The notes beneath the pieces were generated by a model. It had not been told where the DNA came from, did not search any database, and worked only from the letters and a program-made list of their open reading frames with translations. A stretch of DNA of 64,000 bases from positions 1 to 64,000 of the forward strand of contig NZ_QEKV01000006.1 of the NCBI RefSeq assembly GCF_003096635.1, written 5' to 3'. Positions 1 through 64,000 of the stretch are shown in pieces; the stretch's first letter is position 1, and every line of letters begins with the position of its first letter. The position numbers and the translations under genes were made by a program. Source of the DNA: Ezakiella coagulans. GTDB taxonomy: Bacteria > Bacillota > Clostridia > Tissierellales > Peptoniphilaceae.

Positions 1-32
1 TATGCACCTCCTTACTTGTGGTTTCTATTTTT
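1..32 (-). promoter_or_regulatory. Ribosome binding site and leader of a leftward gene starting beyond the left edge
   Basis: Read on the minus strand, positions 5-14 give TAAGGAGGTG, a near-perfect Shine-Dalgarno. The start codon must fall at or just outside base 1. Together with the minus-strand promoter at 33-61 this shows that a leftward gene begins at the window edge. Its product cannot be seen. Confidence 0.6.
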
Positions 33-61
33 AGTATAGGATGTTTTGCGTATAAGTGCAA
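33..61 (-). promoter_or_regulatory. Minus-strand promoter for the off-window gene
   Basis: On the minus strand a -35 box TTGCAC (56-61) and a -10 box TATACT (33-38) are separated by 17 bases. Transcription would start near base 26 and leave a short leader containing the ribosome site at 5-14. Confidence 0.6.
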
Positions 62-76
62 TTTTTTTACATAAAA

Positions 77-110
77 ATATCTATGGAGGGTTTTACTCCC
101 CCATAGATAT
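77..110 (-). terminator. Terminator after the MltG-like-domain gene
   Basis: ATATCTATGG (77-86) pairs with CCATAGATAT (101-110), with further G-C pairing inside and a TTTTA loop. On the minus strand the hairpin is followed by a short T run, so it fits an intrinsic terminator for the leftward gene at 123-773. Confidence 0.65.
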
Positions 111-122
111 TATAGAGCCTAT

Positions 123-773
123 TTATTGTTTTGCGATTGCTTTTACTACTGCGTCGAGGCTCATGCCTTTTGTCAGTTTAAATTCGCCGCTCTTTAGTTT
201 TCTGTCAAGTCCGAGTTCAACAGCTTTTTTTACAAATGCTTCACTTGATTCAACGATACCGTTATCTGCAAGGATTTGTCCGGTTGCTCCCGGAAGTGTG
301 CCTGCCGGAATATTTACAGTAACTTCACCGCCTGCATTTTCAGCAGGTTTTGTTTCGATTTGTTTGGTTTCATCCGGTTTATTTGTATCGGTTTCATTAT
401 TTGTATCTGATGTATTGTTTTCATCAGTTGTATTTGTATCAGCGTTTGTATCAGAATTTGTGTCGTTGTTTTCATCTGATGTTGAAACATCTGTTTCATT
501 CGGATTTGAATCCGTATTTTCATTATTTTCTGATTGTTTTTTATCTATTTTATCGACTTCCGAGATATCTTTTTTACCGGTATCACTTTTAGTCGGTTTA
601 ACATCTTCCTCAGTATTATTTTCGACAACTGTTGTGTCGTCTGTAGTGCTCTTGTTGAAGAGCATTTCAAATTTCCAACCTAATATTATTACTACGCCGA
701 TTATAATGACAAGCATTACAAGATAATCAATGGCATTGTAAAACAGGTCTTTAGTTTTGTCTTTTCTAGTCAT
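123..773 (-). CDS. Membrane-anchored protein with a C-terminal MltG/YceG LysM-like domain
   Basis: The protein has 216 residues. A short basic N-terminus and one transmembrane segment (about residues 15-33) are followed by a long low-complexity linker rich in Asp, Asn, Thr and Glu (about 45-145). The compact C-terminal domain (about 148-216) contains VTVNIPAGTLPGATGQIL, LKSGEFKLTKGMSLDAVV. This resembles the LysM-like module at the N-terminus of the endolytic transglycosylase MltG (ipeG...LkaG.Y.l..gmsl..iv), but the catalytic YceG domain is absent. The start is supported by TGAGGTG just upstream. It stands alone, divergent from rluA. Role inferred: a cell-envelope protein, perhaps binding glycan or a partner. 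No enzymatic function can be assigned. Confidence 0.7.
   Translation of the reverse strand: MTRKDKTKDLFYNAIDYLVMLVIIIGVVIILGWKFEMLFNKSTTDDTTVVENNTEEDVKPTKSDTGKKDISEVDKIDKKQSENNENTDSNPNETDVSTSDENNDTNSDTNADTNTTDENNTSDTNNETDTNKPDETKQIETKPAENAGGEVTVNIPAGTLPGATGQILADNGIVESSEAFVKKAVELGLDRKLKSGEFKLTKGMSLDAVVKAIAKQ
370..500 (-). repeat. Degenerate coding repeat for the Asp-Thr-Asn linker
   Basis: Units reading tgtatc or tgtatca recur at irregular short intervals and encode DTN/DTNxE-like repeats in the linker of the 123-773 protein. The repeats are imperfect and in frame, as in a cell-wall-spanning spacer. Such tracts can change length by replication slippage. Confidence 0.45.
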
Positions 774-785
774 TTCTTCACCTCA

Positions 786-814
786 TTGATTAAATTCCAT
801 AAATCTAATATAAT
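786..814 (+). promoter_or_regulatory. Promoter for the rluA-nagZ pair
   Basis: TTGATT (786-791) and TATAAT (809-814) are 17 bases apart, placing a start near 821, about 33 bases before the ATG at 854. Confidence 0.6.
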
Positions 815-817
815 ATT

Positions 818-846
818 ATTATAACACGAATCACTAAAGAATGGAA
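818..846 (-). promoter_or_regulatory. Possible minus-strand promoter for the MltG-like-domain gene
   Basis: On the minus strand TATAAT lies at 818-823, with TTCCAT 17 bases upstream (841-846). The -35 match is weak. It would overlap the divergent rluA promoter region. Confidence 0.35.
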
Positions 847-853
847 GAGATAT

Positions 854-1813
854 ATGATAAATATTAAAATAAAAGTAAATGACGCTAATCAAAGAGTGGA
901 CAGATTTTTGCAAAAGCTTATGCCAAATGCGGGCAAAAATTTTCTTATGCGAATGCTCAGAGAGAAAAAGATAAAAGTTAATAAAAAGAAATGCGAGCCT
1001 TCATATCTTCTTTTAGAGGGTGATGATGTTACAATTTATTTCAGCGATGAAACTTTCGAAAAGTTTTCGAAGGGAAGACGTGAGGTATTTAATAAAACAA
1101 AGATCGAGATAGTTTATGAAGATGAAAATGTCATTATAGTAGATAAACCGGCGGGTCTTCTTTGCCATGTTTCAAACAATTTGAAAGAACCGAATGTAGT
1201 TGACGGTGTTATAAATTATCTTCGTGAAAAGGGCGAGTATAATCCACGCGATGAGCATTCTTTTGTTCCGGCCATTTCAAACAGACTGGATAGAAACACT
1301 GCGGGACTTGTGATTGCCGCAAAAAATGCAAACACATTGAGAACGATGAATGAACTTATAAAAAATCGTGAAATACAAAAACTTTATCATGCTATTGTGC
1401 GTGGGAAAATGGATTTTAACGGAATCTTGAAGAATTCATTCGAAAAAAATGAAAAGAAGAATATGGTTAAGGTCACAAAAGATGGTGAAAAGAGTATGGA
1501 GTCGGTCATCACGACTATAAAGAGTGCGAGCGATTTTTCACTTGTTAAAATCGAACTTATAACCGGCCGCACCCACCAAATAAGATTGCAGCTGAAGCTT
1601 TTGAAACATCCGATTATTGGTGACAACAAGTATGGAGACATTGGATTTAACAATTCATTAAACATAAAGGACAAGAATCATCAAAGACTCGTTGCGGGCG
1701 AGCTTGTGTTTCCAAAACTTGAGGGCGATTTAGAGTCGCTTTCCGATAAGAGTTTCAAGTCTAAGTATTTAGAAGAGCTAATCGATGATTATAGGAGTTT
1801 AACGGATGAATAA
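854..1813 (+). CDS. RluA-family 23S rRNA pseudouridine synthase
   Basis: A 319-residue RNA-modifying enzyme that isomerises uridine to pseudouridine in large-subunit rRNA or tRNA. An N-terminal S4 RNA-binding domain (about 1-65, including a lysine-rich KKIKVNKKKCEPS stretch) precedes the catalytic domain. The motif NRLDRNTAGLV carries the catalytic aspartate, with Asn where His is usual (HRLDxxTSG). TGRTHQIRLQL and HPIIGDNKYG are the later family motifs. The length and two-domain form fit the RluC/RluD group, but the exact target site cannot be read from sequence. The gene overlaps the next by 8 bases, so the two are probably translationally coupled. Confidence 0.9.
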   Translation: MINIKIKVNDANQRVDRFLQKLMPNAGKNFLMRMLREKKIKVNKKKCEPSYLLLEGDDVTIYFSDETFEKFSKGRREVFNKTKIEIVYEDENVIIVDKPAGLLCHVSNNLKEPNVVDGVINYLREKGEYNPRDEHSFVPAISNRLDRNTAGLVIAAKNANTLRTMNELIKNREIQKLYHAIVRGKMDFNGILKNSFEKNEKKNMVKVTKDGEKSMESVITTIKSASDFSLVKIELITGRTHQIRLQLKLLKHPIIGDNKYGDIGFNNSLNIKDKNHQRLVAGELVFPKLEGDLESLSDKSFKSKYLEELIDDYRSLTDE

Positions 1814-3005
1814 AATTTATAAATTGTTTGTTTTGAATATGGTTATAATGTTTGCATTCGGTTGCAAGAAGAATAGCGGTACCGAAGTTAAAAAAATTGT
1901 GCTTGACTCCGGAAGAAAAGTAAGCACAAAGAATTCCGACTCTAATAAATCGGACTCTACAAAAAAAGAGGAAACAAAAACAAAGGAAATGGAAAAAACT
2001 TTGAACGAAAAACTTGATAGATATATAAAAACTGTGGACAAGAAGTCCAAAGTCGAAGAGATGATTTGCTCCGGAATTTATGGAACAAAGTACGACAAAA
2101 AAATGGAGGATTTCTTAAAGGCGACAAAGCCGGGGTCAATAATTCTTTTTAAAAGAAATATTTCATCTGACAAGCAACTAAAAGCACTCGTGCTTGACAT
2201 AAGAGCACTTTATAAAAATATGAATGTACATGAGCCGTTTATATTTGTCGACGAAGAGGGCGGAAGGGTTGATCGTTTGAAGTCGGTTTACGGCAAAACA
2301 AATTCACCAAGCTGGTATTTTAAAAACAAACCGGCGACAGATTACGGAAAGAGAATAACAGATGCTTTAAAACATTTTGATTTTAACGGAGGCTTTTCAC
2401 CGGTGCTTGACACTCAAAAACCGGGAAACGGCATTATCGGCGACAGGGCGTTTTCGGATAACTATGAGTCGGTTGCAAAATACGCGAGAGATGTGATTGA
2501 TTATATGAACAAAAATAATATCGTGAGTGTGGGGAAACATTTTCCGGGGCACGGTGCAACTTATGTTGATTCACACAAGGCACTTCCGATTATAAATAAA
2601 TCATACGATGAACTTTTAAATACAGATTTAATTCCGTTTAAAAAGAATTTCGACATTCTTCGTGGGGTTATGGTTGCACATATTTTGGTGCCTAAGGTGG
2701 ACAATTTGCCTGCAAGTCTTTCAAAGGTATGGATGGGGAAAATTCGAGATGAATATAAATTTGACGGCATTGTTTTTTCAGATGACCTTACGATGGGCGC
2801 ACTTGATTCATACGGTGACTTGAAGACAAGGGCAAGAAAATTTGTTGAAGCAGGCGGGGATATTCCACTCGTTTGCCACAAAAATGAAGAGATGGCGGGA
2901 GTTATATCTGAACTATTGAAGGTTGATGACAGTCGGATAGATGACTCATATAAAAGAATTATAAAACTAAAGCTTGAGATAGGTCTTATTTCAGAGATTA
3001 AATAA
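1806..3005 (+). CDS. nagZ: Lipoprotein beta-N-acetylhexosaminidase (GH3, NagZ-like)
   Basis: A 399-residue glycoside hydrolase family 3 enzyme expected to remove N-acetylglucosamine from peptidoglycan fragments outside the cell. The N-terminus is a lipoprotein signal ending in the lipobox FAFGC, followed by a Lys/Thr/Ser-rich spacer to about residue 65. Catalytic features: VGKHFPGHG, the loop DSHKALP (Asp-x-His of the NagZ general acid-base dyad) and GIVFSDDLTMGAL, whose aspartate is the nucleophile. Surface-anchored NagZ is known from B. subtilis, so the arrangement is normal for a Gram-positive. The start ATG lies inside the end of the pseudouridine synthase gene. Confidence 0.9.
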   Translation: MNKIYKLFVLNMVIMFAFGCKKNSGTEVKKIVLDSGRKVSTKNSDSNKSDSTKKEETKTKEMEKTLNEKLDRYIKTVDKKSKVEEMICSGIYGTKYDKKMEDFLKATKPGSIILFKRNISSDKQLKALVLDIRALYKNMNVHEPFIFVDEEGGRVDRLKSVYGKTNSPSWYFKNKPATDYGKRITDALKHFDFNGGFSPVLDTQKPGNGIIGDRAFSDNYESVAKYARDVIDYMNKNNIVSVGKHFPGHGATYVDSHKALPIINKSYDELLNTDLIPFKKNFDILRGVMVAHILVPKVDNLPASLSKVWMGKIRDEYKFDGIVFSDDLTMGALDSYGDLKTRARKFVEAGGDIPLVCHKNEEMAGVISELLKVDDSRIDDSYKRIIKLKLEIGLISEIK

Positions 3006-3036
3006 TTTATATTGTGACTAAATTTAATGACTAAAA

Positions 3037-3066
3037 TTGATTTTTATCCAAGTTTTGGGGTATACT
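3037..3066 (+). promoter_or_regulatory. Promoter for the two-component operon
   Basis: TTGATT (3037-3042) and TATACT (3061-3066) have an 18-base spacer. The expected start is near 3073, about 24 bases before the response-regulator ATG. Confidence 0.6.
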
Positions 3067-3096
3067 AGTATTAAGAAAGATTTTTGAGGTGTAATT

Positions 3097-3771
3097 ATGT
3101 TAAAAATTTTAGTGGTAGAAGACGAAACAGCGATTAGAAGATTTATAAAAATAAATCTTGAAAGACAAGGTTTTGATGTTGTTGACGTGGAAAGTGGAGA
3201 AGAGGGGCTCGATGCATTTCTTGATTTTCATCCTGACATTGCACTTCTTGATGTTATGCTTCCGGGAATTTCAGGTCTCGATGTGGCAAAAAGAATTAGA
3301 GAACTTGACAATAATGTCGGCATCATAATGCTCACAGCAAAGAGTCAAGATGTGGACAAGATTTTGGGTCTCGAAAGCGGTGCAGATGATTATATGACAA
3401 AGCCGTTCAATCCGACCGAACTCATTTTAAGAATAAAGAGTCTTGCAAGAAGGGTAGAAACAAAGGATGTCCCTGATACATTGGAAGACGATGTATTTAA
3501 GCTCGATCAAAACACCAGACAATTCTTCAAGAATGGAGTTTATGTTGAACTTACCCCGACTGAATTTGCGATTATGGATCTCTTTATGAGAAATCCGCAC
3601 AAAGCTTTTTCAAGAGATGAACTACTTGATTTGATTTGGGGCCGAGATTTTGTCGGCGACTCAAAGATTATTGACGTAAATATAAGACGTATTCGTTCGA
3701 AAATCGAGGACGATGCTTCTGAGCCGGAATATATAAATACTGTATGGGGGCTAGGCTACAGATACAGATAG
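3097..3771 (+). CDS. OmpR/PhoB-family response regulator
   Basis: A 224-residue DNA-binding regulator. The receiver domain (about 1-115) has the acidic pair E8/D9, the phospho-acceptor D52 in LLDVMLPG, the conserved Thr of MLTA and Lys of TKPF. The C-terminal winged-helix domain (about 130-224) has the family hallmarks LTPTEFAIMDLFMRNP and VNIRRIRSKIE...VWGLGYRYR. A TGAGGTG ribosome site precedes the ATG. It is followed after 15 bases by its likely partner kinase and then by a lipoprotein, so the three form one transcription unit. The signal sensed and the regulon are unknown. Confidence 0.93.
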   Translation: MLKILVVEDETAIRRFIKINLERQGFDVVDVESGEEGLDAFLDFHPDIALLDVMLPGISGLDVAKRIRELDNNVGIIMLTAKSQDVDKILGLESGADDYMTKPFNPTELILRIKSLARRVETKDVPDTLEDDVFKLDQNTRQFFKNGVYVELTPTEFAIMDLFMRNPHKAFSRDELLDLIWGRDFVGDSKIIDVNIRRIRSKIEDDASEPEYINTVWGLGYRYR

Positions 3772-3786
3772 TTACAGGTATAAGCA

Positions 3787-5202
3787 ATGAAGAAAAGCTT
3801 TAGATTTTATCTTATTTTAAATTTAACTATAATTATAATTTTTGCAATTTTTATTTTAGAGATTGCTGTTATTTTTAGTGTAAAAAATTATTTTTACAAG
3901 GATGCAACTTCAAAATTAAAATCTCAAGCTGAACTGAATTTGGGCTATTTATACAGATATATCGACTTTTCAAAAGGCATTAAGAATGTTGTTTTAGACG
4001 ATGCCTTTACATTTTTTCAATATAATACAGGCCATTTGGAGCTGATGGATGAAGAAGCAAATCTTCTTTTAAGCACAATTGGCCTTACGCATACTTACTT
4101 AAATAAAACGGAAATTTTAACCGGGATAAAAGAAAGCGGTTATTACACGTCTATTGATAAATTTTCATTTAGTGATTCAAAAATCGTTAGCGTGGCTCTC
4201 CCCATAACTTATCAGAACAGAATGATTGGCATAAGTGTGTTTCAATCAAGTCTGAAAGAGGCGGACGAGTCTATTTTTAATGTTTTGAAACTTGTTATCA
4301 CAATAGGAGTTGTAGTCGCTATTATTGCTATAATTATGGCTGTTATAGCAAGTGATATGATTGTTAAGCCGATTTATAGGCTCAAAAAATACTCTGACGA
4401 GCTTGCAAAGGGCAATTATAACTACAAATACAATCCGCAAGGACCGCTTGAAACTGTTAAACTCGGTGAAAGTATGAACTATATGAGGGATGAAGTTTTG
4501 AAGCGTGATGCGGTTAAAAATGAATTTATCGCAAACGTTAGCCACGAGTTAAAGACGCCATTGACATCTATAAAGGGATGGGCTTACACTTTAAAAGAAG
4601 ATTCTTCAGATGAGGAACTATTAAAAGACGGCCTTAACATAATCGAGCAGGAAAGTGATAGACTTGCTCAAATGGTAAATGATCTTTTGGACTTCAGTAG
4701 ACTTTTAAATAAAAAAGTTAAACTCGAAAAGAAAACTATTGATATGGTTCAGTTTTTGCAAGCACTTGAAATGCAATTTAAGCCACGTGCAATAGCTGAA
4801 AATAAAAACTTCTATATAAAATCAAATGTAAAGAGTTTAAAATATTTAAACGATCCGGACAAGCTTAGACAAGTGTTTATAAATCTTTTAGACAATGCAT
4901 TTAAATTCACATCCGAAGATGGTACGATAAAGATTGATTTAAAGGATATGGGTGAAAATTTTGTTGTTTCAGTAATTGATGACGGTGACGGAATTCCTGA
5001 AAAAGACAGAGAGCATGTTTTTGAAAAGTTTTATAGGGGAGACACCAAGAAAAGTCACACTGGAATCGGGCTTTCGATTGTACATCAAATTGTCAAACTT
5101 TCAGGCGGCGACATCAAGCTCGTGAGTGAAGTTGGAAAGGGCACAAGTTTTATAATCACTCTTCCGAAAGTTTTTGATGAGGAGAAATGTGATGAAGAAT
5201 AA
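3787..5202 (+). CDS. Membrane sensor histidine kinase
   Basis: A 471-residue kinase that should phosphorylate the response regulator just upstream. Two membrane helices (about residues 8-32 and 165-188) flank an extracytoplasmic sensor of about 130 residues. A HAMP linker follows, then the H-box FIANVSHELKTPLTSIKG, the N-box NLLDNAFKFT and G-boxes DDGDGIPEKDREHVFEKFYRG and TGIGLSIVHQIV. All catalytic motifs are intact. The sensor resembles a single PAS-like fold in length, but I cannot assign a ligand. Its 3' end overlaps the lipoprotein gene by 11 bases. Confidence 0.93.
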   Translation: MKKSFRFYLILNLTIIIIFAIFILEIAVIFSVKNYFYKDATSKLKSQAELNLGYLYRYIDFSKGIKNVVLDDAFTFFQYNTGHLELMDEEANLLLSTIGLTHTYLNKTEILTGIKESGYYTSIDKFSFSDSKIVSVALPITYQNRMIGISVFQSSLKEADESIFNVLKLVITIGVVVAIIAIIMAVIASDMIVKPIYRLKKYSDELAKGNYNYKYNPQGPLETVKLGESMNYMRDEVLKRDAVKNEFIANVSHELKTPLTSIKGWAYTLKEDSSDEELLKDGLNIIEQESDRLAQMVNDLLDFSRLLNKKVKLEKKTIDMVQFLQALEMQFKPRAIAENKNFYIKSNVKSLKYLNDPDKLRQVFINLLDNAFKFTSEDGTIKIDLKDMGENFVVSVIDDGDGIPEKDREHVFEKFYRGDTKKSHTGIGLSIVHQIVKLSGGDIKLVSEVGKGTSFIITLPKVFDEEKCDEE

Positions 5203-6619
5203 ATTTATATTTTTTATTATTCTCATCTCTATTTTCTCAATCGGTTGCAAAATAAAACAGAGTGGATCCAGTGATATAATAAATATAACTTACCCAATTA
5301 AAGGCAAATATACGGTTATAAATAAGTTCAATCAAAATGGAGAAAAAATAAGCTTTCAAAACAAGAATATGGTTTTCTATAAAGATCGTGCTTTTATTTG
5401 CGGAAAAGATTACAAGAGTGTTCGCTATATGACAAAAAAAGTGAGCATTAAGGATTATTTAGTTAACAATTACAATTTAAATAATTTACGTGATTACGAC
5501 AAAGCTGAGGATATTATCGTTTTAAGTGTATATTCCTCGGAAGATTATGTTTGCGATATTGCAGTTCTAGAAGATACAAAGATTCTCGTGAATGAGAACT
5601 ACAATCTTTATGAAGCACAATACGAAGGCAAAATAGATGAAAATGATTACAATTTTATTGTGAATAAACGTAAAATTGAAAGAAATGCAGAACCAAATGA
5701 AACTTTTAAACCGACGGCACTCTTTCTAGGACTGCGTGAAGATGACGGCGAAGACCCGGAATACAAGACATTATTTGTATACAGAGATACAGAAGGGCTT
5801 CAAGTTTATAAGACGAAGGGTATTTATCTTCCGAAAAATAATGGATATTTGAATATTGATGTTAGGACGGAGCCGATAGGTGGTATTCTTACAAATCCTA
5901 TAACGGCAACATTTAAAAAGCATTTTTATGAATTTGAGTCCAAGAACTTAAATATAAAACATAATGATAAAAGTAAGTTTTATGGCAAGAAAAAAATTAA
6001 AATAAATTATGTAAATCCGCAATTTTTGTCATATACATTCGAGACTTTAAACTATGGAAGGGAACTTTTTAAAAACAGTATTTCAATACTTCCTATCGAG
6101 TCATCGAATTTTAAAAGTCCGATAACACTTGACCAAGTTTATCAAAAGAATTCGCTTGAAGTTATAAAAGAGGATAGTAACAATGTACTCTACAACGAAC
6201 TTTATTTTGATAAAAGGAATATGGGTATCATCAGACGAAACGGATATTGGGTTTTGATTGTAAGGCTGTTTGATAAAAGCGATGGCAGAGTGAAAAATGT
6301 GGACATTTCAATTAGAGATGTGAACGCTAGAATACTGTTAAATGAAAATCAACAGTCTATTTCGATAAGAGATATCAATAAACTTTTTTCGAATGTTCGC
6401 GATTTCACCACAAGTTCAATAAGAAATCTTGCTATTGTAAGGACAACAAATTCGTTTAAAATTGTAAATTTCAAAAATGTTCAGCTTGATGTTTCGGAAG
6501 TTTTAAACATTGACACAGAAAATGCGGCGATGTTTATGAATATGTGGTCATATGGCTCAGAGGCGGAAACACATTTGTCAAACGTTAAAAAATCAAAGAT
6601 TTGGAAACGCTTTTACTAA
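5192..6619 (+). CDS. Large lipoprotein of unknown function linked to the two-component system
   Basis: About 475 residues. I place the start at the ATG at 5192, not at the earlier TTG/ATG at 5174/5177, because AGGAG at 5180-5184 is correctly spaced for it and the protein then begins with a clean lipoprotein signal (MKNKFIFFIILISIFSIGC). The mature protein is rich in Lys, Asn and Tyr, shows no transmembrane segment after the signal, and matches no family I recognise. The 11-base overlap with the kinase gene suggests coupled translation. It may modulate the sensor or be needed for the response the system controls. This is inference from position only. Confidence 0.7.
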   Translation: MKNKFIFFIILISIFSIGCKIKQSGSSDIINITYPIKGKYTVINKFNQNGEKISFQNKNMVFYKDRAFICGKDYKSVRYMTKKVSIKDYLVNNYNLNNLRDYDKAEDIIVLSVYSSEDYVCDIAVLEDTKILVNENYNLYEAQYEGKIDENDYNFIVNKRKIERNAEPNETFKPTALFLGLREDDGEDPEYKTLFVYRDTEGLQVYKTKGIYLPKNNGYLNIDVRTEPIGGILTNPITATFKKHFYEFESKNLNIKHNDKSKFYGKKKIKINYVNPQFLSYTFETLNYGRELFKNSISILPIESSNFKSPITLDQVYQKNSLEVIKEDSNNVLYNELYFDKRNMGIIRRNGYWVLIVRLFDKSDGRVKNVDISIRDVNARILLNENQQSISIRDINKLFSNVRDFTTSSIRNLAIVRTTNSFKIVNFKNVQLDVSEVLNIDTENAAMFMNMWSYGSEAETHLSNVKKSKIWKRFY

Positions 6620-6625
6620 GAAGTA

Positions 6626-6654
6626 TTGATTTTAACAACAATTTTATGTATAAT
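6626..6654 (+). promoter_or_regulatory. Promoter for the small membrane protein gene
   Basis: TTGATT (6626-6631) and TATAAT (6649-6654) with 17 bases between. A TG at 6647-6648 directly abuts the -10 box. A GGAG ribosome site follows before the ATG at 6674. Confidence 0.65.
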
Positions 6655-6673
6655 TAATTTGGAGTTGATTTAA

Positions 6674-7117
6674 ATGGAATTGATAGATAAGGTTCTTGAT
6701 GAATTGGGACCATATCTTAGACTTGAACAATATTCGTTGTTGTATTTTGTCTTAATCGCCATTGCGGTTATAATACTTCACGTGTTGTTCTCAAGATTAA
6801 GATTTGTAAAATATTTACCTGGAGTTGTATTAGTATTTTATGCACTCATAAGGTTATTTTTAAATAAAAACGGAGGCTTTTTAAAGAGTTCACCTGAGGA
6901 TTTGAGAGTCGTAGTTTTGACAGGGGCATGCGGGCTTGTTAGCATATTTTTCGCACGCATTCTTGCAATTATGTACAAAAATAAAGATCGAAGAAGGCGA
7001 CCTCTCACAGAAGAAGAAAAGCGTATAAGGATGGAAAAAAGAAAAAGAAGAGAAGCAAAGGTGAGGCGTGAAGCCCTAAAAAAAGAAATTTCCAACATGG
7101 AAACACCTGAAAATTAG
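6674..7117 (+). CDS. Small membrane protein with basic C-terminal tail
   Basis: A 147-residue protein of unknown function. Three hydrophobic segments can be seen, about residues 20-42, 46-63 and 76-99. They are followed by a strongly basic, Arg/Lys/Glu-rich cytoplasmic tail (RRRRPLTEEEKRIRMEKRKR and onwards). It has its own promoter and a terminator immediately downstream, so it is probably monocistronic. The basic tail could bind nucleic acid or lipid head groups. No family recognised. Confidence 0.7.
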   Translation: MELIDKVLDELGPYLRLEQYSLLYFVLIAIAVIILHVLFSRLRFVKYLPGVVLVFYALIRLFLNKNGGFLKSSPEDLRVVVLTGACGLVSIFFARILAIMYKNKDRRRRPLTEEEKRIRMEKRKRREAKVRREALKKEISNMETPEN

Positions 7118-7156
7118 AACTTGGCAGAATCTTTTTTGAAATTTTTTGATAGAGCT

Positions 7157-7182
7157 GAGCGATAGTTGTTATCGCTCTTTTT
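7157..7182 (+). terminator. Terminator of the small membrane protein gene
   Basis: GAGCGATA (7157-7164) and TATCGCTC (7170-7177) form an 8-base-pair stem with a 5-base loop, then five T residues. The 3' arm lies inside the last codons of the convergent GIY-YIG gene, so the element is shared coding and terminator sequence. Confidence 0.8.
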
Positions 7183-7456
7183 CAATATCAAAATCATTTA
7201 TAAGTTTCAACTTTTTTGCTTTTGTTAATTTTTTTATCGCAGCCTCGCGCTTCAAAGCTTCACTCATTGTATAGCCTGTTTCAAAATAAACTAGTTTGAC
7301 GGGCGTTCTTCCACGCGTATATTTGGCACCATTTTTCTCATTGTGGGTTTTGATACGTTTTTCTAAATCGTTTGTCATGCCGCAGTAGAGGGTGTCGTCG
7401 GCACATTTTAAAATATAGACTTTAAAATCTTTGGAATCGTTGTTATCTATTGTCAT
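7169..7456 (-). CDS. GIY-YIG domain protein (UPF0213/YhbQ-like)
   Basis: About 95 residues from the ATG at 7456. That start overlaps the recX stop by 14 bases. An in-frame extension to 7498 exists but would run further into recX and lacks the family N-terminus. The GIY-YIG core is visible as VYILKCADDTLYCGMTNDLEKRI, followed by GAKYTRGRTPVKLVYFE. The first Tyr-Ile-Leu and Tyr-Cys-Gly correspond to the two halves of the signature, with the catalytic Arg in the following helix. Members are small putative nucleases related to UvrC and to homing endonucleases. Cotranscription with recX suggests a DNA-repair role. Confidence 0.85.
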   Translation of the reverse strand: MTIDNNDSKDFKVYILKCADDTLYCGMTNDLEKRIKTHNEKNGAKYTRGRTPVKLVYFETGYTMSEALKREAAIKKLTKAKKLKLINDFDIEKER

Positions 7457-7895
7457 CGATATAGTCCTCAAGTGCATTTTTTGCACTACTATAATCATAA
7501 CCTCTTGAAATAAGATGGTTGATCACTTTTTGTTTGGTTTTAAAATCTTCGAGATTAAGGCCTTTGGCTTTCTTTTCGACTTGAGCGTAGAGATTTTTTT
7601 TTATGATTTCTTCATTGTCCATGAGTGCAAAATTTACAGCCTCGCCGGATATACCTTTTTCTTTAAGTTTAAAAATTATCTTTTGTGGACCCCACTTGTT
7701 TATAAGGAGATGGTCTGATACATATGCATTTATATAGTCTATATCATTGATATAGCCGACTTCTTTAGCATATTTTATAGCTTCATCTATTTCAGATTCG
7801 CTATAATCATTATCCTTTAAATATTTAATTGTTTCCGCCTCTGTTCTAGTGTTTTTAAGAAACATCAGGCAGCATTTGGTACATGTATATTTCAT
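7443..7895 (-). CDS. recX: Regulatory protein RecX
   Basis: A 150-residue RecA modulator built of helical triplet repeats. Recognisable blocks are RTEAETIKYLKDNDYSESEID, YINDIDYINAYV, KWGPQKIIFKLKEKGIS and a third repeat KQKVINHLISRGYDYSSAKNAL. RecX binds and restrains RecA filaments. Here recA itself lies about 40 kb away at 48314. The start codon is preceded by GAGGTG. A CxxC near the N-terminus (residues 5-9, CTKCC) is unusual and may not be functional. The gene is divergent from the FHA-RodA-PbpA operon with only 25 bases between start codons, so each promoter must lie in or near the other gene. Confidence 0.9.
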   Translation of the reverse strand: MKYTCTKCCLMFLKNTRTEAETIKYLKDNDYSESEIDEAIKYAKEVGYINDIDYINAYVSDHLLINKWGPQKIIFKLKEKGISGEAVNFALMDNEEIIKKNLYAQVEKKAKGLNLEDFKTKQKVINHLISRGYDYSSAKNALEDYIDDNR

Positions 7896-7920
7896 TTTAT
7901 CACCTCGTAAAGGAGTTTTT

Positions 7921-8340
7921 ATGGATTATTTTGCAACAATAAGCACAATTTTAAAATATATTTTGGTAGTTATAGTTTTTTTGTTTACCACAAACATCCT
8001 TAAGGATATTTTATACTATATTAAAAAAGAAAGCAAAGAGAAGGTTGCTATTTTAAGATTCGGTGGAGAAGAAAGTGACAAAATTGCCGTTATAAGAGAC
8101 AATATATCTGTCGGACGTGCGGCTGAAAACGATGTAACTATTAAAGACGATGCTATTTCAAAGAGACAATTTCATATAAAAAAGACCAACAAAGGTTATA
8201 ATTTGATTGATTTAAAGAGTGCTAACGGCACATTTGTAAATGGCGAACTAGTCAAGAGCGTTATTTTGAAAAATAAAGACATTATAAAAATCGGAGATGA
8301 AATAATCGTGTTTGAGGAGAGAATTCGAAATGTCAAATAA
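7921..8340 (+). CDS. Membrane-anchored FHA-domain protein (FhaB-like)
   Basis: 139 residues from the ATG at 7921, chosen because AAAGGAG sits just upstream and the longer in-frame reading (from 7849) runs antisense through recX. One N-terminal transmembrane helix (about 8-30) is followed by a cytoplasmic forkhead-associated domain with the phosphothreonine-binding residues: SVGRAAENDV, SKRQFHI and SANGTFVNGE. FHA domains read Ser/Thr-kinase phosphorylation. The gene heads an FHA-rodA-pbpA cassette like the one that couples kinase signalling to cell-wall growth in Actinobacteria. No Ser/Thr kinase lies in this window. Confidence 0.88.
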   Translation: MDYFATISTILKYILVVIVFLFTTNILKDILYYIKKESKEKVAILRFGGEESDKIAVIRDNISVGRAAENDVTIKDDAISKRQFHIKKTNKGYNLIDLKSANGTFVNGELVKSVILKNKDIIKIGDEIIVFEERIRNVK

Positions 8341-9529
8341 GAAAAAATCCTATTTTTATATACTTCTTTTCCAACTATTAGGTGGAGTGTTGATGTTTTT
8401 ATTTAAAGCTGAAGACGAGGTTACTACAAAGTCTTTGATTGCAATTTCATCAGTTCTCATAGTGGGATTTGTAAATGTTTGGCTGAACAAAAGACTCATC
8501 GGATACGATTTGTTTTATGTCTTGGTTTCCATGTTATTTAGCATAGGAACACTTGAAATTTTTAGACTCAATTCCGAATATGGCGTAAAGCAAATGATTT
8601 GGTTTTTAATCGGTGTCGCATTTATGTATGTGTCCTATATGATTATAAAAAACACGGACTTTCACGAGTATTTCTTTTATATGTTCGTTGGAGCGATTTA
8701 TATTTTATTTTTATACACGCTGCTTTTCGGAATCAACAGAAATGGCGCAAGAAACTGGGTCAGTATTTATGGACACCTTTTCCAACCGGTTGAACTCATA
8801 AAACTTTTATTTATTTTTCAGCTTGCAACGCTGGAGAACTCATCGTTCACAAAAATAAAACATTATAAACTCATAAACAAAGCAATTGCATTTTCATATT
8901 TCGGACTTCTTTTTCTTCAAAGAGACCTTGGAAGTGCACTCTTACTATTTATAATCTATATAAGTTATCTCTATGTATTTGAGAGCGAGAGAAAATATTT
9001 TGCCGTCACTCTTATAATGTTTGCAGCATTTGCTGTTATCGGCTTTTTGATACTTCCGCATGTACGAATAAGATTTATGGTTTGGACAAATCCATTTAAA
9101 TATTTTGCAAAAAAGGGATATCAAATCGTTACAGCACTCACCGCAATTGCTAATGGCGGACTTTTTGGAACAGGCATAGGTCTTGGGATACCAAATATAA
9201 TTCCGGTTAATATTTCAGATATGATTTTGGCGGCAATAGGCGAAGAAATGGGTACAATAATGATTTTAAATATATTAATCATTTACGTCATCTTTTTCTC
9301 ATATAGCCTGAAACTTGCTAAATATGTAAGCAATAAATATTATAAAAAGCTTGCTGTTTTAATTCCGGTGTCAATTGTTTCACAATTTTTTGTAATTTTA
9401 ATGGGCACTTTGAATATGATACCTTTAACAGGTGTAACCGCACCGTTTATTTCTTATGGCGGCAGCTCTATGATTTCGTCGTTTATGATGCTCGGCGTTT
9501 TACAAGCGGCTCTTAGAAAAAATGTTTAG
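8330..9529 (+). CDS. rodA: SEDS-family peptidoglycan polymerase (RodA/FtsW/SpoVE)
   Basis: 399 residues from the ATG at 8330, which has GAGGAG upstream and overlaps the FHA gene stop (ATGTCAAATAA). It is a polytopic membrane protein with about ten hydrophobic segments. SEDS motifs include NGARNWVSI, QPVELIKLL, RDLGSALLLF, GLFGTGIGLG, AAIGEEMG and the C-terminal PLTGVTAPFISYGGSSMIS. SEDS proteins polymerise lipid II glycan chains with a partner class B penicillin-binding protein, encoded directly downstream. I prefer RodA to FtsW because of the FHA/PbpA context, but sequence alone does not separate them. Confidence 0.9.
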   Translation: MSNKKKSYFYILLFQLLGGVLMFLFKAEDEVTTKSLIAISSVLIVGFVNVWLNKRLIGYDLFYVLVSMLFSIGTLEIFRLNSEYGVKQMIWFLIGVAFMYVSYMIIKNTDFHEYFFYMFVGAIYILFLYTLLFGINRNGARNWVSIYGHLFQPVELIKLLFIFQLATLENSSFTKIKHYKLINKAIAFSYFGLLFLQRDLGSALLLFIIYISYLYVFESERKYFAVTLIMFAAFAVIGFLILPHVRIRFMVWTNPFKYFAKKGYQIVTALTAIANGGLFGTGIGLGIPNIIPVNISDMILAAIGEEMGTIMILNILIIYVIFFSYSLKLAKYVSNKYYKKLAVLIPVSIVSQFFVILMGTLNMIPLTGVTAPFISYGGSSMISSFMMLGVLQAALRKNV

Positions 9530-9549
9530 ATAAAGAATTGAGGTTTCAA

Positions 9550-10911
9550 ATGGAAAACAATCCGAATAAAAAAGTGAATAATTTAATGTATGCGGTTGTT
9601 TTTATGGCATTTATTTCAACAATTGCAATTCTTTTGATTACTTCTGTCGGTGCGAACTATCTTGTAGACTCGAAATATGACTCAAGGTCGAACCGTCTTG
9701 TAGCAACTGTTAAACGTGGAAGTGTTCTCGACAGGAACCACGAAGTTTTAACATACAGCGAAAAAAATGAGGATGGTTATGTAAGAATTTCAAAATATCC
9801 GGGTCTTTTTTCACATGTGATTGGATATGTCGATAAGAAATACGGAACTACCGGTCTTGAATCTCTATATAATCCGGAGCTTATGGGTCGAGGCAACGCA
9901 TCGTTTATGACAAAAACGAAAAATATAATTCTCAACGAGAAAACAGGCGAAAATCTCATTTTGGCTCTCGATTTAAAACTTCAACAAAAATCACAGGCAC
10001 TTCTTAAAAACTTTAACGGTGCAATAGTGGTTTCTAACCCGAAGACTGGCGAGATACTTGCCAGTTATTCAAACCCGACATACGATGAAAGAAAGCTATC
10101 TGAGTTTATAAACAATGAAAACGAGAGCTCGATGTTAAATCGTGTTCAATTCGGGAGATATTCTCCGGGATCTGTAATGAAAATTTTGACAAGTATAAAT
10201 CTCTTGCAAAATAATTTCAATGAAAATTACGAAGATACAGGCTCAATTGAAATCGGGGATGCTAAAATTGCAAATTACAACACTATGAGATATGGCACTG
10301 TCGACATGAAAAAAGCATTTGCACATTCTTTAAATACTTATTTCGTGTGGGCAAATTTGAAATATCTTGAAAGTTTTAAAAATTTAATTGATTCAGTCAA
10401 TAAAACAATTTCGGAAAGTTCGATTGTTCCTATGGCACCGATTGAGTTAAGTCTTTCTGACGACGAGTTTTCAAACGCACTTTTAGGAATTGGACAGGGG
10501 AAAGTTACACTCTCTCCTATGATTTTAAATATTATCACTGAAAGTGTCTATAACGGCGGATATTTTTATACACCACGATATGTCAACTCTTTTGAGACGG
10601 AAGATGTAAAAATAAATAAAAAACTTTTTTCTAAAAAGATTATAATGCCTTTTAGTGAACAAATTGCAAATCAAGTAAAAGACTATATGAAAGAAGTTGT
10701 GGCGACAGGAACTGCAAGTGGTTTTGGTCTAAAAAATGCCGGAGGAAAAACCGGAACTGCGGAACTTGGAAACGGAAAATACAATTATTTTTTTACAGGT
10801 TTCTATGAAAATGAAGAAAATCCTAAATGTATTACGATTGTACTGGAAAATTGTTCAAATATTGGGTATAATAAAACTGTAGAGATATTTAAGAAATTGT
10901 TAATGGATTAA
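9550..10911 (+). CDS. Class B penicillin-binding protein (PbpA-like transpeptidase)
   Basis: 453 residues from the ATG at 9550, with TTGAGG as ribosome site. One N-terminal membrane anchor (about 14-36), a short pedestal region and a C-terminal transpeptidase domain. Active-site motifs are complete: SVMK (S208, K211), SLN (260-262) and KTGT (400-403). The protein is shorter than FtsI or PBP2 and lacks a PASTA tail, matching the PbpA subgroup that pairs with RodA. It should cross-link new glycan made by the upstream SEDS protein. It is the target of beta-lactams. Confidence 0.9.
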   Translation: MENNPNKKVNNLMYAVVFMAFISTIAILLITSVGANYLVDSKYDSRSNRLVATVKRGSVLDRNHEVLTYSEKNEDGYVRISKYPGLFSHVIGYVDKKYGTTGLESLYNPELMGRGNASFMTKTKNIILNEKTGENLILALDLKLQQKSQALLKNFNGAIVVSNPKTGEILASYSNPTYDERKLSEFINNENESSMLNRVQFGRYSPGSVMKILTSINLLQNNFNENYEDTGSIEIGDAKIANYNTMRYGTVDMKKAFAHSLNTYFVWANLKYLESFKNLIDSVNKTISESSIVPMAPIELSLSDDEFSNALLGIGQGKVTLSPMILNIITESVYNGGYFYTPRYVNSFETEDVKINKKLFSKKIIMPFSEQIANQVKDYMKEVVATGTASGFGLKNAGGKTGTAELGNGKYNYFFTGFYENEENPKCITIVLENCSNIGYNKTVEIFKKLLMD

Positions 10912-10954
10912 CTAACTGTTGTCCTTAGCAAAATATAATTTAGGGGGTATTAGA

Positions 10955-11587
10955 ATGTTAGTAAAAAACCATATTCTATCAAAAAATTTCCTTACACTTC
11001 TTTCAGTTGAAGATACTGTAAAGACAGCACTTGCAAAAATGGAAGAAGGTGGATTTTTAAGTTTACCGGTTGTTGAAGGAGAAAAATTCGTCGGATACGT
11101 AATGAAGGCTACAATTTATGAAAGATTTTTCCATGAAAACACATCAAACAGAGAGGAATTTGAAAAACAATCAATTGAAAAATTTGTTGAAACCGGGATT
11201 AAGGCTCTTGATCCAAATGACGGTATTGACGAAGCAAGTATCGCTATTGAAAAATTAAATATTCCGTTCTTGCCTGTAGTTGATGCTGATGGAAATTTCC
11301 TCGGAATCATGACACACGCTTCAATCTTTAAAGCATTCTCAGATCTTTTCAATCTCGGAAAGGGAAGACAACTTATTGTCTACATCTTCAATATTCCGGG
11401 ACAACTTTCAAGACTCTTAAATGTCTTTAGAAAAGAAAGCATTAATGTTCCTTCAATGGTCGTTATGGATGCAAAGGTTATGGGAATTCTTAAAGTTCAA
11501 TGTAGAGTCGAGGTTGCATCAAATGAAGAATTTGATGAACTTGTATCAAAAGTTGAAAAAGAAGGATTTAAAACAGGAGAATTATAG
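10955..11587 (+). CDS. CBS-pair and ACT-like regulatory protein
   Basis: About 210 residues from the ATG at 10955, which has a GGGGG ribosome site. The longer reading from 10919 starts with an unsupported codon. Two tandem CBS motifs are seen (LSVEDTVKTALAKMEEGGFLSLPVVEG... and ALDPNDGIDEASIAI...FLPVVDADGNFLGIMTH), followed by an ACT-like segment (IVYIFNIPGQLSRLLNVFRK...). The architecture resembles AcuB-type proteins. CBS pairs bind adenine nucleotides. The regulated partner is unknown. It lies 43 bases after pbpA and ends at a clear terminator. Confidence 0.85.
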   Translation: MLVKNHILSKNFLTLLSVEDTVKTALAKMEEGGFLSLPVVEGEKFVGYVMKATIYERFFHENTSNREEFEKQSIEKFVETGIKALDPNDGIDEASIAIEKLNIPFLPVVDADGNFLGIMTHASIFKAFSDLFNLGKGRQLIVYIFNIPGQLSRLLNVFRKESINVPSMVVMDAKVMGILKVQCRVEVASNEEFDELVSKVEKEGFKTGEL

Positions 11588-11594
11588 AAATTTC

Positions 11595-11627
11595 AAACTC
11601 TCTGCACGGATTGCAGGGAGTTTTTTT
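11595..11627 (+). terminator. Terminator after the CBS-ACT gene
   Basis: CTCTCTGCA (11598-11606) pairs with TGCAGGGAG (11612-11620) with one G-T pair, extended by AAA/TTT, then a run of seven T residues. Closes the FHA-rodA-pbpA-CBS unit. Confidence 0.9.
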
Positions 11628-11639
11628 GTGTCCTTTTCC

Positions 11640-11668
11640 TTGCGATTTCTGGCATTCTTTGGTATAAT
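11640..11668 (+). promoter_or_regulatory. Promoter of the ruvC operon
   Basis: TTGCGA (11640-11645) and TATAAT (11663-11668) with a 17-base spacer, directly after the previous terminator. It implies a start near 11675, which is within or next to the GGAGGA ribosome site, so the message would be nearly leaderless. Confidence 0.6.
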
Positions 11669-11686
11669 AAATATGGAGGAGATTTT

Positions 11687-12181
11687 TTGCGAATTTTAGG
11701 ATTGGATCCGGGACTTGCGATTTTAGGTTTCGGTTTAATAGATACAAACGGGAACAAGTTTAAACTTGTTGACTATGGAATAATAAACACTGAGCCGGAC
11801 CTCACATTTCCCGAAAGGTTGAAGCTCTTATATGATGATTTGGATTTTCTTATAAAGAGATATCAACCGGACGAAGTTTCTATTGAAGAACTATTTTTCT
11901 ACAGAAATGTTACCACTGCAATTAAAGTTGCACAGGCACGTGGAGTTCAAGTGCTTTGTTGTTTGAACAATGAAATTCCGATATATGAATACACTCCTCT
12001 TCAAGTAAAACAAGGAATTACAGGCTACGGACGTGCAAACAAAAGAGATATTCAGGAATGTGTGAAGTCTTTTTTGAATATGAAGGAAATTCCGAAGCCT
12101 GATGATGCCGCAGATGCGTTGGCACTTGCAATATGCCATTCATTCACCGGCAGATTTAAAGATGAATTTAGGTTAAAGTAA
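11687..12181 (+). CDS. ruvC: Crossover junction endodeoxyribonuclease RuvC
   Basis: A 164-residue Holliday-junction resolvase. The start is a TTG codon, chosen because GGAGGA (11675-11680) is 6 bases upstream and the protein then begins with the family signature MRILGLDPGLAILGFG. The catalytic acidic residues are present in LGLDPG, VSIEELFF and the C-terminal DDAADALALAICH. It cuts junctions made by RecA and branch-migrated by RuvAB, encoded directly downstream with spacings of 2 and 11 bases. RuvC is missing in Bacilli, which use RecU, so its presence supports a clostridial-type host. Confidence 0.95.
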   Translation: MRILGLDPGLAILGFGLIDTNGNKFKLVDYGIINTEPDLTFPERLKLLYDDLDFLIKRYQPDEVSIEELFFYRNVTTAIKVAQARGVQVLCCLNNEIPIYEYTPLQVKQGITGYGRANKRDIQECVKSFLNMKEIPKPDDAADALALAICHSFTGRFKDEFRLK

Positions 12182-12183
12182 TT

Positions 12184-12765
12184 ATGTATGAATATTTTGA
12201 AGGCAAAATTGTAGATTTTTATGATAGCTATCTTGTGATTGATATTGCAGGCATAGGATATCGTTTGGAAGCACCGAAAAACATTTTATCGCAAGTTAGA
12301 ATTGGTGAAGAAAAAGTGATTTATGCGGAGCAGGTCGTGAGTGAGAACAAAATTTCGGTCTACGGTTTTGCAACTAAAGAAGATAGAGAGATGTTTAATA
12401 TTTTAAGAACAGTACCGAAAGTAGGGCCAAAAACCGCAATCGGTATTTTGGGAAGTGTGACTTTGTCAAAGCTTGTTGCTTCAATTGTTTCAGAAGACAA
12501 GACGAGTTTAACAAAACTTCCGGGCATAGGTGCAAAGAGTGCCGAAAGACTCATTGTGGATATGAAGGACAAGGTAAAGGACTTTGAATTTGCAATTGAA
12601 GACATTGATGAAGAACCGAAGAGTTCAATTCACAGTGAGCTTATAGAAGCACTAACGCAATTCGGGTATAACAGATTTGAAATTGAGAAAAAGATTGCAC
12701 ATATCGATTTTACGGATATGACGATTGACGAAGCCTTAAAATTTGCACTTAAGAATATGAACTAA
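12184..12765 (+). CDS. ruvA: Holliday junction branch migration protein RuvA
   Basis: 193 residues. Domain I is an OB fold ([20 protein letters not shown]). Domain II carries two helix-hairpin-helix motifs, [17 protein letters not shown] and [21 protein letters not shown], that bind the junction. The C-terminal domain III (about 145-193) contacts RuvB. Length is normal for the family. It starts 2 bases after the ruvC stop. Confidence 0.95.
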
Positions 12766-12776
12766 AGGGAGATTCA

Positions 12777-13781
12777 ATGGAAAACGAGAGAATAATCTCG
12801 AGCAATCTGAGAGATGGGGAGGATTTATTTGACAATTCTTTACGTCCGAGATGGCTCAATGAATATATTGGACAATACAAGGCGAAAGATAAACTAAAGA
12901 TTTTTATCGATTCTGCTAAAATACGAAAGGACACGCTCGACCACGTACTTCTTTATGGACCTCCGGGACTTGGAAAGACCACGCTAGCAAATATAATTGC
13001 AAATGAACTCGGAGTAAATATAAAGGTTACCTCCGGTCCGGCAATTGAAAGGCCGGGGGATTTGGCAAGCATTATGACTAATCTCGAAAGAGGCGATGTA
13101 CTTTTTATCGACGAAATACACAGAATTTCCAGAAATGTTGAAGAAATATTGTATCCGGCGATGGAAGACTACTGCCTTGATGTAATGATTGGAAAAGGTC
13201 CAACGGCAAGAAGTGTTAGACTCGATCTTGAAAAGTTTACGCTCATAGGTGCAACCACGCGAGCAGGACTTTTGAGCTCGCCATTTCGTGATAGATTTGG
13301 AGTGAATTTAAATCTCGAGCTGTATGATGAAAAGAGTCTTACGGAAATTATAAAAAGAAGTGCAAAGATTTTAGATGTGTTTATAGACGATGAAGGGGCA
13401 CTAGAAATCGCAAGGCGATCACGCGGCACACCGAGAATTGCAAACCGACTTCTTAAACGTGTTCGCGACTATGCAGTGGTTATGGGAAGTGGCGAAATAG
13501 ACAACAAAATGGCAAAAAAAGGTCTAGATATCCTTGAAGTTGACGATTTAGGACTTGACAAAACGGACAGAAAGATTATAAGAACACTTCTTGTTACGTT
13601 TAAAGGAAGACCCGTCGGCATTGACACTTTAAGTGCTGCGAGCGGTGAAGAAAAGGGAACTATCGAAGACGTGTACGAGCCGTATCTCATGCAAATAGGA
13701 TTTATTGTAAGAACGCCTAGGGGAAGAATCGCGACTGAAAAAGCGGCAATTCACGTTGGAGTACCATTTATGGAGGGTTAA
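12777..13781 (+). CDS. ruvB: Holliday junction helicase RuvB
   Basis: A 334-residue AAA+ motor that drives branch migration with RuvA. Walker A is GPPGLGKTT (61-69), Walker B LFIDEIHR, sensor motifs [18 protein letters not shown]. The C-terminal winged helix includes the family block ...[13 protein letters not shown]. It is preceded by AGGGAG. The next gene begins on the base after its stop codon, so the two are likely cotranslated. Confidence 0.96.
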
Positions 13782-15090
13782 ATGAAAAGATTCTTATTAT
13801 TTTTAACGATTATAATATCACTTTTAACTATTTCTACAAGTGCGAAAAGTGATGATTTAACAATAAATATAAAAATTAAATCGTCGAGTGACGGATATGA
13901 TTTGACTTCTGAACAAGGGTTTGAACTCATAACACAAGGAAAAGCTGTTCTTCCAATCCCTGCAAAATCGATTCATTTATCATATGAGAACGGACTTATG
14001 ATAAAGACGGATTCAGGTTTTTACGGTCCTTATGAAAACAGCATGGTTGCTTCAAAGAACAATATAACATCTGTTGATAAAAGGAAATATAATGGCTGTT
14101 TTTATGTAGATTCAATAAACAATGCACTTATAAATAATGTAAATCTTGAAGAATATATTTATTCTGTTGTTTCAGGTGAAATGGGTTCCAGCTTTGAAAT
14201 GGATGCTCTTAAAGCACAAGCGATTGCCGCAAGAAGTTATGCAATTTCTAATTTGAAGAAATATATAAAACACGGATACAATCTTACAAATGACATTTAC
14301 AGTCAAGTTTATCTTGGTGTGAACAATGTGAATGATAAAATTAGAAAAGCAGTTGATGAAACAAAGGGGCTTATTGCATCTTTTAATGGTGAAATAATAA
14401 ACGCGACATACTCATCATCGAACGGTGGTGTTATTGCGTCAAGCGAAGAGGTTTGGGGAAACAAATATCCATATCTTGTTATGAAGTATGACCCATACAG
14501 CACAAATACGCCGAACGTAGATTGGAAAGTGGAAGTTTCAAGAGATAATCTTGACGAGCTTCTTGCACAAAAGACAAACAAACGCAATTTCACAGGTTTA
14601 AGGCTTCAAAAAAATGCTTTAGGACGAGTCAAAGATGTTGTCGTATCCTATAATGACGGAGATGTTAAACTTTCGGCAAATAAGTTTAGATTAATTTTCG
14701 GCTCTTCGAAATTTAAAAGCACACTTTTTGATGTGAATAAAAAAGTTGAAAATACAAATGTAAAACCGATGCCTAAGAAAGAAAAAACTATTATAGTTGC
14801 CAGCACTCCGGGACCTAATGAAGGGGTTGTTTTTGACATAGTAAAACTAACGGACGATAAACTTGATAAAGTTTCAAAAGTACAAAATATTGGATCTTCG
14901 GCAGAGGCGGGAGGTCAAAATATTATTGAAACTTCAATAGATTTAACAGATAAGTATGTATTCTATGGAAAAGGATTCGGCCACAGCGTTGGACTTTCAC
15001 AGTATGGAGCAAATGAAATGGCAAAGCAGGGGTTCAAATATTTGGAGATATTAAATTTTTATTATCCGGGAATCGAGGTAAAAGTATTAA

Positions 15091-15098
<8 letters not shown>
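13782..15098 (+). CDS. SpoIID/LytB-domain secreted protein
   Basis: 438 residues with an N-terminal signal peptide (about 1-21). The SpoIID domain is recognised by [27 protein letters not shown], the EVWG...YL block and the C-terminal [20 protein letters not shown]. SpoIID proteins are lytic transglycosylases that cut denuded glycan strands, while LytB homologues enhance amidases. Two catalytic-type glutamates are plausible (GEM and a second in the domain). The location between ruvB and queA is common in Clostridia. On its own it does not show that the organism sporulates. The stop overlaps the queA start by 8 bases. Confidence 0.85.
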
Positions 15099-17242
<2,144 letters not shown>

Positions 17243-17245
17243 CTA

Positions 17246-17274
17246 TTGATTTTTTTGTTTTTTTATTATATAAT
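17246..17274 (+). promoter_or_regulatory. Promoter for yajC-scfA-scfB
   Basis: TTGATT (17246-17251) and TATAAT (17269-17274) are separated by 17 bases. The start would be near 17281, just before the GAGGTG ribosome site of yajC. Confidence 0.65.
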
Positions 17275-17295
17275 TACCATAAGTGAGGTGAAGAA

Positions 17296-17622
17296 ATGTA
17301 CGGAGCTACAACAGCAAACCCAACAGCAAACCCACTGATTTCTCTTTTACCTATGGTCGTTGTTCTAGGTTTTTTCTATTTATTCGTGATTAGACCACAA
17401 CAAAAAAGGGATAAAGAGGTCCAAGCAATGAGAGCTGCCCTTAAACCGGGAGACAGCGTTATCACCATTGCAGGAACAATGGGTAAGATTTTACAAGTTA
17501 AGGATGACATTGTTGTTATTGAAGTCGGAACTCTCAAAAATCAAATTGAGATTCTAAAATCATCAGTTGCAACAATTTCAAAGAAAAAAGACGTTAAAGA
17601 CGCAAAAGTAGACACTATTTAA
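17296..17622 (+). CDS. yajC: Preprotein translocase subunit YajC
   Basis: A 108-residue single-span membrane protein of the Sec accessory complex with SecD and SecF. The transmembrane helix (about 16-34) ends with FYLFVIRPQQKRDKE, the family signature. The cytoplasmic domain follows (LKPGDSVITIAGTMGKI...VVIEVG). SecD/SecF are encoded at 19185-21350, separated only by the SCIFF pair. Confidence 0.93.
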   Translation: MYGATTANPTANPLISLLPMVVVLGFFYLFVIRPQQKRDKEVQAMRAALKPGDSVITIAGTMGKILQVKDDIVVIEVGTLKNQIEILKSSVATISKKKDVKDAKVDTI

Positions 17623-17636
17623 TTTGGAGGTAAAAA

Positions 17637-17786
17637 ATGAAACTTATTAAAACATTGACAAAGAAAAACATAAAAGACACATTATGTCACGGCGGATGCG
17701 GCGAATGCCAAACTTCATGCCAATCAGCATGCAAGACCAGTTGCACAGTTGGAAACCAAAAGTGCGAAAATCCACAAAATAAATAA
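17637..17786 (+). CDS. scfA: SCIFF ribosomal peptide precursor (six cysteines in forty-five)
   Basis: A 49-residue peptide preceded by TTTGGAGG. The leader (about 1-16) is basic. The core reads CHGGCGECQTSCQSACKTSC followed by TVGNQKC. The known SCIFF family has six cysteines in CxxC/CxxxC spacing. This one has seven (residues 17, 21, 24, 28, 32, 36, 43), the extra one being Cys17. In studied members the maturase forms a thioether from a core Cys to the alpha carbon of a downstream Thr, and CKTSCT fits that. The biological role of SCIFF is not established. It sits directly before its maturase gene, from which it is separated by a terminator-like hairpin. Confidence 0.93.
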   Translation: MKLIKTLTKKNIKDTLCHGGCGECQTSCQSACKTSCTVGNQKCENPQNK

Positions 17787-17814
17787 GTGGTGGTAATATC
17801 CACTACTTTTTTTT
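17786..17814 (+). terminator. Attenuating hairpin between scfA and scfB
   Basis: AGTGGTGG (17786-17793) pairs with CCACTACT (17800-17807), eight pairs with one G-T, loop TAATAT, followed by a run of eight T residues. Its place between peptide and maturase suggests partial termination, making more precursor mRNA than enzyme mRNA. Confidence 0.8.
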
Positions 17815-17826
17815 GGGGTTAAAATA

Positions 17827-19173
17827 ATGGAGAATAGAATCCATAAATTTCATCTTAATGGCGTATATTGTATAATTGATATTAACTCAGGCAGCGTTCA
17901 CGTTGTTGAAAAAATTATATACGATATAGTAGATGAATATGACAAGCTTTCGGACGAGGAACTTGCTTCTAAGTACAACTATGAATTATCCGATATAACC
18001 GAAGCGCTTTCAGAAATAAACTCTCTTAAATCGGAGGGTTTACTGTTTAGTGAGCCGATTGATGTTGACACTATTCCATTCGCAAATCAAAATATTGTAA
18101 AAGCTCTATGTTTACATATGGCTCACGATTGCAATTTGAAGTGTGAATATTGTTTTGCATCGCAAGGGAATTTTAATGGAGAAAAATGTCTGATGCCACT
18201 TTCTGTAGGAAAGAGAGCATTGGAATTTTTGTGCGAAAATTCGGGCAAACGTGTAAATTTGGAAGTTGACTTCTTCGGTGGAGAACCACTCATGAACTTC
18301 AGAGTTGTTAAAGAACTTGTGAAGTACGGAAGAGAGGTTTTAGAACCGAAATACAACAAAAATTTCAGATTTACAATCACCACAAACGGCGTTTTATTAA
18401 ATGATGAAATAATTGATTTTATAAATGAAAATATATCCAATGTCGTTTTAAGTCTTGACGGAAGAAAATCCGTTAACGATAAAATGAGAAAGACTTTAAC
18501 CGACAAGGGCAGTTATGATATCATCGTTCCGAAGTTTAAGAAACTTGTAGAAAAGCGTGGCGATAAAGATTATTATATTCGTGGCACTTTTACAAATCAA
18601 AATCTTGACTTCAGCGAAGATATTTTAAATTTTTATAATGAAGGATTTGAAAAGGTTTCTGTCGAACCTGTTGTAACGAATCCTAACGAATATTATGCAA
18701 TAAGGGAAGAGCATCTTGACAAGATTTTGAAGGAATACGAAAAGTTTTCCAAAGATTATCTCGACATCTTAAAGAAGGATGATAAGTTTTTATTTTTCCA
18801 CTTTATGATTGATTTATCTCAAGGTCCTTGCATAATAAAAAAATGTTCCGGATGCGGAGCAGGAAATGAATATATGGCTGTAACACCTCAAGGAGACTTA
18901 TATCCTTGTCATCAGTTTGTCGGCGAAGAACAATTTAAGCTCGGCGACGTTTTTGAAGGTGTTAAGAATACAGAACTCAGAGATGAGTTCAAGTTTACTA
19001 ATGTCTTTACAAAAGACGAATGTAAATATTGCTGGGCAAGGTTTTATTGTTCCGGCGGATGTCATGCAAACGCATGGTATAACAACAAAAACATCAATAA
19101 GGTTTACAAACTTGGCTGCGAAATGGAGAAAAAAAGAATTGAATGTGCCATTTCGATATTGGCCAACAGATAA
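17827..19173 (+). CDS. scfB: SCIFF maturase, radical SAM/SPASM protein
   Basis: A 448-residue thioether-forming enzyme for the upstream peptide. An N-terminal RiPP-recognition-type region (about 1-85, including VHVVEKIIYDIVDEY) precedes the radical SAM core with CNLKCEYCFA holding the 4Fe-4S cluster. The C-terminal SPASM domain has many cysteines: KKCSGCGAGNEY, LYPCHQF, DECKYCWARFYCSGGCHANA and GCEMEKKRIEC, expected to bind two auxiliary clusters. Close homologues in Clostridia make the Cys-Thr bridge in SCIFF. It is followed by secD after 11 bases. Confidence 0.94.
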   Translation: MENRIHKFHLNGVYCIIDINSGSVHVVEKIIYDIVDEYDKLSDEELASKYNYELSDITEALSEINSLKSEGLLFSEPIDVDTIPFANQNIVKALCLHMAHDCNLKCEYCFASQGNFNGEKCLMPLSVGKRALEFLCENSGKRVNLEVDFFGGEPLMNFRVVKELVKYGREVLEPKYNKNFRFTITTNGVLLNDEIIDFINENISNVVLSLDGRKSVNDKMRKTLTDKGSYDIIVPKFKKLVEKRGDKDYYIRGTFTNQNLDFSEDILNFYNEGFEKVSVEPVVTNPNEYYAIREEHLDKILKEYEKFSKDYLDILKKDDKFLFFHFMIDLSQGPCIIKKCSGCGAGNEYMAVTPQGDLYPCHQFVGEEQFKLGDVFEGVKNTELRDEFKFTNVFTKDECKYCWARFYCSGGCHANAWYNNKNINKVYKLGCEMEKKRIECAISILANR

Positions 19174-19184
19174 GGAGGAGAAGG

Positions 19185-20459
19185 ATGAAAAGTAAATCAT
19201 TAGTTTACTTTACCTTGGTTGTAGCTTTAGTACTTGCAATTTTCGCAATTGGCGTATTCGGCTTTCAACTAGGTGACAAAAAAATCCCTAAGGCAAAAGA
19301 TGCAATTCAATTAGGATTGGACCTTCAAGGTGGGGTTTATGTATTATTACAAGCTGACACTGATGCAAGTGGTCAAGAGTTAAGAAGATATATGGAACAA
19401 GCAAAGGCAATCATTCAACAACGTGTTGACGGTCTTGGCGTAAGTGAACCAAATATCGCTATTGAAGGAGATAATCGTATCCGTGTTGAACTCGCAGGTC
19501 TAAAGGACTCAGAAGAAGCATTGAAATTGATCGGTAAAACAGCTCAACTTCAATTCGTTGATCCTGATGGAAATGTAGTTTTAACAGGAAAGAACGTTAA
19601 AGAAAGTATCGTTCAATATATTAATGACCCGATTAAAGGTAACGAACCTGTAATCAGTCTTGAATTTGACGATGAAGGTGCAGAAAAATTTGCTGAAGCA
19701 ACAAAGAGACTTGCAGCAGAAACAGATGCACAAAAGAAGATTTTATTTATCAGATTAGACGATGAAGTTATTTCAGCACCTATGGTTCATGAAGAAATCA
19801 GAGGCGGAAAAGCAATCATCAACGGTGGTAACGAAGCAATGAAGCTCGAAGATGCAACAAGAACTGCTACACTTATTAAAGCAGGTGCTCTTCCTATTCC
19901 TATGAAGGAACTCACAAGCTCGGTTATCGGACCTACACTTGGTCTTGATGCTTATGAAAAATCAATACTTGCAATTGGAATTTCATTATTATTAATTATG
20001 GTATTATTACTCGCATTATACAGAGTAATGGCAATTCCAGCATGTATCAGTTTGCTTGTTTATACTGAAATTATTATCGGATTCTTCCTACTTCTAAAAG
20101 TTAAGCTATCTCTTCCGGGAATTGCAGGACTTATGCTTTCAATCGGTATGGCCGTTGACGCAAACGTTATTATTTTCGAAAGAATTAGAGAAGAACTTAA
20201 AGCCGGAAAAACACACAAGGCTGCTATTAAAGCCGGATACAAAAATGCATTATCATCAATTATTGACTCAAATATCACAACATTAATTGCAGGTATTGTT
20301 CTTTATGTATATGGTATCGGTGCAATCAGAGGATTCGGTGTTACACTCATCCTTGGTATTGTTGCATCAATGTTCACAGCAGTACTTCTTACAAAATGGT
20401 TATTGGATTTAATGGCAAACATTTTTACATTTAAATCTAACAAATCATTTGGAGCTTAG
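19185..20459 (+). CDS. secD: Protein translocase subunit SecD
   Basis: 424 residues from the ATG at 19185, supported by AAGGAGGAG. The longer reading from 19143 overlaps scfB and lacks a ribosome site. The N-terminal membrane helix (about 7-27) is followed by the family block LGLDLQGGVYVLL and the extracellular P1 region. Five C-terminal membrane segments include the SecD/F motif LPGIAGLMLSIGMAVDANVIIFERIREEL. With SecF it uses ion flow to pull exported proteins outward. It is shorter than the E. coli protein, as usual in Clostridia. Confidence 0.95.
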   Translation: MKSKSLVYFTLVVALVLAIFAIGVFGFQLGDKKIPKAKDAIQLGLDLQGGVYVLLQADTDASGQELRRYMEQAKAIIQQRVDGLGVSEPNIAIEGDNRIRVELAGLKDSEEALKLIGKTAQLQFVDPDGNVVLTGKNVKESIVQYINDPIKGNEPVISLEFDDEGAEKFAEATKRLAAETDAQKKILFIRLDDEVISAPMVHEEIRGGKAIINGGNEAMKLEDATRTATLIKAGALPIPMKELTSSVIGPTLGLDAYEKSILAIGISLLLIMVLLLALYRVMAIPACISLLVYTEIIIGFFLLLKVKLSLPGIAGLMLSIGMAVDANVIIFERIREELKAGKTHKAAIKAGYKNALSSIIDSNITTLIAGIVLYVYGIGAIRGFGVTLILGIVASMFTAVLLTKWLLDLMANIFTFKSNKSFGA

Positions 20460-20471
20460 GAGGGAAGAATT

Positions 20472-21350
20472 ATGAATTTTGTAAAACACAGATATATTTA
20501 TATGGCTATTTCAGCCATTCTCATAATTGCCGGAATTTGCTTTGCAGCTGTTAAGGGATTCAATCTTGGTATTGATTTCTCAGGTGGTACTGTTATAACA
20601 ATTCAAGCACCTAAGTTTATCGAAGAAGAAAAGATTAGAAATATTTTTAAAAAATATGACAACACAATCGGTATTCAATACAGTGGAGAAAACAAATCCG
20701 ACATCATTGTAAAAAGTACAAAAGACTTTGACACAACACAAATGACGGAAATCAAATACGCTCTTGAACAAGAACTTTCAATCGACAGAACTGCAATTTC
20801 TTCTGACTCTGCAGAACCGACAATGGGTAAAGAAATTCAAAGAAAAGCTATTATTTCAATTTTAATTGCTTCAGCTTTGATGCTTGTTTATATTACAATC
20901 AGATTTGAATTTTTATTCGGTGTCGCTGCTATTTGCGCTTTGATTCACGACGTTTTGATCACAGTAGGCTTCTATGCAATTTTCAGTTTCCCTGTAAATT
21001 CAAGTCTTATTGCTGCAGTACTCACAATTTTGGGTTACTCAATCAACGCTACAATCATTATTTTCGATAGAATCAGAGAAGAAAGAAAGCTTCAACCTAA
21101 AGCAACAAAAGAAGATATTATTAACTCAGCAGTTAACCACACTATAAGAAGATCTATCTTCACAACTGTAACAACACTTCTTGCAGTATTTACTCTATAT
21201 TATGTTGGAGTTGAAGCTGTTAAAGTATTGGCTTTACCTTTAATCATCGGTATGGTTTCAGGTTTCTGGTCATCAGTATTCTTAGCTCCGAACTTCTGGT
21301 ATATTTTCTGCGGCGGAGACGAAGCAAAAGTAGCACAAAACAAAAGATAA
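20472..21350 (+). CDS. secF: Protein translocase subunit SecF
   Basis: 292 residues with six membrane segments. N-terminal signature GFNLGIDFSGGTVITIQ and C-terminal LTILGYSINATIIIFDRIREER are diagnostic. It has its own AGGAGGG ribosome site 12 bases after secD. A terminator-like hairpin follows before recJ. Confidence 0.95.
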   Translation: MNFVKHRYIYMAISAILIIAGICFAAVKGFNLGIDFSGGTVITIQAPKFIEEEKIRNIFKKYDNTIGIQYSGENKSDIIVKSTKDFDTTQMTEIKYALEQELSIDRTAISSDSAEPTMGKEIQRKAIISILIASALMLVYITIRFEFLFGVAAICALIHDVLITVGFYAIFSFPVNSSLIAAVLTILGYSINATIIIFDRIREERKLQPKATKEDIINSAVNHTIRRSIFTTVTTLLAVFTLYYVGVEAVKVLALPLIIGMVSGFWSSVFLAPNFWYIFCGGDEAKVAQNKR

Positions 21351-21385
21351 TTTAATATAATACTGGAAATTTTATCCATAAAATG

Positions 21386-21420
21386 GTAGAATGGTATATA
21401 AGTACTCATTCTACTTTTTT
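21386..21420 (+). terminator. Terminator or attenuator between secF and recJ
   Basis: GTAGAATG (21386-21393) pairs perfectly with CATTCTAC (21407-21414) around a 13-base loop, followed by six T residues. The recJ ribosome site (GGAGG) begins four bases later, so readthrough or a promoter inside the region must supply recJ. Confidence 0.75.
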
Positions 21421-21432
21421 ATTGGAGGAATT

Positions 21433-23178
21433 ATGTTGGAGAAATGGTTTTTAAGAAATAAGAACAATGCTCAGTCGCCTGACAAGAATTTAAATCTGTT
21501 GGAACGCACAAAGCTACGCATTCTTTATAACAGAGATATAACTGAGATTGACGATATGAGAAAATATTTTTTAAATCCATACGAAGCAATGTATGACGCA
21601 AATCTTTTTAATGATTTCCATATTCTTTATGATCGACTTATTTCTCTGAAAGAAAATAATGAAACAGTAGCTATCGTCGGTGACTATGATGTCGACGGAA
21701 TTATGTCTACCACAATTCTTATTAAAACATTTAAACGCCTTGGAATTAACGTTACATATAAAATTCCTAACAGAATGTCTGATGGATATGGAATTAATAG
21801 ACGTATTGTTGACGAACTTAAACTTGAAGGTGTGAGTCTTATTATAACTGTAGATAATGGCATTCAAGCTTTTGACGTTTTAGAATACGCAAAGGAATTG
21901 GGACTCGATGTATTTATTACAGATCACCACGAGTTAAAGGTTGAAGACGGGGAGTTTAAAATTCCGGATTCAATCGGTGCAATAAATCCGCATCGACCTG
22001 ACAGCAATTATCCGTTCAAGCTTTTATGCGGTGCTGGTATTGCTTATAAAGTTGCAATTTTACTTTTAAAAAAATTCGGTGTATATGACGAAGCAATTGA
22101 CAGGGAGCTCATAACATTAGCCGGCATTGCAACAATTTGCGATGTCGTAGATCTTGTAGATGAAAATAGGATAATTTCATATCATGGCTTACTGAACTAT
22201 AGAACAACAACAAATTTGGGCTTGAGGGCAATTACAAAGGTCGCTAGCGTTGATATTTCAAAAGTGGATAGCTATCATATCGGATTTATTATAGGTCCAC
22301 GATTCAACTCAAGCGGTCGATTGAAAACAGCTGATTTGGGTATAGAATTATTAACCACTGAAGATGAGGACAGAGCCCTTGAAATTGCAACTGAGTTAAA
22401 TGATTTAAACGAAGAAAGAAAAACATATACCGAATCGGGATACAAGTCCGCTCTCGAAAAAATAGATTCAAATAATCTTCCTAGTGCGCTTGTCATTTAT
22501 CTAGAAAATATTCATGAAAGTGTTGCAGGAATAATTGCAGGACGTATAAAAGAAAAATATTACAGACCGACAATTATCCTTACTGATGGAGAAGAAAATC
22601 TAAAAGGTTCAGGAAGAAGTGTTGATGAGTTTGATATTTATAGTTCTATTTCAGAGTTCAGTGATTTATGTTTAAAATTCGGCGGACATAAAATGGCTTG
22701 CGGACTCTCAATTGAAAAAGATAAGATGGATGAATTTAGAGATAAACTCATAAAATCTGCAAATAAATATGAGACTGACTTTATTAAAAAGGTTTATATA
22801 GACGCAATTTTCCCGCTTGAAATGGTGGATTTAAGATTTCTTGATATGCTAAATTCATTCAGGCCGTTCGGTAAGGCGAATGAGGAGCCGAAATTTGCGG
22901 ACAATAATTTAAAATTTATAGGTTTTAATGTATTAGGAAAAAATAAAAATGTTATTAAACTATCTCTTGTTTCAAGTTCAAACAGAGTTGTTACGGCAAT
23001 TTTGTTTGAGACTGAGGACGCATTCCTTAAAAGATTCAAAGAGGAATTTAATTTAGATATTTATGATTCAATACAAAAGGGACTTTACATGGATATTGTT
23101 TATTACCCTCAACTTAATGAGTTCAGAGGTAATAAAGAAGCACAAATAATCATAACAAACTATAGGTACAAGAGGTGA
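21433..23178 (+). CDS. recJ: Single-stranded-DNA-specific exonuclease RecJ
   Basis: 581 residues from the ATG at 21433, chosen for TTGGAGG just upstream. It degrades single-stranded DNA 5' to 3' in recombination and mismatch repair. DHH-superfamily motifs are VGDYDVDGIMST, TVDNGIQAF, ITDHHE, NPHRPDSNYPFKLLCGAGI and the DHHA1 motif GGHKMACGLSIEKD. The C-terminal OB region is present. The N-terminus is less conserved than usual. It is 4 bases before rel. Confidence 0.93.
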   Translation: MLEKWFLRNKNNAQSPDKNLNLLERTKLRILYNRDITEIDDMRKYFLNPYEAMYDANLFNDFHILYDRLISLKENNETVAIVGDYDVDGIMSTTILIKTFKRLGINVTYKIPNRMSDGYGINRRIVDELKLEGVSLIITVDNGIQAFDVLEYAKELGLDVFITDHHELKVEDGEFKIPDSIGAINPHRPDSNYPFKLLCGAGIAYKVAILLLKKFGVYDEAIDRELITLAGIATICDVVDLVDENRIISYHGLLNYRTTTNLGLRAITKVASVDISKVDSYHIGFIIGPRFNSSGRLKTADLGIELLTTEDEDRALEIATELNDLNEERKTYTESGYKSALEKIDSNNLPSALVIYLENIHESVAGIIAGRIKEKYYRPTIILTDGEENLKGSGRSVDEFDIYSSISEFSDLCLKFGGHKMACGLSIEKDKMDEFRDKLIKSANKYETDFIKKVYIDAIFPLEMVDLRFLDMLNSFRPFGKANEEPKFADNNLKFIGFNVLGKNKNVIKLSLVSSSNRVVTAILFETEDAFLKRFKEEFNLDIYDSIQKGLYMDIVYYPQLNEFRGNKEAQIIITNYRYKR

Positions 23179-23182
23179 TGGT

Positions 23183-25327
23183 ATGCTTGAAGATTTATTA
23201 GCTTATATTTTAAAATATAATCCCGATGCCGATGTCGAGCTTATAACAAAAGCGTTTAATCTCGCTAAGGAAGCACATGAAGGACAGCTTAGAAAGAGCG
23301 GGGAACCTTATATTATTCATCCGGTCGCAGTTGCAAAGATTCTGTCTGAGCTCAATATGGACTCGCAGACGATTTGCGCCGGACTTTTACATGATGTAAT
23401 TGAAGATACTAAGTACACATATGACGATATAAAGGAGATGTTTGGTGAAAACATTGCTGACATTGTCGAAGGTGTCACGAAAATTAAAAATTTAAATTAT
23501 AAGAAAGCTGACGAGGCACAAGCGGAAAATATTAGAAAGATGGTTCTTGCAATGAGTAAGGACATCCGAGTTGTTATTGTTAAACTCGCTGACCGTCTTC
23601 ACAATCTGAGAACACTTGAATATATGACCGACGAAAAGAGATACAGAATTGCAAGAGAAACACTTGATATTTATGCACCTCTTGCACATAGACTCGGTAT
23701 TTCGAAAATTAAATGGGAGCTTGAGGACCTTTGTTTGAGGCATTTGGAGCCGAAGGCTTACTATGATTTGGTTGAAAAGGTCAATAAGAAGAGAAAAGAA
23801 CGTGAAGCCGATTTAAATAAGATTATTGAAAAACTAAAACAAAAGCTGACCGAAGCAAATTTGAAATTTTCAATAGAGGGTAGACCTAAGAGTTTCTATT
23901 CGATTTATAAAAAAATGAAGGACCAAAATAAAAGTTTTGATTCTATTTATGACCTTACAGCTGTAAGAATTATTGTGGACACGGTAAATGACTGCTATGC
24001 CGCTCTTGGTGTTGTTCACGCATCATGGAAACCGGTTCCCGGAAGATTTAAGGACTATATAGCGATGCCTAAGCCTAATATGTACCAATCGCTTCACACG
24101 ACCGTTATAACAAACGAAGGCGAGATTTTCGAGGTGCAAATAAGGACTTGGGAAATGCACAAAACGTCTGAATACGGGATTGCTGCGCACTGGATGTACA
24201 AAGAGAAAAAAGGAAAAACAAATCTTTCACAAAATCTCAAATGGCTACAACAACTTATGGAATGGCAAGCCGATCTCGCAGATCCAAAAGATTTCATAGA
24301 CACACTAAAGGTCGACTTCTTTAACGATGAGGTTTTCATTTTGACTCCAAGGGGTGACGTTGTCGATTTGCCGATGGGCTCAACTCCTGTCGATTTCGCG
24401 TATAGAGTTCACACCGATGTTGGAAACAGAACCATCGGAGCAAAAGTAAACGGCAAGATTGTACCGCTTAATTATGAACTTCAAAATGGCGATATTGTTG
24501 AAATTACAACGTCTAAAAATATTTGTGGTCCATCAAGAGATTGGCTAAAGTTTGTAAAGAGCTCGAGAGCAAAAAGTAAAATAAAATCCTGGTATAGAAG
24601 TATCGACAAAGAAGAAAATATTGCTGTAGGAAGAGAACTTCTTACTTCAGAATTAAAAAGACTTAATATAAAACCTGAAGATGCGTTCTCAAAAGAAAAT
24701 ATGGAAGCTCTTTCATCATATTTTTCACTCAGTGAAATTGATGACTTATATCAACAAATCGGATATGGTTCTTTAAAGCTAAATGTTGCGGTAAATAAGA
24801 TTAAATCACTTGTTGAGAATGTTTCTATAAAAGATGATGATGGCAATTTTATACAGCCTAATACGAACATTGTTTCGGACTCGCCGAGTTCGGTTATTGT
24901 GGATGATTTACCTGGACTTAAAGTGCGTTTCAGCAGATGCTGCAATCCGCTTCCGGGCGATGAAATTGTCGGATTTGTGACAAAAGGTCATGGTGTCACA
25001 ATTCACAGAAAAGACTGTCCTAACACAATTTCTTTAAAAGAAAGACTTGGACAGATAAATGTTCGTTGGTCGTCAAACATCAGTGATGCGTTTGTTTCTG
25101 ATATAGAGATTCGTGCGGTTGACAGAGTTGGACTCATAAGCGAAGTTGCCGGTTATATGAGAGAGCAGAAGTCTTCTCTTATAAACTTAAACGCAAAGAT
25201 TGACGACAACAATTTAGCAACAATTTCTATGACCGTAAAAGTTCCAAACAAACAGGAGCTCAATCGAATCATAAAAGATTTGGGGCAAATACCGTCAGTT
25301 CTAAATGCGTACAGGAGAATTAACTGA
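23183..25327 (+). CDS. rel: Bifunctional (p)ppGpp synthetase/hydrolase (Rel)
   Basis: A 714-residue stringent-response enzyme. The N-terminal HD hydrolase is shown by HPVAVAKILSELNMD and CAGLLHDVIEDTKYTY. The synthetase domain has GRPKSFYSIYKKMKDQNK, YDLTAVRIIVD, NMYQSLHTTV and FEVQIRTWEMHKTSEYGIAAHW. Then TGS (VFILTPRGDVVDLPMGSTPVDFAYRVH), a zinc-finger/helical region (FSRCCNPLPGDEIVGFVTKGHGVTIHRKDC is split over two motifs) and a C-terminal ACT domain. Both catalytic halves look intact. Overlaps dtd by one base. A second RelA/SpoT-domain protein lies at 37069. Confidence 0.96.
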   Translation: MLEDLLAYILKYNPDADVELITKAFNLAKEAHEGQLRKSGEPYIIHPVAVAKILSELNMDSQTICAGLLHDVIEDTKYTYDDIKEMFGENIADIVEGVTKIKNLNYKKADEAQAENIRKMVLAMSKDIRVVIVKLADRLHNLRTLEYMTDEKRYRIARETLDIYAPLAHRLGISKIKWELEDLCLRHLEPKAYYDLVEKVNKKRKEREADLNKIIEKLKQKLTEANLKFSIEGRPKSFYSIYKKMKDQNKSFDSIYDLTAVRIIVDTVNDCYAALGVVHASWKPVPGRFKDYIAMPKPNMYQSLHTTVITNEGEIFEVQIRTWEMHKTSEYGIAAHWMYKEKKGKTNLSQNLKWLQQLMEWQADLADPKDFIDTLKVDFFNDEVFILTPRGDVVDLPMGSTPVDFAYRVHTDVGNRTIGAKVNGKIVPLNYELQNGDIVEITTSKNICGPSRDWLKFVKSSRAKSKIKSWYRSIDKEENIAVGRELLTSELKRLNIKPEDAFSKENMEALSSYFSLSEIDDLYQQIGYGSLKLNVAVNKIKSLVENVSIKDDDGNFIQPNTNIVSDSPSSVIVDDLPGLKVRFSRCCNPLPGDEIVGFVTKGHGVTIHRKDCPNTISLKERLGQINVRWSSNISDAFVSDIEIRAVDRVGLISEVAGYMREQKSSLINLNAKIDDNNLATISMTVKVPNKQELNRIIKDLGQIPSVLNAYRRIN

Positions 25328-25773
25328 TGATTGCACTTATACAAGTTACTGACGGAGTTAAACTTTCGATTGATGATAAGGTTTACAATGAAACAACCGA
25401 CAAGACATTGCTCGTTTTACTCGGAGTAAAAGACGACGACACAATAGAAGATGTGGATTATATTGTAAAGAAAATTCCAAAGCTTCGAATTTTTAAAGAC
25501 GACGAGGACAAACTCAATCTTTCAGCACTTGATGTTGGAGCGAGCCTATTTGTCGTAAGCCAATTTACCTTATATGCAAAATGCAGAAAAGGAAACAGAC
25601 CAAGCTTCGACAGAAGTGCAGGATATGAGAAAGGAAAAGAATTCTACGAAATGGTTGTCGATAAGCTCAAATCTACGGGACTCGAGGTTAAGACAGGCTC
25701 ATTCGGAGCGATGATGGATATAGAATTTAATAATAACGGACCGGTTACTATTATTTTAGACTCCAATGAATAG
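25327..25773 (+). CDS. dtd: D-aminoacyl-tRNA deacylase
   Basis: A 148-residue proofreading enzyme that hydrolyses D-amino acids (and glycine from tRNA-Ala) off tRNA. The cross-subunit Gly-cisPro motif is NNNGPVTI and the other active-site motif is SQFTLYAKCRKGNRPSFDRSA. The usual N-terminus MxALIQxV is present as MIALIQVTDG. The start codon shares one base with the rel stop, the usual rel-dtd arrangement. Confidence 0.95.
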   Translation: MIALIQVTDGVKLSIDDKVYNETTDKTLLVLLGVKDDDTIEDVDYIVKKIPKLRIFKDDEDKLNLSALDVGASLFVVSQFTLYAKCRKGNRPSFDRSAGYEKGKEFYEMVVDKLKSTGLEVKTGSFGAMMDIEFNNNGPVTIILDSNE

Positions 25774-25790
25774 ATTTTTCTTTAACAATT

Positions 25791-25799
25791 TGTTATAAT
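25791..25799 (+). promoter_or_regulatory. Extended -10 promoter for the nitroreductase-tal-glpX unit
   Basis: TGTTATAAT is an extended -10 element (TG plus TATAAT at 25794-25799). No good -35 box is seen 17 bases upstream. The start would be near 25806, a few bases before the GGGAGG ribosome site. Confidence 0.5.
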
Positions 25800-25817
25800 A
25801 TATTTGGGAGGGATTTT

Positions 25818-26603
25818 ATGCTAATAAGTAATTTTTTAACATCCAGAAAAAGTGACAGACACTTTAAAAACAAGAAAATCAACAAGGACTCATTATCAAG
25901 ACTTGAACAAGTGTTCAATCTCATGGATAATGAAAGTGTAAGTTTCAAACTTTATGAAAACGGAAAAGATGTTTTCGAAGCTTTAGACGGTCATGCAGGC
26001 TACAACGGAGTTATGATTGAAGCACCTGCATATATTACAGTTACTTTTAAAGGTGATTCAAACAAGGATAAAGTTGTAGGCATGTATAAAGCCGAAGATG
26101 TTATAAGTCTTCTTGAAAAAGAAGGTCTCGGCAGTTGTTGGATCGGACTATTTAATACTTCCGAATCTGTAAAGGAAAAAGCTTTCCAAAATAAGGATGC
26201 AAATCTTATTTTAGCTGTTGGGTATCCTAAACCGAAGAACCCGTTTGTTCAAGAAGAAAAATCGGAAAGATTGCCGGTTGAAGATATCGTTTTCAGTGAA
26301 GAAATTGGAAATCCAATAAGCATTGATGAACTCGAACAACTCGGATTGGACGATGTGTTTTATTATGCAAGATTCGCTCCTAGCACACTCAATTCACAAA
26401 GCTGGAGATTTGTTATCAGACAAAATCAAGTAGTTTTATATTTAAAAGAAGTAAACGGAAAGCTTTACTATGAAGATATGGGCATCATTATGTACTACTT
26501 TGAACAAATGTATAATATGACATTCCACAAGGGTGAATGGAAGCTCGAAGACAATTTCGTAATGCACGACGGCTATGTAAAAATTGCCACAATGAATATA
26601 TAG
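25818..26603 (+). CDS. Nitroreductase-family flavoprotein (TM1586-like)
   Basis: A 261-residue protein with two nitroreductase-like halves, as in the TM1586 group. The N-terminal half has [15 protein letters not shown] and [16 protein letters not shown]. The C-terminal half has [20 protein letters not shown], the usual FMN-contacting PSxxNxQpW block. Substrate is unknown; reductases of this group are NAD(P)H-linked. It lies 8 bases before the transaldolase gene and may be cotranscribed by chance rather than by function. Confidence 0.85.
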
Positions 26604-26611
26604 GAGATATT

Positions 26612-27268
26612 ATGAAGTTATTTATTGATACTGCAAATATCGAAGAAATAAAAGAAATTGCAAAGTGGGGCGTTTTATCAGGAGTAACGACAAATCCGTC
26701 ACTAATTGCAAAAGAAGGACGCGATTTTAAAGATGTCGTTACTGAAATTACAGGTCTTGTAGACGGACCAATAAGTGCTGAAGTAACATCATACGAAACA
26801 GAAGGAATGGTAACTGAAGCACGTGAACTTGCAAAAATTCATGAAAATATTATAATCAAGATTCCTATGACCAAAGAAGGTTTGGAAGCAATTTCAATTC
26901 TTCACAAGGAAAATATCAGGACAAACTGTACATTGATATTCTCTGTAAATCAAGCAATTCTTGCCGCAAGTGCCGGTGCAAGTTATGTAAGCCCATTTAT
27001 CGGAAGAATTGATGATATCGGTTATGATGGAATGACACTCATAAAAGATATTATGAAAGTTTTCTACAACTATGGAGTTGAACCTGAAGTTATTGCAGCT
27101 TCTATAAGAACTGTTGGACATGTTAAAGAAGCAGCTCTTGCAGGAAGCGACATCGCAACAATTCCATATAAAGTATATAATCAAATGCTCAAACATCCTT
27201 TGACAGACAAGGGGATTGATGCATTTAAGAAAGATTGGGAAAGTTATCAAAGAAAGTCAGGCAATTAA
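26612..27268 (+). CDS. tal: Transaldolase (fructose-6-phosphate aldolase subfamily)
   Basis: 218 residues from the ATG at 26612 with TAGGAG upstream. The longer frame from 26537 overlaps the previous gene and is not family-like. The family start [16 protein letters not shown] and [13 protein letters not shown] are clear. The Schiff-base lysine lies in [12 protein letters not shown]. Small transaldolases of about 215 residues act in the pentose phosphate pathway; sequence alone does not exclude fructose-6-phosphate aldolase activity. Overlaps glpX by one base. Confidence 0.93.
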
Positions 27269-28236
27269 TGGATAGAAATTTAGTTTTAAATTTAGCTCGC
27301 GTTACCGAAGCCGCTGCACTTAACGGTGCAAAATGGCTCGGACGCGGAGATAAGAATGCAGCTGACCAAGCTGCGGTTGATTCAATGAGAAAGATGTTCG
27401 ACACAATCGACATTTCAGGAACTGTTGTTATTGGTGAAGGTGAAATTGACGAAGCTCCAATGCTTTATATTGGCGAAAAAATAGGTCAAAGACATGAGGA
27501 TTCTCCAAAGATTGACATTGCTGTCGATCCTCTTGACGGGACAAATGCCGTTGCAAAAGGCGGCACAGATGCAATTGCAGTTTTAGCTGTTGCACCTGAA
27601 GGACATCTTTTAAACGCACCGGACATGTATATGAATAAGCTTGCTGTCGGTCCGAAGGGAAAGGGTGTTGTTTCAATTGAAAAACCAATTGAAGACAATC
27701 TCATTGCACTTTCAAAGGCCTTAAATAAGGATATGTCTGACATTACAGTCGTTATGCTCGACAGACCGAGACACGACGACTATGCACAAAGAATCAGAAA
27801 AATGGGTGCAAGAATCAGATTTATTCAAGACGGCGACGTTTTAGGAGCAATTGCAACTTGTTTCGACCATGTAAGTGGCGATATTTTGATTGGCTCAGGC
27901 GGAGCTCCTGAAGGTGTTCTTGCAGCTGTTGCTCTAAAATGTTTAGGTGGACAATTCGAAGGAATTCTTTTACCTAAAGATGACGAAGAAAAAGCAAGAT
28001 GCGAAAGAATGGGTGTTGAATGTGACAAAGTTTACACTATCGACGATCTTGTTAAAGGAAATGAATCCGCATTTGCTGCAACGGGTGTAAGCCATGGAGA
28101 ACTTCTTGATGGAGTCAACTTTATAAGTAAAAACGTTGCAACTACTGAAACTTTGGTGCTTCGTCAAGAAACAGGCACAGTTAGATTTATAAAGGCTGTT
28201 CATCATTTAGATAAAAAGCCGGAATATGCAAAATAA
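27268..28236 (+). CDS. glpX: Class II fructose-1,6-bisphosphatase GlpX
   Basis: 322 residues from the ATG at 27268, which shares one base with the transaldolase stop. Metal-binding motifs are VVIGEGEIDEAPMLYIGE and DIAVDPLDGTNAVAKGG. GGAPEGVLAAVALKCLGG is the later family block. It performs the gluconeogenic step from fructose-1,6-bisphosphate to fructose-6-phosphate. In B. subtilis and many Clostridia glpX is followed by rho and rpmE. Here rho is missing and rpmE follows directly. Confidence 0.95.
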   Translation: MDRNLVLNLARVTEAAALNGAKWLGRGDKNAADQAAVDSMRKMFDTIDISGTVVIGEGEIDEAPMLYIGEKIGQRHEDSPKIDIAVDPLDGTNAVAKGGTDAIAVLAVAPEGHLLNAPDMYMNKLAVGPKGKGVVSIEKPIEDNLIALSKALNKDMSDITVVMLDRPRHDDYAQRIRKMGARIRFIQDGDVLGAIATCFDHVSGDILIGSGGAPEGVLAAVALKCLGGQFEGILLPKDDEEKARCERMGVECDKVYTIDDLVKGNESAFAATGVSHGELLDGVNFISKNVATTETLVLRQETGTVRFIKAVHHLDKKPEYAK

Positions 28237-28239
28237 TAC

Positions 28240-28269
28240 TTGACAAGTTGTATATAATTATGATAAAAT
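28240..28269 (+). promoter_or_regulatory. Promoter for rpmE-prmC-prfA
   Basis: A consensus TTGACA (28240-28245) with TAAAAT (28264-28269) at an 18-base spacing. It starts just after the glpX stop codon. Confidence 0.6.
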
Positions 28270-28301
28270 AATCAAGTTAAGAGTGAAGAGAGGTGAAATC
28301 A

Positions 28302-28508
28302 ATGAAAAAGGGAATTCATCCTGAATTTAAGGAAGTAACTGTAACTTGCGCATGCGGAAATACTTTCCAATCTGCATCAACAAGAGATGAACTAAAGGTT
28401 GAAGTTTGTTCTGAATGCCATCCGTTCTTTACAGGTAAGCAAAAATTTGCTGAACGTGGCGGAAGAGTTGAAAAGTTTAAAAAGAAGTACGAAAAGAAAG
28501 ACAAATAG
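28302..28508 (+). CDS. rpmE: 50S ribosomal protein bL31
   Basis: 68 residues from the ATG at 28302 with AGAGGTG upstream; the GTG at 28293 overlaps that ribosome site and is rejected. The start MKKGIHPEF and the FTGKQKF block are diagnostic. Four zinc-ligand cysteines are present (CAC near residues 15-17 and CSEC later), so this is the zinc-containing C+ form, not the zinc-independent paralogue. Confidence 0.96.
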
Positions 28509-28511
28509 AAC

Positions 28512-28540
28512 GGCTGCAGCTTTACGCAGCCTTTTTATTT
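28512..28540 (+). terminator. Terminator after rpmE
   Basis: GGCTGC (28512-28517) and GCAGCC (28526-28531) with an 8-base loop, followed by TTTTTATTTT. prmC starts 12 bases later, so readthrough or a new start must serve it. Confidence 0.85.
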
Positions 28541-28552
28541 TAATATTACGAT

Positions 28553-29395
28553 ATGAAATTATCTGATTTGCTGGCATACGGACAAAAAAATTTAATCGGT
28601 GTGGACAATGGCGAAAATGAAGCCATGATGTTTATCGAAGATTTATTCGGCTTTAAAAAATCCGATATTTTTTTGATGTCGGAATATAATATCAATGACG
28701 ACGATGTAGCAAAATATAAAAAAGCTATTGAAACGAGGTTAAAAGGCGTTCCATACAACTATATTGTAGGGTTTAAAGAGTTTTACGACAGAAATTTTTT
28801 TGTCGATGAAAGAGTTTTAGTTCCAAGACAGGAAACCGAACTTATGATAGATTTCATTGAAAAATATTACGCCAAAAATCCACGACCAAAAAGGATTTTG
28901 GATTTATGCACGGGTAGCGGCGTCATTGCAATTACGCTTGAAAAAATTTTTGAAAGTGATACTTACGCATCCGATATCTCTTTAGAAGCACTTGAGGTTA
29001 CAAAGATAAACGCAAAAAACCTTAATTCAAATGTGCATTTTATACACAGTGATTTATTTGATAGTATCGAAGGTAAGTTCGATTTGATTACTATTAATCC
29101 ACCGTATGTGCCACGTGAAAGAAAACAATTTCTTTCGAAAGAGGTCAGAGATTTTGAACCGGACACAGCAATTTTTACAGACGATGACGGTTTATATATT
29201 ATAAAAAGATTTTTAGATGAGTTTATAAATTTTGTAGAATCTCGTTTTTTAGTTATAATAGAGATAGACGAAACTCACAAAGATAAAATTATTAATTACT
29301 TAAAAAATAGAAATTTAAATTACAGTTTTTTGAAAGATTTTCAAAGTATGGATAGATTTCTTGTTATTGAAGGGAGTGATAGAAATGATCGATAA
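28553..29395 (+). CDS. prmC: Release factor glutamine methyltransferase PrmC
   Basis: A 280-residue AdoMet-dependent enzyme that methylates the Gln of the GGQ motif in release factors. AdoMet motif I is [14 protein letters not shown], and the catalytic NPPY motif is present as [10 protein letters not shown]. The N-terminal helical domain contains [31 protein letters not shown] across two family blocks. Its substrate RF1 is encoded next and overlaps by 11 bases. The ribosome site is weak because the gene begins right after a terminator. Confidence 0.94.
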
Positions 29396-30461
29396 TAAAC
29401 AACTTGAAAGCATTAAGAAAAAGTATAAAGAATTAAATGATCTCATTATGGATCCAAATCTTTTAAACGATATGGAAAAATATCAAGAAACGATGATTGA
29501 GCATGCAAATTTAAGTGAAATTTATAATAAGGTTGTTCAATATGAGTCTTTGCTCTCTGATTTTGAGGCGAACAAGGAGTTGTTACAAGACGATCTTGAC
29601 GATGAGCTTAAAGAGATGGCAAAAGAGGAACATAAAACTTTAGAAGAAGAGCTTGAAAAAACTGAGCTCGAAATAAAAACTCTTTTGATTCCAAAGGACC
29701 CTAACGATGATAGAAACGTTATCGTTGAATTAAGAGCGGGCACAGGTGGAGACGAAGCTGCACTTTTTGCCGGAGACTTATATAGAATGTACACAAGATA
29801 TGCCGAAAGACAAAGATGGTCGATTGACATTATGAGTACAAATGAAATCGGTATCGGTGGATACAAAGAAGCGATTTTCATGATTAACGGTAAAGGTGCT
29901 TATTCAAGACTTAAATATGAATCGGGCGTTCACAGAGTTCAACGTGTTCCGGAAACTGAATCTGGCGGAAGAATTCACACTTCAGCTGCAACTGTTTCAG
30001 TTATGCCGGAAGCAAAAGACGTCGAAGTAAATATCGAAGAAAAAGATTTAAAAATTGACGTTTATCGCTCGAGTGGACACGGTGGACAATCCGTAAACAC
30101 AACCGACTCCGCTGTTAGAGTTACACATATTCCGACAGGACTTGTCGTCGCATGTCAAGACGAAAAGAGCCAACTTAAAAATAAAGACAAGGCTATTAAA
30201 GTTTTGAAGACAAGGCTCTATGAAATGATGTTAAGAGAACAACAAGAAAAGCTTGCTGCTGAAAAAAGAAGTCAAGTCGGAAGCGGTGACCGTTCTGAAA
30301 GAATTAGAACATACAATTTCCCACAAGGAAGAGTTACCGACCACAGAATCAACAAGACGATTTACAAGTTGCAAGAATTTCTCGACGGCGATTTGGACGA
30401 AATGATCGACGCACTAAACACCGCCGCACAAGTTGAGCAAATGACAGCAACTGAAGAATAA
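29385..30461 (+). CDS. prfA: Peptide chain release factor 1
   Basis: 358 residues from the ATG at 29385, supported by GGGAG; the longer frame from 29361 is rejected. It reads UAA and UAG. The catalytic GGQ lies in [17 protein letters not shown]. The stop-codon-recognition PxT region lies in the preceding domain, and [20 protein letters not shown] is the usual mid-protein block. Shares one base with the next gene. Confidence 0.96.
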
Positions 30462-31672
30462 TGAAAGTTGCAATTGTTGGAGGAGGAGTAAGTGGCATTA
30501 CTCTTTCTATTTTGCTTGCCGATTTTTTTGATGTAACAGTGTTTGAAAAAAATAACCGCATATTAAAAAAGCTTTTGGTTACCGGAAACGGCAGGTGCAA
30601 TTTTTCAAATGAGATTATGACTCGTGAAAACTTTCATGGAAATGAGAAATTTTTGGACGAGTTTATAAAGTCCGCAGATTTAAGAGCGGGAGAGAATTTT
30701 TTAAATTCTATCGGAATTGTGTCCACAACAGACGAGAGGGGAAGAAAATACCCTATGAGTCTTCAAGCAAACAGTGTTGTGGATGCGTATCTTTCGGCAG
30801 TTTCCGAGAAAAATATTTCTATTAGATTGGACACAGCAGTCGAGGATATTGCGGTAAAAAATAATAAATTTATTATAAATTACGACTATGCATCTCCGTT
30901 TGACATTTGTATTTTGGCGCCCGGCTCTATGAGTTATCCGCAATTTGGAACCGACGGCACAAGCTACAAGCTTGCAACCAATTTAAACCACAGGAAAACA
31001 AGGATTGTTCCGGGCATCACGAGTTTGATTTCGAACATTCCTTTTTTAAAAGAGTTAAAGGGCGTTAAAATTGACGGCGAGTTGTCGTTTAATTTTGACG
31101 GCAAAATATATTCATACACGGGTGATATTCTTTTTACGGAAAATGGAATCAGCGGAAATACTGTTTTTGAATCGTCATCAATCATTTTAGATAAAAAGAT
31201 AAATTCCGTTGTGCTCGATTTTATTCCAAACATTTCCGAAGACGATTTGATGGATATGTTAAATGAACGTAAGACCAATTTTCCAAAGAGAAAAGTCTCA
31301 TGGATTTTAAACGGAATAATTCACAAGAAGCTTGCAAATGTTATTTTAAAGATTTTAAATCTCTACATAAATAAAGATTTAAATGAACTCACCGAATCTG
31401 ATTTTAAAAACATTTCGAAACTCATAAAGAATTTCAATGTAAATGTTTTGTCGGGTGGTTCGTGGAAACAAAGTCAAGTGACCGTCGGAGGAATCGATTC
31501 TTCGGATTTGGATATAAATTTTCAATCAAAATTTATAAAAAATCTATTTATGGTCGGTGAATATTTGGACATATATGGCGATTGCGGCGGCTACAATATC
31601 ACATTTGCACTTATTTCTGCAATAAGAGTGTGCGAATTTTTAAGGAGAAAATATGCAGGTACTATATCATAA
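30461..31672 (+). CDS. FAD-dependent oxidoreductase of the HI0933 family
   Basis: 403 residues. The dinucleotide-binding start VAIVGGGVSGITLSILLADF is followed by the family hallmark LLVTGNGRCNFSNE. FDICILAPGSMSYPQFGTDG and the C-terminal VGEYLDIYGDCGGYNITFALIS complete the flavin site. HI0933-family members are widespread flavoproteins of uncertain substrate. Translationally coupled to prfA by a one-base overlap, probably without functional link. Confidence 0.88.
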   Translation: MKVAIVGGGVSGITLSILLADFFDVTVFEKNNRILKKLLVTGNGRCNFSNEIMTRENFHGNEKFLDEFIKSADLRAGENFLNSIGIVSTTDERGRKYPMSLQANSVVDAYLSAVSEKNISIRLDTAVEDIAVKNNKFIINYDYASPFDICILAPGSMSYPQFGTDGTSYKLATNLNHRKTRIVPGITSLISNIPFLKELKGVKIDGELSFNFDGKIYSYTGDILFTENGISGNTVFESSSIILDKKINSVVLDFIPNISEDDLMDMLNERKTNFPKRKVSWILNGIIHKKLANVILKILNLYINKDLNELTESDFKNISKLIKNFNVNVLSGGSWKQSQVTVGGIDSSDLDINFQSKFIKNLFMVGEYLDIYGDCGGYNITFALISAIRVCEFLRRKYAGTIS

Positions 31673-32948
31673 ATTAAACGAACTTTATAAAGACGGAAAG
31701 TTTATAAATGTGGCAGTAGTAGGTGCCGGTTTTATGGGCTCTTCGCTTATAAGTCAGCTGAATTTAATAAACGGATTTAAGTGCAATATCTGCTATTCTA
31801 GAAATAACGAAAAAACCAAAGATGTCTATCTTAAAATGGGCGTTTCGGACTCAAATATAAAATATATTGATTCGCCTACGGAATACGACAATAGCTCCGA
31901 TAATTTCTATATAATGAACGATCTTTACAATTTTTTCGGGTTAGAAGATATAGATGTTTTTGTCGATGCGACCGGCGACCCGTACGAAGGCGCTAAAATC
32001 GCTTTTGAGGCAATTAAGCACGGGAAGCATATAGTTAGTCTAAATGTGGAATGCGACGTCGTGGTCGGCTCGTTACTCGCCGAAAAAGCAAGAGAGAAAA
32101 ACGTCACCTACACCGGAATTGCAGGTGACGAACCCGGAACTGTAAAAGAGCTCTATGACTTTGCAAAACTTTTGGGTTTTGAAGTGCTTGCAATCGGAAA
32201 AGGTAAAAATAACCCGCTTGATTATGAAGCAAACTATGAAACAGTTGAGAAGGAAGCAAACAAAAAAGGAATAAGGCCTTATATGCTTGCATCATTTGTC
32301 GACGGATCAAAGACAATGGAAGAACTCACTCTCATGTGCAACGCCACAGGTTTTAAACCGGATGTGCCGGGTTGCCACGGAATTGTTTCCGATATAAAAA
32401 ATCTCGACAAAAATTTAAAACTGAAATCCGAAGGCGGCGTCCTTGATTCATATAATGTTTGTGAATATGTCATGGGAATTGCGCCGGGTGTTTTTGTGCT
32501 TGTTAAAGCGCCGAACGATTTTATAGACCACGAAATGCGATTTTTAAAAGTGGGTGACGGTCCGAATTATGTATTATATAGACCGTTTCATTTGACAAGT
32601 ATCGAAGTGCCGGTTACAATTCTTCAAGCTTATTTCTTTAATCTTCCGACAATTTGTCCGATTTCTTTAAAACCTGTTGCAGACACTGTTGCAATCGCAA
32701 AAAGGGATTTGAAACCTGGCGATTTATTGGACGGTCCGGGGGGCAAGACAATTTATGGAAAAATCATGACTTATTCTTCATCAAGAGAGATGAATTATAT
32801 GCCATACGGATTGGCATCTGAAAATGTTAAAGTTGTTCGCGAAATAAAAAAAGGTGAACCGATAAAATACGACGATGTAGAAATAGAAAATTCAAAATTA
32901 TTCGAGCTCAGAAAAGAGCTTGAGTTGTTGACAAAAAGTTTAAAATAG
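31653..32948 (+). CDS. Predicted homoserine dehydrogenase-like oxidoreductase with SAF domain (COG4091 type)
   Basis: 431 residues. The N-terminal Rossmann fold starts at INVAVVGAGFMGSSL. Homoserine-dehydrogenase-like blocks follow (DVFVDATGDPYEGAKIAFEAI, TYTGIAGDEPGTVKELYDFA). The C-terminal SAF domain (about 340-415) has AKRDLKPGDLL and VVREIKKGEPIKYDDV. Proteins of this architecture are annotated as homoserine dehydrogenase-like, but the true substrate is not settled; related enzymes act on branched sugar acids. Overlaps the upstream gene by 20 bases, with AAGGAG inside that gene. Its last codons contain the promoter for the ileS T-box. Confidence 0.85.
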   Translation: MQVLYHKLNELYKDGKFINVAVVGAGFMGSSLISQLNLINGFKCNICYSRNNEKTKDVYLKMGVSDSNIKYIDSPTEYDNSSDNFYIMNDLYNFFGLEDIDVFVDATGDPYEGAKIAFEAIKHGKHIVSLNVECDVVVGSLLAEKAREKNVTYTGIAGDEPGTVKELYDFAKLLGFEVLAIGKGKNNPLDYEANYETVEKEANKKGIRPYMLASFVDGSKTMEELTLMCNATGFKPDVPGCHGIVSDIKNLDKNLKLKSEGGVLDSYNVCEYVMGIAPGVFVLVKAPNDFIDHEMRFLKVGDGPNYVLYRPFHLTSIEVPVTILQAYFFNLPTICPISLKPVADTVAIAKRDLKPGDLLDGPGGKTIYGKIMTYSSSREMNYMPYGLASENVKVVREIKKGEPIKYDDVEIENSKLFELRKELELLTKSLK

Positions 32949-32956
32949 TATAAAAT
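32928..32956 (+). promoter_or_regulatory. Promoter of the T-box/ileS transcript
   Basis: A consensus TTGACA (32928-32933) and TAAAAT (32951-32956) with 17 bases between. The -35 box lies in the last codons of the preceding gene. Start expected near 32963. Confidence 0.7.
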
Positions 32957-32962
32957 AAAGAA

Positions 32963-33170
32963 AGAAGACCGCGACAGATAATGAATTTTTTAGCGAGCAA
33001 CGTACGGTGAGAGGTTGCAAAATTCAATTTGTCGGTATCAGCTTCGTTTTTCCCGAAAAGGGCGTCAGTTAAGCGTTAATTACTTAAAGTGGCAATCGCA
33101 AGCGAAGGTGGTACCGCGGATATGTAAATTCGTCCCTCGATTATTTTTATAATAATTGAGGGATTTTTTG
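32963..33170 (+). promoter_or_regulatory. T-box riboswitch controlling ileS
   Basis: The invariant T-box sequence AAGGTGGTACCGCGG is at 33105-33119. It is followed by an intrinsic terminator at 33133-33169. Upstream, 32965-33050 can fold as Stem I, with an ATC isoleucine codon at 33037-33039 in the position expected for the specifier. Uncharged tRNA-Ile should pair with the specifier and T-box and favour the antiterminator, raising ileS expression when isoleucine is short. Confidence 0.93.
33133..33169 (+). terminator. T-box terminator hairpin
   Basis: TCCCTC and ATTATT (33133-33145) pair with AATAAT and GAGGGA (33151-33163), then six T residues. The 5' side is the part that alternatively pairs in the antiterminator. 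Confidence 0.9.
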
Positions 33171-33183
33171 TTAGGAGGTAAAA

Positions 33184-36100
33184 ATGACCAAATTTGGACC
33201 ATTAGATAATTCATCGGTCAATGAGCGAGAACTCAAAATAATAGATTATTGGAATAAAATTGATTTATTGCATGAGTCTGAAAAGATAAGAGAAGGTAAT
33301 GAAAAGTTTGTGTTTTTTGAAGGCCCGCCGACTGCAAACGGCAAGCCGGGCATTCACCATGTTGTAAGTAGAACATTGAAAGATTTGACATGCAGATACA
33401 ACATTATGAAAGGAAAGCACGTTCAAAGGAAAGCAGGTTGGGACACACACGGACTTCCTGTTGAAATTGAAGTCGAAAAAAAATTGGGACTTCACAACAA
33501 GAAGGACATTGAAGCATACGGCGTTAAAAAGTTTAACGAAGAATGTAGAGATTCCGTTTTCCAATATGAATCACTTTGGAGAAAGATGACGGAAAGAATG
33601 GGTTATGAAATTGACCTCGACAATCCGTATGTAACTTTCCACAATGATTATGTTGAATCTGTATGGAATATTTTGAATAAAATGTTTAAAGATGGACTTT
33701 TGTATGAAGGACACAAAATTCTTCCATATTGCCCAAGATGTGGAACGGGACTTGCATCGCATGAAGTTGCACAAGGCTATGAAAACATAAAAACAGTAAC
33801 TTGCTATGTTAAATTCAAAAGAGCAGACAAGGACAATGAATATTTCATTGCATGGACCACAACTCCTTGGACACTTCCTTCAAACGTTGCACTCGCTGTT
33901 CATCCGGAAGTTTCGTATGTTAAACTTCATTTGAACGAAACAGGCGAAGATTGGTGGATGGCAGAATCTCTTGTATCTTCAGTTATGAAAGATGTTACAG
34001 ATGATTATAAAATCGTTGAAACCGTCAACGGCACAAGCCTTGAAAAAATCGAATATGAACAATTGATTCCGATGATAAAGCCGGACAAAAAAGCTTTCTA
34101 TGTAGTTCTTGCCGATTATGTTACAACTACCGATGGTACCGGTATTGTTCATATCGCTCCTGCATTCGGTGAAGACGACTATCAAGTTGGAAAAAAATAT
34201 GATCTACCTGTTTTAAATCCTGTAAATGACGAAGGAAAATATAGCACAGGATTCTGGGACGGAATGTTTGTTTTTGATGCAGATCCAAAGGTTCTTGACT
34301 ATTTGAAAGAAGAACATAAAATTGTTAAAAAGCAAAAGGTTGAGCATAATTATCCGCACTGCTGGAGATGCCACACACCTTTAATTTACTATGCAAAGCC
34401 GTCATGGTATATAAATGTAACTTCGTTTAAAGACAAGCTTATCGAAAATAACAACGGCGTAAAATGGTTCCCTGATTTTGTTGGACAAAAACGTTTTGGA
34501 AACTGGCTTGAAAATTTAAACGACTGGGCACTATCCAGAAACAGATATTGGGGCACTCCGCTTCCAATTTGGAAATGTGAAGAATGCGGCGAAATCACAA
34601 GTGTCGGCAGTAGAAAAGAACTCGTCGAAAGGTCCATTGAGGATATCGACGAAAGTATCGACCTTCACAGACCATATGTTGACGACTGTCACATAAAATG
34701 TGAAAAATGCGGCGGCAAAATGACACGATATAAAGACGTTATTGACGTTTGGTTTGACTCGGGTGCAATGCCGTTTGCACAACTTCACTATCCGTTTGAA
34801 CATAAAGACGATTTGGATGAATATTTCCCGGCAGATTTTATTTGCGAAGGAATTGACCAAACTAGAGGATGGTTCTACAGTCTCCTTGCAATTTCAACAT
34901 ATATGACCGGAAAAGCACCTTATAAGAATGTTCTTGTTAACGATTTGGTGCTTGATAAAAACGGCAAAAAGATGAGTAAGTCAAAGGGAAATACTGTTGA
35001 CCCATTTGAAATCTTTGAAAAATACGGCGCTGACGTTGCAAGATTCTATGTTATCTATGTAAGTGTACCTTGGCTTCCTACAAAATTTGACGAAGACGGA
35101 CTAAAAGAAGTTGAATCAAAATATATCAGAACTCTAAGAAATATTTATACATTCTTCTCACTTTATGTTGAAAGTGAAAAGAAAAATCCGGAAGAAATTA
35201 ATATTCCGATTGAAAAACGCGACGAACTCGACAAGTGGATCATCTCAAGATACAACAGTTTGATTAAACTTGTAGAAGAAAATATAAAAGAATTCGAGCT
35301 CACAAAGATTTCAAAAGCAATCATCGACTTTATAGTTGAAGATCTTTCGAACTGGTATATCAGACGCAGCAGAAGAAGATTCTGGGGTGAAGAAGGGGAT
35401 TCAAAGGACTCAGCTTTCAGAACCACATACGAAATTTTACTTGGTCTTACAAAGCTCGTTGCCCCTATAACTCCATTTATTGCAGAAGAACTTTTCCAAA
35501 AATTGACCGACAAAAAGAGCGTACACTTGGAAGATTATCCGGAATACGACGAAAAGCTTATCGACAAGGAACTAGAAGAAAAAATTGACTTGGTAAGAAA
35601 CATCGTTTCACTCGGAAGATCTGCGAGAGAAAAGGTTAACATCAAAGTTAGACAACCGCTTGAATCGATAGTCGTCGATAATAAATATAAGTCAATAATT
35701 GCGGATTTGGATTCACTGATTAAAGAAGAACTTAACATTAAAGAAATCGACTATGAATCCGATGTAAGCGAATTTATGATTTTTGACTTGAAGCCGAACT
35801 TTAAAGTTGCCGGCCCTTTAATGAGTAAAGACATCTCAAAGTTTGCCAAATATTTGAAAGAAGTCAATAAACACGACTTTGTTAAAGAAATCGAATCAAA
35901 TTCCATGGACATTTCACTTGATGGGACAGATTATAAAATTGACAAAGAATTCGTCGAAATCAAAGTTGATGCAAAAGAAGGGTATGACGTTCAACTTGAA
36001 AACGATTTATATGTACTTTTAAATACGCATCTCACAAAAGAACTTCTTGATGAAGGATATATGCGTGAATTCGTTTCAAAGATTCAACAAGAAAGAAAGA

Positions 36101-36303
36101 ATTTGGACTTGGATGTTTCCGACAGAATTGAGATTAAGGTAGAAGCTGACGATGAAGTCAAATATGCACTTGAAAAATATATTGACACAATCAAATATGA
36201 AACGCTTGCAATAGATGTTTTATTTGAAAATTTGAATGGGGTAGAATCAACAAAACTTAATGACAAAGAAATTAAGTTTGAAATAAAAAAAGGAGATAAG
36301 TAA
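33184..36303 (+). CDS. ileS: Isoleucyl-tRNA synthetase, IleS2 type with swapped GXHH signature
   Basis: 1039 residues, longer than the usual bacterial IleS1 (about 930). The start has TAGGAGG upstream. The class I signature reads GPPTANGKPGIHH: Gly56-Ile57-His58-His59 stands where HIGH is usual. KMSKS is intact (KKMSKSKGNTVDPFEIFEKYGADVARF is the surrounding region, in two blocks). Editing-domain motifs (AWTTTPWTLPSN, GTGIVHIAPAFGEDD) are present. Length, GWDTHGLPVEIEVEKKLG and the signature place it with the eukaryote-like IleS2 group, which resists mupirocin; the GXHH exchange is reported to give hyper-resistance. Controlled by the upstream T-box. Confidence 0.95.
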   Translation: MTKFGPLDNSSVNERELKIIDYWNKIDLLHESEKIREGNEKFVFFEGPPTANGKPGIHHVVSRTLKDLTCRYNIMKGKHVQRKAGWDTHGLPVEIEVEKKLGLHNKKDIEAYGVKKFNEECRDSVFQYESLWRKMTERMGYEIDLDNPYVTFHNDYVESVWNILNKMFKDGLLYEGHKILPYCPRCGTGLASHEVAQGYENIKTVTCYVKFKRADKDNEYFIAWTTTPWTLPSNVALAVHPEVSYVKLHLNETGEDWWMAESLVSSVMKDVTDDYKIVETVNGTSLEKIEYEQLIPMIKPDKKAFYVVLADYVTTTDGTGIVHIAPAFGEDDYQVGKKYDLPVLNPVNDEGKYSTGFWDGMFVFDADPKVLDYLKEEHKIVKKQKVEHNYPHCWRCHTPLIYYAKPSWYINVTSFKDKLIENNNGVKWFPDFVGQKRFGNWLENLNDWALSRNRYWGTPLPIWKCEECGEITSVGSRKELVERSIEDIDESIDLHRPYVDDCHIKCEKCGGKMTRYKDVIDVWFDSGAMPFAQLHYPFEHKDDLDEYFPADFICEGIDQTRGWFYSLLAISTYMTGKAPYKNVLVNDLVLDKNGKKMSKSKGNTVDPFEIFEKYGADVARFYVIYVSVPWLPTKFDEDGLKEVESKYIRTLRNIYTFFSLYVESEKKNPEEINIPIEKRDELDKWIISRYNSLIKLVEENIKEFELTKISKAIIDFIVEDLSNWYIRRSRRRFWGEEGDSKDSAFRTTYEILLGLTKLVAPITPFIAEELFQKLTDKKSVHLEDYPEYDEKLIDKELEEKIDLVRNIVSLGRSAREKVNIKVRQPLESIVVDNKYKSIIADLDSLIKEELNIKEIDYESDVSEFMIFDLKPNFKVAGPLMSKDISKFAKYLKEVNKHDFVKEIESNSMDISLDGTDYKIDKEFVEIKVDAKEGYDVQLENDLYVLLNTHLTKELLDEGYMREFVSKIQQERKNLDLDVSDRIEIKVEADDEVKYALEKYIDTIKYETLAIDVLFENLNGVESTKLNDKEIKFEIKKGDK

Positions 36304-37067
36304 TGACAGAAAAACAAGAAACAAAAGATATTGTAATAGCAAAAGTTGGAGACAAAGAAATCAAAAATAGCGATTTTGCGTTATTTTTACAATCAATTGA
36401 TCAAGGTGTTGTAAGGCATTTTATGAACCAACCTGATGGATTTAAGACAATTCTCGATGAACTTGTAAATCAAGAATTAATGCTTATTCTTGCAAAAGAA
36501 AAGAATTATGAAAATGATGATGATTTCACAAAAACTCTTGAAATGACAAAGAATAACTTGTTAAAGAGTTATGCTTATCAAAAGGTTATAAACGAAGCTG
36601 CTGAACCTTCCAATGAAGAAATTGAGAAGTTCTTAAGTGAACATAAGAGTGATTTTGACAGACCTTTTGTAAATGCTTCACATATTTTGGTTAAAACTGA
36701 AGAAGAAGCTAATGAAGCAATCAAAAAGCTTGAAGAAAAATCATTTGAAGAAGTTGCAAAGGAAATGTCAACATGTCCTTCAAAGGACAATGGCGGAAAC
36801 TTAGGCGATTTCACAAAGGGTCAAATGGTAAAGGAATTTGAAGACGCTGTGTTTAATATGAAAGAAGGCGAAATTTCAAAACCTGTAAAGACTCAATTCG
36901 GCTATCATGTCATTAAGCTTAACAAAATCAATTCAGTTCAAAAGCCTGACGATGACACTGTAAGAGAAGAAGCAAAGAAAGAGCTCATGAGACAAAAACA
37001 ACTTGAACACTACAAAGAAGTTGTCGAAGAGTTAAAGAAGAATACAAAGGTTGAAATTTTAGTCTAA
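36303..37067 (+). CDS. Parvulin-type peptidyl-prolyl isomerase without signal peptide
   Basis: 254 residues. A SurA-N-like helical region (about 10-110) precedes a PpiC/parvulin domain recognised by NASHILVKTEEEANEAI, FEEVAKEMSTCPS, GGNLGDFTKGQMV and FGYHVIKLNKI. PrsA foldases of Gram-positives are lipoproteins, but this protein starts MTEKQETKDIVIAKVG with no signal peptide or lipobox, so it should act in the cytoplasm, perhaps as a chaperone. Overlaps ileS by one base. Confidence 0.9.
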   Translation: MTEKQETKDIVIAKVGDKEIKNSDFALFLQSIDQGVVRHFMNQPDGFKTILDELVNQELMLILAKEKNYENDDDFTKTLEMTKNNLLKSYAYQKVINEAAEPSNEEIEKFLSEHKSDFDRPFVNASHILVKTEEEANEAIKKLEEKSFEEVAKEMSTCPSKDNGGNLGDFTKGQMVKEFEDAVFNMKEGEISKPVKTQFGYHVIKLNKINSVQKPDDDTVREEAKKELMRQKQLEHYKEVVEELKKNTKVEILV

Positions 37068-37068
37068 A

Positions 37069-38403
37069 ATGCAACTCGATATTTTTGAATTTGTCGAAAG
37101 TACGGCAAATTTGCTAAGTGAAAAGTCAGCTGAACTTAAAAAAATTGAAGAGGAACTTGATACCTTTTTTTCAAAAACTTTCTTTACAAAAGACCACTTT
37201 ATTGACGTTAAAACACGTGTAAAAGCTGAAGACAGTCTCAAAGAAAAGATTTTACGAAACAACTTGTATCTAAGCTATGGTAATCCGGAGATGCTTTTAA
37301 GACATCTCTCGGATATCATAGGCGTTCGAATTGAATGTAGATTTATTGACGACGAAAGGAAAATATTCAACGAAATCGCAAACCTTTTTAGAGTAAAATC
37401 AGAAAACGGTTACTATCATTCTTTTTTGAATGATCATATTTTCCTTGATATGGATGAAAAACAACCGACTCTCCAGAAGAACGGATTTGGAATTTATAAA
37501 ATTGACGGAAAATATATTAACGGCAATATAAATTATTGTTTCGAACTTCAAATAAAGAGTCTTGTAAATGTTTTTTGGGGAGACATTGACCATAAAATTC
37601 TTTATAAAAACTTCAACTATAGTTTAACAGAACGTTTTATTGTTGACGTTATGGGCTCTATCAAAGAAAATCTTGAAATGATTGATAGAGAGCTGATGCT
37701 CTTGTACAATCATATAAATGACAATGCAAACAATTCCCAAGATGCTATAAAAAGCGAAGTGAAAGTTATACTCTCCAAGAATCTACACGATATATATTAT
37801 AAAAAGCTTCGTCACGATCTCGGTTTTACAGTAGACTTCAGAAGCTCCTGTGATTCGATTATTGATTATCTCTTTATGAAAACCGAAGGTGTAGAAGAAG
37901 TTTACATGTCGGAATTCTTACGCCTTTTAAAGAGAATGAAATTTCTTGAAAGCCAAACTATAGATTTTCAAAAACATGTAAAATTCCCAGAAAAAGTCTT
38001 GTACACAGATCCATTTACAAGAAAAATAGGTGAACGATTAAAAGAAATAATCCGAAAGGATTTTAATTGGAGTCTGTTCTTTAGAATTCTTTTTGACATC
38101 GAAGAAGGGGATTCATCTGAAATTATCAGCGAATTATTGACATTTATAAGAAATAAATACTATGAAGTCATTCTTGTTGCACTTGCAAATCAAGAAATTG
38201 GAGAAAAAATAAAATCAGATATAATAAATTTCATAATGGATTATATTTCGAATGATTTTGTTGAAAACAGCTCAATTAACTTTGTTTCAGAGCAAAATAT
38301 CTCAGATGTGCATAACAAAATTATAAAAGCAATGGGCGAAGTTATCGACTTATGGGATTTAGAAGAAATAAAAAAATCACTGATTGAAAATTTCAATGCA
38401 TAA
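37069..38403 (+). CDS. Divergent RelA/SpoT-domain protein
   Basis: 444 residues. The first half resembles the (p)ppGpp synthetase fold: VKTRVKAEDSLKEKI (RxKxxxSxxxK, ATP side), LLRHLSDIIGVRIECRFIDDE and CFELQIKSLVNVFWGDIDHKILYKN (E-x-Q-I-K). The G-loop motif that binds GTP (GYxSxH in active enzymes) is replaced by NGFGIYKIDGK, with the His missing. The C-terminal 200 residues are helical and match nothing I recognise. It is either a specialised alarmone or nucleotide pyrophosphokinase or an inactive regulator. A full Rel is encoded at 23183. It lies one base after the isomerase gene, in the ileS unit. Confidence 0.75.
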   Translation: MQLDIFEFVESTANLLSEKSAELKKIEEELDTFFSKTFFTKDHFIDVKTRVKAEDSLKEKILRNNLYLSYGNPEMLLRHLSDIIGVRIECRFIDDERKIFNEIANLFRVKSENGYYHSFLNDHIFLDMDEKQPTLQKNGFGIYKIDGKYINGNINYCFELQIKSLVNVFWGDIDHKILYKNFNYSLTERFIVDVMGSIKENLEMIDRELMLLYNHINDNANNSQDAIKSEVKVILSKNLHDIYYKKLRHDLGFTVDFRSSCDSIIDYLFMKTEGVEEVYMSEFLRLLKRMKFLESQTIDFQKHVKFPEKVLYTDPFTRKIGERLKEIIRKDFNWSLFFRILFDIEEGDSSEIISELLTFIRNKYYEVILVALANQEIGEKIKSDIINFIMDYISNDFVENSSINFVSEQNISDVHNKIIKAMGEVIDLWDLEEIKKSLIENFNA

Positions 38404-38459
38404 TAGCGACATTTAAAATATATAAATCTAAATTTAACAATCAATTATATCAAGTTTGT

Positions 38460-38488
38460 TTGAATAAAATTAACTTGAATGATATAAT
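38460..38488 (+). promoter_or_regulatory. Promoter upstream of the DUF1292 gene
   Basis: TTGAAT (38460-38465) and TATAAT (38483-38488) with a 17-base spacer. The start would be near 38495, giving a 130-base leader that contains the inverted repeat. Confidence 0.55.
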
Positions 38489-38506
38489 CAAATAGGATAT
38501 GTATTT

Positions 38507-38566
38507 AAATTTTTACAGTTTAGCTTAAATTATTTTAATAAGCTTTAATTAAAACTGTAAAAATTT
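38507..38566 (+). repeat. Perfect 15-base inverted repeat in an mRNA leader
   Basis: AAATTTTTACAGTTT (38507-38521) and AAACTGTAAAAATTT (38552-38566) are exact reverse complements. The 30-base centre has an inner AGCTTA/TAAGCT pair. No T run follows, so it is not a standard terminator. It may be an RNA hairpin affecting stability or a protein-binding site. Confidence 0.7.
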
Positions 38567-38626
38567 GCATAAAAATATATTTGCAGTGGTATATATCACA
38601 TACAAATAAAATCTCGGAGGTTTAAA

Positions 38627-38971
38627 ATGGACGAACATAAAAAACATCATAATGATGATGAACACGAATGCACTTGTGGATGTGGATGCGGATGCCATGA
38701 CGAAGATGAAATGGTTGAATATGATACTGTAAACATCACATTTGAAGATGATAAAGAATCGGAATGTGCTGTACTTGACCAATTCAAAATAGGGGAAAAA
38801 GAATATATGGTACTTTTACCACTAGAAGACAATGAAGAAGAATTGGTTTATATTTACAGATATACAGATGATGAAAACGGTTCTTTCACACTCGATGTAA
38901 TCGAAGACGAAGATGAACTTGATGAAGTTTGTGATAAATTTGAAGAAAGAGCTGAATTAAACGAAGAATAG
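38627..38971 (+). CDS. DUF1292-family acidic protein with Cys/His cluster
   Basis: 114 residues, strongly acidic, with CGGAGG before the ATG. The C-terminal part matches the DUF1292/YrzB (UPF0473) family: DQFKIGEKEYMVLLPLE...EELVYIYRY. The N-terminal extension is unusual: HKKHHNDDEHE followed by CTCGCGCGCH, five cysteines alternating with other residues and several histidines. That looks like a metal-binding tail. The function of the family is unknown. Confidence 0.8.
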   Translation: MDEHKKHHNDDEHECTCGCGCGCHDEDEMVEYDTVNITFEDDKESECAVLDQFKIGEKEYMVLLPLEDNEEELVYIYRYTDDENGSFTLDVIEDEDELDEVCDKFEERAELNEE

Positions 38972-39045
38972 GTGTTTAATTCTTATTCCAATTGGGTATT
39001 ACTTTAATATAAAAGAGAAATAACTCGAATTTAGAGGAGGTCATT

Positions 39046-39465
39046 ATGGTAAAATTTATTTTGGGTGCTAAGGGAGCAGGAAAGACAAGATGGCTTATTG
39101 AAGGAGCAAACAAGGAAATCGAATCAGGCAACGGAAATATTGCTTTTGTGGACGTTGATGATGAACATATCTTCACATTGAAACACGAAGTAAGACTTAT
39201 AAACGCAAAGGACTATGGCGTTGAAACACTTCCGGAACTCTACGGATTTTTGAGCGGAATGCTTGCAATGGATTTCGATTTGGAAAAAATTTATATTGAC
39301 AGTGTCTACAAAATTATTCCAATCAAGTCGGAAAATCTTTCATCTGTTTACAATGAACTCGAAATTATCTCAAAAAGATCAGAATGTGACATTTATATAA
39401 ACGTTGATTTTAGTTTAGACGAAGTTCCTGAAGAAATGAAGGAAAATGCAATTGAGGTAAAATAG
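39046..39465 (+). CDS. Small P-loop nucleotide-binding protein
   Basis: 139 residues with a strong AGAGGAGG ribosome site. The N-terminal Walker A motif is LGAKGAGKTRW (residues 5-15). A possible Walker B, IYIDSVYK, lies in the second half. The chain is too short for a complete AAA+ or kinase domain, so it is a minimal P-loop NTPase. It follows the DUF1292 gene by 74 bases. Function unknown. Confidence 0.75.
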   Translation: MVKFILGAKGAGKTRWLIEGANKEIESGNGNIAFVDVDDEHIFTLKHEVRLINAKDYGVETLPELYGFLSGMLAMDFDLEKIYIDSVYKIIPIKSENLSSVYNELEIISKRSECDIYINVDFSLDEVPEEMKENAIEVK

Positions 39466-39486
39466 TCTATTAGAAAGGACTAAAAT

Positions 39487-40035
39487 ATGTACTACAGAAA
39501 AAAGGGTCTGTTTGAAAGTTTTTTTGAAAATAGATCCTTTTTAATAATGCAACTTGAAAATGGAGATATGGATAAACCCACATTCATAAGAGAAAATTAT
39601 GATTTTCTATTAAGAATCGGTGCAACTCCATTTGCAAGAGTTAATTCAATGGAAAAAGGCATTTTTAACTACCAATACTACAATATAATGGCGAAATATT
39701 ATAGAAGTGTTGCCATCGATTTGGAAAAAAGAGGAAAACATCCTCGTGTAGCACTGAGCTATAGACATAAATCTGATGATCAGTATCACAAAAAGAATTT
39801 GGATATTTCATATATGCTAAATTTAGTTGAGTTTGAAAATGTTGAAGCCTATTATGTAAAATCAAAAAGCAAATTTTTAAAAGATAAGCTTTATGAAATT
39901 GTTTTTCGCGATTATGACAAGGCTATTTTTCATTCAACTGCAGATTGGCTGCTCAATGTTTTAAAAGATAATAATTGTTTTATAGAAGGTAAGAGAAAAA
40001 GTCTTATTGATGACTATATTAATGCCAGATATTAA
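39487..40035 (+). CDS. Conserved-looking protein of unknown function
   Basis: 182 residues, basic, rich in Tyr, Lys and Asn, with no signal peptide, membrane segment or motif I recognise. It has GAAAGGA upstream, ends before a strong terminator and sits 21 bases after the P-loop gene, so it is probably cotranscribed. Codon use matches its neighbours, which supports a real gene. Confidence 0.7.
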   Translation: MYYRKKGLFESFFENRSFLIMQLENGDMDKPTFIRENYDFLLRIGATPFARVNSMEKGIFNYQYYNIMAKYYRSVAIDLEKRGKHPRVALSYRHKSDDQYHKKNLDISYMLNLVEFENVEAYYVKSKSKFLKDKLYEIVFRDYDKAIFHSTADWLLNVLKDNNCFIEGKRKSLIDDYINARY

Positions 40036-40038
40036 TTC

Positions 40039-40079
40039 AAAGATTATGAAAAAAGATATTTATTCATAATCTTTTTTTT
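40039..40079 (+). terminator. Terminator of the 38.6-40.0 kb unit
   Basis: AAAGATTATGAA (40039-40050) pairs with TTCATAATCTTT (from 40063), a 12-base-pair stem, ending in a long T run to 40079. Confidence 0.9.
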
Positions 40080-40106
40080 ATGAAAAATTAGGTATTTTGA
40101 CTAATT

Positions 40107-40117
40107 TGTGTTATAAT
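40107..40117 (+). promoter_or_regulatory. Extended -10 promoter for pnp
   Basis: TGTTATAAT, with TG at 40109-40110 and TATAAT at 40112-40117. A TTGACT at 40097-40102 is too close to be its -35 box. It lies directly after the previous terminator and about 25 bases before the pnp ATG. Confidence 0.5.
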
Positions 40118-40141
40118 AAATATGAGAATTAAGGAGGAAAT

Positions 40142-42346
40142 ATGGAGAAGATATTTAAATTCGACCTGGCAGGTCGAGAGCTATCCGTTACCATCGGTAA
40201 ATACGCAGAACAAGCCAACGGAGCTTGTATGGTAAGATATGGAGATAGCGTTGTACTTGTTACAGCAACAAGTTCTAAAACACCGAGAGAAGGTATAGAC
40301 TTTTTCCCTTTGAGTGTTGATTACGAAGAGAAATATTATGCTGCCGGAAAAATTCCGGGAGGTTTTATTAAGAGAGAGGGAAGACCGAGCGAGCACGCTG
40401 TTTTAACATCAAGACTGATTGACAGACCGCTAAGACCGCTTTTCCCTGAAGGATATAGAAATGATGTGCAAATTATAGCAAGTCTACTTTCAAGTGATCC
40501 GGATGCCTCATCTGAAATCACAGCAATGATTGGCTCTTCAATTGCACTATCCATTTCAGATATTCCTTTTGACGGACCGACAGGTGCTGTTCAAGTAGGA
40601 TATATTGATGGAAAATATATTATTAATCCTACAAAAGATGAGCTTGAAAAAACAGATATAAATCTTACGGTTGCAGGAACCGAAGAAGCTATCATGATGG
40701 TTGAGTCAGGCTCTTTTGAAGTGTCTGAAGATGAAATGCTTGATGCAATCATGACAGCACATGAAGAAATAAAGAAAATATGTAAATTTATTGATGAAAT
40801 AAAAGAAGAAGTCGGAAAAGAAAAACAAGAATTTACACCGTTTGTTATAAAACCTGAAGTTTTAAGTACAATTAAAGAAAAATACGGACAAGATTTATAT
40901 GACGCAATGAATAATGCTGACAAAAACGTTCGTGTAAAATTAACTGATGAAGTTACAGACAGAATCAAATCTGATATGTCTGAAATTTTCCCTGAAGAAG
41001 GTTTAAGTATCAATGCTTCAATCGATAAACTTCTTTATAACGAAGTAAGACGCGAAATTTTGGAAGATCACATCAGACCTGACATGAGAAAGTTTGATGA
41101 AATCAGACCGCTATCAGCTGAAGCCGGTATCTTACCTAGAACACACGGTTCCGGTCTCTTCAAGAGAGGTCAAACGCAAGTATTAAGTATTGCAACTCTT
41201 GGTGTCGGATCAGACGCTCAAATCATTGATGGAATGGATGATGAATACGAAAAGAAATATATTCACCACTATAACTTCCCGCCATATTCAGTCGGTGATA
41301 CTAGACCATTAAGAGGACCTGGAAGACGTGAAATCGGACACGGTGCACTTGCTGAAAGAGCACTTGTTCCGGTAATTCCAAGCCAAGAAGATTTTCCGTA
41401 TACTATCAGAGTTGTTTCTGAAGTTTTAAGCTCAAACGGAAGTTCATCACAAGCAAGTATATGTGGTTCAACACTTGCTCTTATGGATGCAGGTGTTCCA
41501 ATTACAAAACCTGTTGCAGGTATTGCTATGGGTCTTATTACCGATGAATCCGGTGAAAAGATGGCCATTCTTACTGATATCCAAGGTCTTGAAGATCACT
41601 TGGGAGACATGGACTTTAAAGTTGCCGGAACGAGAGATGGTATTACTGCTCTACAAATGGATATAAAGATTAAAGGTGTAAGCCGTGAAATCCTTTCAGA
41701 AGCTCTTGCAGCAGCACACAAAGCACGCATGCAAATACTTGATGTTATACATGACGCTATAAGTGAGCCTAGAGCAGAAATTTCAAAATATGCACCACGC
41801 ATAATTAAGCTCTATATCGATCCTGACAAGATTAGAGATGTCATCGGACCTGGCGGAAAGGTAATAAACCAAATTATTGCAAAAACAGGTGTTAAAATTG
41901 ACATTGAAGATGACGGAACAGTTCTTATTGCAAGTGCCGATTCCGAAATGGGCAACGCAGCAAAACAAATTGTGCTCGATATTACAAAAGAAGTTGAAGT
42001 TGGAGAAATTTACACCGGTAAAGTTACTAAACTTATGAAATTCGGTGCATTTATCGACGTTCTAAATGGTAAAGAAGGTCTTCTTCACATTTCAAATATT
42101 GATTACAAGAGAGTTGACAAAGTTGAAGACGTATACAAAGTTGGCGATGTAGTAGAAGTAAAGGTTATCGGAATCGACGATGAAGGCAGAATTGATTTAT
42201 CAAGAAAAGCACTTCTTCCAAAGCCGGAAGGTATTGAAGAAGACGACAATAAGAATCAAAATAGACACTCCGACAAACACAGAAACAATCAAGGTCCGAG
42301 ACGTTCAAAACGTCATGAAGACAGAGAGAAAAATTCAAATAATTAA
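40142..42346 (+). CDS. pnp: Polyribonucleotide nucleotidyltransferase (PNPase)
   Basis: A 734-residue phosphorolytic 3'-5' exoribonuclease. Two RNase PH domains (about 1-230 and 305-540) contain [16 protein letters not shown] and [24 protein letters not shown] domain ([21 protein letters not shown]) and an S1 domain ([20 protein letters not shown]) follow. A basic and polar tail ends the protein. AAGGAGG precedes the ATG. Its partner in RNA turnover, RNase Y, is at 52900. Confidence 0.97.
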
Positions 42347-42356
42347 AGGTGATTAA

Positions 42357-42788
42357 ATGGAAGTCAAAATTATTAACAAAAGCAATAATGCACTTCCTGA
42401 ATATCAAACAAGTGGAGCTGCTGGAATGGATATTCGTGCATTCGTTCCAAGCGACATCAAAATAAAGCCCGGAGAAGTAAAGTTAGTTCCTACCGGGCTT
42501 TATCTTGAAATTCCGAAAGGTTATGAAATTCAGGTGAGAGCAAGGTCGGGCCTCGCTCTTAAAAACAGTATCGGCGTAGCAAACGGTATCGGAACTATCG
42601 ATTCTGATTACAGAGGTGAATTGTGTGTAATTTTGGTCAATTTCGGTCAAAATGAATTCGTTGTAAAAAACGGGGATAGAATCGCTCAAATGGTGCTTAA
42701 TAAATATGAACCTATCGAGTTTGTTGTAGATGAAGAATTATCTTCCACTGAAAGGGGTGAAGGGGGATTCGGTTCCTCCGGCGTATGA
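42357..42788 (+). CDS. dut: Deoxyuridine triphosphatase
   Basis: A 143-residue trimeric dUTPase that makes dUMP and keeps uracil out of DNA. The five motifs are present in order: AAGMDIRAF, RARSGLALKN, GTIDSDYRGELCVIL, NGDRIAQMVLNK and the C-terminal STERGEGGFGSSG. It begins 10 bases after pnp and overlaps uppP by 4 bases. Confidence 0.96.
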   Translation: MEVKIINKSNNALPEYQTSGAAGMDIRAFVPSDIKIKPGEVKLVPTGLYLEIPKGYEIQVRARSGLALKNSIGVANGIGTIDSDYRGELCVILVNFGQNEFVVKNGDRIAQMVLNKYEPIEFVVDEELSSTERGEGGFGSSGV

Positions 42789-43600
42789 TTGAAATTTTAA
42801 AAATGATACTTATGGGAATTATACAAGGAACTTCCGAGTTTCTCCCAATTTCAAGCTCCGGTCATCTAGCTGTTTTAGAAAGAGTTTTGGGATTCGAGGA
42901 ACCTGGACTTTTTATAGCTCAAATGCTCCATTTTGGCACATTTTTATCCGTTTTATTTGTATTTAGAAAAGATGTTTTAAATCTTATAAAAGAGTTTATA
43001 AATTTAATTATAAATATTGTTAAAAGAGATAATACAAAAATTAACGGTGAACAAAAAACCGCTTTATATATTATTCTTGCAAGCATTCCAACCGCGATAA
43101 TAGGCATAGTTTTTAAGGATACTTTTGAAAGTTTTTACAGCAATATGAGATTTATAAGTGTGATGTTCCTTATAACTGCTGTTCTACTTTATTTCACAGA
43201 TTATTTTTTAGGCAATAAAAATATATATGATGTTAATATTTTTGGACCTATCGGAATTGGAATGGTTCAAGGTCTTGCAATATTGCCGGGCATTTCGAGA
43301 AGTGGATCAACCATTTTTGCCGCAACAAGCATAGATATAAAGAAATCTGAAGCTGCGAAGTTCTCATTTTTACTTAGCCTTCCTGCAACATTTGGTGCTT
43401 TTATTTTTGGAATAAGAGACATGATTAAAGTTGGTGAAAGTGCAAGCTTTTCGCTCCCTCTTCTTATAGGAGTTATCGTTTCGTTTGTTGTTGGTGTTAT
43501 ATCTTTAAAGTTTTTACTTAATTTAATCAATAAAAACAAACTAAAATATTTTTCAGTATATTTGCTAGTTATAGCAATAATAACATTTTTTATAAAGTGA
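42785..43600 (+). CDS. uppP: Undecaprenyl-diphosphatase UppP (BacA)
   Basis: 271 residues with about eight membrane segments. It dephosphorylates undecaprenyl pyrophosphate so the lipid carrier for peptidoglycan can be reused; overproduction gives bacitracin resistance in known cases. Active-site motifs are QGTSEFLPISSSGHL and LPGISRSGSTI. The start overlaps the dut stop (ATGA). Confidence 0.95.
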   Translation: MIEILKMILMGIIQGTSEFLPISSSGHLAVLERVLGFEEPGLFIAQMLHFGTFLSVLFVFRKDVLNLIKEFINLIINIVKRDNTKINGEQKTALYIILASIPTAIIGIVFKDTFESFYSNMRFISVMFLITAVLLYFTDYFLGNKNIYDVNIFGPIGIGMVQGLAILPGISRSGSTIFAATSIDIKKSEAAKFSFLLSLPATFGAFIFGIRDMIKVGESASFSLPLLIGVIVSFVVGVISLKFLLNLINKNKLKYFSVYLLVIAIITFFIK

Positions 43601-43610
43601 TGGTGATTTT

Positions 43611-45965
43611 ATGTCAAATAGAGGAAAACGACCGAAACAAAAGAATAATAAAAATGCTTTATCCAAAGAGCAAAATCTTATTTATTTAGGTATTTGCCTT
43701 TTTTTGCTGAGTTTCTTTCTAATTCTATTTATGACATTTGAAAACACCGGAATTGTTGGAAGATTTGTTAGCTCATTTTTAAAAGGACTTTTCGGTTGGT
43801 ATGGAAAACTTATTCCTTTTATAATTATGCTTATATCATTCGTACTTTTGTTTAGAAAACTTCGAGAAAAGAAAAAAACATATATAGTTCATATTTTAAT
43901 ATTATCGATTCTATTTATGGTATTTATGGATGGGGTGAACGTGCCTTTTGATAATTTTAAAGGACACATGAGTAATACTCTTGAAGCAGCTTCAGAGTTT
44001 AAAGGTGGAGGATATATAGGAGGGATTGTTTCGCATCCTATAAGAGCATTTTTGGGAGATACCGGACTATTTATATTCCTAGCCGTAGTGCTTTTAATTG
44101 AACTTTTCTCGATGTTTAATCTAAAAAAAGAACAACTTGTTGAAGGCACAGAAGTCTGTGTAAACAAAATTGAAGAAAAAATTTCAAGTGGATATTCCAA
44201 AATCAAAGAAAGACGTCCGATTGTTAATCCTGACAAAGCTCTAAGAGACAAAACCAAAGATGTTTCTAAAATAAAAGACGACTTTGAGAAAGATATAATT
44301 TTTGAAGATGAAAATGATTCATTTAAAGAAACCGAAAATAGAACTCCACTTATAAATACTTACAACGAATTTCCTGAAGATGAAAAGGAAGTTGTGATTG
44401 AAAAAGAAGAACCTCAAGAAAAAGTTGAGGTTCCGCTTTTTGAAGAAAAAATTAAAACAAATGAAGATACCGAGGCTGCTCAAATCACAATGATCGACAC
44501 CAATGCAAACGATGAAGAAATTCAAAAATATGAATTTCCACCGATTTCTATTTTAAAAAATTCTAAAAAGATTAAGAACATTAATACATCTTTATTGAAT
44601 GAAAAAGCTAAAATCATTGAAAAGACATTGGCAAGTTTTGGTATTGACGTTACAGTTGAAAACATTAATAGAGGTCCTACTGTAACAGTATATGAACTTA
44701 AACCGGCAGTTGGGGTTAAGATATCAAGAATTGTAAATTTACAGGATGATTTATGCCTTGCACTTGAAAGTCGCGATATAAGAATTGTCGCTCCAATTCC
44801 AGGAAAGAGCAGGGTAGGGATTGAAACACCTAATGATGAAAAAGACGTATTATCATTAAAAGAAATGCTTGTTTCAGACGAATATAAAAATTCTGAGGAT
44901 AAGACATCTGTTGCTCTCGGAAAAGATATTGAAGGTAAAAATATAATTACGACAATTTCAGATATGCCTCACCTTTTGATTGCAGGAGCGACAGGTTCAG
45001 GTAAAAGTGTTTGTATAAACTCTATTATTTTAAGCATTTTATATAAAGCTGAACCAAAAGACGTAAAGCTTCTTTTGATTGACCCGAAAGTTGTTGAGCT
45101 CTCGGTATATAACGGTATTCCACATCTTTTAATCCCGGTCGTTACAGATGCAAAAAAAGCAAGTGCTGCACTTCAGTGGGCAGTCACCGAAATGGAAAAA
45201 AGATATGCTCTTTTCGCTCAAAACAATGCACGTGATATAAGAGGATACAATGAAAAAGCAGAACTCGATGATTCTATGGAAAAATTGAAACAAATAGTTA
45301 TTATCATCGACGAGCTTGCGGATTTGATGCTTGTTAGCGGAAAAGAAGTTGAAGAAAGCATTTCAAGACTTGCACAAATGGCAAGAGCTGCGGGAATGTA
45401 TATCATAGTTGCAACACAAAGACCGTCTGTTGACGTTATTACCGGAACTATTAAGGCAAATATTCCATCTAGAATTTCTTTCGCTGTAAGTTCACAAATT
45501 GACTCTAGAACAATTCTCGATATGGCGGGTGCTGAAAAGCTACTTGGAAAAGGGGATATGCTTTTCTTACACAGGTCCCAATCGAGCCCTGTAAGGTTAC
45601 AAGGACCATTTGTTTCAGACCATGAAATCGAACAAGTAGTTAAATATATTAAAGAAAACAATTACGAAAATCAATATAATACAAATATTCAAGATGAGAT
45701 AAAATCCGGGGGCACGCAGTCGAGCGTAGACGGAGAATTTGAAGATGAGCTTTTTGAAGATGCCGCACTTCTTGTGGTTAAAGACAATCAAGGAAGCATT
45801 TCATATTTACAAAGAAAATTAAGAATAGGTTATTCCAGGGCCGCAAGAATTATCGACCAAATGGAAGCCATGGGAATAGTTGGACCAAGTGAAGGCAGCA
45901 AGCCTAGAAGTGTGCTTGTTTCTCTAAATGAGTTGGATGAGGTGTTACACAAAGATGAAGAATAA
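43611..45965 (+). CDS. ftsK: DNA translocase FtsK/SpoIIIE
   Basis: 784 residues. Four N-terminal membrane helices (about 25-170), a polar linker, the alpha/beta motor and a C-terminal gamma domain. Walker A is LIAGATGSGKSVCINS and Walker B IVIIIDELADLMLV. RPSVDVITGTIKANIPSRISF spans the conserved motor block. The gamma domain (SISYLQRKLRIGYSRAARIIDQ) reads orienting DNA sequences. It clears chromosome DNA from the septum and in E. coli activates Xer recombination at dif; a Xer gene is at 55183. Confidence 0.95.
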   Translation: MSNRGKRPKQKNNKNALSKEQNLIYLGICLFLLSFFLILFMTFENTGIVGRFVSSFLKGLFGWYGKLIPFIIMLISFVLLFRKLREKKKTYIVHILILSILFMVFMDGVNVPFDNFKGHMSNTLEAASEFKGGGYIGGIVSHPIRAFLGDTGLFIFLAVVLLIELFSMFNLKKEQLVEGTEVCVNKIEEKISSGYSKIKERRPIVNPDKALRDKTKDVSKIKDDFEKDIIFEDENDSFKETENRTPLINTYNEFPEDEKEVVIEKEEPQEKVEVPLFEEKIKTNEDTEAAQITMIDTNANDEEIQKYEFPPISILKNSKKIKNINTSLLNEKAKIIEKTLASFGIDVTVENINRGPTVTVYELKPAVGVKISRIVNLQDDLCLALESRDIRIVAPIPGKSRVGIETPNDEKDVLSLKEMLVSDEYKNSEDKTSVALGKDIEGKNIITTISDMPHLLIAGATGSGKSVCINSIILSILYKAEPKDVKLLLIDPKVVELSVYNGIPHLLIPVVTDAKKASAALQWAVTEMEKRYALFAQNNARDIRGYNEKAELDDSMEKLKQIVIIIDELADLMLVSGKEVEESISRLAQMARAAGMYIIVATQRPSVDVITGTIKANIPSRISFAVSSQIDSRTILDMAGAEKLLGKGDMLFLHRSQSSPVRLQGPFVSDHEIEQVVKYIKENNYENQYNTNIQDEIKSGGTQSSVDGEFEDELFEDAALLVVKDNQGSISYLQRKLRIGYSRAARIIDQMEAMGIVGPSEGSKPRSVLVSLNELDEVLHKDEE

Positions 45966-47277
45966 AGACAATGTATATTTTTTAACTCTCGGATGTTCGA
46001 AAAATGATATAGACACAGAGGTAATGATTTCTATTTTGGATAAGAACTTATACAATGTGGTCGAAACCCCTGAGATTGCCGACATAATTGTTGTGAACAC
46101 ATGTAGTTTTATTCTTGACGCAAAGACTCAATCAATTGAAACCCTTTTTGAACTTGCCGAACTAAAAAAGCAAAACCTTAAATATTTGGTTGTTGCCGGA
46201 TGCCTGGGTCAAAGATATCCGAATGATTTGCTAGATGAAATTCCTGAGCTTGATGCAATTATTGGAACTGGTGAAATTGAAAAAATTAATTCTGTCTTTG
46301 ATGATATTAAAAATGGAAAAAGAGAAGCGTATGTTGGCAATATAAATTCACCTTATGTTGAACACTCAAAAAGGGTAGATTTTAAAACTACACAATTTGT
46401 TAAAATATCGGAAGGATGCAACAATCATTGCACATATTGTATAATTCCGGAACTTAGAGGAAGGATGCGTTCGCGTCCTATTGAAAATATATTGGATGAA
46501 GTCCGTTATTTAGCTGAACACGGCACAAAGGAAATCATTTTGATTGCACAAAACACAACCGACTACGGCATGGATATATATGGAAAAAAATCGCTTGCAA
46601 AACTTCTAAAAGTGCTAAACGATGTTGAAGGAATCACATGGATAAGAGTGCTTTATATGTATCCGGAAGGGTTTAATGACGAACTGATTGATGCAATAAA
46701 AACATGCGACAAGGTGTGCAAATATGTCGACATGCCACTTCAACACATAAATGATCAAGTTTTAAAACTTATGGGTAGGCGTATTACAAAAGCCGAGACT
46801 TACAACTTGATTGAAAAACTTAGACGTGAAATTCCGGATATAGTCATAAGAACAACGTTGATTGTCGGATTTGTAAACGAAACTGAAGAAGCTTTTTTAG
46901 AACTTAAAACTTTTATTAAAGATGTTAAACTCGACAAAGTAGGTGTATTTCAATATAGTTTGGAAGAAGGCACGCCTGCATATAAACTCGGAGATAAAGT
47001 CTCCGAAGACGATAAAGAAAGACGATGGAATGAAATTATGAAACTTCAATCCGAAATTTCATTTAATAAATTACATTCGAAAATTGGTAAGAACTACAAG
47101 GCTCTTATCGAAAAAAAGACTGATGATTCTTACGTCGGAAGGACTTACATGGACGCGCCTGGAATAGATGGATTAGTTTATATAAATTCACATAATATGT
47201 TAAATATAGGCGACTTTTATGATATAATAGTAAAAGATAATAATGAATACGACATTTATGCCGAGGAGGTAAATTAA
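45955..47277 (+). CDS. rimO: Ribosomal protein uS12 methylthiotransferase RimO
   Basis: 440 residues from the ATG at 45955, because the family start MKNKDNVYFLTLGCSKNDID matches; the earlier in-frame codons are rejected. It overlaps ftsK by 11 bases. An N-terminal UPF0004 domain with three Cys, the radical SAM motif CNNHCTYCIIP and a C-terminal TRAM domain are seen. It adds a methylthio group to Asp of ribosomal protein S12. The related tRNA enzyme MiaB is at the right end of the window. The choice RimO over MiaB rests on CSKNDIDTE and IIGTGE. Confidence 0.93.
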   Translation: MKNKDNVYFLTLGCSKNDIDTEVMISILDKNLYNVVETPEIADIIVVNTCSFILDAKTQSIETLFELAELKKQNLKYLVVAGCLGQRYPNDLLDEIPELDAIIGTGEIEKINSVFDDIKNGKREAYVGNINSPYVEHSKRVDFKTTQFVKISEGCNNHCTYCIIPELRGRMRSRPIENILDEVRYLAEHGTKEIILIAQNTTDYGMDIYGKKSLAKLLKVLNDVEGITWIRVLYMYPEGFNDELIDAIKTCDKVCKYVDMPLQHINDQVLKLMGRRITKAETYNLIEKLRREIPDIVIRTTLIVGFVNETEEAFLELKTFIKDVKLDKVGVFQYSLEEGTPAYKLGDKVSEDDKERRWNEIMKLQSEISFNKLHSKIGKNYKALIEKKTDDSYVGRTYMDAPGIDGLVYINSHNMLNIGDFYDIIVKDNNEYDIYAEEVN

Positions 47278-47278
47278 T

Positions 47279-47836
47279 ATGAATACGCCTAATAAATTAA
47301 CAGTTTTAAGAATTTTTTTAGTTCCTGTATTTATTGCACTATTTTATATTTATAGAGAAACATATATTTCAGGTATAGTTTTTGCTATAGCTGCTCTAAC
47401 AGATACACTCGATGGTTACTTAGCAAGAAAATATAATGAAATAACAGTTTTTGGAAAATTTATGGACCCACTTGCCGATAAAATTTTAGTTTTGAGTGCA
47501 CTTACAATATTTGTTGAACAATCAATCATATCTGCTGTATCGGTAATTATTATTATTTTTAGAGAATTTATTATAAGTGGATTTAGGTTATTAGCAGCAC
47601 AAAAAGGCGTTACAATTGCCGCAAACTTCTGGGGAAAGTTAAAAACTGTTGTTCAATTGATTGGAGTTTTAATAGTTTTATTTTCTAACAATATTCCTTA
47701 TTTAAACCATTTCCTAAATATCGGTATATATACTATTTATGCAAGTGTTGTTTTGGCGGTAATATCATTATGTGTTTATGTTTATGATAATATTGCAGTA
47801 GTTTTTGGAGGAAATAGTGAAGAAAAACTTATATAA
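47279..47836 (+). CDS. pgsA: CDP-diacylglycerol-glycerol-3-phosphate 3-phosphatidyltransferase
   Basis: A 185-residue membrane enzyme making phosphatidylglycerol phosphate. The CDP-alcohol phosphotransferase motif is complete: DTLDGYLARKYNEITVFG...MDPLADK. About five membrane segments. CCGAGGAGG precedes the ATG. Overlaps cinA by 20 bases. The pgsA-cinA-recA order is typical of Firmicutes. Confidence 0.95.
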   Translation: MNTPNKLTVLRIFLVPVFIALFYIYRETYISGIVFAIAALTDTLDGYLARKYNEITVFGKFMDPLADKILVLSALTIFVEQSIISAVSVIIIIFREFIISGFRLLAAQKGVTIAANFWGKLKTVVQLIGVLIVLFSNNIPYLNHFLNIGIYTIYASVVLAVISLCVYVYDNIAVVFGGNSEEKLI

Positions 47837-48314
47837 TCTTTCAAAACGCGTTGTAGACTTAGCAAAAAGAAAAAATTTAACGATTTCAACTGCAGAAAGC
47901 TTCACAGGCGGGTATATAGCAAAGTCTCTTACAGATATTCCCGGTTGTTCAAACGTTCTTGTTGCAGGGCTTGTTACTTATATGATAAAAGCAAAAGAAA
48001 AATTTTTGGGAGTTAAGGATGAAACCATAAACACGTACACTGTCGTTTCAAAAGAAGTTGTATGTGAGATGGCGCTTGGCGCCCTAAATACTACAGGCTC
48101 AGACATCGCAATCGCAACTACAGGATATGCGGGACCGGGTGACGACCCCGAAACAGGAAAATTTTTTATTGGAATCGCATTCAGAGAAGGCGGAGCTATT
48201 AGAACTATTTATAAAGAGTTTTATATTGACAACACAAGGGAATTTATTCGAGAAACCGCCACAAAAATAGCATTAGAAAAAGTATATAAAATAATAAATG
48301 GAGGATTAAAATAA
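47817..48314 (+). CDS. cinA: CinA C-terminal-domain nicotinamide-nucleotide amidase
   Basis: 165 residues from a GTG at 47817, preferred because GGAGGAA (47807-47813) is correctly spaced; a TTG at 47805 would overlap that site. Only the amidohydrolase domain is present ([41 protein letters not shown]). The N-terminal molybdopterin-like domain of full CinA is absent, as in PncC. It should convert NMN to nicotinic acid mononucleotide. One-base overlap with recA. Confidence 0.9.
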
Positions 48315-49393
48315 TGAGTGAAAAAGAAAAAGCTTTAGAAAAAGTAATGGAGCAAATAACTAAACAATTCGGTAAAGGTTCAATTATGAAGCTTGGCGAC
48401 AAGACTTCAATGCAAGTTGCTTCTATTCCTACAGGAAGTATTGATCTTGACATAGCTCTTGGAATTGGTGGAATTCCAAAGGGGAGAATTATTGAAGTAT
48501 ACGGTCCTGAAAGCAGCGGTAAAACAACTGTAAGTTTACACATGATTGCAGAAGTTCAAAAGCTTGGCGGAACTGCCGCATTTATCGACGCTGAACACGC
48601 TTTGGATCCCGCTTATGCTAAGAATTTAGGAGTTAATGTAGACGAACTAATTATTTCTCAACCGGACTATGGTGAACAAGCTCTTGAAATTACAGAATCA
48701 TTGGTAAGAAGTGGTGCTGTTGATATTATTGTAATAGACTCTGTTGCAGCTCTTGTGCCTAAAGTTGAAATAGATGGAGAAATGAGCGACCTTCAAGTTG
48801 GAGCACACGCAAGACTTATGAGTAAAGCTATGAGAAAATTGACAGGTGCAATTAATATTTCAAAAAGTACCTGTGTGTTTATTAACCAAGTCAGAGAAAA
48901 AGTTGGTGGCTATGGAAATCCTGAAGTAACAACAGGCGGTAGAGCACTTAAATTCTATTCAACTGTAAGACTTGAAATCAGAAGAAAAGAAATTATAAAA
49001 CAAGGCGATGAAATGATCGGCTCAAAAACGGTTGCAAAGGTTGTAAAAAATAAAGTTGCTCCACCTTTTAAAACTGCTGAGTTTGATATTATGTACGGGA
49101 CAGGTATTTCAAAAGAAGGGGATATTCTTAATGTTGCCGTTAAAAACGATATCATTAAGAAAGCCGGAAGCTGGTTCTCATATAATGGTGAAAACATTGG
49201 ACAAGGAGCCGAAAATTCGAAGGCATGGCTCAGAGATAACCCTGAAAGTATGTATGAGATAGACTCAAAAATAAGAGAAATGTATAACTTAAGACCTATT
49301 CCAAAGGAAAACTATATGAGTCATCTTAACAGAGAAGACGAGGTTATAGAACAACCAGATGATGTTGAAGTAACAGAAAGTGAAGATAAATAG
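48314..49393 (+). CDS. recA: Recombinase RecA
   Basis: 359 residues with GGAGG upstream. Walker A is GPESSGKTT, Walker [14 protein letters not shown]. The monomer interface is near the N-terminus, and loops L1/L2 are at [17 protein letters not shown]. The acidic C-terminus ([19 protein letters not shown]) is usual. Its modulator RecX is at 7443. No SOS box was seen here, as the gene sits inside an operon. Confidence 0.97.
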
Positions 49394-49405
49394 GTCTAAT
49401 TAAAT

Positions 49406-50380
49406 ATGAAATTTTTGTACTTTACAGATACTCATATCAGAGCTAACTCTCCGAGTAAACGAAAAGATAATTATGTAGAGTCTTTATTAGAAAAATTTCA
49501 AGAAATTAAAAATATAGGTTCTGATAATGATGTTGATTTTTACGTTCATGGAGGGGATCTCCTTGACAGGCCTGACGTTCCGATTCAAACTATAAGACGG
49601 TTTGTAAGAGTAATGCAATCATTTAAAAGACCTATATTTTTTGTACCCGGTAATCACGACATATATGCTTACAATGTTGAAAGCTTAAATAGAACCGCTT
49701 TGCCACTTCTTGATGACTTTGGACTTCTATCTATTATGAGCGACACGTCTCCTGTATTATTCACTATAGACGATGTTTCAGTTGCTCTGCATTCCGCATC
49801 TTACAACGGAGATTTAGACACGGATATTGGAAGAGAAAAATATATAGTTAAGGAAAAGCTTGCCGATTTTGATATTCTTTTTGCACATGGCATGCTTCTC
49901 ACTAAACCATTTAAAAATATTTCTTACACATTAATCGACGATATAAAACACACAAAAGCTGATCTAACTATTTGCGGACATTATCATACCGGATTTTCAA
50001 TACAAAAAGTCGATGATAAATATTTTTATAATCCCGGCTCTGTGGCAAGGGTTTCAGCTACTGAAATTGAACTTAAAAGAAAGCCGAAAGTATCAATTAT
50101 AACGCTCGAAAAAAATAAAGATATTGCGATTGAAGATTTTTATTTAAAATCAGCTAAGCCTGGGGAAGAAGTGCTCGATAGGGAAGCGATTTTAAGAGAT
50201 AAGGAAGAAAATCAAAGACTTGAACTCCAAAAGTATGAGATTGAAAAGATTGATTTTGATAGAATTATGGATATAAGGGAACTTTTAAATAAAATTGATA
50301 TAACAGAAAGCCTGAATGAAGAAGTAAGAAACAAGGCAATCGAACTCGTCACGGAGGCACAAAATGAACAAATCGACTGA
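49406..50380 (+). CDS. Metallophosphoesterase, SbcD/Mre11-like nuclease
   Basis: 324 residues. The five phosphoesterase motifs are complete: FTDTHIR, GGDLLDRPD, VPGNHD, FAHGM and GHYHTG. This fits a two-metal nuclease of the Mre11/SbcD or phage gp47 type. The C-terminal part (about 250-324) is helical, where Mre11-type proteins contact the ATPase. It starts 12 bases after recA and overlaps by 17 bases the gene for a Rad50-like ATPase, so it is probably the nuclease of that complex. It is divergent from classical SbcD. Confidence 0.88.
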   Translation: MKFLYFTDTHIRANSPSKRKDNYVESLLEKFQEIKNIGSDNDVDFYVHGGDLLDRPDVPIQTIRRFVRVMQSFKRPIFFVPGNHDIYAYNVESLNRTALPLLDDFGLLSIMSDTSPVLFTIDDVSVALHSASYNGDLDTDIGREKYIVKEKLADFDILFAHGMLLTKPFKNISYTLIDDIKHTKADLTICGHYHTGFSIQKVDDKYFYNPGSVARVSATEIELKRKPKVSIITLEKNKDIAIEDFYLKSAKPGEEVLDREAILRDKEENQRLELQKYEIEKIDFDRIMDIRELLNKIDITESLNEEVRNKAIELVTEAQNEQID

Positions 50381-51833
50381 TAATAGAAAAATATCCACAA
50401 TTATCATTAAAAACTTCCAATCACACAGACATACTGTTTTAAATTTAGATGAGCACGTTAATGTGATTCTGGGCTCTTCAGACGTTGGTAAAACTGCAAT
50501 TTTGCGTGCACTTGGATGGGTGTTTTTTAATGAACCACAAGGGACAGCGTTTATAAGAGCAGGTGAAACCTCCACTTCAGTTGAACTGATATATAGTGAC
50601 GGCTATAGTGTTAAGAGAATCCGAAATAAAAAGTTCAACGGCTATCATATAAATCATCCCGATTTTGATGAGCCGAAAAAACTATCCGGTTTCGGAAGCT
50701 CCGTTCCTGAAGAAATTCAAGAGATTACGGGAGTTAGAAAGTTTGAAATCGCAGATAAAATTGAATCACCTATAACATATCAAACACAGCTCGAAGGTGC
50801 GTTTCTTCTTTCTGAATCGAGCATTAAAAAAGCCAAGGCAATCGGTGCAATTTCAAATGTAAATATTATAGACAGAGCAATTCAGATTGCAAATTCCAAT
50901 ATTAAAGACTTTAGAAAAAATATAAATACTTCCGAAGAAGCCTTGAAAAATTCTGAAGAGCAAATAAAAGAGTATGATAATCTTGACGAAAGAAAACAAA
51001 ATCTTGAAAAAGTTAAAGATTTGTATTCTGAACTTATTCAAAAAAATAAAATGAATGAAAATCTTTCAGTTTTAAATCAGAGGTTGGATAATAATATAGA
51101 ACGAATTAAAACTGAAGAAAATACAATTAAAAGCTTGAGTTTTGTTGACGAAACATATAAAACATACTATAAATTAAACTCTCTTTTAATTAAAGGGGCA
51201 GACTACTATAACAAGTTTATGAATCTAAGAAATAACGAAGCATTATATGAAACAAATATGAAAATTATTAATAATACGAACTTCTTAGAAGATGCAAATC
51301 CGAAGTTCGAAAATGTTGTTTCTTTGATTAGAAGATTTAATACGCTTACAAATATTAATAAGGATCTTGAAAGGGTAGAAGAGTCGCAAAAGAGAAATGA
51401 AGAAATTATATCCGGATCTAAGAATTTAGACAAAATATATGATACTGTAAAATATACACAAAATATTTTAAATAAATTTCAATTGTTACAAAACCTTCAT
51501 AATAGACTAGTTACTATAGAAAGAACTATAGCTGAAGTAGAAAAGGATATAGAACCTCTATTTATTGAAAACTTGTCAAAATATTTAAATTACGTAATAA
51601 ATCTCGACGAAAAGTTTAATGACTACAATACTCTATATAACTCACTTTTTTCAAAAAATTCAGATATTGAATATTCACAAAATATTATAAATAATTTAGA
51701 TAATGAAATAAATGAAAAGCTTAATTCTTATCTAGAAGTGTTACAAAAAAGCAATATTTGTCCAATGTGCGGTTCAAAGATAACCGAAGAACATATAGAA
51801 AAAATTAGAAAGGAATACACAAATGAACTATGA
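50364..51833 (+). CDS. Rad50/SbcC-like ATPase, N-terminal half ending in a zinc-hook motif
   Basis: 489 residues. The SMC-type N-terminus TIIIKNFQSHRHTVLNLDE leads to the Walker A loop GSSDVGKTAILRAL (residues about 35-48). About 300 residues of coiled coil follow. Near the C-terminal end lies CPMCGSKI, which resembles the Rad50 zinc hook (CxxC). The normal descending coil and the Walker B half are missing and are encoded by the next two ORFs, each in a new frame. CACGGAGG precedes the start, inside the nuclease gene. Confidence 0.85.
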   Translation: MNKSTDNRKISTIIIKNFQSHRHTVLNLDEHVNVILGSSDVGKTAILRALGWVFFNEPQGTAFIRAGETSTSVELIYSDGYSVKRIRNKKFNGYHINHPDFDEPKKLSGFGSSVPEEIQEITGVRKFEIADKIESPITYQTQLEGAFLLSESSIKKAKAIGAISNVNIIDRAIQIANSNIKDFRKNINTSEEALKNSEEQIKEYDNLDERKQNLEKVKDLYSELIQKNKMNENLSVLNQRLDNNIERIKTEENTIKSLSFVDETYKTYYKLNSLLIKGADYYNKFMNLRNNEALYETNMKIINNTNFLEDANPKFENVVSLIRRFNTLTNINKDLERVEESQKRNEEIISGSKNLDKIYDTVKYTQNILNKFQLLQNLHNRLVTIERTIAEVEKDIEPLFIENLSKYLNYVINLDEKFNDYNTLYNSLFSKNSDIEYSQNIINNLDNEINEKLNSYLEVLQKSNICPMCGSKITEEHIEKIRKEYTNEL

Positions 51834-52065
51834 AGAACGAGCAAATCAAATAAAAAAAGAGCTTGATCAGGCGTCTCAAAAAAGAGATAGGGCACAGGGA
51901 ACTCTTGACAGTTTAAAAGCTCAAAAAGAAGAAATCATTAAAGAGATTATAAATGCAGGCTCAACTCCTGAAACAATAAAAGCTGACCTCGATAATATTG
52001 CAAAAGAAATCGAAGAAAAGCTTCAAATCTGTGAAAAACTTATAGAAGAAAACAATGCAAATTAA
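51823..52065 (+). CDS. Small coiled-coil protein between the two ATPase halves
   Basis: 80 residues, almost wholly predicted coiled coil (heptads from about 5 to 45 and 52 to 78, broken by INAGSTPET). The start lies 11 bases inside the end of the upstream ORF with AAAGGA before it. The stop lies 11 bases after the next start. It may stand for the descending arm of a Rad50 coil made as a separate chain. No family recognised. Confidence 0.75.
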   Translation: MNYEERANQIKKELDQASQKRDRAQGTLDSLKAQKEEIIKEIINAGSTPETIKADLDNIAKEIEEKLQICEKLIEENNAN

Positions 52066-52780
52066 TGAAATTAAAGAATTCATAGATGATACAAATAAGA
52101 AGATTATAAGCGATGAAGTAAAAAAGGAGATGCTTGAGAAAAAGATTGACGAACTTAAAAATACAATCTCAGATGCGAACAACTCGATTGAACTCTATAC
52201 ACAAACAATTCTTCTTTTGAATCATGCAATTCAATATGCGAGACAGCAATCTAAGAATATAATAGAAAATATAGTCACTCTTTGTCTAAGATATGTTTTT
52301 AAAACAAATATACGTTTTATTATTAAAGATGAGATGTCTCAGAAATCAACCGGTATGGAATTCTATGTAACAGATGAAAATGGAAATATTGACAATCTTA
52401 CAAAGCCTGAAGACTCAAGAGGTGGGGGAATTGTTGACGTTGTTAGTCTTGGGCTACGTCTGTCAATTTCTGAAATTCTTACACGAAATGGTATCCTAGG
52501 ACCAATTATTCTCGATGAGCCTGCAAAATATGTTTCTAAAGAATATATACCTAATGTAGGTCTATATCTTAAAGGTTTTTCAGATGAATACGACAGACAG
52601 ATTATTATGGTTACTCACGATGACTATCTGTCTGCAATAGGAGACAGCTGTTTTGAACTTGAGCAAACTGACGGCGTTACAAAGATTGTAAAAACCAAAA
52701 ATGGAGTAATTGAAGAATCTTCAATAGAAGAATTAGTTGATTTGGATGAAGATGAAAATATTGAATTTGAAATCCAATAA
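52055..52780 (+). CDS. Rad50/SbcC-like ATPase, C-terminal half
   Basis: 241 residues. A coiled-coil N-terminus (about 1-75) leads to an ABC-type head: signature region SRGGGIVDVVSLGLRLSISE, Walker B GPIILDEPAKYVS and the H-loop MVTHDD. There is no Walker A, which is supplied by the 50364 ORF. An acidic tail ends the protein. The start overlaps the small coil gene by 11 bases with only a weak AGAAGA ribosome site, so coupled translation is likely. Confidence 0.85.
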   Translation: MQINEIKEFIDDTNKKIISDEVKKEMLEKKIDELKNTISDANNSIELYTQTILLLNHAIQYARQQSKNIIENIVTLCLRYVFKTNIRFIIKDEMSQKSTGMEFYVTDENGNIDNLTKPEDSRGGGIVDVVSLGLRLSISEILTRNGILGPIILDEPAKYVSKEYIPNVGLYLKGFSDEYDRQIIMVTHDDYLSAIGDSCFELEQTDGVTKIVKTKNGVIEESSIEELVDLDEDENIEFEIQ

Positions 52781-52829
52781 TAGTTATAAAAATTTTGTAT
52801 AAAATTTATTTAAAAAGCCCATTTTTAAA

Positions 52830-52858
52830 TTGACTTTTAATTAAAAAAGCGTTACAAT
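52830..52858 (+). promoter_or_regulatory. Promoter of rny
   Basis: TTGACT (52830-52835) and TACAAT (52853-52858), spacer 17 bases. Start expected near 52865, 35 bases before the ATG. Confidence 0.7.
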
Positions 52859-52899
52859 AGATATAGGACCTAAACAACTAAATAGAAAGGAGAAAATAA

Positions 52900-54441
52900 A
52901 TGCCAATTGTTTATTATTTTCTGATTTTCATATTTTCCTTAGGTTGCGGTATTTTTGTAGGTTATTTATTGCGAAAAAAAGTTTCCGAAAAAGCCATCGG
53001 TTCTGCTGAAGAAGAAGCACGTAGAATTCTTGAAGATGCAAGAAAAGATGGAGAAGCGGAAAAGAAAGAATTAATCTTAAATGCTAAAGAAGAAATTCAA
53101 AAATCTAAAGATGAACTTGAACTAGAATCTAAAGATAGACGAAGAGAATTCCAAAGTACAGAGAAAAGACTTATAAGTCGCGAAGAAACCCTGGACAGAA
53201 AAATTGACAATTTACAAAAAAAGGAAGATAAGCTAAATCAAAAGATTAAAGATATCGAAGATAAAAATTTGCGTGCAGACGAATTGGTTAAATCACAAGA
53301 ACAAAAACTTGAAGAAATCTCAGGTCTTACTCGTGAGGAAGCAAAGAATATTCTTATCGCCGATCTTGATCATGAAATGACACAAGAAACGGCTATTCGT
53401 ATAAGACAAATGGAAGACAAAATCAAGGATTCCAGTGATGAAACAGCAAGAGAAATTATATCTTCTGTCATTCAAAGAGTCGCATCTGACTATGTTAATG
53501 AAACAACAGTCACAGTTGTCGATTTGCCGAATGATGATATGAAAGGTAGAATTATAGGTAGGGAAGGAAGAAATATAAAAGTTCTAGAAAGCCTTACAGG
53601 TGTTGATTTAATTATTGATGATACACCGGAAGCTGTTGTACTTTCAAGTTTTGACCCAATAAGGAGAGAAGTTGCAAGACTTTCTCTAACCAGACTTATT
53701 CAAGATGGAAGGATTCAACCTGCACGAATTGAAGAAACTGTTGAAAAGGCAAAAGAAGATGTTAACAAGATTATTACTGAAGCCGGTAATAATGCTGTTA
53801 TTGAAACTGGATTACATGGTATTAATCCGGAACTTCAAAAGTATTTGGGACGACTCAAATATAGAACAAGTTATGGCCAAAATGTACTCGACCACTCAAT
53901 AGAGGTTTCACACCTTGCCGGTATGATGGCAGAAGAAATTGGAGCCAATGTAAGAGTTGCAAAAATGGGCGGGTTGCTTCATGATATCGGAAAGGGTATC
54001 GATAGAGAATTCGAAGGAACTCACGTAGAACTTGGAGTTAATCTTGCTAAACGTTACAAGATAAGTAAAGAGGTTATACACTGTATAGAGGCTCACCACA
54101 ATGATGTTGAACCTCAATCAGTTGAAGCATTCCTTGTGCAAGCTGCTGACGCTATAAGTGCGGCAAGACCTGGTGCAAGACGCGAAACTCTAGAAAGTTA
54201 TATCAAACGTCTAGAAAAACTTGAAGAGATTGCAAACTCATTTGACGGTATCGAAAAAACTTATGCAGTTCAAGCAGGACGTGAAGTAAGAATTTTGGTT
54301 AAACCTGATAAAGTTTCTGATGATGAAATGACAGTTATGGCACACGATATTGCTAAGAGAATTGAAGAAGAAATGCAATATCCTGGTCAAATAAAAGTAA
54401 ATGTAATTAAAGAGGTTAGAAAATCTCATTTAGCAAAATAG
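52900..54441 (+). CDS. rny: Ribonuclease Y
   Basis: A 513-residue membrane-bound endoribonuclease that starts mRNA decay. One N-terminal membrane helix (about 4-25), a long coiled coil (about 30-170), a KH domain ([21 protein letters not shown]) and an HD domain with [12 protein letters not shown] and the motif around HNDVEP. AGAAAGGAG precedes the ATG. It has its own promoter and terminator, so it is expressed independently of the recA unit. Confidence 0.96.
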
Positions 54442-54464
54442 TGCCCATTATAGGCACTATTTTT
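54438..54464 (+). terminator. Terminator of rny
   Basis: ATAGTGCC (54438-54445) pairs with GGCACTAT (54453-54460), loop CATTATA, then five T residues. The stop codon TAG lies within the 5' arm. Confidence 0.9.
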
Positions 54465-55097
54465 ATACATAAAATTAAATTAAGATAGATTAAAAGTAAT
54501 ATTAATTTGAGTTTAATATTTATTATATGAATATAATTTTAAAATTATAGGAATTTATCATAAAATCATTTATAATTAATCATAATTCTTATAATATTAA
54601 ATAGAAGCATTAAATACTTACATATATAATATTTGATATATGTATAATAAGAAATTTTTTCTCAAAATCTTTAAATTTATAATTTCAACAATAAATAAAA
54701 ATTCAAGATTATTTATTTTATATGAAGTGTTATATTTATTATCTAAACTATATATATCTATATTGTTTTCATGCATATGTTATAAAAACAAACTAGCTTT
54801 GTAATGATAATTTTTAATAGGGTAGGTCCTATTTAATGATTTTATATATAACTATTAATATCTTAGTGTAAATACATACAAAATTTATAAATGAAATCGG
54901 TATCAAAATTGTTATATAAATATAATGATCAAAAAATATGTATATTAAAATTTTGTTTATGAATAGTATGCGATAAAATTTAATTATAATAGAATTTATT
55001 TTGGCTTTGATTATAATTTTAGATTAACGTTTTAGATATTTTGTCTAAACGCTAAAAATTTTAATTATATTTTATAGTAACTATTTTAAATTTATGC
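54465..55097. other. AT-rich gene-free stretch
   Basis: About 630 bases of extremely AT-rich sequence with no ORF carrying a ribosome site. The only GC-containing features are AATAGG/CCTATT flanking GTAGGT at 54816-54833 and an imperfect inverted repeat at 55024-55055. By base composition it differs sharply from the rest of the window. It may hold unrecognised regulatory or chromosome-terminus elements, but nothing firm can be called. Confidence 0.6.
55024..55055. repeat. Imperfect inverted repeat upstream of the Xer gene
   Basis: TTAACGTTTTAGA (55024-55036) faces TCTAAACGCTAA (55044-55055) across TATTTTG. The arms match except for one mismatch and one missing base. Its place 43 bases before the -35 box would suit a recombinase- or regulator-binding site. 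Confidence 0.45.
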
Positions 55098-55126
55098 TTG
55101 ACATTTATTTGGAGTAGGGGTATAAT
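55098..55126 (+). promoter_or_regulatory. Consensus promoter of the Xer recombinase gene
   Basis: TTGACA (55098-55103) and TATAAT (55121-55126), both perfect consensus, with a 17-base spacer. Start near 55133. This is the best promoter in the window. Confidence 0.8.
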
Positions 55127-55139
55127 AGAAATATAAAAT

Positions 55140-55167
55140 ATGTCACAAAATAGTTATTTTGCGACAA
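55140..55167. repeat. 28-base dif-like palindrome in the Xer gene leader
   Basis: Arms ATGTCACAAAA (55140-55150) and TTTTGCGACAA (55157-55167) are inverted copies matching at 9 of 11 positions, around a 6-base centre TAGTTA. This is the 11-6-11 layout of Xer/dif sites. It is also compatible with an operator or an RNA hairpin, since one mismatch is a G-U pair. Confidence 0.5.
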
Positions 55168-55182
55168 AGAGGGGGAGTTATT

Positions 55183-56172
55183 GTGGAAACAGGTCTACCA
55201 CTTGTTTTATCGGACTTTTTAGACTATTTATCCAGTGTAAAAAGCCATAGCAAAAATACCGTTAAAGAATATTCTTATGACTTAGTAAGCTTTTTAAAAT
55301 TCATTAGACTTAGAAAAGAAAATTTAAAAGACATCTCTTTTCATGATATAAATATCGAATCAATAGATGCCAAATATCTCGACAGCATTACACTTCAGGA
55401 TATGTATGCCTATATCGCTTTTAAAGACAGAGTCGATTCAAACGGCTCTGCGGCAAAATTTAGAAAAGTTGCAAGCATTAGAGCTTTCTATAAGTATCTA
55501 TATGAGAAAATTAAAGTTGTTTCGAATAATCCTTCGTATGAGCTCGAATACCCTAAGCTTGATAAGCGTCTACCTATATATCTTACTCTAAACGATGCTA
55601 CAAAGCTTTTAGAGACCGTTGAGACGGAAAAAAATGTTTTCCTCAAAAAAAGAGATTTTGCTATCATGATGGTCTTTTTAAACTGTGGGCTTCGTTTGTC
55701 GGAGCTTGTTAGCCTTAATGTTGATTCCATTCACGATGACAACAGCGCATCCGTTGTTGGTAAAGGAAATAAAGAGCGTATTATCTTTTTAAATGAAGCC
55801 ACTATAGACTCTATAAACGATTATCTAACTGTAAGGCCTGCTGAGAGTCTTATTAATGAAAAAGATAAAAAAGCACTTTTTTTAAGTCAACAAAACAATC
55901 GAATTTCAAATCGTGCAGTGCAACATATGATTGAAAAACGCGTCAAAGAAGCCGGTTTATCGAGCGATTATACCGTTCATAAACTAAGACATACCGCAGC
56001 AACTTTGATGTATAAATATGGCGATGTTGATATTTTAACGTTAAAAGAAGTTTTAGGTCATTCAAATGTCGCAACAACTCAAATCTATACACACCTTGAC
56101 AATGAAATCATAAAAAAAGCTACTGAAAGCAATCCTCTCAGTAACTTCAATCTAAAAGATGAAGAAAAATAG
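55183..56172 (+). CDS. Xer-type tyrosine recombinase
   Basis: 329 residues from a GTG at 55183, chosen because GGGGGAG (55171-55177) is correctly placed; the in-frame TTG at 55159 lies inside the upstream palindrome. An N-terminal SAM-like core-binding domain (about 5-95) and a catalytic domain with Arg in CGLRLSELVSLN, Lys in VGKGNKERII, HKLRHTAATLMY (His-x-x-Arg), LGHSNVATTQIYTH (His and nucleophile Tyr). Family: XerC/XerD/XerS. Such enzymes resolve chromosome dimers at dif. Which Xer type it is cannot be decided from sequence; the upstream palindrome is a candidate target. Confidence 0.92.
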   Translation: METGLPLVLSDFLDYLSSVKSHSKNTVKEYSYDLVSFLKFIRLRKENLKDISFHDINIESIDAKYLDSITLQDMYAYIAFKDRVDSNGSAAKFRKVASIRAFYKYLYEKIKVVSNNPSYELEYPKLDKRLPIYLTLNDATKLLETVETEKNVFLKKRDFAIMMVFLNCGLRLSELVSLNVDSIHDDNSASVVGKGNKERIIFLNEATIDSINDYLTVRPAESLINEKDKKALFLSQQNNRISNRAVQHMIEKRVKEAGLSSDYTVHKLRHTAATLMYKYGDVDILTLKEVLGHSNVATTQIYTHLDNEIIKKATESNPLSNFNLKDEEK

Positions 56173-56206
56173 AAAAGTCATTTTGATTTTTCTTCATCTT
56201 TTTTTA
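56155..56206 (+). terminator. Terminator built into the 3' end of the Xer gene
   Basis: AAAGATGAAGAAAAAT (56155-56170) pairs perfectly with ATTTTTCTTCATCTTT (56186-56201), followed by a T run. The 5' arm encodes the last codons of the recombinase. It lies between two converging genes and may stop transcription from both sides. Confidence 0.85.
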
Positions 56207-56231
56207 TTTATAATTGTTAAAATAATTGCAA

Positions 56232-57494
56232 TTATTTTTTATCTAAATTTCTAAGCCCAAACATCAATGCAATCTTTGCATGCTCATATGTTATTCCACC
56301 TTGATAATATGCAGCGTATGGCTCTCTCATAGGCGCATCACAACTTATTTCAATGCTTGAGCCTTCGACAAATCCAGGTGCCGCCATAATAACTTGGTCT
56401 TCATAGCCCGGCATGTCCCAAGCGGTAGGAATTGCATACGAATCCACAGCTCCGGCTTGTTGAACGCCGATTGTAAATTGTTTAAGTGCTTCTTTATCTT
56501 CAAATATAATCGTTTGTACAATGTCGCTCTTTGGAAATGTTTCCTCTGGAATAATTTTATATCCTCTGTCCTTCATTACGTGTGCAATGAGATATGCACC
56601 CTTCATTGCTTGTCCGACCACGTGCGGTGCAAGAAAAAGTCCTTGAAGGGTAAATCTAGTTGTGCCGAAAGTAAGACCTACTTCCTTCCCTATTCCCGGT
56701 GCTGTCAAATTGTTCGCAGCACACTCGATGAGGTCTTTTTTACCAACCAAATATCCGCCTGAAAAGGCAATTCCTGCCCCCGGATTTTTAATTAAGCTTC
56801 CTGCCATTAGATCAGCACCGACGTCTGTAGGCTCATCATATTCGGTAAACTCGCCATAGCAATTGTCCACAAAAATAATAACGTCTTTTTTATAATCCTT
56901 AACAAACTTAATAATTTCTCCTATTTCATTAATATTAAAAGCTCTTCTTAGTGAATAACCGGTGGATCTTTGTATGGCAACAACTTTTGTTTTATCGTTT
57001 ATAGCATCTGAAATCGCTTTTTTATCAAATTGATTATTCTCATCAAGCGGTACATATTTTACACTGATACCTTTTGATTTTAGATTGTTTTTTTCATTTC
57101 CTACATATCCTAATGATTTTTGCATTGTATCATACGGAATGCCGGAAATATATAATAGCTCATCTCCCGCATTTAAAACAGAATCAAGTCCAAGATAAAT
57201 CGCATGTGTCCCTGACGCAATAGACGGTCTTACGAGCGCATCTTCAGTGTTAAATACTTTACTATATATCGATTCGGTTTTATCTCTACCAGGGTCTGCA
57301 TATCCATAACCTGTAGGCCAAAAAAAGTCTCCAGAACCAAGATTGGCGGCTTGCATTGCCATCAAAACTTTCTTTTGATTGTGAAAAACTATTTTATCAA
57401 CTTCTGTAAATTGAGTTGTTATTTTAGTCTCCGCAAGCTCAATTTCGTCAACAATATCTTTATTTATATTATAATAATTATAAAAATCCCTCAT
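56232..57494 (-). CDS. Methionine gamma-lyase-family PLP enzyme (COG4100, aluminium-resistance type)
   Basis: 420 residues from the ATG at 57494, which overlaps miaA; the longer reading from 57512 lies wholly inside it. Family blocks: GYGYADPGRDKTESIYSKVF, RPSIASGTHAIYLGL, FVDNCYGEFTEYDEPTDVGADL is split over two motifs, and KNPGAGIAFSGGYLVGKKDL, where a lysine binds pyridoxal phosphate. Proteins of this family are annotated as cystathionine beta-lyase-like or methionine gamma-lyase-like; substrate not proven. The stop codon lies in a 20-base palindrome (56219-56238). Confidence 0.88.
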   Translation of the reverse strand: MRDFYNYYNINKDIVDEIELAETKITTQFTEVDKIVFHNQKKVLMAMQAANLGSGDFFWPTGYGYADPGRDKTESIYSKVFNTEDALVRPSIASGTHAIYLGLDSVLNAGDELLYISGIPYDTMQKSLGYVGNEKNNLKSKGISVKYVPLDENNQFDKKAISDAINDKTKVVAIQRSTGYSLRRAFNINEIGEIIKFVKDYKKDVIIFVDNCYGEFTEYDEPTDVGADLMAGSLIKNPGAGIAFSGGYLVGKKDLIECAANNLTAPGIGKEVGLTFGTTRFTLQGLFLAPHVVGQAMKGAYLIAHVMKDRGYKIIPEETFPKSDIVQTIIFEDKEALKQFTIGVQQAGAVDSYAIPTAWDMPGYEDQVIMAAPGFVEGSSIEISCDAPMREPYAAYYQGGITYEHAKIALMFGLRNLDKK

Positions 57495-58422
57495 TTTTCT
57501 CCTCGCTTTCAATGAATTTTACTACTTCTGAAACATTGTTAAATTCATTTACATCTATCATTTTTACATTTGAATCGTTTCTAAACCATGTCAGTTGTCT
57601 TTTTGCATAGTTTCTTGAAAATTGCTTGAGTTTATCAATTGCAAAATCATAATCCCACTCACCTTCAAGATATTTTATGATTTCTTTATATCCAATCGCC
57701 TGCATGGATTGATTTTCTTTTGTAATGCCATTACTCATAAGGTTCTTAACTTCGTCAATCAATCCTTCCTCAAGCATTATATCTACTCTTTTATTTATTC
57801 TATCGTATAATAAATCTCTTTGCATTTCAAGGGCGTAATAGCTGAAAGTTATATTATTATTAATTTCTCTTATTGAATTGAAAGTATCTGAAAATTTATT
57901 TCCGGTACAAATAAAATACTCAATAGCCCTTATATTTCTTTTAGTATCATTCACGTTTATTCTATCAAAAGATTTTTTATCGATATAAAAAAGTGCATCT
58001 CTAATATGATCTATGCCTTTTTCTTCATACATTTCATAAATTTTTTCACGCACAAAATCGTCTTGACTGTTGTCGTCTAGATTCATATCATAAATCAATG
58101 AGTTTATATAAAAACCGGTTCCGCCACAGACAATCGGAATTTTATTTTTCGCATGTAATTCATTTATTATATTAAATGCATCTTCTCTATATTCTTTAAC
58201 GCTATAATTCTCGTAAGGCTCTTTAATGTCAATCAAATGATGCTTGATTCCTTGCATCTCTTCAGTGGTAACTTTCGCACTTCCAATATCACAACCTCTA
58301 TAAATTTGAATCGAATCTGCCGAAATAATTTCAGTATTAAGCGCTTTTGCAAGTTCAATAGATGTCTTTGTTTTTCCGACAGCTGTAGGTCCTGCAATAA
58401 TAATTATATGTGGCTTATTCAT
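57478..58422 (-). CDS. miaA: tRNA dimethylallyltransferase MiaA
   Basis: 314 residues from the ATG at 58422, preceded by GAGAGG inside mutL; the longer reading to 58437 is rejected. It prenylates A37 of tRNAs that read codons starting with U. P-loop: IIIAGPTAVGKTKTS. Other family blocks are EIISADSIQIYRGCDIGSAK, GGTGFYINSLIYD and AIGYKEIIKYLEGEWD. It provides the substrate for MiaB, encoded at the right edge. Overlaps mutL by 8 bases and the lyase gene by 17. Confidence 0.96.
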   Translation of the reverse strand: MNKPHIIIIAGPTAVGKTKTSIELAKALNTEIISADSIQIYRGCDIGSAKVTTEEMQGIKHHLIDIKEPYENYSVKEYREDAFNIINELHAKNKIPIVCGGTGFYINSLIYDMNLDDNSQDDFVREKIYEMYEEKGIDHIRDALFYIDKKSFDRINVNDTKRNIRAIEYFICTGNKFSDTFNSIREINNNITFSYYALEMQRDLLYDRINKRVDIMLEEGLIDEVKNLMSNGITKENQSMQAIGYKEIIKYLEGEWDYDFAIDKLKQFSRNYAKRQLTWFRNDSNVKMIDVNEFNNVSEVVKFIESEEKNEGFL

Positions 58423-60322
58423 GTAATAGCCTCTCAATAAATCTCACTTCATCGACGATTGTGAAAATATTTTTCCCTTGCGGAGATGTTAAAGAGTTCT
58501 TCGAATTTAAAACATCATATAAAATCTGTTTGATTTCATTAACATTCGCAAGTCTAGAACTGTTAGATGCAATTTTACTTAGACTAGAAATAAGCGACTT
58601 TTCTGTAATATTTTTATGATTATTTCCACCTTCTATCGTGTACACCAAATCATCAAAATTGCTTTTTATAAATTTATCACTTATGAGAGAAGGCACTCCA
58701 TGCAATACAACTGTATTCTCGCCCATAATTGAAATATCGAAACCCAATTCACTCAAAATCTCAATATTTTCTTCAATTTTTTCCAATGTTCCGCGATCAT
58801 AGTTATAAACAAATGGCTCTAAAACAGTTTGCGTTCCAACAGATTTATTTGCATAATCAGAATTTATTTTATCATACAAAGATCTCTCAATTGCATTTTT
58901 TATATTAACCACAATCATACAGTTTTTAGGTTTATTTTCAATCAAAAAGTAATTATTAAAAACTATTCCAAGTGGAATATTAAAATTCCACATTCCATCA
59001 ATTGGAAGCAAAGTTTCAATACTCGTCTCTGTATTTTTGATAACTTCTTCTTTTTTAACAACCATATTAGGGATTTCAAACTGAAAATCAGAATCTATAA
59101 TTTCATCCGAATCATTATCTGTTTCAAATTTATAATCATTTCCATCATCAGCAGCAGTCTCAATATTATAATAATCCATATTTAAGCTGCTCTTTATATT
59201 TTGAGGCGAATTTTTAACTGAATCTTCAGCATCATCCATTTGCTGATTCTCCAAAGATATTTCTTCATCATTAACTTCTTCGTCTTCCACAGTAAAAGAA
59301 ATGCTTTCTTCACTTGAAGCACTCACAACGTCTTTATTTGATTTTAAAACTTCATAAATTGAACTTTCAACTAAATATTTAACCTTGTCAAAATCATTAA
59401 ACTTAACAAATTTTTTCGAAGGATGAATATTGACATCAACTGAATTTTTTGGCACTGTTAGAAAAATAAAATAAACCGGTCTTCTGTTTTTGGGAATTAT
59501 TCCATAATAAATACCGTCTATTAATTTCTCGAGCTCTTTATTCTCTGTAATTCTGCCATTTACAAACAAAAGAGACTTGTTTTGTCCTACAGTTGAATTG
59601 TCACTGTTTCCAATTAGACCATAGACTTTATAATCGTCAAATGTTTTATCGATCTCAATTGTCTTTGTAGCAGTGTTTAAATCATAAACTTCCAAAATCG
59701 TCGTTTTAAGATTACCTGAACCACTTGTATTAATCACCGTTCTACCATTTGATATAAGTCTGAAGGATGTGCTGTAATAAGCGACTGCCATGGTTTCAAT
59801 AAGAGATATTATTTGATTTTCTTCAGTTCTGTCCGACGCAAGAAAGTCGCGTCTCACTGGCATATTTTTAAAAAGATTCGAAGACTCAATAGTAGTTCCA
59901 TAGTTCGTTACAGCCTCCCCTTTTGAAACAAATTCCCCGAAAGAATATTTTATATTAAGACCAACATTTTCTTCATGCGTCTTTGTGGAAAGCGAAACTT
60001 CCGAAACATTTTGAATAGAATTTAATGCCTCACCCCTGAATCCTCTTGTATCGAGCGAGAACAAATCTTCGAAGTTTGTAATTTTTGAAGTGAAATGCTT
60101 CTTAAAAACATTAGGCAAATCCTCATCAAAAATCCCAGAACCGTTGTCTGTAACTCTGATATAGTCCTTCCCACCTCTTTTTATTTCAACCACAATATCC
60201 GTTGCACCGGCGTCAATGGAGTTCTCAACCAATTCTTTAATGATTGAAACAGGTCTGTTTATAATTTCACCCGCCGCAATATTTTCAATTGTCTTATTGT
60301 CGAGTTTTATAATTTTTTTCAT
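58415..60322 (-). CDS. mutL: DNA mismatch repair protein MutL, endonuclease motif lost
   Basis: 635 residues. The N-terminal GHKL ATPase is intact: ENSIDAGATDIVVEIK, VTDNGSGI and TRGFRGEALNSI. A long acidic linker (about 335-435) follows. In the C-terminal domain the endonuclease motif DQHAxxER is replaced by NIKNAIER (residues 473-480), so the metal-binding Asp and His are gone. The CPHGRP-type motif near the C-terminus reads SPQGKN (613-618), lacking Cys and His. Endonuclease activity as known for B. subtilis MutL is therefore unlikely. One base separates it from mutS, so the two are cotranscribed. Confidence 0.95.
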   Translation of the reverse strand: MKKIIKLDNKTIENIAAGEIINRPVSIIKELVENSIDAGATDIVVEIKRGGKDYIRVTDNGSGIFDEDLPNVFKKHFTSKITNFEDLFSLDTRGFRGEALNSIQNVSEVSLSTKTHEENVGLNIKYSFGEFVSKGEAVTNYGTTIESSNLFKNMPVRRDFLASDRTEENQIISLIETMAVAYYSTSFRLISNGRTVINTSGSGNLKTTILEVYDLNTATKTIEIDKTFDDYKVYGLIGNSDNSTVGQNKSLLFVNGRITENKELEKLIDGIYYGIIPKNRRPVYFIFLTVPKNSVDVNIHPSKKFVKFNDFDKVKYLVESSIYEVLKSNKDVVSASSEESISFTVEDEEVNDEEISLENQQMDDAEDSVKNSPQNIKSSLNMDYYNIETAADDGNDYKFETDNDSDEIIDSDFQFEIPNMVVKKEEVIKNTETSIETLLPIDGMWNFNIPLGIVFNNYFLIENKPKNCMIVVNIKNAIERSLYDKINSDYANKSVGTQTVLEPFVYNYDRGTLEKIEENIEILSELGFDISIMGENTVVLHGVPSLISDKFIKSNFDDLVYTIEGGNNHKNITEKSLISSLSKIASNSSRLANVNEIKQILYDVLNSKNSLTSPQGKNIFTIVDEVRFIERLLHE

Positions 60323-60323
60323 A

Positions 60324-62900
60324 TTATTCCTTCGCTTTTTTAATAATATTGTTTATTTCCATCATAGCATCAATCGGTGTCATCGAATTTATATCAAGAC
60401 TCAAAATATAATCCCTCAATTGATTGTCTACTCCAACCGGTTCTTCCTCGTAACTGTTGTTTAAGAAATCAACTTGTCTTCCATTTCTATAATTAATTTC
60501 CGCATCTTTCTGGAATTTTCGTGCTTTTGAAATAACTTCATCCGGCAGTCCTGCAAGTTTTGCAACATGGATACCATAACTCTTTGATGTAATGCCCGGT
60601 TTAACTTTCCTCAAAAACATTATATCGTTTCCTTCTTCTTTAATTGTAAGAGTAAGATTGAAAATTATGTTTGAAAGCGATTCCAAATTGGACAATTCTT
60701 GATAGTGAGTTGAAAACAAAGTAAAAGCTTTAACTCTATCAGTTATATATAAAACAACCGCTTTTGCAATCGCCATTCCGTCAAATGTGCTTGTGCCTCT
60801 GCCGACTTCATCTAAAATTATAAGTGAATTTTTTGTGGCATTCTTCAAAATATAGCTTACTTCGCTCATTTCAACCATAAATGTAGACTTTCCGGAATAT
60901 AGCGAATCACTTGCTCCTATTCTTGTAAATATTTTATCCACAACACTCAAATCGCCTGAATCCGCAGGAATAAACGATCCGATTTGTGCCATTATTTGTA
61001 TTATGGCAACCATTCTCATATATGTGGACTTACCACTCATGTTAGGACCTGTTATTATCGCAACTCTGTCGAGCGAATTTAAGTTCACGTCGTTTGGTAT
61101 AAACTCTTCCAACCCATTCATCATTTCTATAACCGGGTGTCTGGCGTTTACAAGCTCTATTCTAGACTCTGTGTTAAACTTCGGTCTGATATACCTATTC
61201 TCTCTTGCAACCGTACTAAGAGCAATATAGACGTCAATTTCAGCGAGATCAAATGCAAGCTTCTTTAAAGATGGAATGAACTCCATAAATGAATCCAACA
61301 TCTCAAAATATATATTTTTTTCTAGTGCAAGTGCAATACTTGAAGAATTTAATACATTGTACTCAATCTCTCTAAGCTTTTTCGTCTTATATCTTTCTGC
61401 ATTCTTTAAAGTTTGAGTTCTTTCAAACTCATCAGAAACCTTGTCCGCTTGTCCCTTTGAGACCTCAATATAATAGCCGGCAAGTTTATTGTATTTAATC
61501 CTTAAAGTTTTTATATCCGTCTTTGCTCTTAGCTCATTTTCATAATTAATAAGTTTATCGGTAATTTCGGTCTTGTCGTCTCTTATTTCGTCGAGCTCAC
61601 TGTTGTATCCGTGTCTAATAACATAACCGTCATTTATTGACATCGACGGTTCATCAGCTATTGCATCTTGAAGTTTCTTATAAATCTCTTTGTGCTCATC
61701 CAGGTCTGAAAGTCTTTTCATGGCATCTGAACCAAGTGCAGAGATTTCATCTTTAATGAGCGGAATGATTCGAAGTGTTTCTTTTAGATTCAATAAATCC
61801 TGCGGAGAAGCGGATTTTTCAGAAATCTTTGACGCAATTCTTTCTATGTCAAAAGTCTTAGATAATAAATTTTTAATAGTTTCCGCTTCAATAGGATTGT
61901 TGTAAAAAACTTCCACAACATTTTGTCTATAAGATATCTCGCGAATATCTTTTAACGGTCTTTCGATAATAGCCTTGAGTCTTCTTGCACCTTTCGATGT
62001 TATAGTCTTGTCCAAAATCGAAAGTAGACTTCCCTTCTTAGTGTTATCGGTAATGTTTTTTGAAAGCTCAAGATTTCTTATAGCACTCTCGTCGAGCTCA
62101 AGATATTTTGAAATATCATATGAAATAATACTATCTATATGTTTTAAATTTATATTTTTATTTTCAAATAAATATTTAAACAAATTTAAAATAGAAAATC
62201 TTAAATTTACAATATTTTTTTGTGCATTAATATCTATTCCAGTAAATTCTGAAATCTTTTCTTTTATTTCTTCAAAATTCGGCACTTCATTTTTAAGAAC
62301 TGTATAATAACCGAGCTCTTTAAATTTGGAATATAGTTTAACGTCATTTACAATTATTTCTTTCGGATGTATCCTCATAACCTCATCATAAATGCTCTTA
62401 AAAGAATCAAACACAAAATCATTTGAAACATAAAGTTCCCCTGTCGAAATATCAGCATATGCAATTGAAATATTTTCGTCTACATAAATTGACGCCAAAA
62501 AATTGTTGTCATCATCAGATAAATACTCCGTATCTATTATGGTGCCAGGAGTATAAATTTTTATTATTCCTCTTTCGACAAGTGCCTTCCCTTGCCCCGG
62601 CTCTTCCAATTGCTCGCAAATTGCGACCTTGTAATTATTTTCTATTAATTTTTTTACATAAGTAAGCGATGCGTGATGCGGCACTCCACACATCGGTGCT
62701 CTCTCCTCAAGACCGCAGTCCCTTCCGGTGAGAGCAAGCCCCAAAACTCTCGAGGCTTCTATTGCATCGTCAAAAAACATCTCATAAAAATCACCGATTC
62801 TATACATCAAAATAGAATCCAATGCCTGATCTTTTATGGATGCGTATTGCCTCATCATTGGCGTTAACTTTTCTTTGTCTATGCTTTCAAATAAACTCAT
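60324..62900 (-). CDS. mutS: DNA mismatch repair protein MutS
   Basis: 858 residues. The mismatch-reading motif is YRIGDFYEMFFDDA (Phe-x-Glu). Walker A is GPNMSGKSTYMR, Walker B LIILDEVGRGTSTFDG, with the following STHYQELSNL. The full lever and clamp region lies between, and CGVPHHASLTYVKKLIENNYKVAICEQ covers two N-terminal blocks. Length and domain order match MutS1. The C-terminal helix-turn-helix dimer region (about 800-858) is present. The ATG shares one base with the miaB stop. Confidence 0.96.
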   Translation of the reverse strand: MSLFESIDKEKLTPMMRQYASIKDQALDSILMYRIGDFYEMFFDDAIEASRVLGLALTGRDCGLEERAPMCGVPHHASLTYVKKLIENNYKVAICEQLEEPGQGKALVERGIIKIYTPGTIIDTEYLSDDDNNFLASIYVDENISIAYADISTGELYVSNDFVFDSFKSIYDEVMRIHPKEIIVNDVKLYSKFKELGYYTVLKNEVPNFEEIKEKISEFTGIDINAQKNIVNLRFSILNLFKYLFENKNINLKHIDSIISYDISKYLELDESAIRNLELSKNITDNTKKGSLLSILDKTITSKGARRLKAIIERPLKDIREISYRQNVVEVFYNNPIEAETIKNLLSKTFDIERIASKISEKSASPQDLLNLKETLRIIPLIKDEISALGSDAMKRLSDLDEHKEIYKKLQDAIADEPSMSINDGYVIRHGYNSELDEIRDDKTEITDKLINYENELRAKTDIKTLRIKYNKLAGYYIEVSKGQADKVSDEFERTQTLKNAERYKTKKLREIEYNVLNSSSIALALEKNIYFEMLDSFMEFIPSLKKLAFDLAEIDVYIALSTVARENRYIRPKFNTESRIELVNARHPVIEMMNGLEEFIPNDVNLNSLDRVAIITGPNMSGKSTYMRMVAIIQIMAQIGSFIPADSGDLSVVDKIFTRIGASDSLYSGKSTFMVEMSEVSYILKNATKNSLIILDEVGRGTSTFDGMAIAKAVVLYITDRVKAFTLFSTHYQELSNLESLSNIIFNLTLTIKEEGNDIMFLRKVKPGITSKSYGIHVAKLAGLPDEVISKARKFQKDAEINYRNGRQVDFLNNSYEEEPVGVDNQLRDYILSLDINSMTPIDAMMEINNIIKKAKE

Positions 62901-64000
62901 TAAACCATCCGTCCAAAACTTGTAAAAGTATTAATCTTCTCTATTTCAACCTCAACAATTTTTCCGATATCTTCCCTATCTCCTTCAAAAACGACAAGAC
63001 GTCCATAAGGATTTCTTCCCTCGAGTGTGTGCTCAGTTTCATTATATGATTCAACCAAAACCTCATATCGATTTCCAATTGTACCTTCGTGATTTTCCAG
63101 CTGAATGCTATTCATTAAATCGGTCAATCGATTGAATCTATCTTTCAGAATACTATCATCTATTTCTTTAAGCTTCGCCGCTGGTGTATTTGGTCTTGGG
63201 CTGAAAATAAATGTAAATGCACTGTCATACCTAACTTTTTTGACGATATCCAAAGTCTTTTCGAAATCTTCTTCCGTCTCTGTCGGGTATCCGACAATAA
63301 TATCTGTTGAAAGCGAAATGTCTGGTCGAATCTGTTTTACCTTGTCGACAATATACATATACTTTTCAATATCATAATGCCTGTTCATATCCTTTAAAAC
63401 CTTATCCGAGCCTGATTGAATCGGAAGATGAAGCTGAGGCATGAGCTTGTCAAGTTTTCCATAAAGCTCCAAAAAATCATCAGTTATATCTCTCGGATGC
63501 GGAGTCATAAACCTTATTCTCTTTAAATCTCTAATCTTATTAAGTTCGACAAGAAGCTCGGCAAAACTTCTTCTGGGCGTCAAAGTCTTACCAAAAGAAT
63601 TTACATTTTGCCCAAGAAGCATTATTTCCTTAACTCCGTCTTGAACCAAAAACTTGACCTCATCAACTATATCTTCTACAGTCCTAGAAGTCTCTCTTCC
63701 TCTTGTATAAGGCACGATGCAATATGTGCAGAAATTATTGCATCCATAAGTAATATTTACAAATGACTTGTATTTAAAAGGCCTTATTGCATCAAAAGTT
63801 TTATCTGTATATTCATTTTTTTCAAGAACTTCGACAATTCGTTCTCCGGTTGCAAGATGCCTCTCAAGTAAACTTCTAAAATTATCTATATTATTTGTTC
63901 CAAATATAATCTTTACGTTTTTAAATTTAGATATAATCTCATTTCTAATTTCTTCAGACTGCATCATACAGCCACAAATGCAAATAATTTTTTCATCATA
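62900..64000 (-). CDS. miaB: tRNA-2-methylthio-N6-dimethylallyladenosine synthase MiaB (5' end off window)
   Basis: About 367 residues of the C-terminal part are visible; the frame stays open to the right edge, so the gene is partial. The first visible residues contain CICGCMMQ, the third conserved Cys of the N-terminal domain, showing that the start is outside the window. The radical SAM motif is CNNFCTYCIVPYTRGRETSR, and a TRAM domain forms the C-terminus. It methylthiolates i6A37 made by MiaA, encoded in the same unit. RimO, its paralogue, is at 45955. Confidence 0.94.
   Translation of the reverse strand, partial: YDEKIICICGCMMQSEEIRNEIISKFKNVKIIFGTNNIDNFRSLLERHLATGERIVEVLEKNEYTDKTFDAIRPFKYKSFVNITYGCNNFCTYCIVPYTRGRETSRTVEDIVDEVKFLVQDGVKEIMLLGQNVNSFGKTLTPRRSFAELLVELNKIRDLKRIRFMTPHPRDITDDFLELYGKLDKLMPQLHLPIQSGSDKVLKDMNRHYDIEKYMYIVDKVKQIRPDISLSTDIIVGYPTETEEDFEKTLDIVKKVRYDSAFTFIFSPRPNTPAAKLKEIDDSILKDRFNRLTDLMNSIQLENHEGTIGNRYEVLVESYNETEHTLEGRNPYGRLVVFEGDREDIGKIVEVEIEKINTFTSFGRMV

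Follow-up and report, generated by a model that had tools for sequence, protein, structure and literature searches.

How does a bacterium come to encode the parts of one Rad50 in three separate genes? Rad50 is normally a single chain in which a long arm couples the ATPase head to a zinc hook. Behind recA in the window from the gut-type anaerobe Ezakiella coagulans (the whole stretch of 64,000 nucleotides that was analysed), these parts are found in three consecutive open reading frames, preceded by a gene for an Mre11-like nuclease. The locus therefore raises the question of whether the split is natural, and what kind of machine the pieces would form. The source genome (1.81 Mb in 20 contigs) is 99.85% complete.

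The four-gene locus

According to the ORF calls, the gene order in the window is recA, MPE, HEADN, COIL, HEADC and rny, with all features on the forward (+) strand. The upstream neighbor recA (48314..49393) is conserved and lies directly 5' of MPE in the chromosomal loci. MPE (49406..50380) encodes a Mre11/SbcD-like metallophosphoesterase of 324 aa. HEADN (50364..51833, 489 aa) comprises a Rad50 N-lobe, a repeat arm and the zinc-hook region, COIL (51823..52065) is a helical protein of 80 aa with a conserved mid-turn, and HEADC (52055..52780, 241 aa) is the Rad50 C-lobe. The ribonuclease Y gene rny (52900..54441) is the downstream neighbor, and it is located 3' in most chromosomal loci.

An earlier note on this DNA had described the same four overlapping frames, with the third as an 80-residue coil, and the ORF calls agree with it. 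The 11-base overlap that it assigned to each junction is found between HEADN and COIL and between COIL and HEADC, both with a +1 frame offset, but MPE and HEADN overlap by 17 bases. The cut was also placed at the hook. HEADN indeed ends near it, yet about 20 residues beyond the CPMC motif, and a second cut sets off the 80-residue COIL.

Homology and catalytic motifs

MPE matches the Metallophos family (Pfam, 1.3e-14) and contains all five Mre11 phosphoesterase motifs (DTH, GGDLLD, GNHD, AHG and GHYH), which bears out its earlier assignment as a metallophosphoesterase. The residues D8, H10, G49, G50, D51, D54, N83, H84, D85, H161, G191, H192 and H194 are invariant in 30 relatives. When the MPE profile was compared to the PDB, the best matches were Mre11 structures (1ii7, 4e-9).

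HEADN carries a Rad50-type Walker A and Q-loop, both conserved in the alignment columns. The Walker A (GSSDVGKT, 50472..50495) has G37, G42 and K43 invariant in 32 sequences. Two Pfam families are matched over their cut-offs: AAA_23 (2.7e-12) and, by residues 452-489, Rad50_zn_hook (2e-6). This is in line with the Walker A and the near-terminal CPMCGSKI that had been read from the sequence. The hook motif itself is CPMC (aa 466-469, 51759..51770), in which C466, P467 and C469 are invariant among 32 aligned sequences. The HEADN profile finds the solved Rad50 N-halves in the PDB (3aux, 6e-16), and its residues 414-479 are aligned with the hook structure of P. furiosus Rad50 (1l8d); 6zff, another hook structure, was aligned too. 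The CPxC motif is a putative zinc hook, with metal binding predicted. HEADN was also modelled with AlphaFold (mean pLDDT 78), and a Foldseek comparison of this model to the PDB ranked the Rad50 N-lobe 1f2u_A first.

HEADC provides the complementary motifs, as the earlier note had proposed: an ABC signature RGGG (a variant of LSGG, 52418..52429; G123-G125 and D128 invariant), a Walker B PIILDEP (52502..52522; D154 and E155 invariant) and the H-loop histidine H188 in VTH (52616..52618; invariant in the alignment). A Walker A was looked for in HEADC and is absent. HEADC gave no Pfam match over cut-off, while its profile matches Rad50 C-lobes in the PDB (3qkr_B, 2e-10). COIL has a mid-turn of the LGxxPE type (GSTPE in the window), and its profile yielded composition-type matches only in the PDB. 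COIL may consist of two helices. This reading was taken from the AlphaFold model of a stop-readthrough fusion of one locus (L096), which was used for this reading only (mean pLDDT 64, with a poor C-lobe).

In PHROGs, each Rad50 piece is matched by a phage family of its own (phrog_16465, 8e-56; phrog_18563, 5e-5; phrog_15167, 3e-50). HEADC and MPE score below the cut-offs of the curated SbcC and SbcD equivalogs (TIGR00618, TIGR00619), so their function may have diverged from that of SbcC and SbcD; many canonical clostridial SbcC proteins fall below the cut-off too.

Distribution of the split set

The same split was found in 35 of 61 relatives, where HEADC and HEADN occur in the same 35 genomes. 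This conservation of the locus excludes chance. COIL lies between separate HEADN and HEADC ORFs in every relatives' locus examined, and the fetched chromosomal loci (some genomes were taken twice) have the order recA-MPE-HEADN-COIL-HEADC-rny. In a sample of the class, HEADC is present in 21 of 291 genomes, with scores above 265 bits clearly apart from the remainder below 43; in a sample of the phylum it is present in 48 of 299. No single ORF with both lobes was found among 173 loci. The split Rad50 arrangement occurs in many other Bacillota and in phages.

Architecture of the arm

The arm of HEADN (aa ~217-451, 51012..51716) is built from tandem 47-residue helical repeats, about five in the window, and their number changes by whole units. 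The autocorrelation of an 88-sequence profile peaks at lags 47, 94 and 141. The distance between NFQSH and CxxC falls into discrete classes of 356, 398-404, 444-453 and 496-497 residues in the chromosomal loci (3, 13, 87 and 2 loci, respectively), and the viral classes are similar (404/452/500). In the 449 class, a hydrophobic pattern is repeated five times with almost no Pro or Gly. The lag-47 signal was detected in the split arms of chromosomes (z 3.0) and viruses (z 4.1), whereas none was seen in canonical SbcC from the same order (z -0.24 and -0.03). The mixed alignments A5 and A8 were left out, as their fragments are misaligned.

Could the pieces nevertheless form a conventional Rad50 with simple nicks, in which HEADN runs up an antiparallel arm, COIL and HEADC run down, and the mechanism is unchanged? 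The piece order and the hook position are those of canonical Rad50, the cut lies just past the hook, and both COIL and the N-terminus of HEADC are helical. However, in canonical SbcC, without the 47-residue periodicity, the lengths of the N- and C-arms co-vary (r=0.97). The lengths in the split set correlate with r=0.26: the N-arm differs between loci by 47-residue units (sd 25), but the C side keeps its length (sd 4) and could pair with only part of the N-arm. A nicked conventional Rad50 is therefore rather unlikely, though it is the strongest of the alternatives.

To judge from the 47-residue repeats and the constant C-side length against a varying N-arm, the arm probably differs from a plain nicked antiparallel hairpin, and most of the stalk would be unpaired with the C-terminal pieces. 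The earlier note had envisaged a natural cut at the hook of an otherwise ordinary coiled-coil arm; the natural cut stands, but the repeats and the unmatched lengths suggest an arm of another build. Tentatively, HEADN alone might build the stalk from 47-residue units that stack, two parallel chains forming a homodimer, for example, or one chain folding on itself into a helical solenoid. COIL, constant in length, would be a partner near the hook or the base. If so, the head-hook geometry would differ from that of canonical SMC/Rad50 proteins, which would explain why a C-lobe encoded by a gene of its own was possible.

Arm-less single-chain forms

Unbroken ORFs occur among the relatives, but all of them belong to forms in which arm and hook have been lost, so they do not mark this locus as broken. 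In six genomes of one family (G383, G630, G631, G633, G635 and G636), MPE, N-lobe and C-lobe are joined in one protein of 686-787 residues. Five further genomes have an MPE followed by an N-C ATPase of 355-419 residues (in one genome 554 aa, counted between stops). The CxxC hook, the repeat arm and the COIL gene are absent in all 11 arm-less loci. Ten neighboring arm-bearing genomes from the same search have kept the CxxC, COIL and the separate lobes, and COIL is likewise found in the arm-bearing loci of the core family. Both lobes thus share one chain only in forms minus the arm, the hook and the COIL gene, and the contrast between the two groups of loci ties COIL to the arm. The gene beside the single-chain form of G383 has an AddB-like sequence.

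Relation to SbcCD

Like SbcCD and the archaeal Mre11-Rad50, the split set combines an Mre11-like nuclease gene with Rad50 ABC head motifs and a CxxC hook. It differs in having Rad50 as three chains, whereas the SbcC lobes are joined in one chain via the arm, and in its repeat arm, its unmatched N- and C-side lengths and its RGGG-type signature. The genome distributions are nearly complementary. Of the 35 genomes that have the split set, 1 encodes a full-length SbcC; of the 26 that lack the set, 16 do (p 3.5e-7, in a test that ignores phylogeny). The corresponding numbers for the class sample are 1 of 21 and 122 of 270 (p 1.3e-4, again ignoring phylogeny). Judged from these counts, the split set appears to take the place of canonical SbcC.

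In the genome of E. coagulans, a complete SbcC, which would have spoken against the earlier note, was looked for and not found. Three candidates were rejected, all without a hook: C4 is an SMC, C6 is a 578-aa ORF of RecN length, and C7 is a YhaO/YhaN-like pair. For AddA there was no match over cut-off in this genome, with sub-threshold matches only (ORFs of 720 and 609 aa).

With the catalytic residues invariant and recA as neighbor, a DNA-end-processing role of the Mre11-Rad50 type would be the best reading, and the recA synteny makes a role in break repair plausible. Alternatively, the set might represent a defence system of the SMC-like type, or some other ATPase outside repair, rather than an end-processing nuclease. 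It is abundant in phages and on plasmids, and HEADN has weak PADLOC matches to LmuB, AriA and GajA (best 1.6e-11), all in the common ABC N-lobe. When tested for Lamassu, the LmuB matches were partial and confined to the N-lobe, and an LmuA match was found in none of the four proteins. Many families have the set fixed between recA and rny with the look of vertical descent, the set and canonical SbcC replace each other, and the best structural match is to Rad50 rather than LmuB; all this makes such a function improbable.

Phage loci and evolution

In phages and prophages, the order HEADN-COIL-HEADC-MPE was found (43 loci). The pieces can also be far more separated. In L200, HEADN and COIL are separated by a whole DnaE gene, and in L164 and L165 by an AP2- or HNH-like ORF. 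In Microbacterium phage Magritte, the N- and C-lobes are ~93 kb apart, and its N-lobe protein lacks the CxxC. MPE is fused to HEADN in L187, L199 and L205, while HEADC is still separate; in L199 it is a gene of its own (4947-5666), ~1 kb downstream of the fusion. Where divergent viral loci have no detectable COIL match, a helical ORF of 79-84 residues lies just 5' of HEADC in 7 of 8.

In the unrooted HEADC tree, the 80 chromosomal sequences form one group, joined by a single viral contig, amid deeper viral branches. This topology fits a single entry into, or a single origin at, the recA-rny locus. Since some phages carry HNH/AP2-like ORFs at the HEADN-COIL junction, it may be speculated that the split began with the insertion of a homing endonuclease.

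Nature of the split

Because the frames overlap briefly in the window and shift by +1 at both junctions, one might suspect that a full-length Rad50 is produced from all three by programmed frameshifting on the ribosome or by recoding of another kind. A fixed frame at a conserved slippery site was not found. Over 32 loci, the gaps range from -23 to +82 bases at the first junction and from -14 to +33 at the second, and all three frames are used (17/12/3 and 13/14/5, respectively). Since the junction lengths vary and all frames occur, a recoding signal or a common error is excluded; together with the intervening phage genes and the 93-kb distance in Magritte, this leaves frameshifting, as a general mechanism, with hardly any probability. 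That three ORFs stand in place of the usual one through decay or mis-sequencing of an sbcC is the least credible explanation of all, given the recurrence of the split in the relatives and the phylum sample with invariant catalytic residues.

The split of Rad50 is thus natural and conserved, and neither an error nor a frameshift. The core claim of the earlier note, a naturally split Rad50 with a head assembled from separate chains, is strongly supported by the conserved separation and the homology, and the frameshift errors it had allowed for are excluded by conservation and the varying junction frames. Its argument from the 11-base overlaps led to the right conclusion on sequencing error but is weak in itself, as gaps and other overlaps are found elsewhere.

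Proposed mechanism

Very probably, the locus encodes a four-polypeptide Mre11-Rad50 (SbcDC-type) DNA-end-processing machine, with Rad50 as three chains. The single-chain fusions of MPE, N-lobe and C-lobe and the MPE-HEADN fusions point to one complex of all three. Observed here are the sequence features, the conserved separation and co-occurrence of the pieces, the SbcC replacement and the fusions in arm-less relatives. We infer the assembly and stoichiometry; the binding of zinc, the activities as nuclease and ATPase and a function in repair are predictions. HEADN would supply the N-lobe (Walker A and Q-loop), the stalk and the zinc hook, and HEADC the C-lobe (signature, Walker B and H-loop), while COIL, a helical protein of 80 residues, may assist the stalk or the hook. 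Each ATPase head would be completed by the non-covalent docking of HEADC on HEADN. Two HEADN-HEADC heads would then sandwich ATP and gate an MPE dimer, and at the tip of the stalk two HEADN hooks would be joined through zinc. The machine would trim or cut DNA ends for RecA, replacing SbcCD.

Comparison to known systems and implications

Separate N- and C-lobe chains also form the head in the P. furiosus Rad50 catalytic domain (PDB 1f2t/1f2u, chains A and B), which is among the top matches for both HEADN and HEADC. We take this to be an artificially split laboratory construct without arm or hook, whereas the split described here is natural, and arm and hook are kept. The three PHROGs families match the pieces separately and are labelled 'exonuclease' (phrog_16465), unknown (phrog_18563) and 'ATPase' (phrog_15167), not as parts of one Rad50.

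Fusion proteins of Mre11/Rad50 (SbcDC) have been described; for the protein of Bacillus phage 0305phi8-36, that study states that one of the P-loop NTPase segments 'was not observed' (Yoshida et al. 2011, PMC3175470). L199 may be this phage. Its MPE-HEADN fusion has the C-lobe as a separate gene, and if the identification is correct, that gene could account for the segment reported there as missing. The literature searched, which consisted of papers available without subscription, contained no account of a split Rad50/SbcC, and the conserved arrangement appears to be undescribed.

The split set would mean that the two halves of the Rad50 ATPase need not share one chain. Its separate lobes, its modular arm and its arm-less single-chain relatives offer a ready experimental series, in which the contributions of the covalent arm, the hook and the arm length to DNA tethering and nuclease gating may be tested on natural variants. 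For the Bacillota, the split set would account for the apparent absence of SbcCD in many of their members.

Other nuclease-ATPase genes in Ezakiella and its relatives

The genome of E. coagulans contains a second nuclease-ATPase pair (locus L074, G000:C7, 1095-3724), composed of a metallophosphoesterase (345 aa) and an ATPase (531 aa). The latter lacks the CxxC zinc hook and contains a hydrophobic segment. The pair is YhaO/YhaN-like. Among the sampled relatives, only G013 (L053, L230) combines the split set with a full-length SbcC (921 aa).

Arm-less variants also occur. In L268-L271 and L285, the metallophosphoesterase gene is followed by that of a compact Rad50-like ATPase with fused N- and C-lobes, where both the repeat arm and the CxxC are absent. 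Mre11, N-lobe and C-lobe are united in one protein of 686-787 aa, without arm or hook, in L251 (G383:C6), L281-L284 and L287. In L251, the adjoining 1166-aa ORF looks AddB-like.

Phage loci

For the Mre11/Rad50 fusion of Bacillus phage 0305phi8-36, the published account reports the C-lobe as not observed (PMC3175470). The 218,948 bp contig L199, which may be this phage given its identical published size, encodes the missing C-lobe within the region 1633-5666. In phage Magritte (L080, L296), ~93 kb separate the genes of the N-lobe (gene 155, product without hook) and the C-lobe (gene 2).

In the phage loci L162, L164, L165, L166 and L169, HNH/AP2-like ORFs lie between the genes of the N-lobe protein (HEADN) and the 80-aa helical protein (COIL), an assignment backed by Pfam in L164 and L165 only. 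Such ORFs are a possible route to the splitting of the gene.

Follow-up and report, generated by a model that had tools for sequence, protein, structure and literature searches.

How does mismatch repair begin in a bacterium whose only MutL has lost the residues needed to cut DNA? The reviews covered by the literature search describe nicking by MutH or MutL only, and one from 2025 does so for all cases (PMC12733681). The 64,000-nucleotide stretch of Ezakiella coagulans DNA analysed here (the window) appears to fit neither case. In it, mutS lies directly upstream of mutL in the same transcription direction. An earlier note on this DNA had claimed that the MutL endonuclease residues are gone and had named three ways out: another nuclease, pre-existing nicks or a reduced pathway.

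The endonuclease site of the window MutL

The mutL product (Table 1) belongs to family TIGR00585. Its GHKL ATPase motifs and MutL transducer domain are present, as is the modelled fold of the C-terminal dimerisation domain, with dimer formation itself a prediction. The MutL_C profile (PF08676) matches the 635-residue protein with E=1.6e-18.

What is missing is the metal site. The DQHA(x)2E(x)4E metal-binding motif of the MutL endonuclease (B. subtilis / PMS2 type) is absent; the window MutL has NIKNAIERSLYD instead. In an alignment of 115 complete MutLs of the family, the sequences that retain the site read D-Q-H-A-x-H-E-R in the first motif, with D, Q, the first H and E at 100% and the motif A at 98%. 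Both glutamates of DQHA(x)2E(x)4E stand at 100% in these sequences, and so does each column of CPHGRP. In the window MutL the zinc-ligand His of DQHA has become Lys. The replacements described in the earlier note, NIKNAIER for DQHAxxER and SPQGKN for CPHGRP, were borne out, and the codons of residues 473-480 are exactly 58883-58906. The note had also called the N-terminal ATPase motifs intact, and the alignment agrees: E30, N34, D59, G61, G63, GFRGEAL at 94-100 and K303 are invariant or nearly so, and the motifs are invariant among the sampled proteins without the site. On the loss itself the note fell short in one respect and overstated in another. All three motifs are gone, including the ACR motif that it missed, whose Cys is now Ser582, although Glu479, the first E of DQHA(x)2ER, is still present. 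The alignment confirms that the endonuclease site has been lost in all three of its parts (DQHA, ACR and CPHGRP).

Which of these residues matter for cutting? The zinc ligands are the His of DQHA, the Cys of ACR and the Cys and His of CPHGRP, and the catalytic residue is the CPHGRP Arg; an Arg-to-Lys change there left T. thermophilus MutL unable to complement a mutator (PMC10366529). Structural work indicates that the DQHA Asp is not a metal ligand and is probably a helix cap, with zinc coordinated elsewhere in the three motifs (PMC10366529, PMC2965676). The earlier note's view that losing either Asp or His abolishes nicking therefore needs nuance in its Asp half. Survival of this Asp in about 89% of site-less sequences by weight fits the reported non-ligand, possibly helix-capping role (PMC10366529); the window MutL, unlike most of them, lacks it as well. 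The motif Glu is kept in 42% of site-less sequences, and the column of the catalytic Arg holds Lys in 77%. In one MutL, from genus g16 (genome G067, locus L064), the first motif retains its D and E but not its His, and CPHGRP reads SPHGKD, with the His kept and the Cys gone. This protein may represent an intermediate state of the loss.

Table 1. Position and basis of the features discussed, in window coordinates
Feature	Position	Strand	Basis or remark
mutL	58415..60322	-	ATG start, 635 aa ORF; TIGR00585 E=1.8e-131; PF01119, PF08676, HATPase_c_3
MutL N-terminal ATPase (GHKL) and transducer domain, residues 1-330	59333..60322	-	motifs intact; MutL N-terminal structures, 9n2k E=1.2e-60
MutL C-terminal dimerisation domain, residues 448-635	58418..58981	-	fold kept in model; AlphaFold2 pLDDT 91.7, pTM 0.84
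Former metal-binding motif DQHA(x)2ER, now NIKNAIER, residues 473-480	58883..58906	-	alignment with 66 site-retaining MutLs, D/Q/H/E 100%
Beta-clamp-binding motif QxLLxP, here QTVLEP, residues 498-503	58814..58831	-	retained; family alignment
Former zinc-ligand Cys of ACR motif, now Ser582	58577..58579	-	column 100% Cys in site-retaining MutLs
Former CPHGRP (zinc ligands C, H; catalytic R), now SPQGKN, residues 613-618	58469..58486	-	columns 100% C-P-H-G-R-P in site-retaining MutLs
mutS, 858 aa, intact	60324..62900	-	TIGR01070 5.3e-258; GDFYE, GPNMSGKST, DExGRGT present
Possible MutS-tail beta-clamp motif QVDFL	60462..60476	-	suggested by sequence inspection
miaA	57478..58437	-	downstream neighbour of mutL in 41/41 regions compared; name from sequence and gene order
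miaB-like gene (radical SAM)	62900..63967	-	upstream of mutS, reaching near window edge; cluster 4 in 30/41 regions; name from sequence
Small GIY-YIG protein	7169..7498	-	overlaps RecX-like gene 7443-7895 (-)
recJ	21391..23178		ordinary RecJ

Distribution and history of the loss

Comparison with relatives, which the earlier note had proposed, shows that the loss is not peculiar to one genome: it is fixed in eight genera and was probably repeated. We collected mutL regions from the Anaerococcus/Peptoniphilus family, sampling 130 genomes from 39 genera (coded g1 for the window genus, g3 for Anaerococcus, g35 and g36 for Peptoniphilus). All 49 complete MutLs of g1, g3, g7, g8, g14, g16, g17 and g34 lack both DQHA and CPHGRP. 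Both motifs are retained in all 66 complete MutLs of the remaining family genera, with a single conservative change, DQHS (A to S), in G074. Chance and sequencing or assembly error were rejected as explanations, since the loss is common to 49 complete MutLs that include seven further genera. Annotation by name conceals all this: the NCBIfam name 'DNA mismatch repair endonuclease MutL' is also given to the site-less proteins.

Across the order, 185 of 249 genomes gave a match to a strict DNA pattern for DQHAxxER. Nearly all genomes of the other families have it; the misses are G138, G146, G193 and G229, and G146 is the only one of these more than 90% complete. At 97% completeness G146 is without the pattern, and it could possibly be a further independent loss. 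In the phylum sample the DQHA pattern occurs in 310 of 398 genomes, a figure whose misses include genomes without MutL or with variant motifs and which is hence not a count of losses.

How many times was the site lost? The tree of the MutL N-terminal domain requires three changes of state. The MutS tree, rooted on other Clostridia, requires four, three of them forced by well-supported branches. A single ancestral loss is rejected on the MutS data when all site-less genera are held together (AU p = 0.0002); a topology that unites the Anaerococcus group with g7/g8/g16 is also rejected, though less strongly (p = 0.02). These changes of state and the AU rejection give good support to two or more losses, and three to four are likely, on counts that come from single-gene trees with long branches.

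What is kept, and where a nick could come from

Do the site-less proteins still do anything? The C-terminal domain keeps its fold in an AlphaFold2 model, which shows overall shape and from which metal binding cannot be read. The structures closest to it are MutL C-terminal domains, among them 3ncv (N. gonorrhoeae, Z 18.0), 1x9z (E. coli, Z 16.6) and 3kdk (B. subtilis, Z 15.0). The clamp motif QxLLxP is also retained, its columns showing Q in 94%, L in 91% and P in 91% of site-less sequences (Q in 100% of the others), and the modelled subdomain that carries it matches the MutL part of the clamp-MutL structures 6e8e/6e8d with an rmsd of 1.7-1.8. Median pairwise dN/dS (NG86, within genera, the pairs not being independent) is 0.089 for the N-terminal and 0.138 for the C-terminal part of site-less MutLs, and 0.052 and 0.054 for the same parts where the site is kept. 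Values so far below 1 clearly point to selection that is relaxed yet strongly purifying. The higher C-terminal value would also fit a partial loss of function.

MutS is kept as well. It is present in 128 of 130 family genomes, some weak matches perhaps being MutS2, and its mismatch-binding and ATPase motifs are intact in the regions of all 21 site-less genomes checked. The sister species has QLKLF at the position of the possible clamp motif in the MutS tail. Among single representative genomes, mutS is seemingly interrupted in five that keep the MutL site (G051, G105, G107, G117 and G119) and in two that do not (G038 and G102); these are perhaps natural mutators or assembly errors. Because such genes occur in both groups, the site-less genomes show no special decay.

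If MutL does not cut, does another enzyme? A dedicated nickase, of a family that is unknown or was outside the search, might make the incision with MutL as matchmaker for an analogue of MutH. In the Gammaproteobacteria MutL can lose its site where a separate nuclease exists, and repeated loss in this family could reflect a backup nickase that its ancestor already possessed. The searches speak against this: of the three proteins that the earlier note proposed looking for, MutH, a Dam methylase and a second MutL, none was found in the genome. For MutH, a PF02976 profile search that was positive in the E. coli control gave no match in the window genome or its genus. The matches in 7 of 130 family genomes are sporadic and fall on site-less and site-retaining genomes alike, and they look like Sau3AI-type restriction enzymes; six of the seven genomes have two matches in one long frame, mostly of 430-520 aa (L245, L246 and L247 among them), and G104 has two in separate frames. 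MutH was rejected as the replacement cutter on these grounds. Dam-type methylases are likewise sporadic in the family, with no PF02086 (MethyltransfD12) match in the window genome (control positive in E. coli). Nor was a second MutL found: the profile search gave one MutL_C match in a genome 99.85% complete, and a second MutL supplying the nuclease was rejected. Across 41 regions compared, the mutS-mutL-miaA neighbourhood is alike in both groups and no extra gene was seen in the mutSL operon. The link to the GIY-YIG protein at 7169, raised in the earlier note, went unsupported, and the protein was rejected as a substitute nuclease: 126 of 130 family genomes encode it, whether or not their genus keeps the MutL site. 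A gain of RNase HII by the site-less genera was also rejected, this enzyme being present in the window genome and in 128 of 130 family genomes. We consider a dedicated nickase unlikely, though it is the strongest of the alternatives.

Postreplicative repair might instead be weak or gone, with MutS and MutL kept for some other purpose, for example to block recombination between divergent sequences. The relaxed selection on the C-terminal domain and the two site-less genomes with interrupted mutS would suit this idea. Such interruptions are at least as common where the site is kept, and the eight genera conserve MutS together with the ATPase and clamp motif of MutL, which makes it improbable. 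The reduced pathway of the earlier note accordingly fits less well than its other two options, which both still stand, since most site-less genomes have an intact MutS and MutL and purifying selection on MutL is clear. Less probable again is a MutL that still cuts through a metal site rebuilt from other residues. The surviving Asp and, in part, Glu, and the residues kept in the g16 protein, could be read as its remnants, but no newly conserved Cys, His, Asp or Glu column appears across the C-terminal domains of the site-less proteins, whose strongly conserved columns are positions of the fold and the clamp motif, and the window MutL has lost the Asp too.

We favour a reading in which MutL is an ATP-driven, clamp-bound, non-cutting matchmaker and repair enters at replication discontinuities, without MutH or Dam; we give it a probability of about 0.55. 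MutS would recognise the mismatch and then load MutL. Tethered to the beta clamp, MutL would make no nick and would hold the complex on the new strand. It would then admit an exonuclease and a PcrA/UvrD-type helicase, their points of entry being discontinuities that remain after replication: Okazaki ends, 3' ends at the fork and RNase HII cuts at ribonucleotides. Entry of this kind has already been discussed for bacteria without MutH (PMC8744996). We infer it here mainly because targeted family searches found no known nickase. RNase HII could at least supply nicks, but as it is universal in the family its presence is weak support for the model.

Wider occurrence and comparison with known systems

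The same absence is found outside the family. A similarity-based sample of 80 named MutLs includes 11 Bacteroidota proteins (L151, L157, L162, L175, L178, L183, L184, L194, L196, L200 and L201), and all of these lack DQHA and, where the sequence reaches, CPHGRP (L196 is short and covers DQHA only). MutLs of Pelagicoccus (Opitutia; L128) and of two Clostridia MAGs (L173 and L179) are also without the endonuclease motifs. No MutH was found in the 14 motif-less genomes of mixed phyla (Bacteroidota, Opitutia and Clostridia) that were tested. When 148 genomes were drawn evenly from the Bacteroidota (the phylum of G257), the strict pattern turned up in 19, of which only about 9 read DQHAAHER; by this quick survey, most Bacteroidota apparently lack the motif. 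The window case is thus a recent and comparable instance, with site-retaining relatives in the same family, of a larger phenomenon. Our search, chiefly of openly accessible literature, returned no report of MutL site loss in Anaerococcus or Bacteroidota, and a prior description is possible.

At least eight genera, and by the quick survey most Bacteroidota, have MutS and MutL, and in them neither known source of a nick was found. Should repair be active there, either pre-existing discontinuities suffice for strand choice or the textbook account misses a nickase. We tentatively suggest, at a little under even odds, a third bacterial mode of repair, with neither MutL cutting nor MutH, that arose several times in this family and apparently serves most Bacteroidota, and that uses either the strand breaks of replication or a still unknown nickase.

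How does this MutL compare with the systems already known? With the B. subtilis-type endonuclease it shares homology, domain order, fold, the clamp motif and the lack of MutH; it differs in that all three metal-binding motifs are replaced. Eukaryotic MLH1 and PMS1/MLH2 are likewise MutL-fold proteins that do not cut, but they partner or work beside a nuclease-bearing MutL, whereas one MutL gene was found here. The Bacteroidota proteins resemble it in a C-terminal domain without the motifs, and belong to a separate phylum with other replacement residues. A further parallel is with E. coli, whose MutL combines the same ATPase motifs with a dimeric C-terminal domain that lacks DQHA, ACR and CPHGRP. 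Of six C-terminal motifs described for MutL, the E. coli protein has QxLLxP alone (PMC2965676), and that is also the motif that the site-less proteins retain, so they have converged on the E. coli state. They differ from E. coli in two ways: methyl-directed repair there joins MutS and MutL to MutH, for which, as for a Dam-type methylase, the window genome has no match; and other genera of this family keep the endonuclease, the loss being independent of that in the Gammaproteobacteria.
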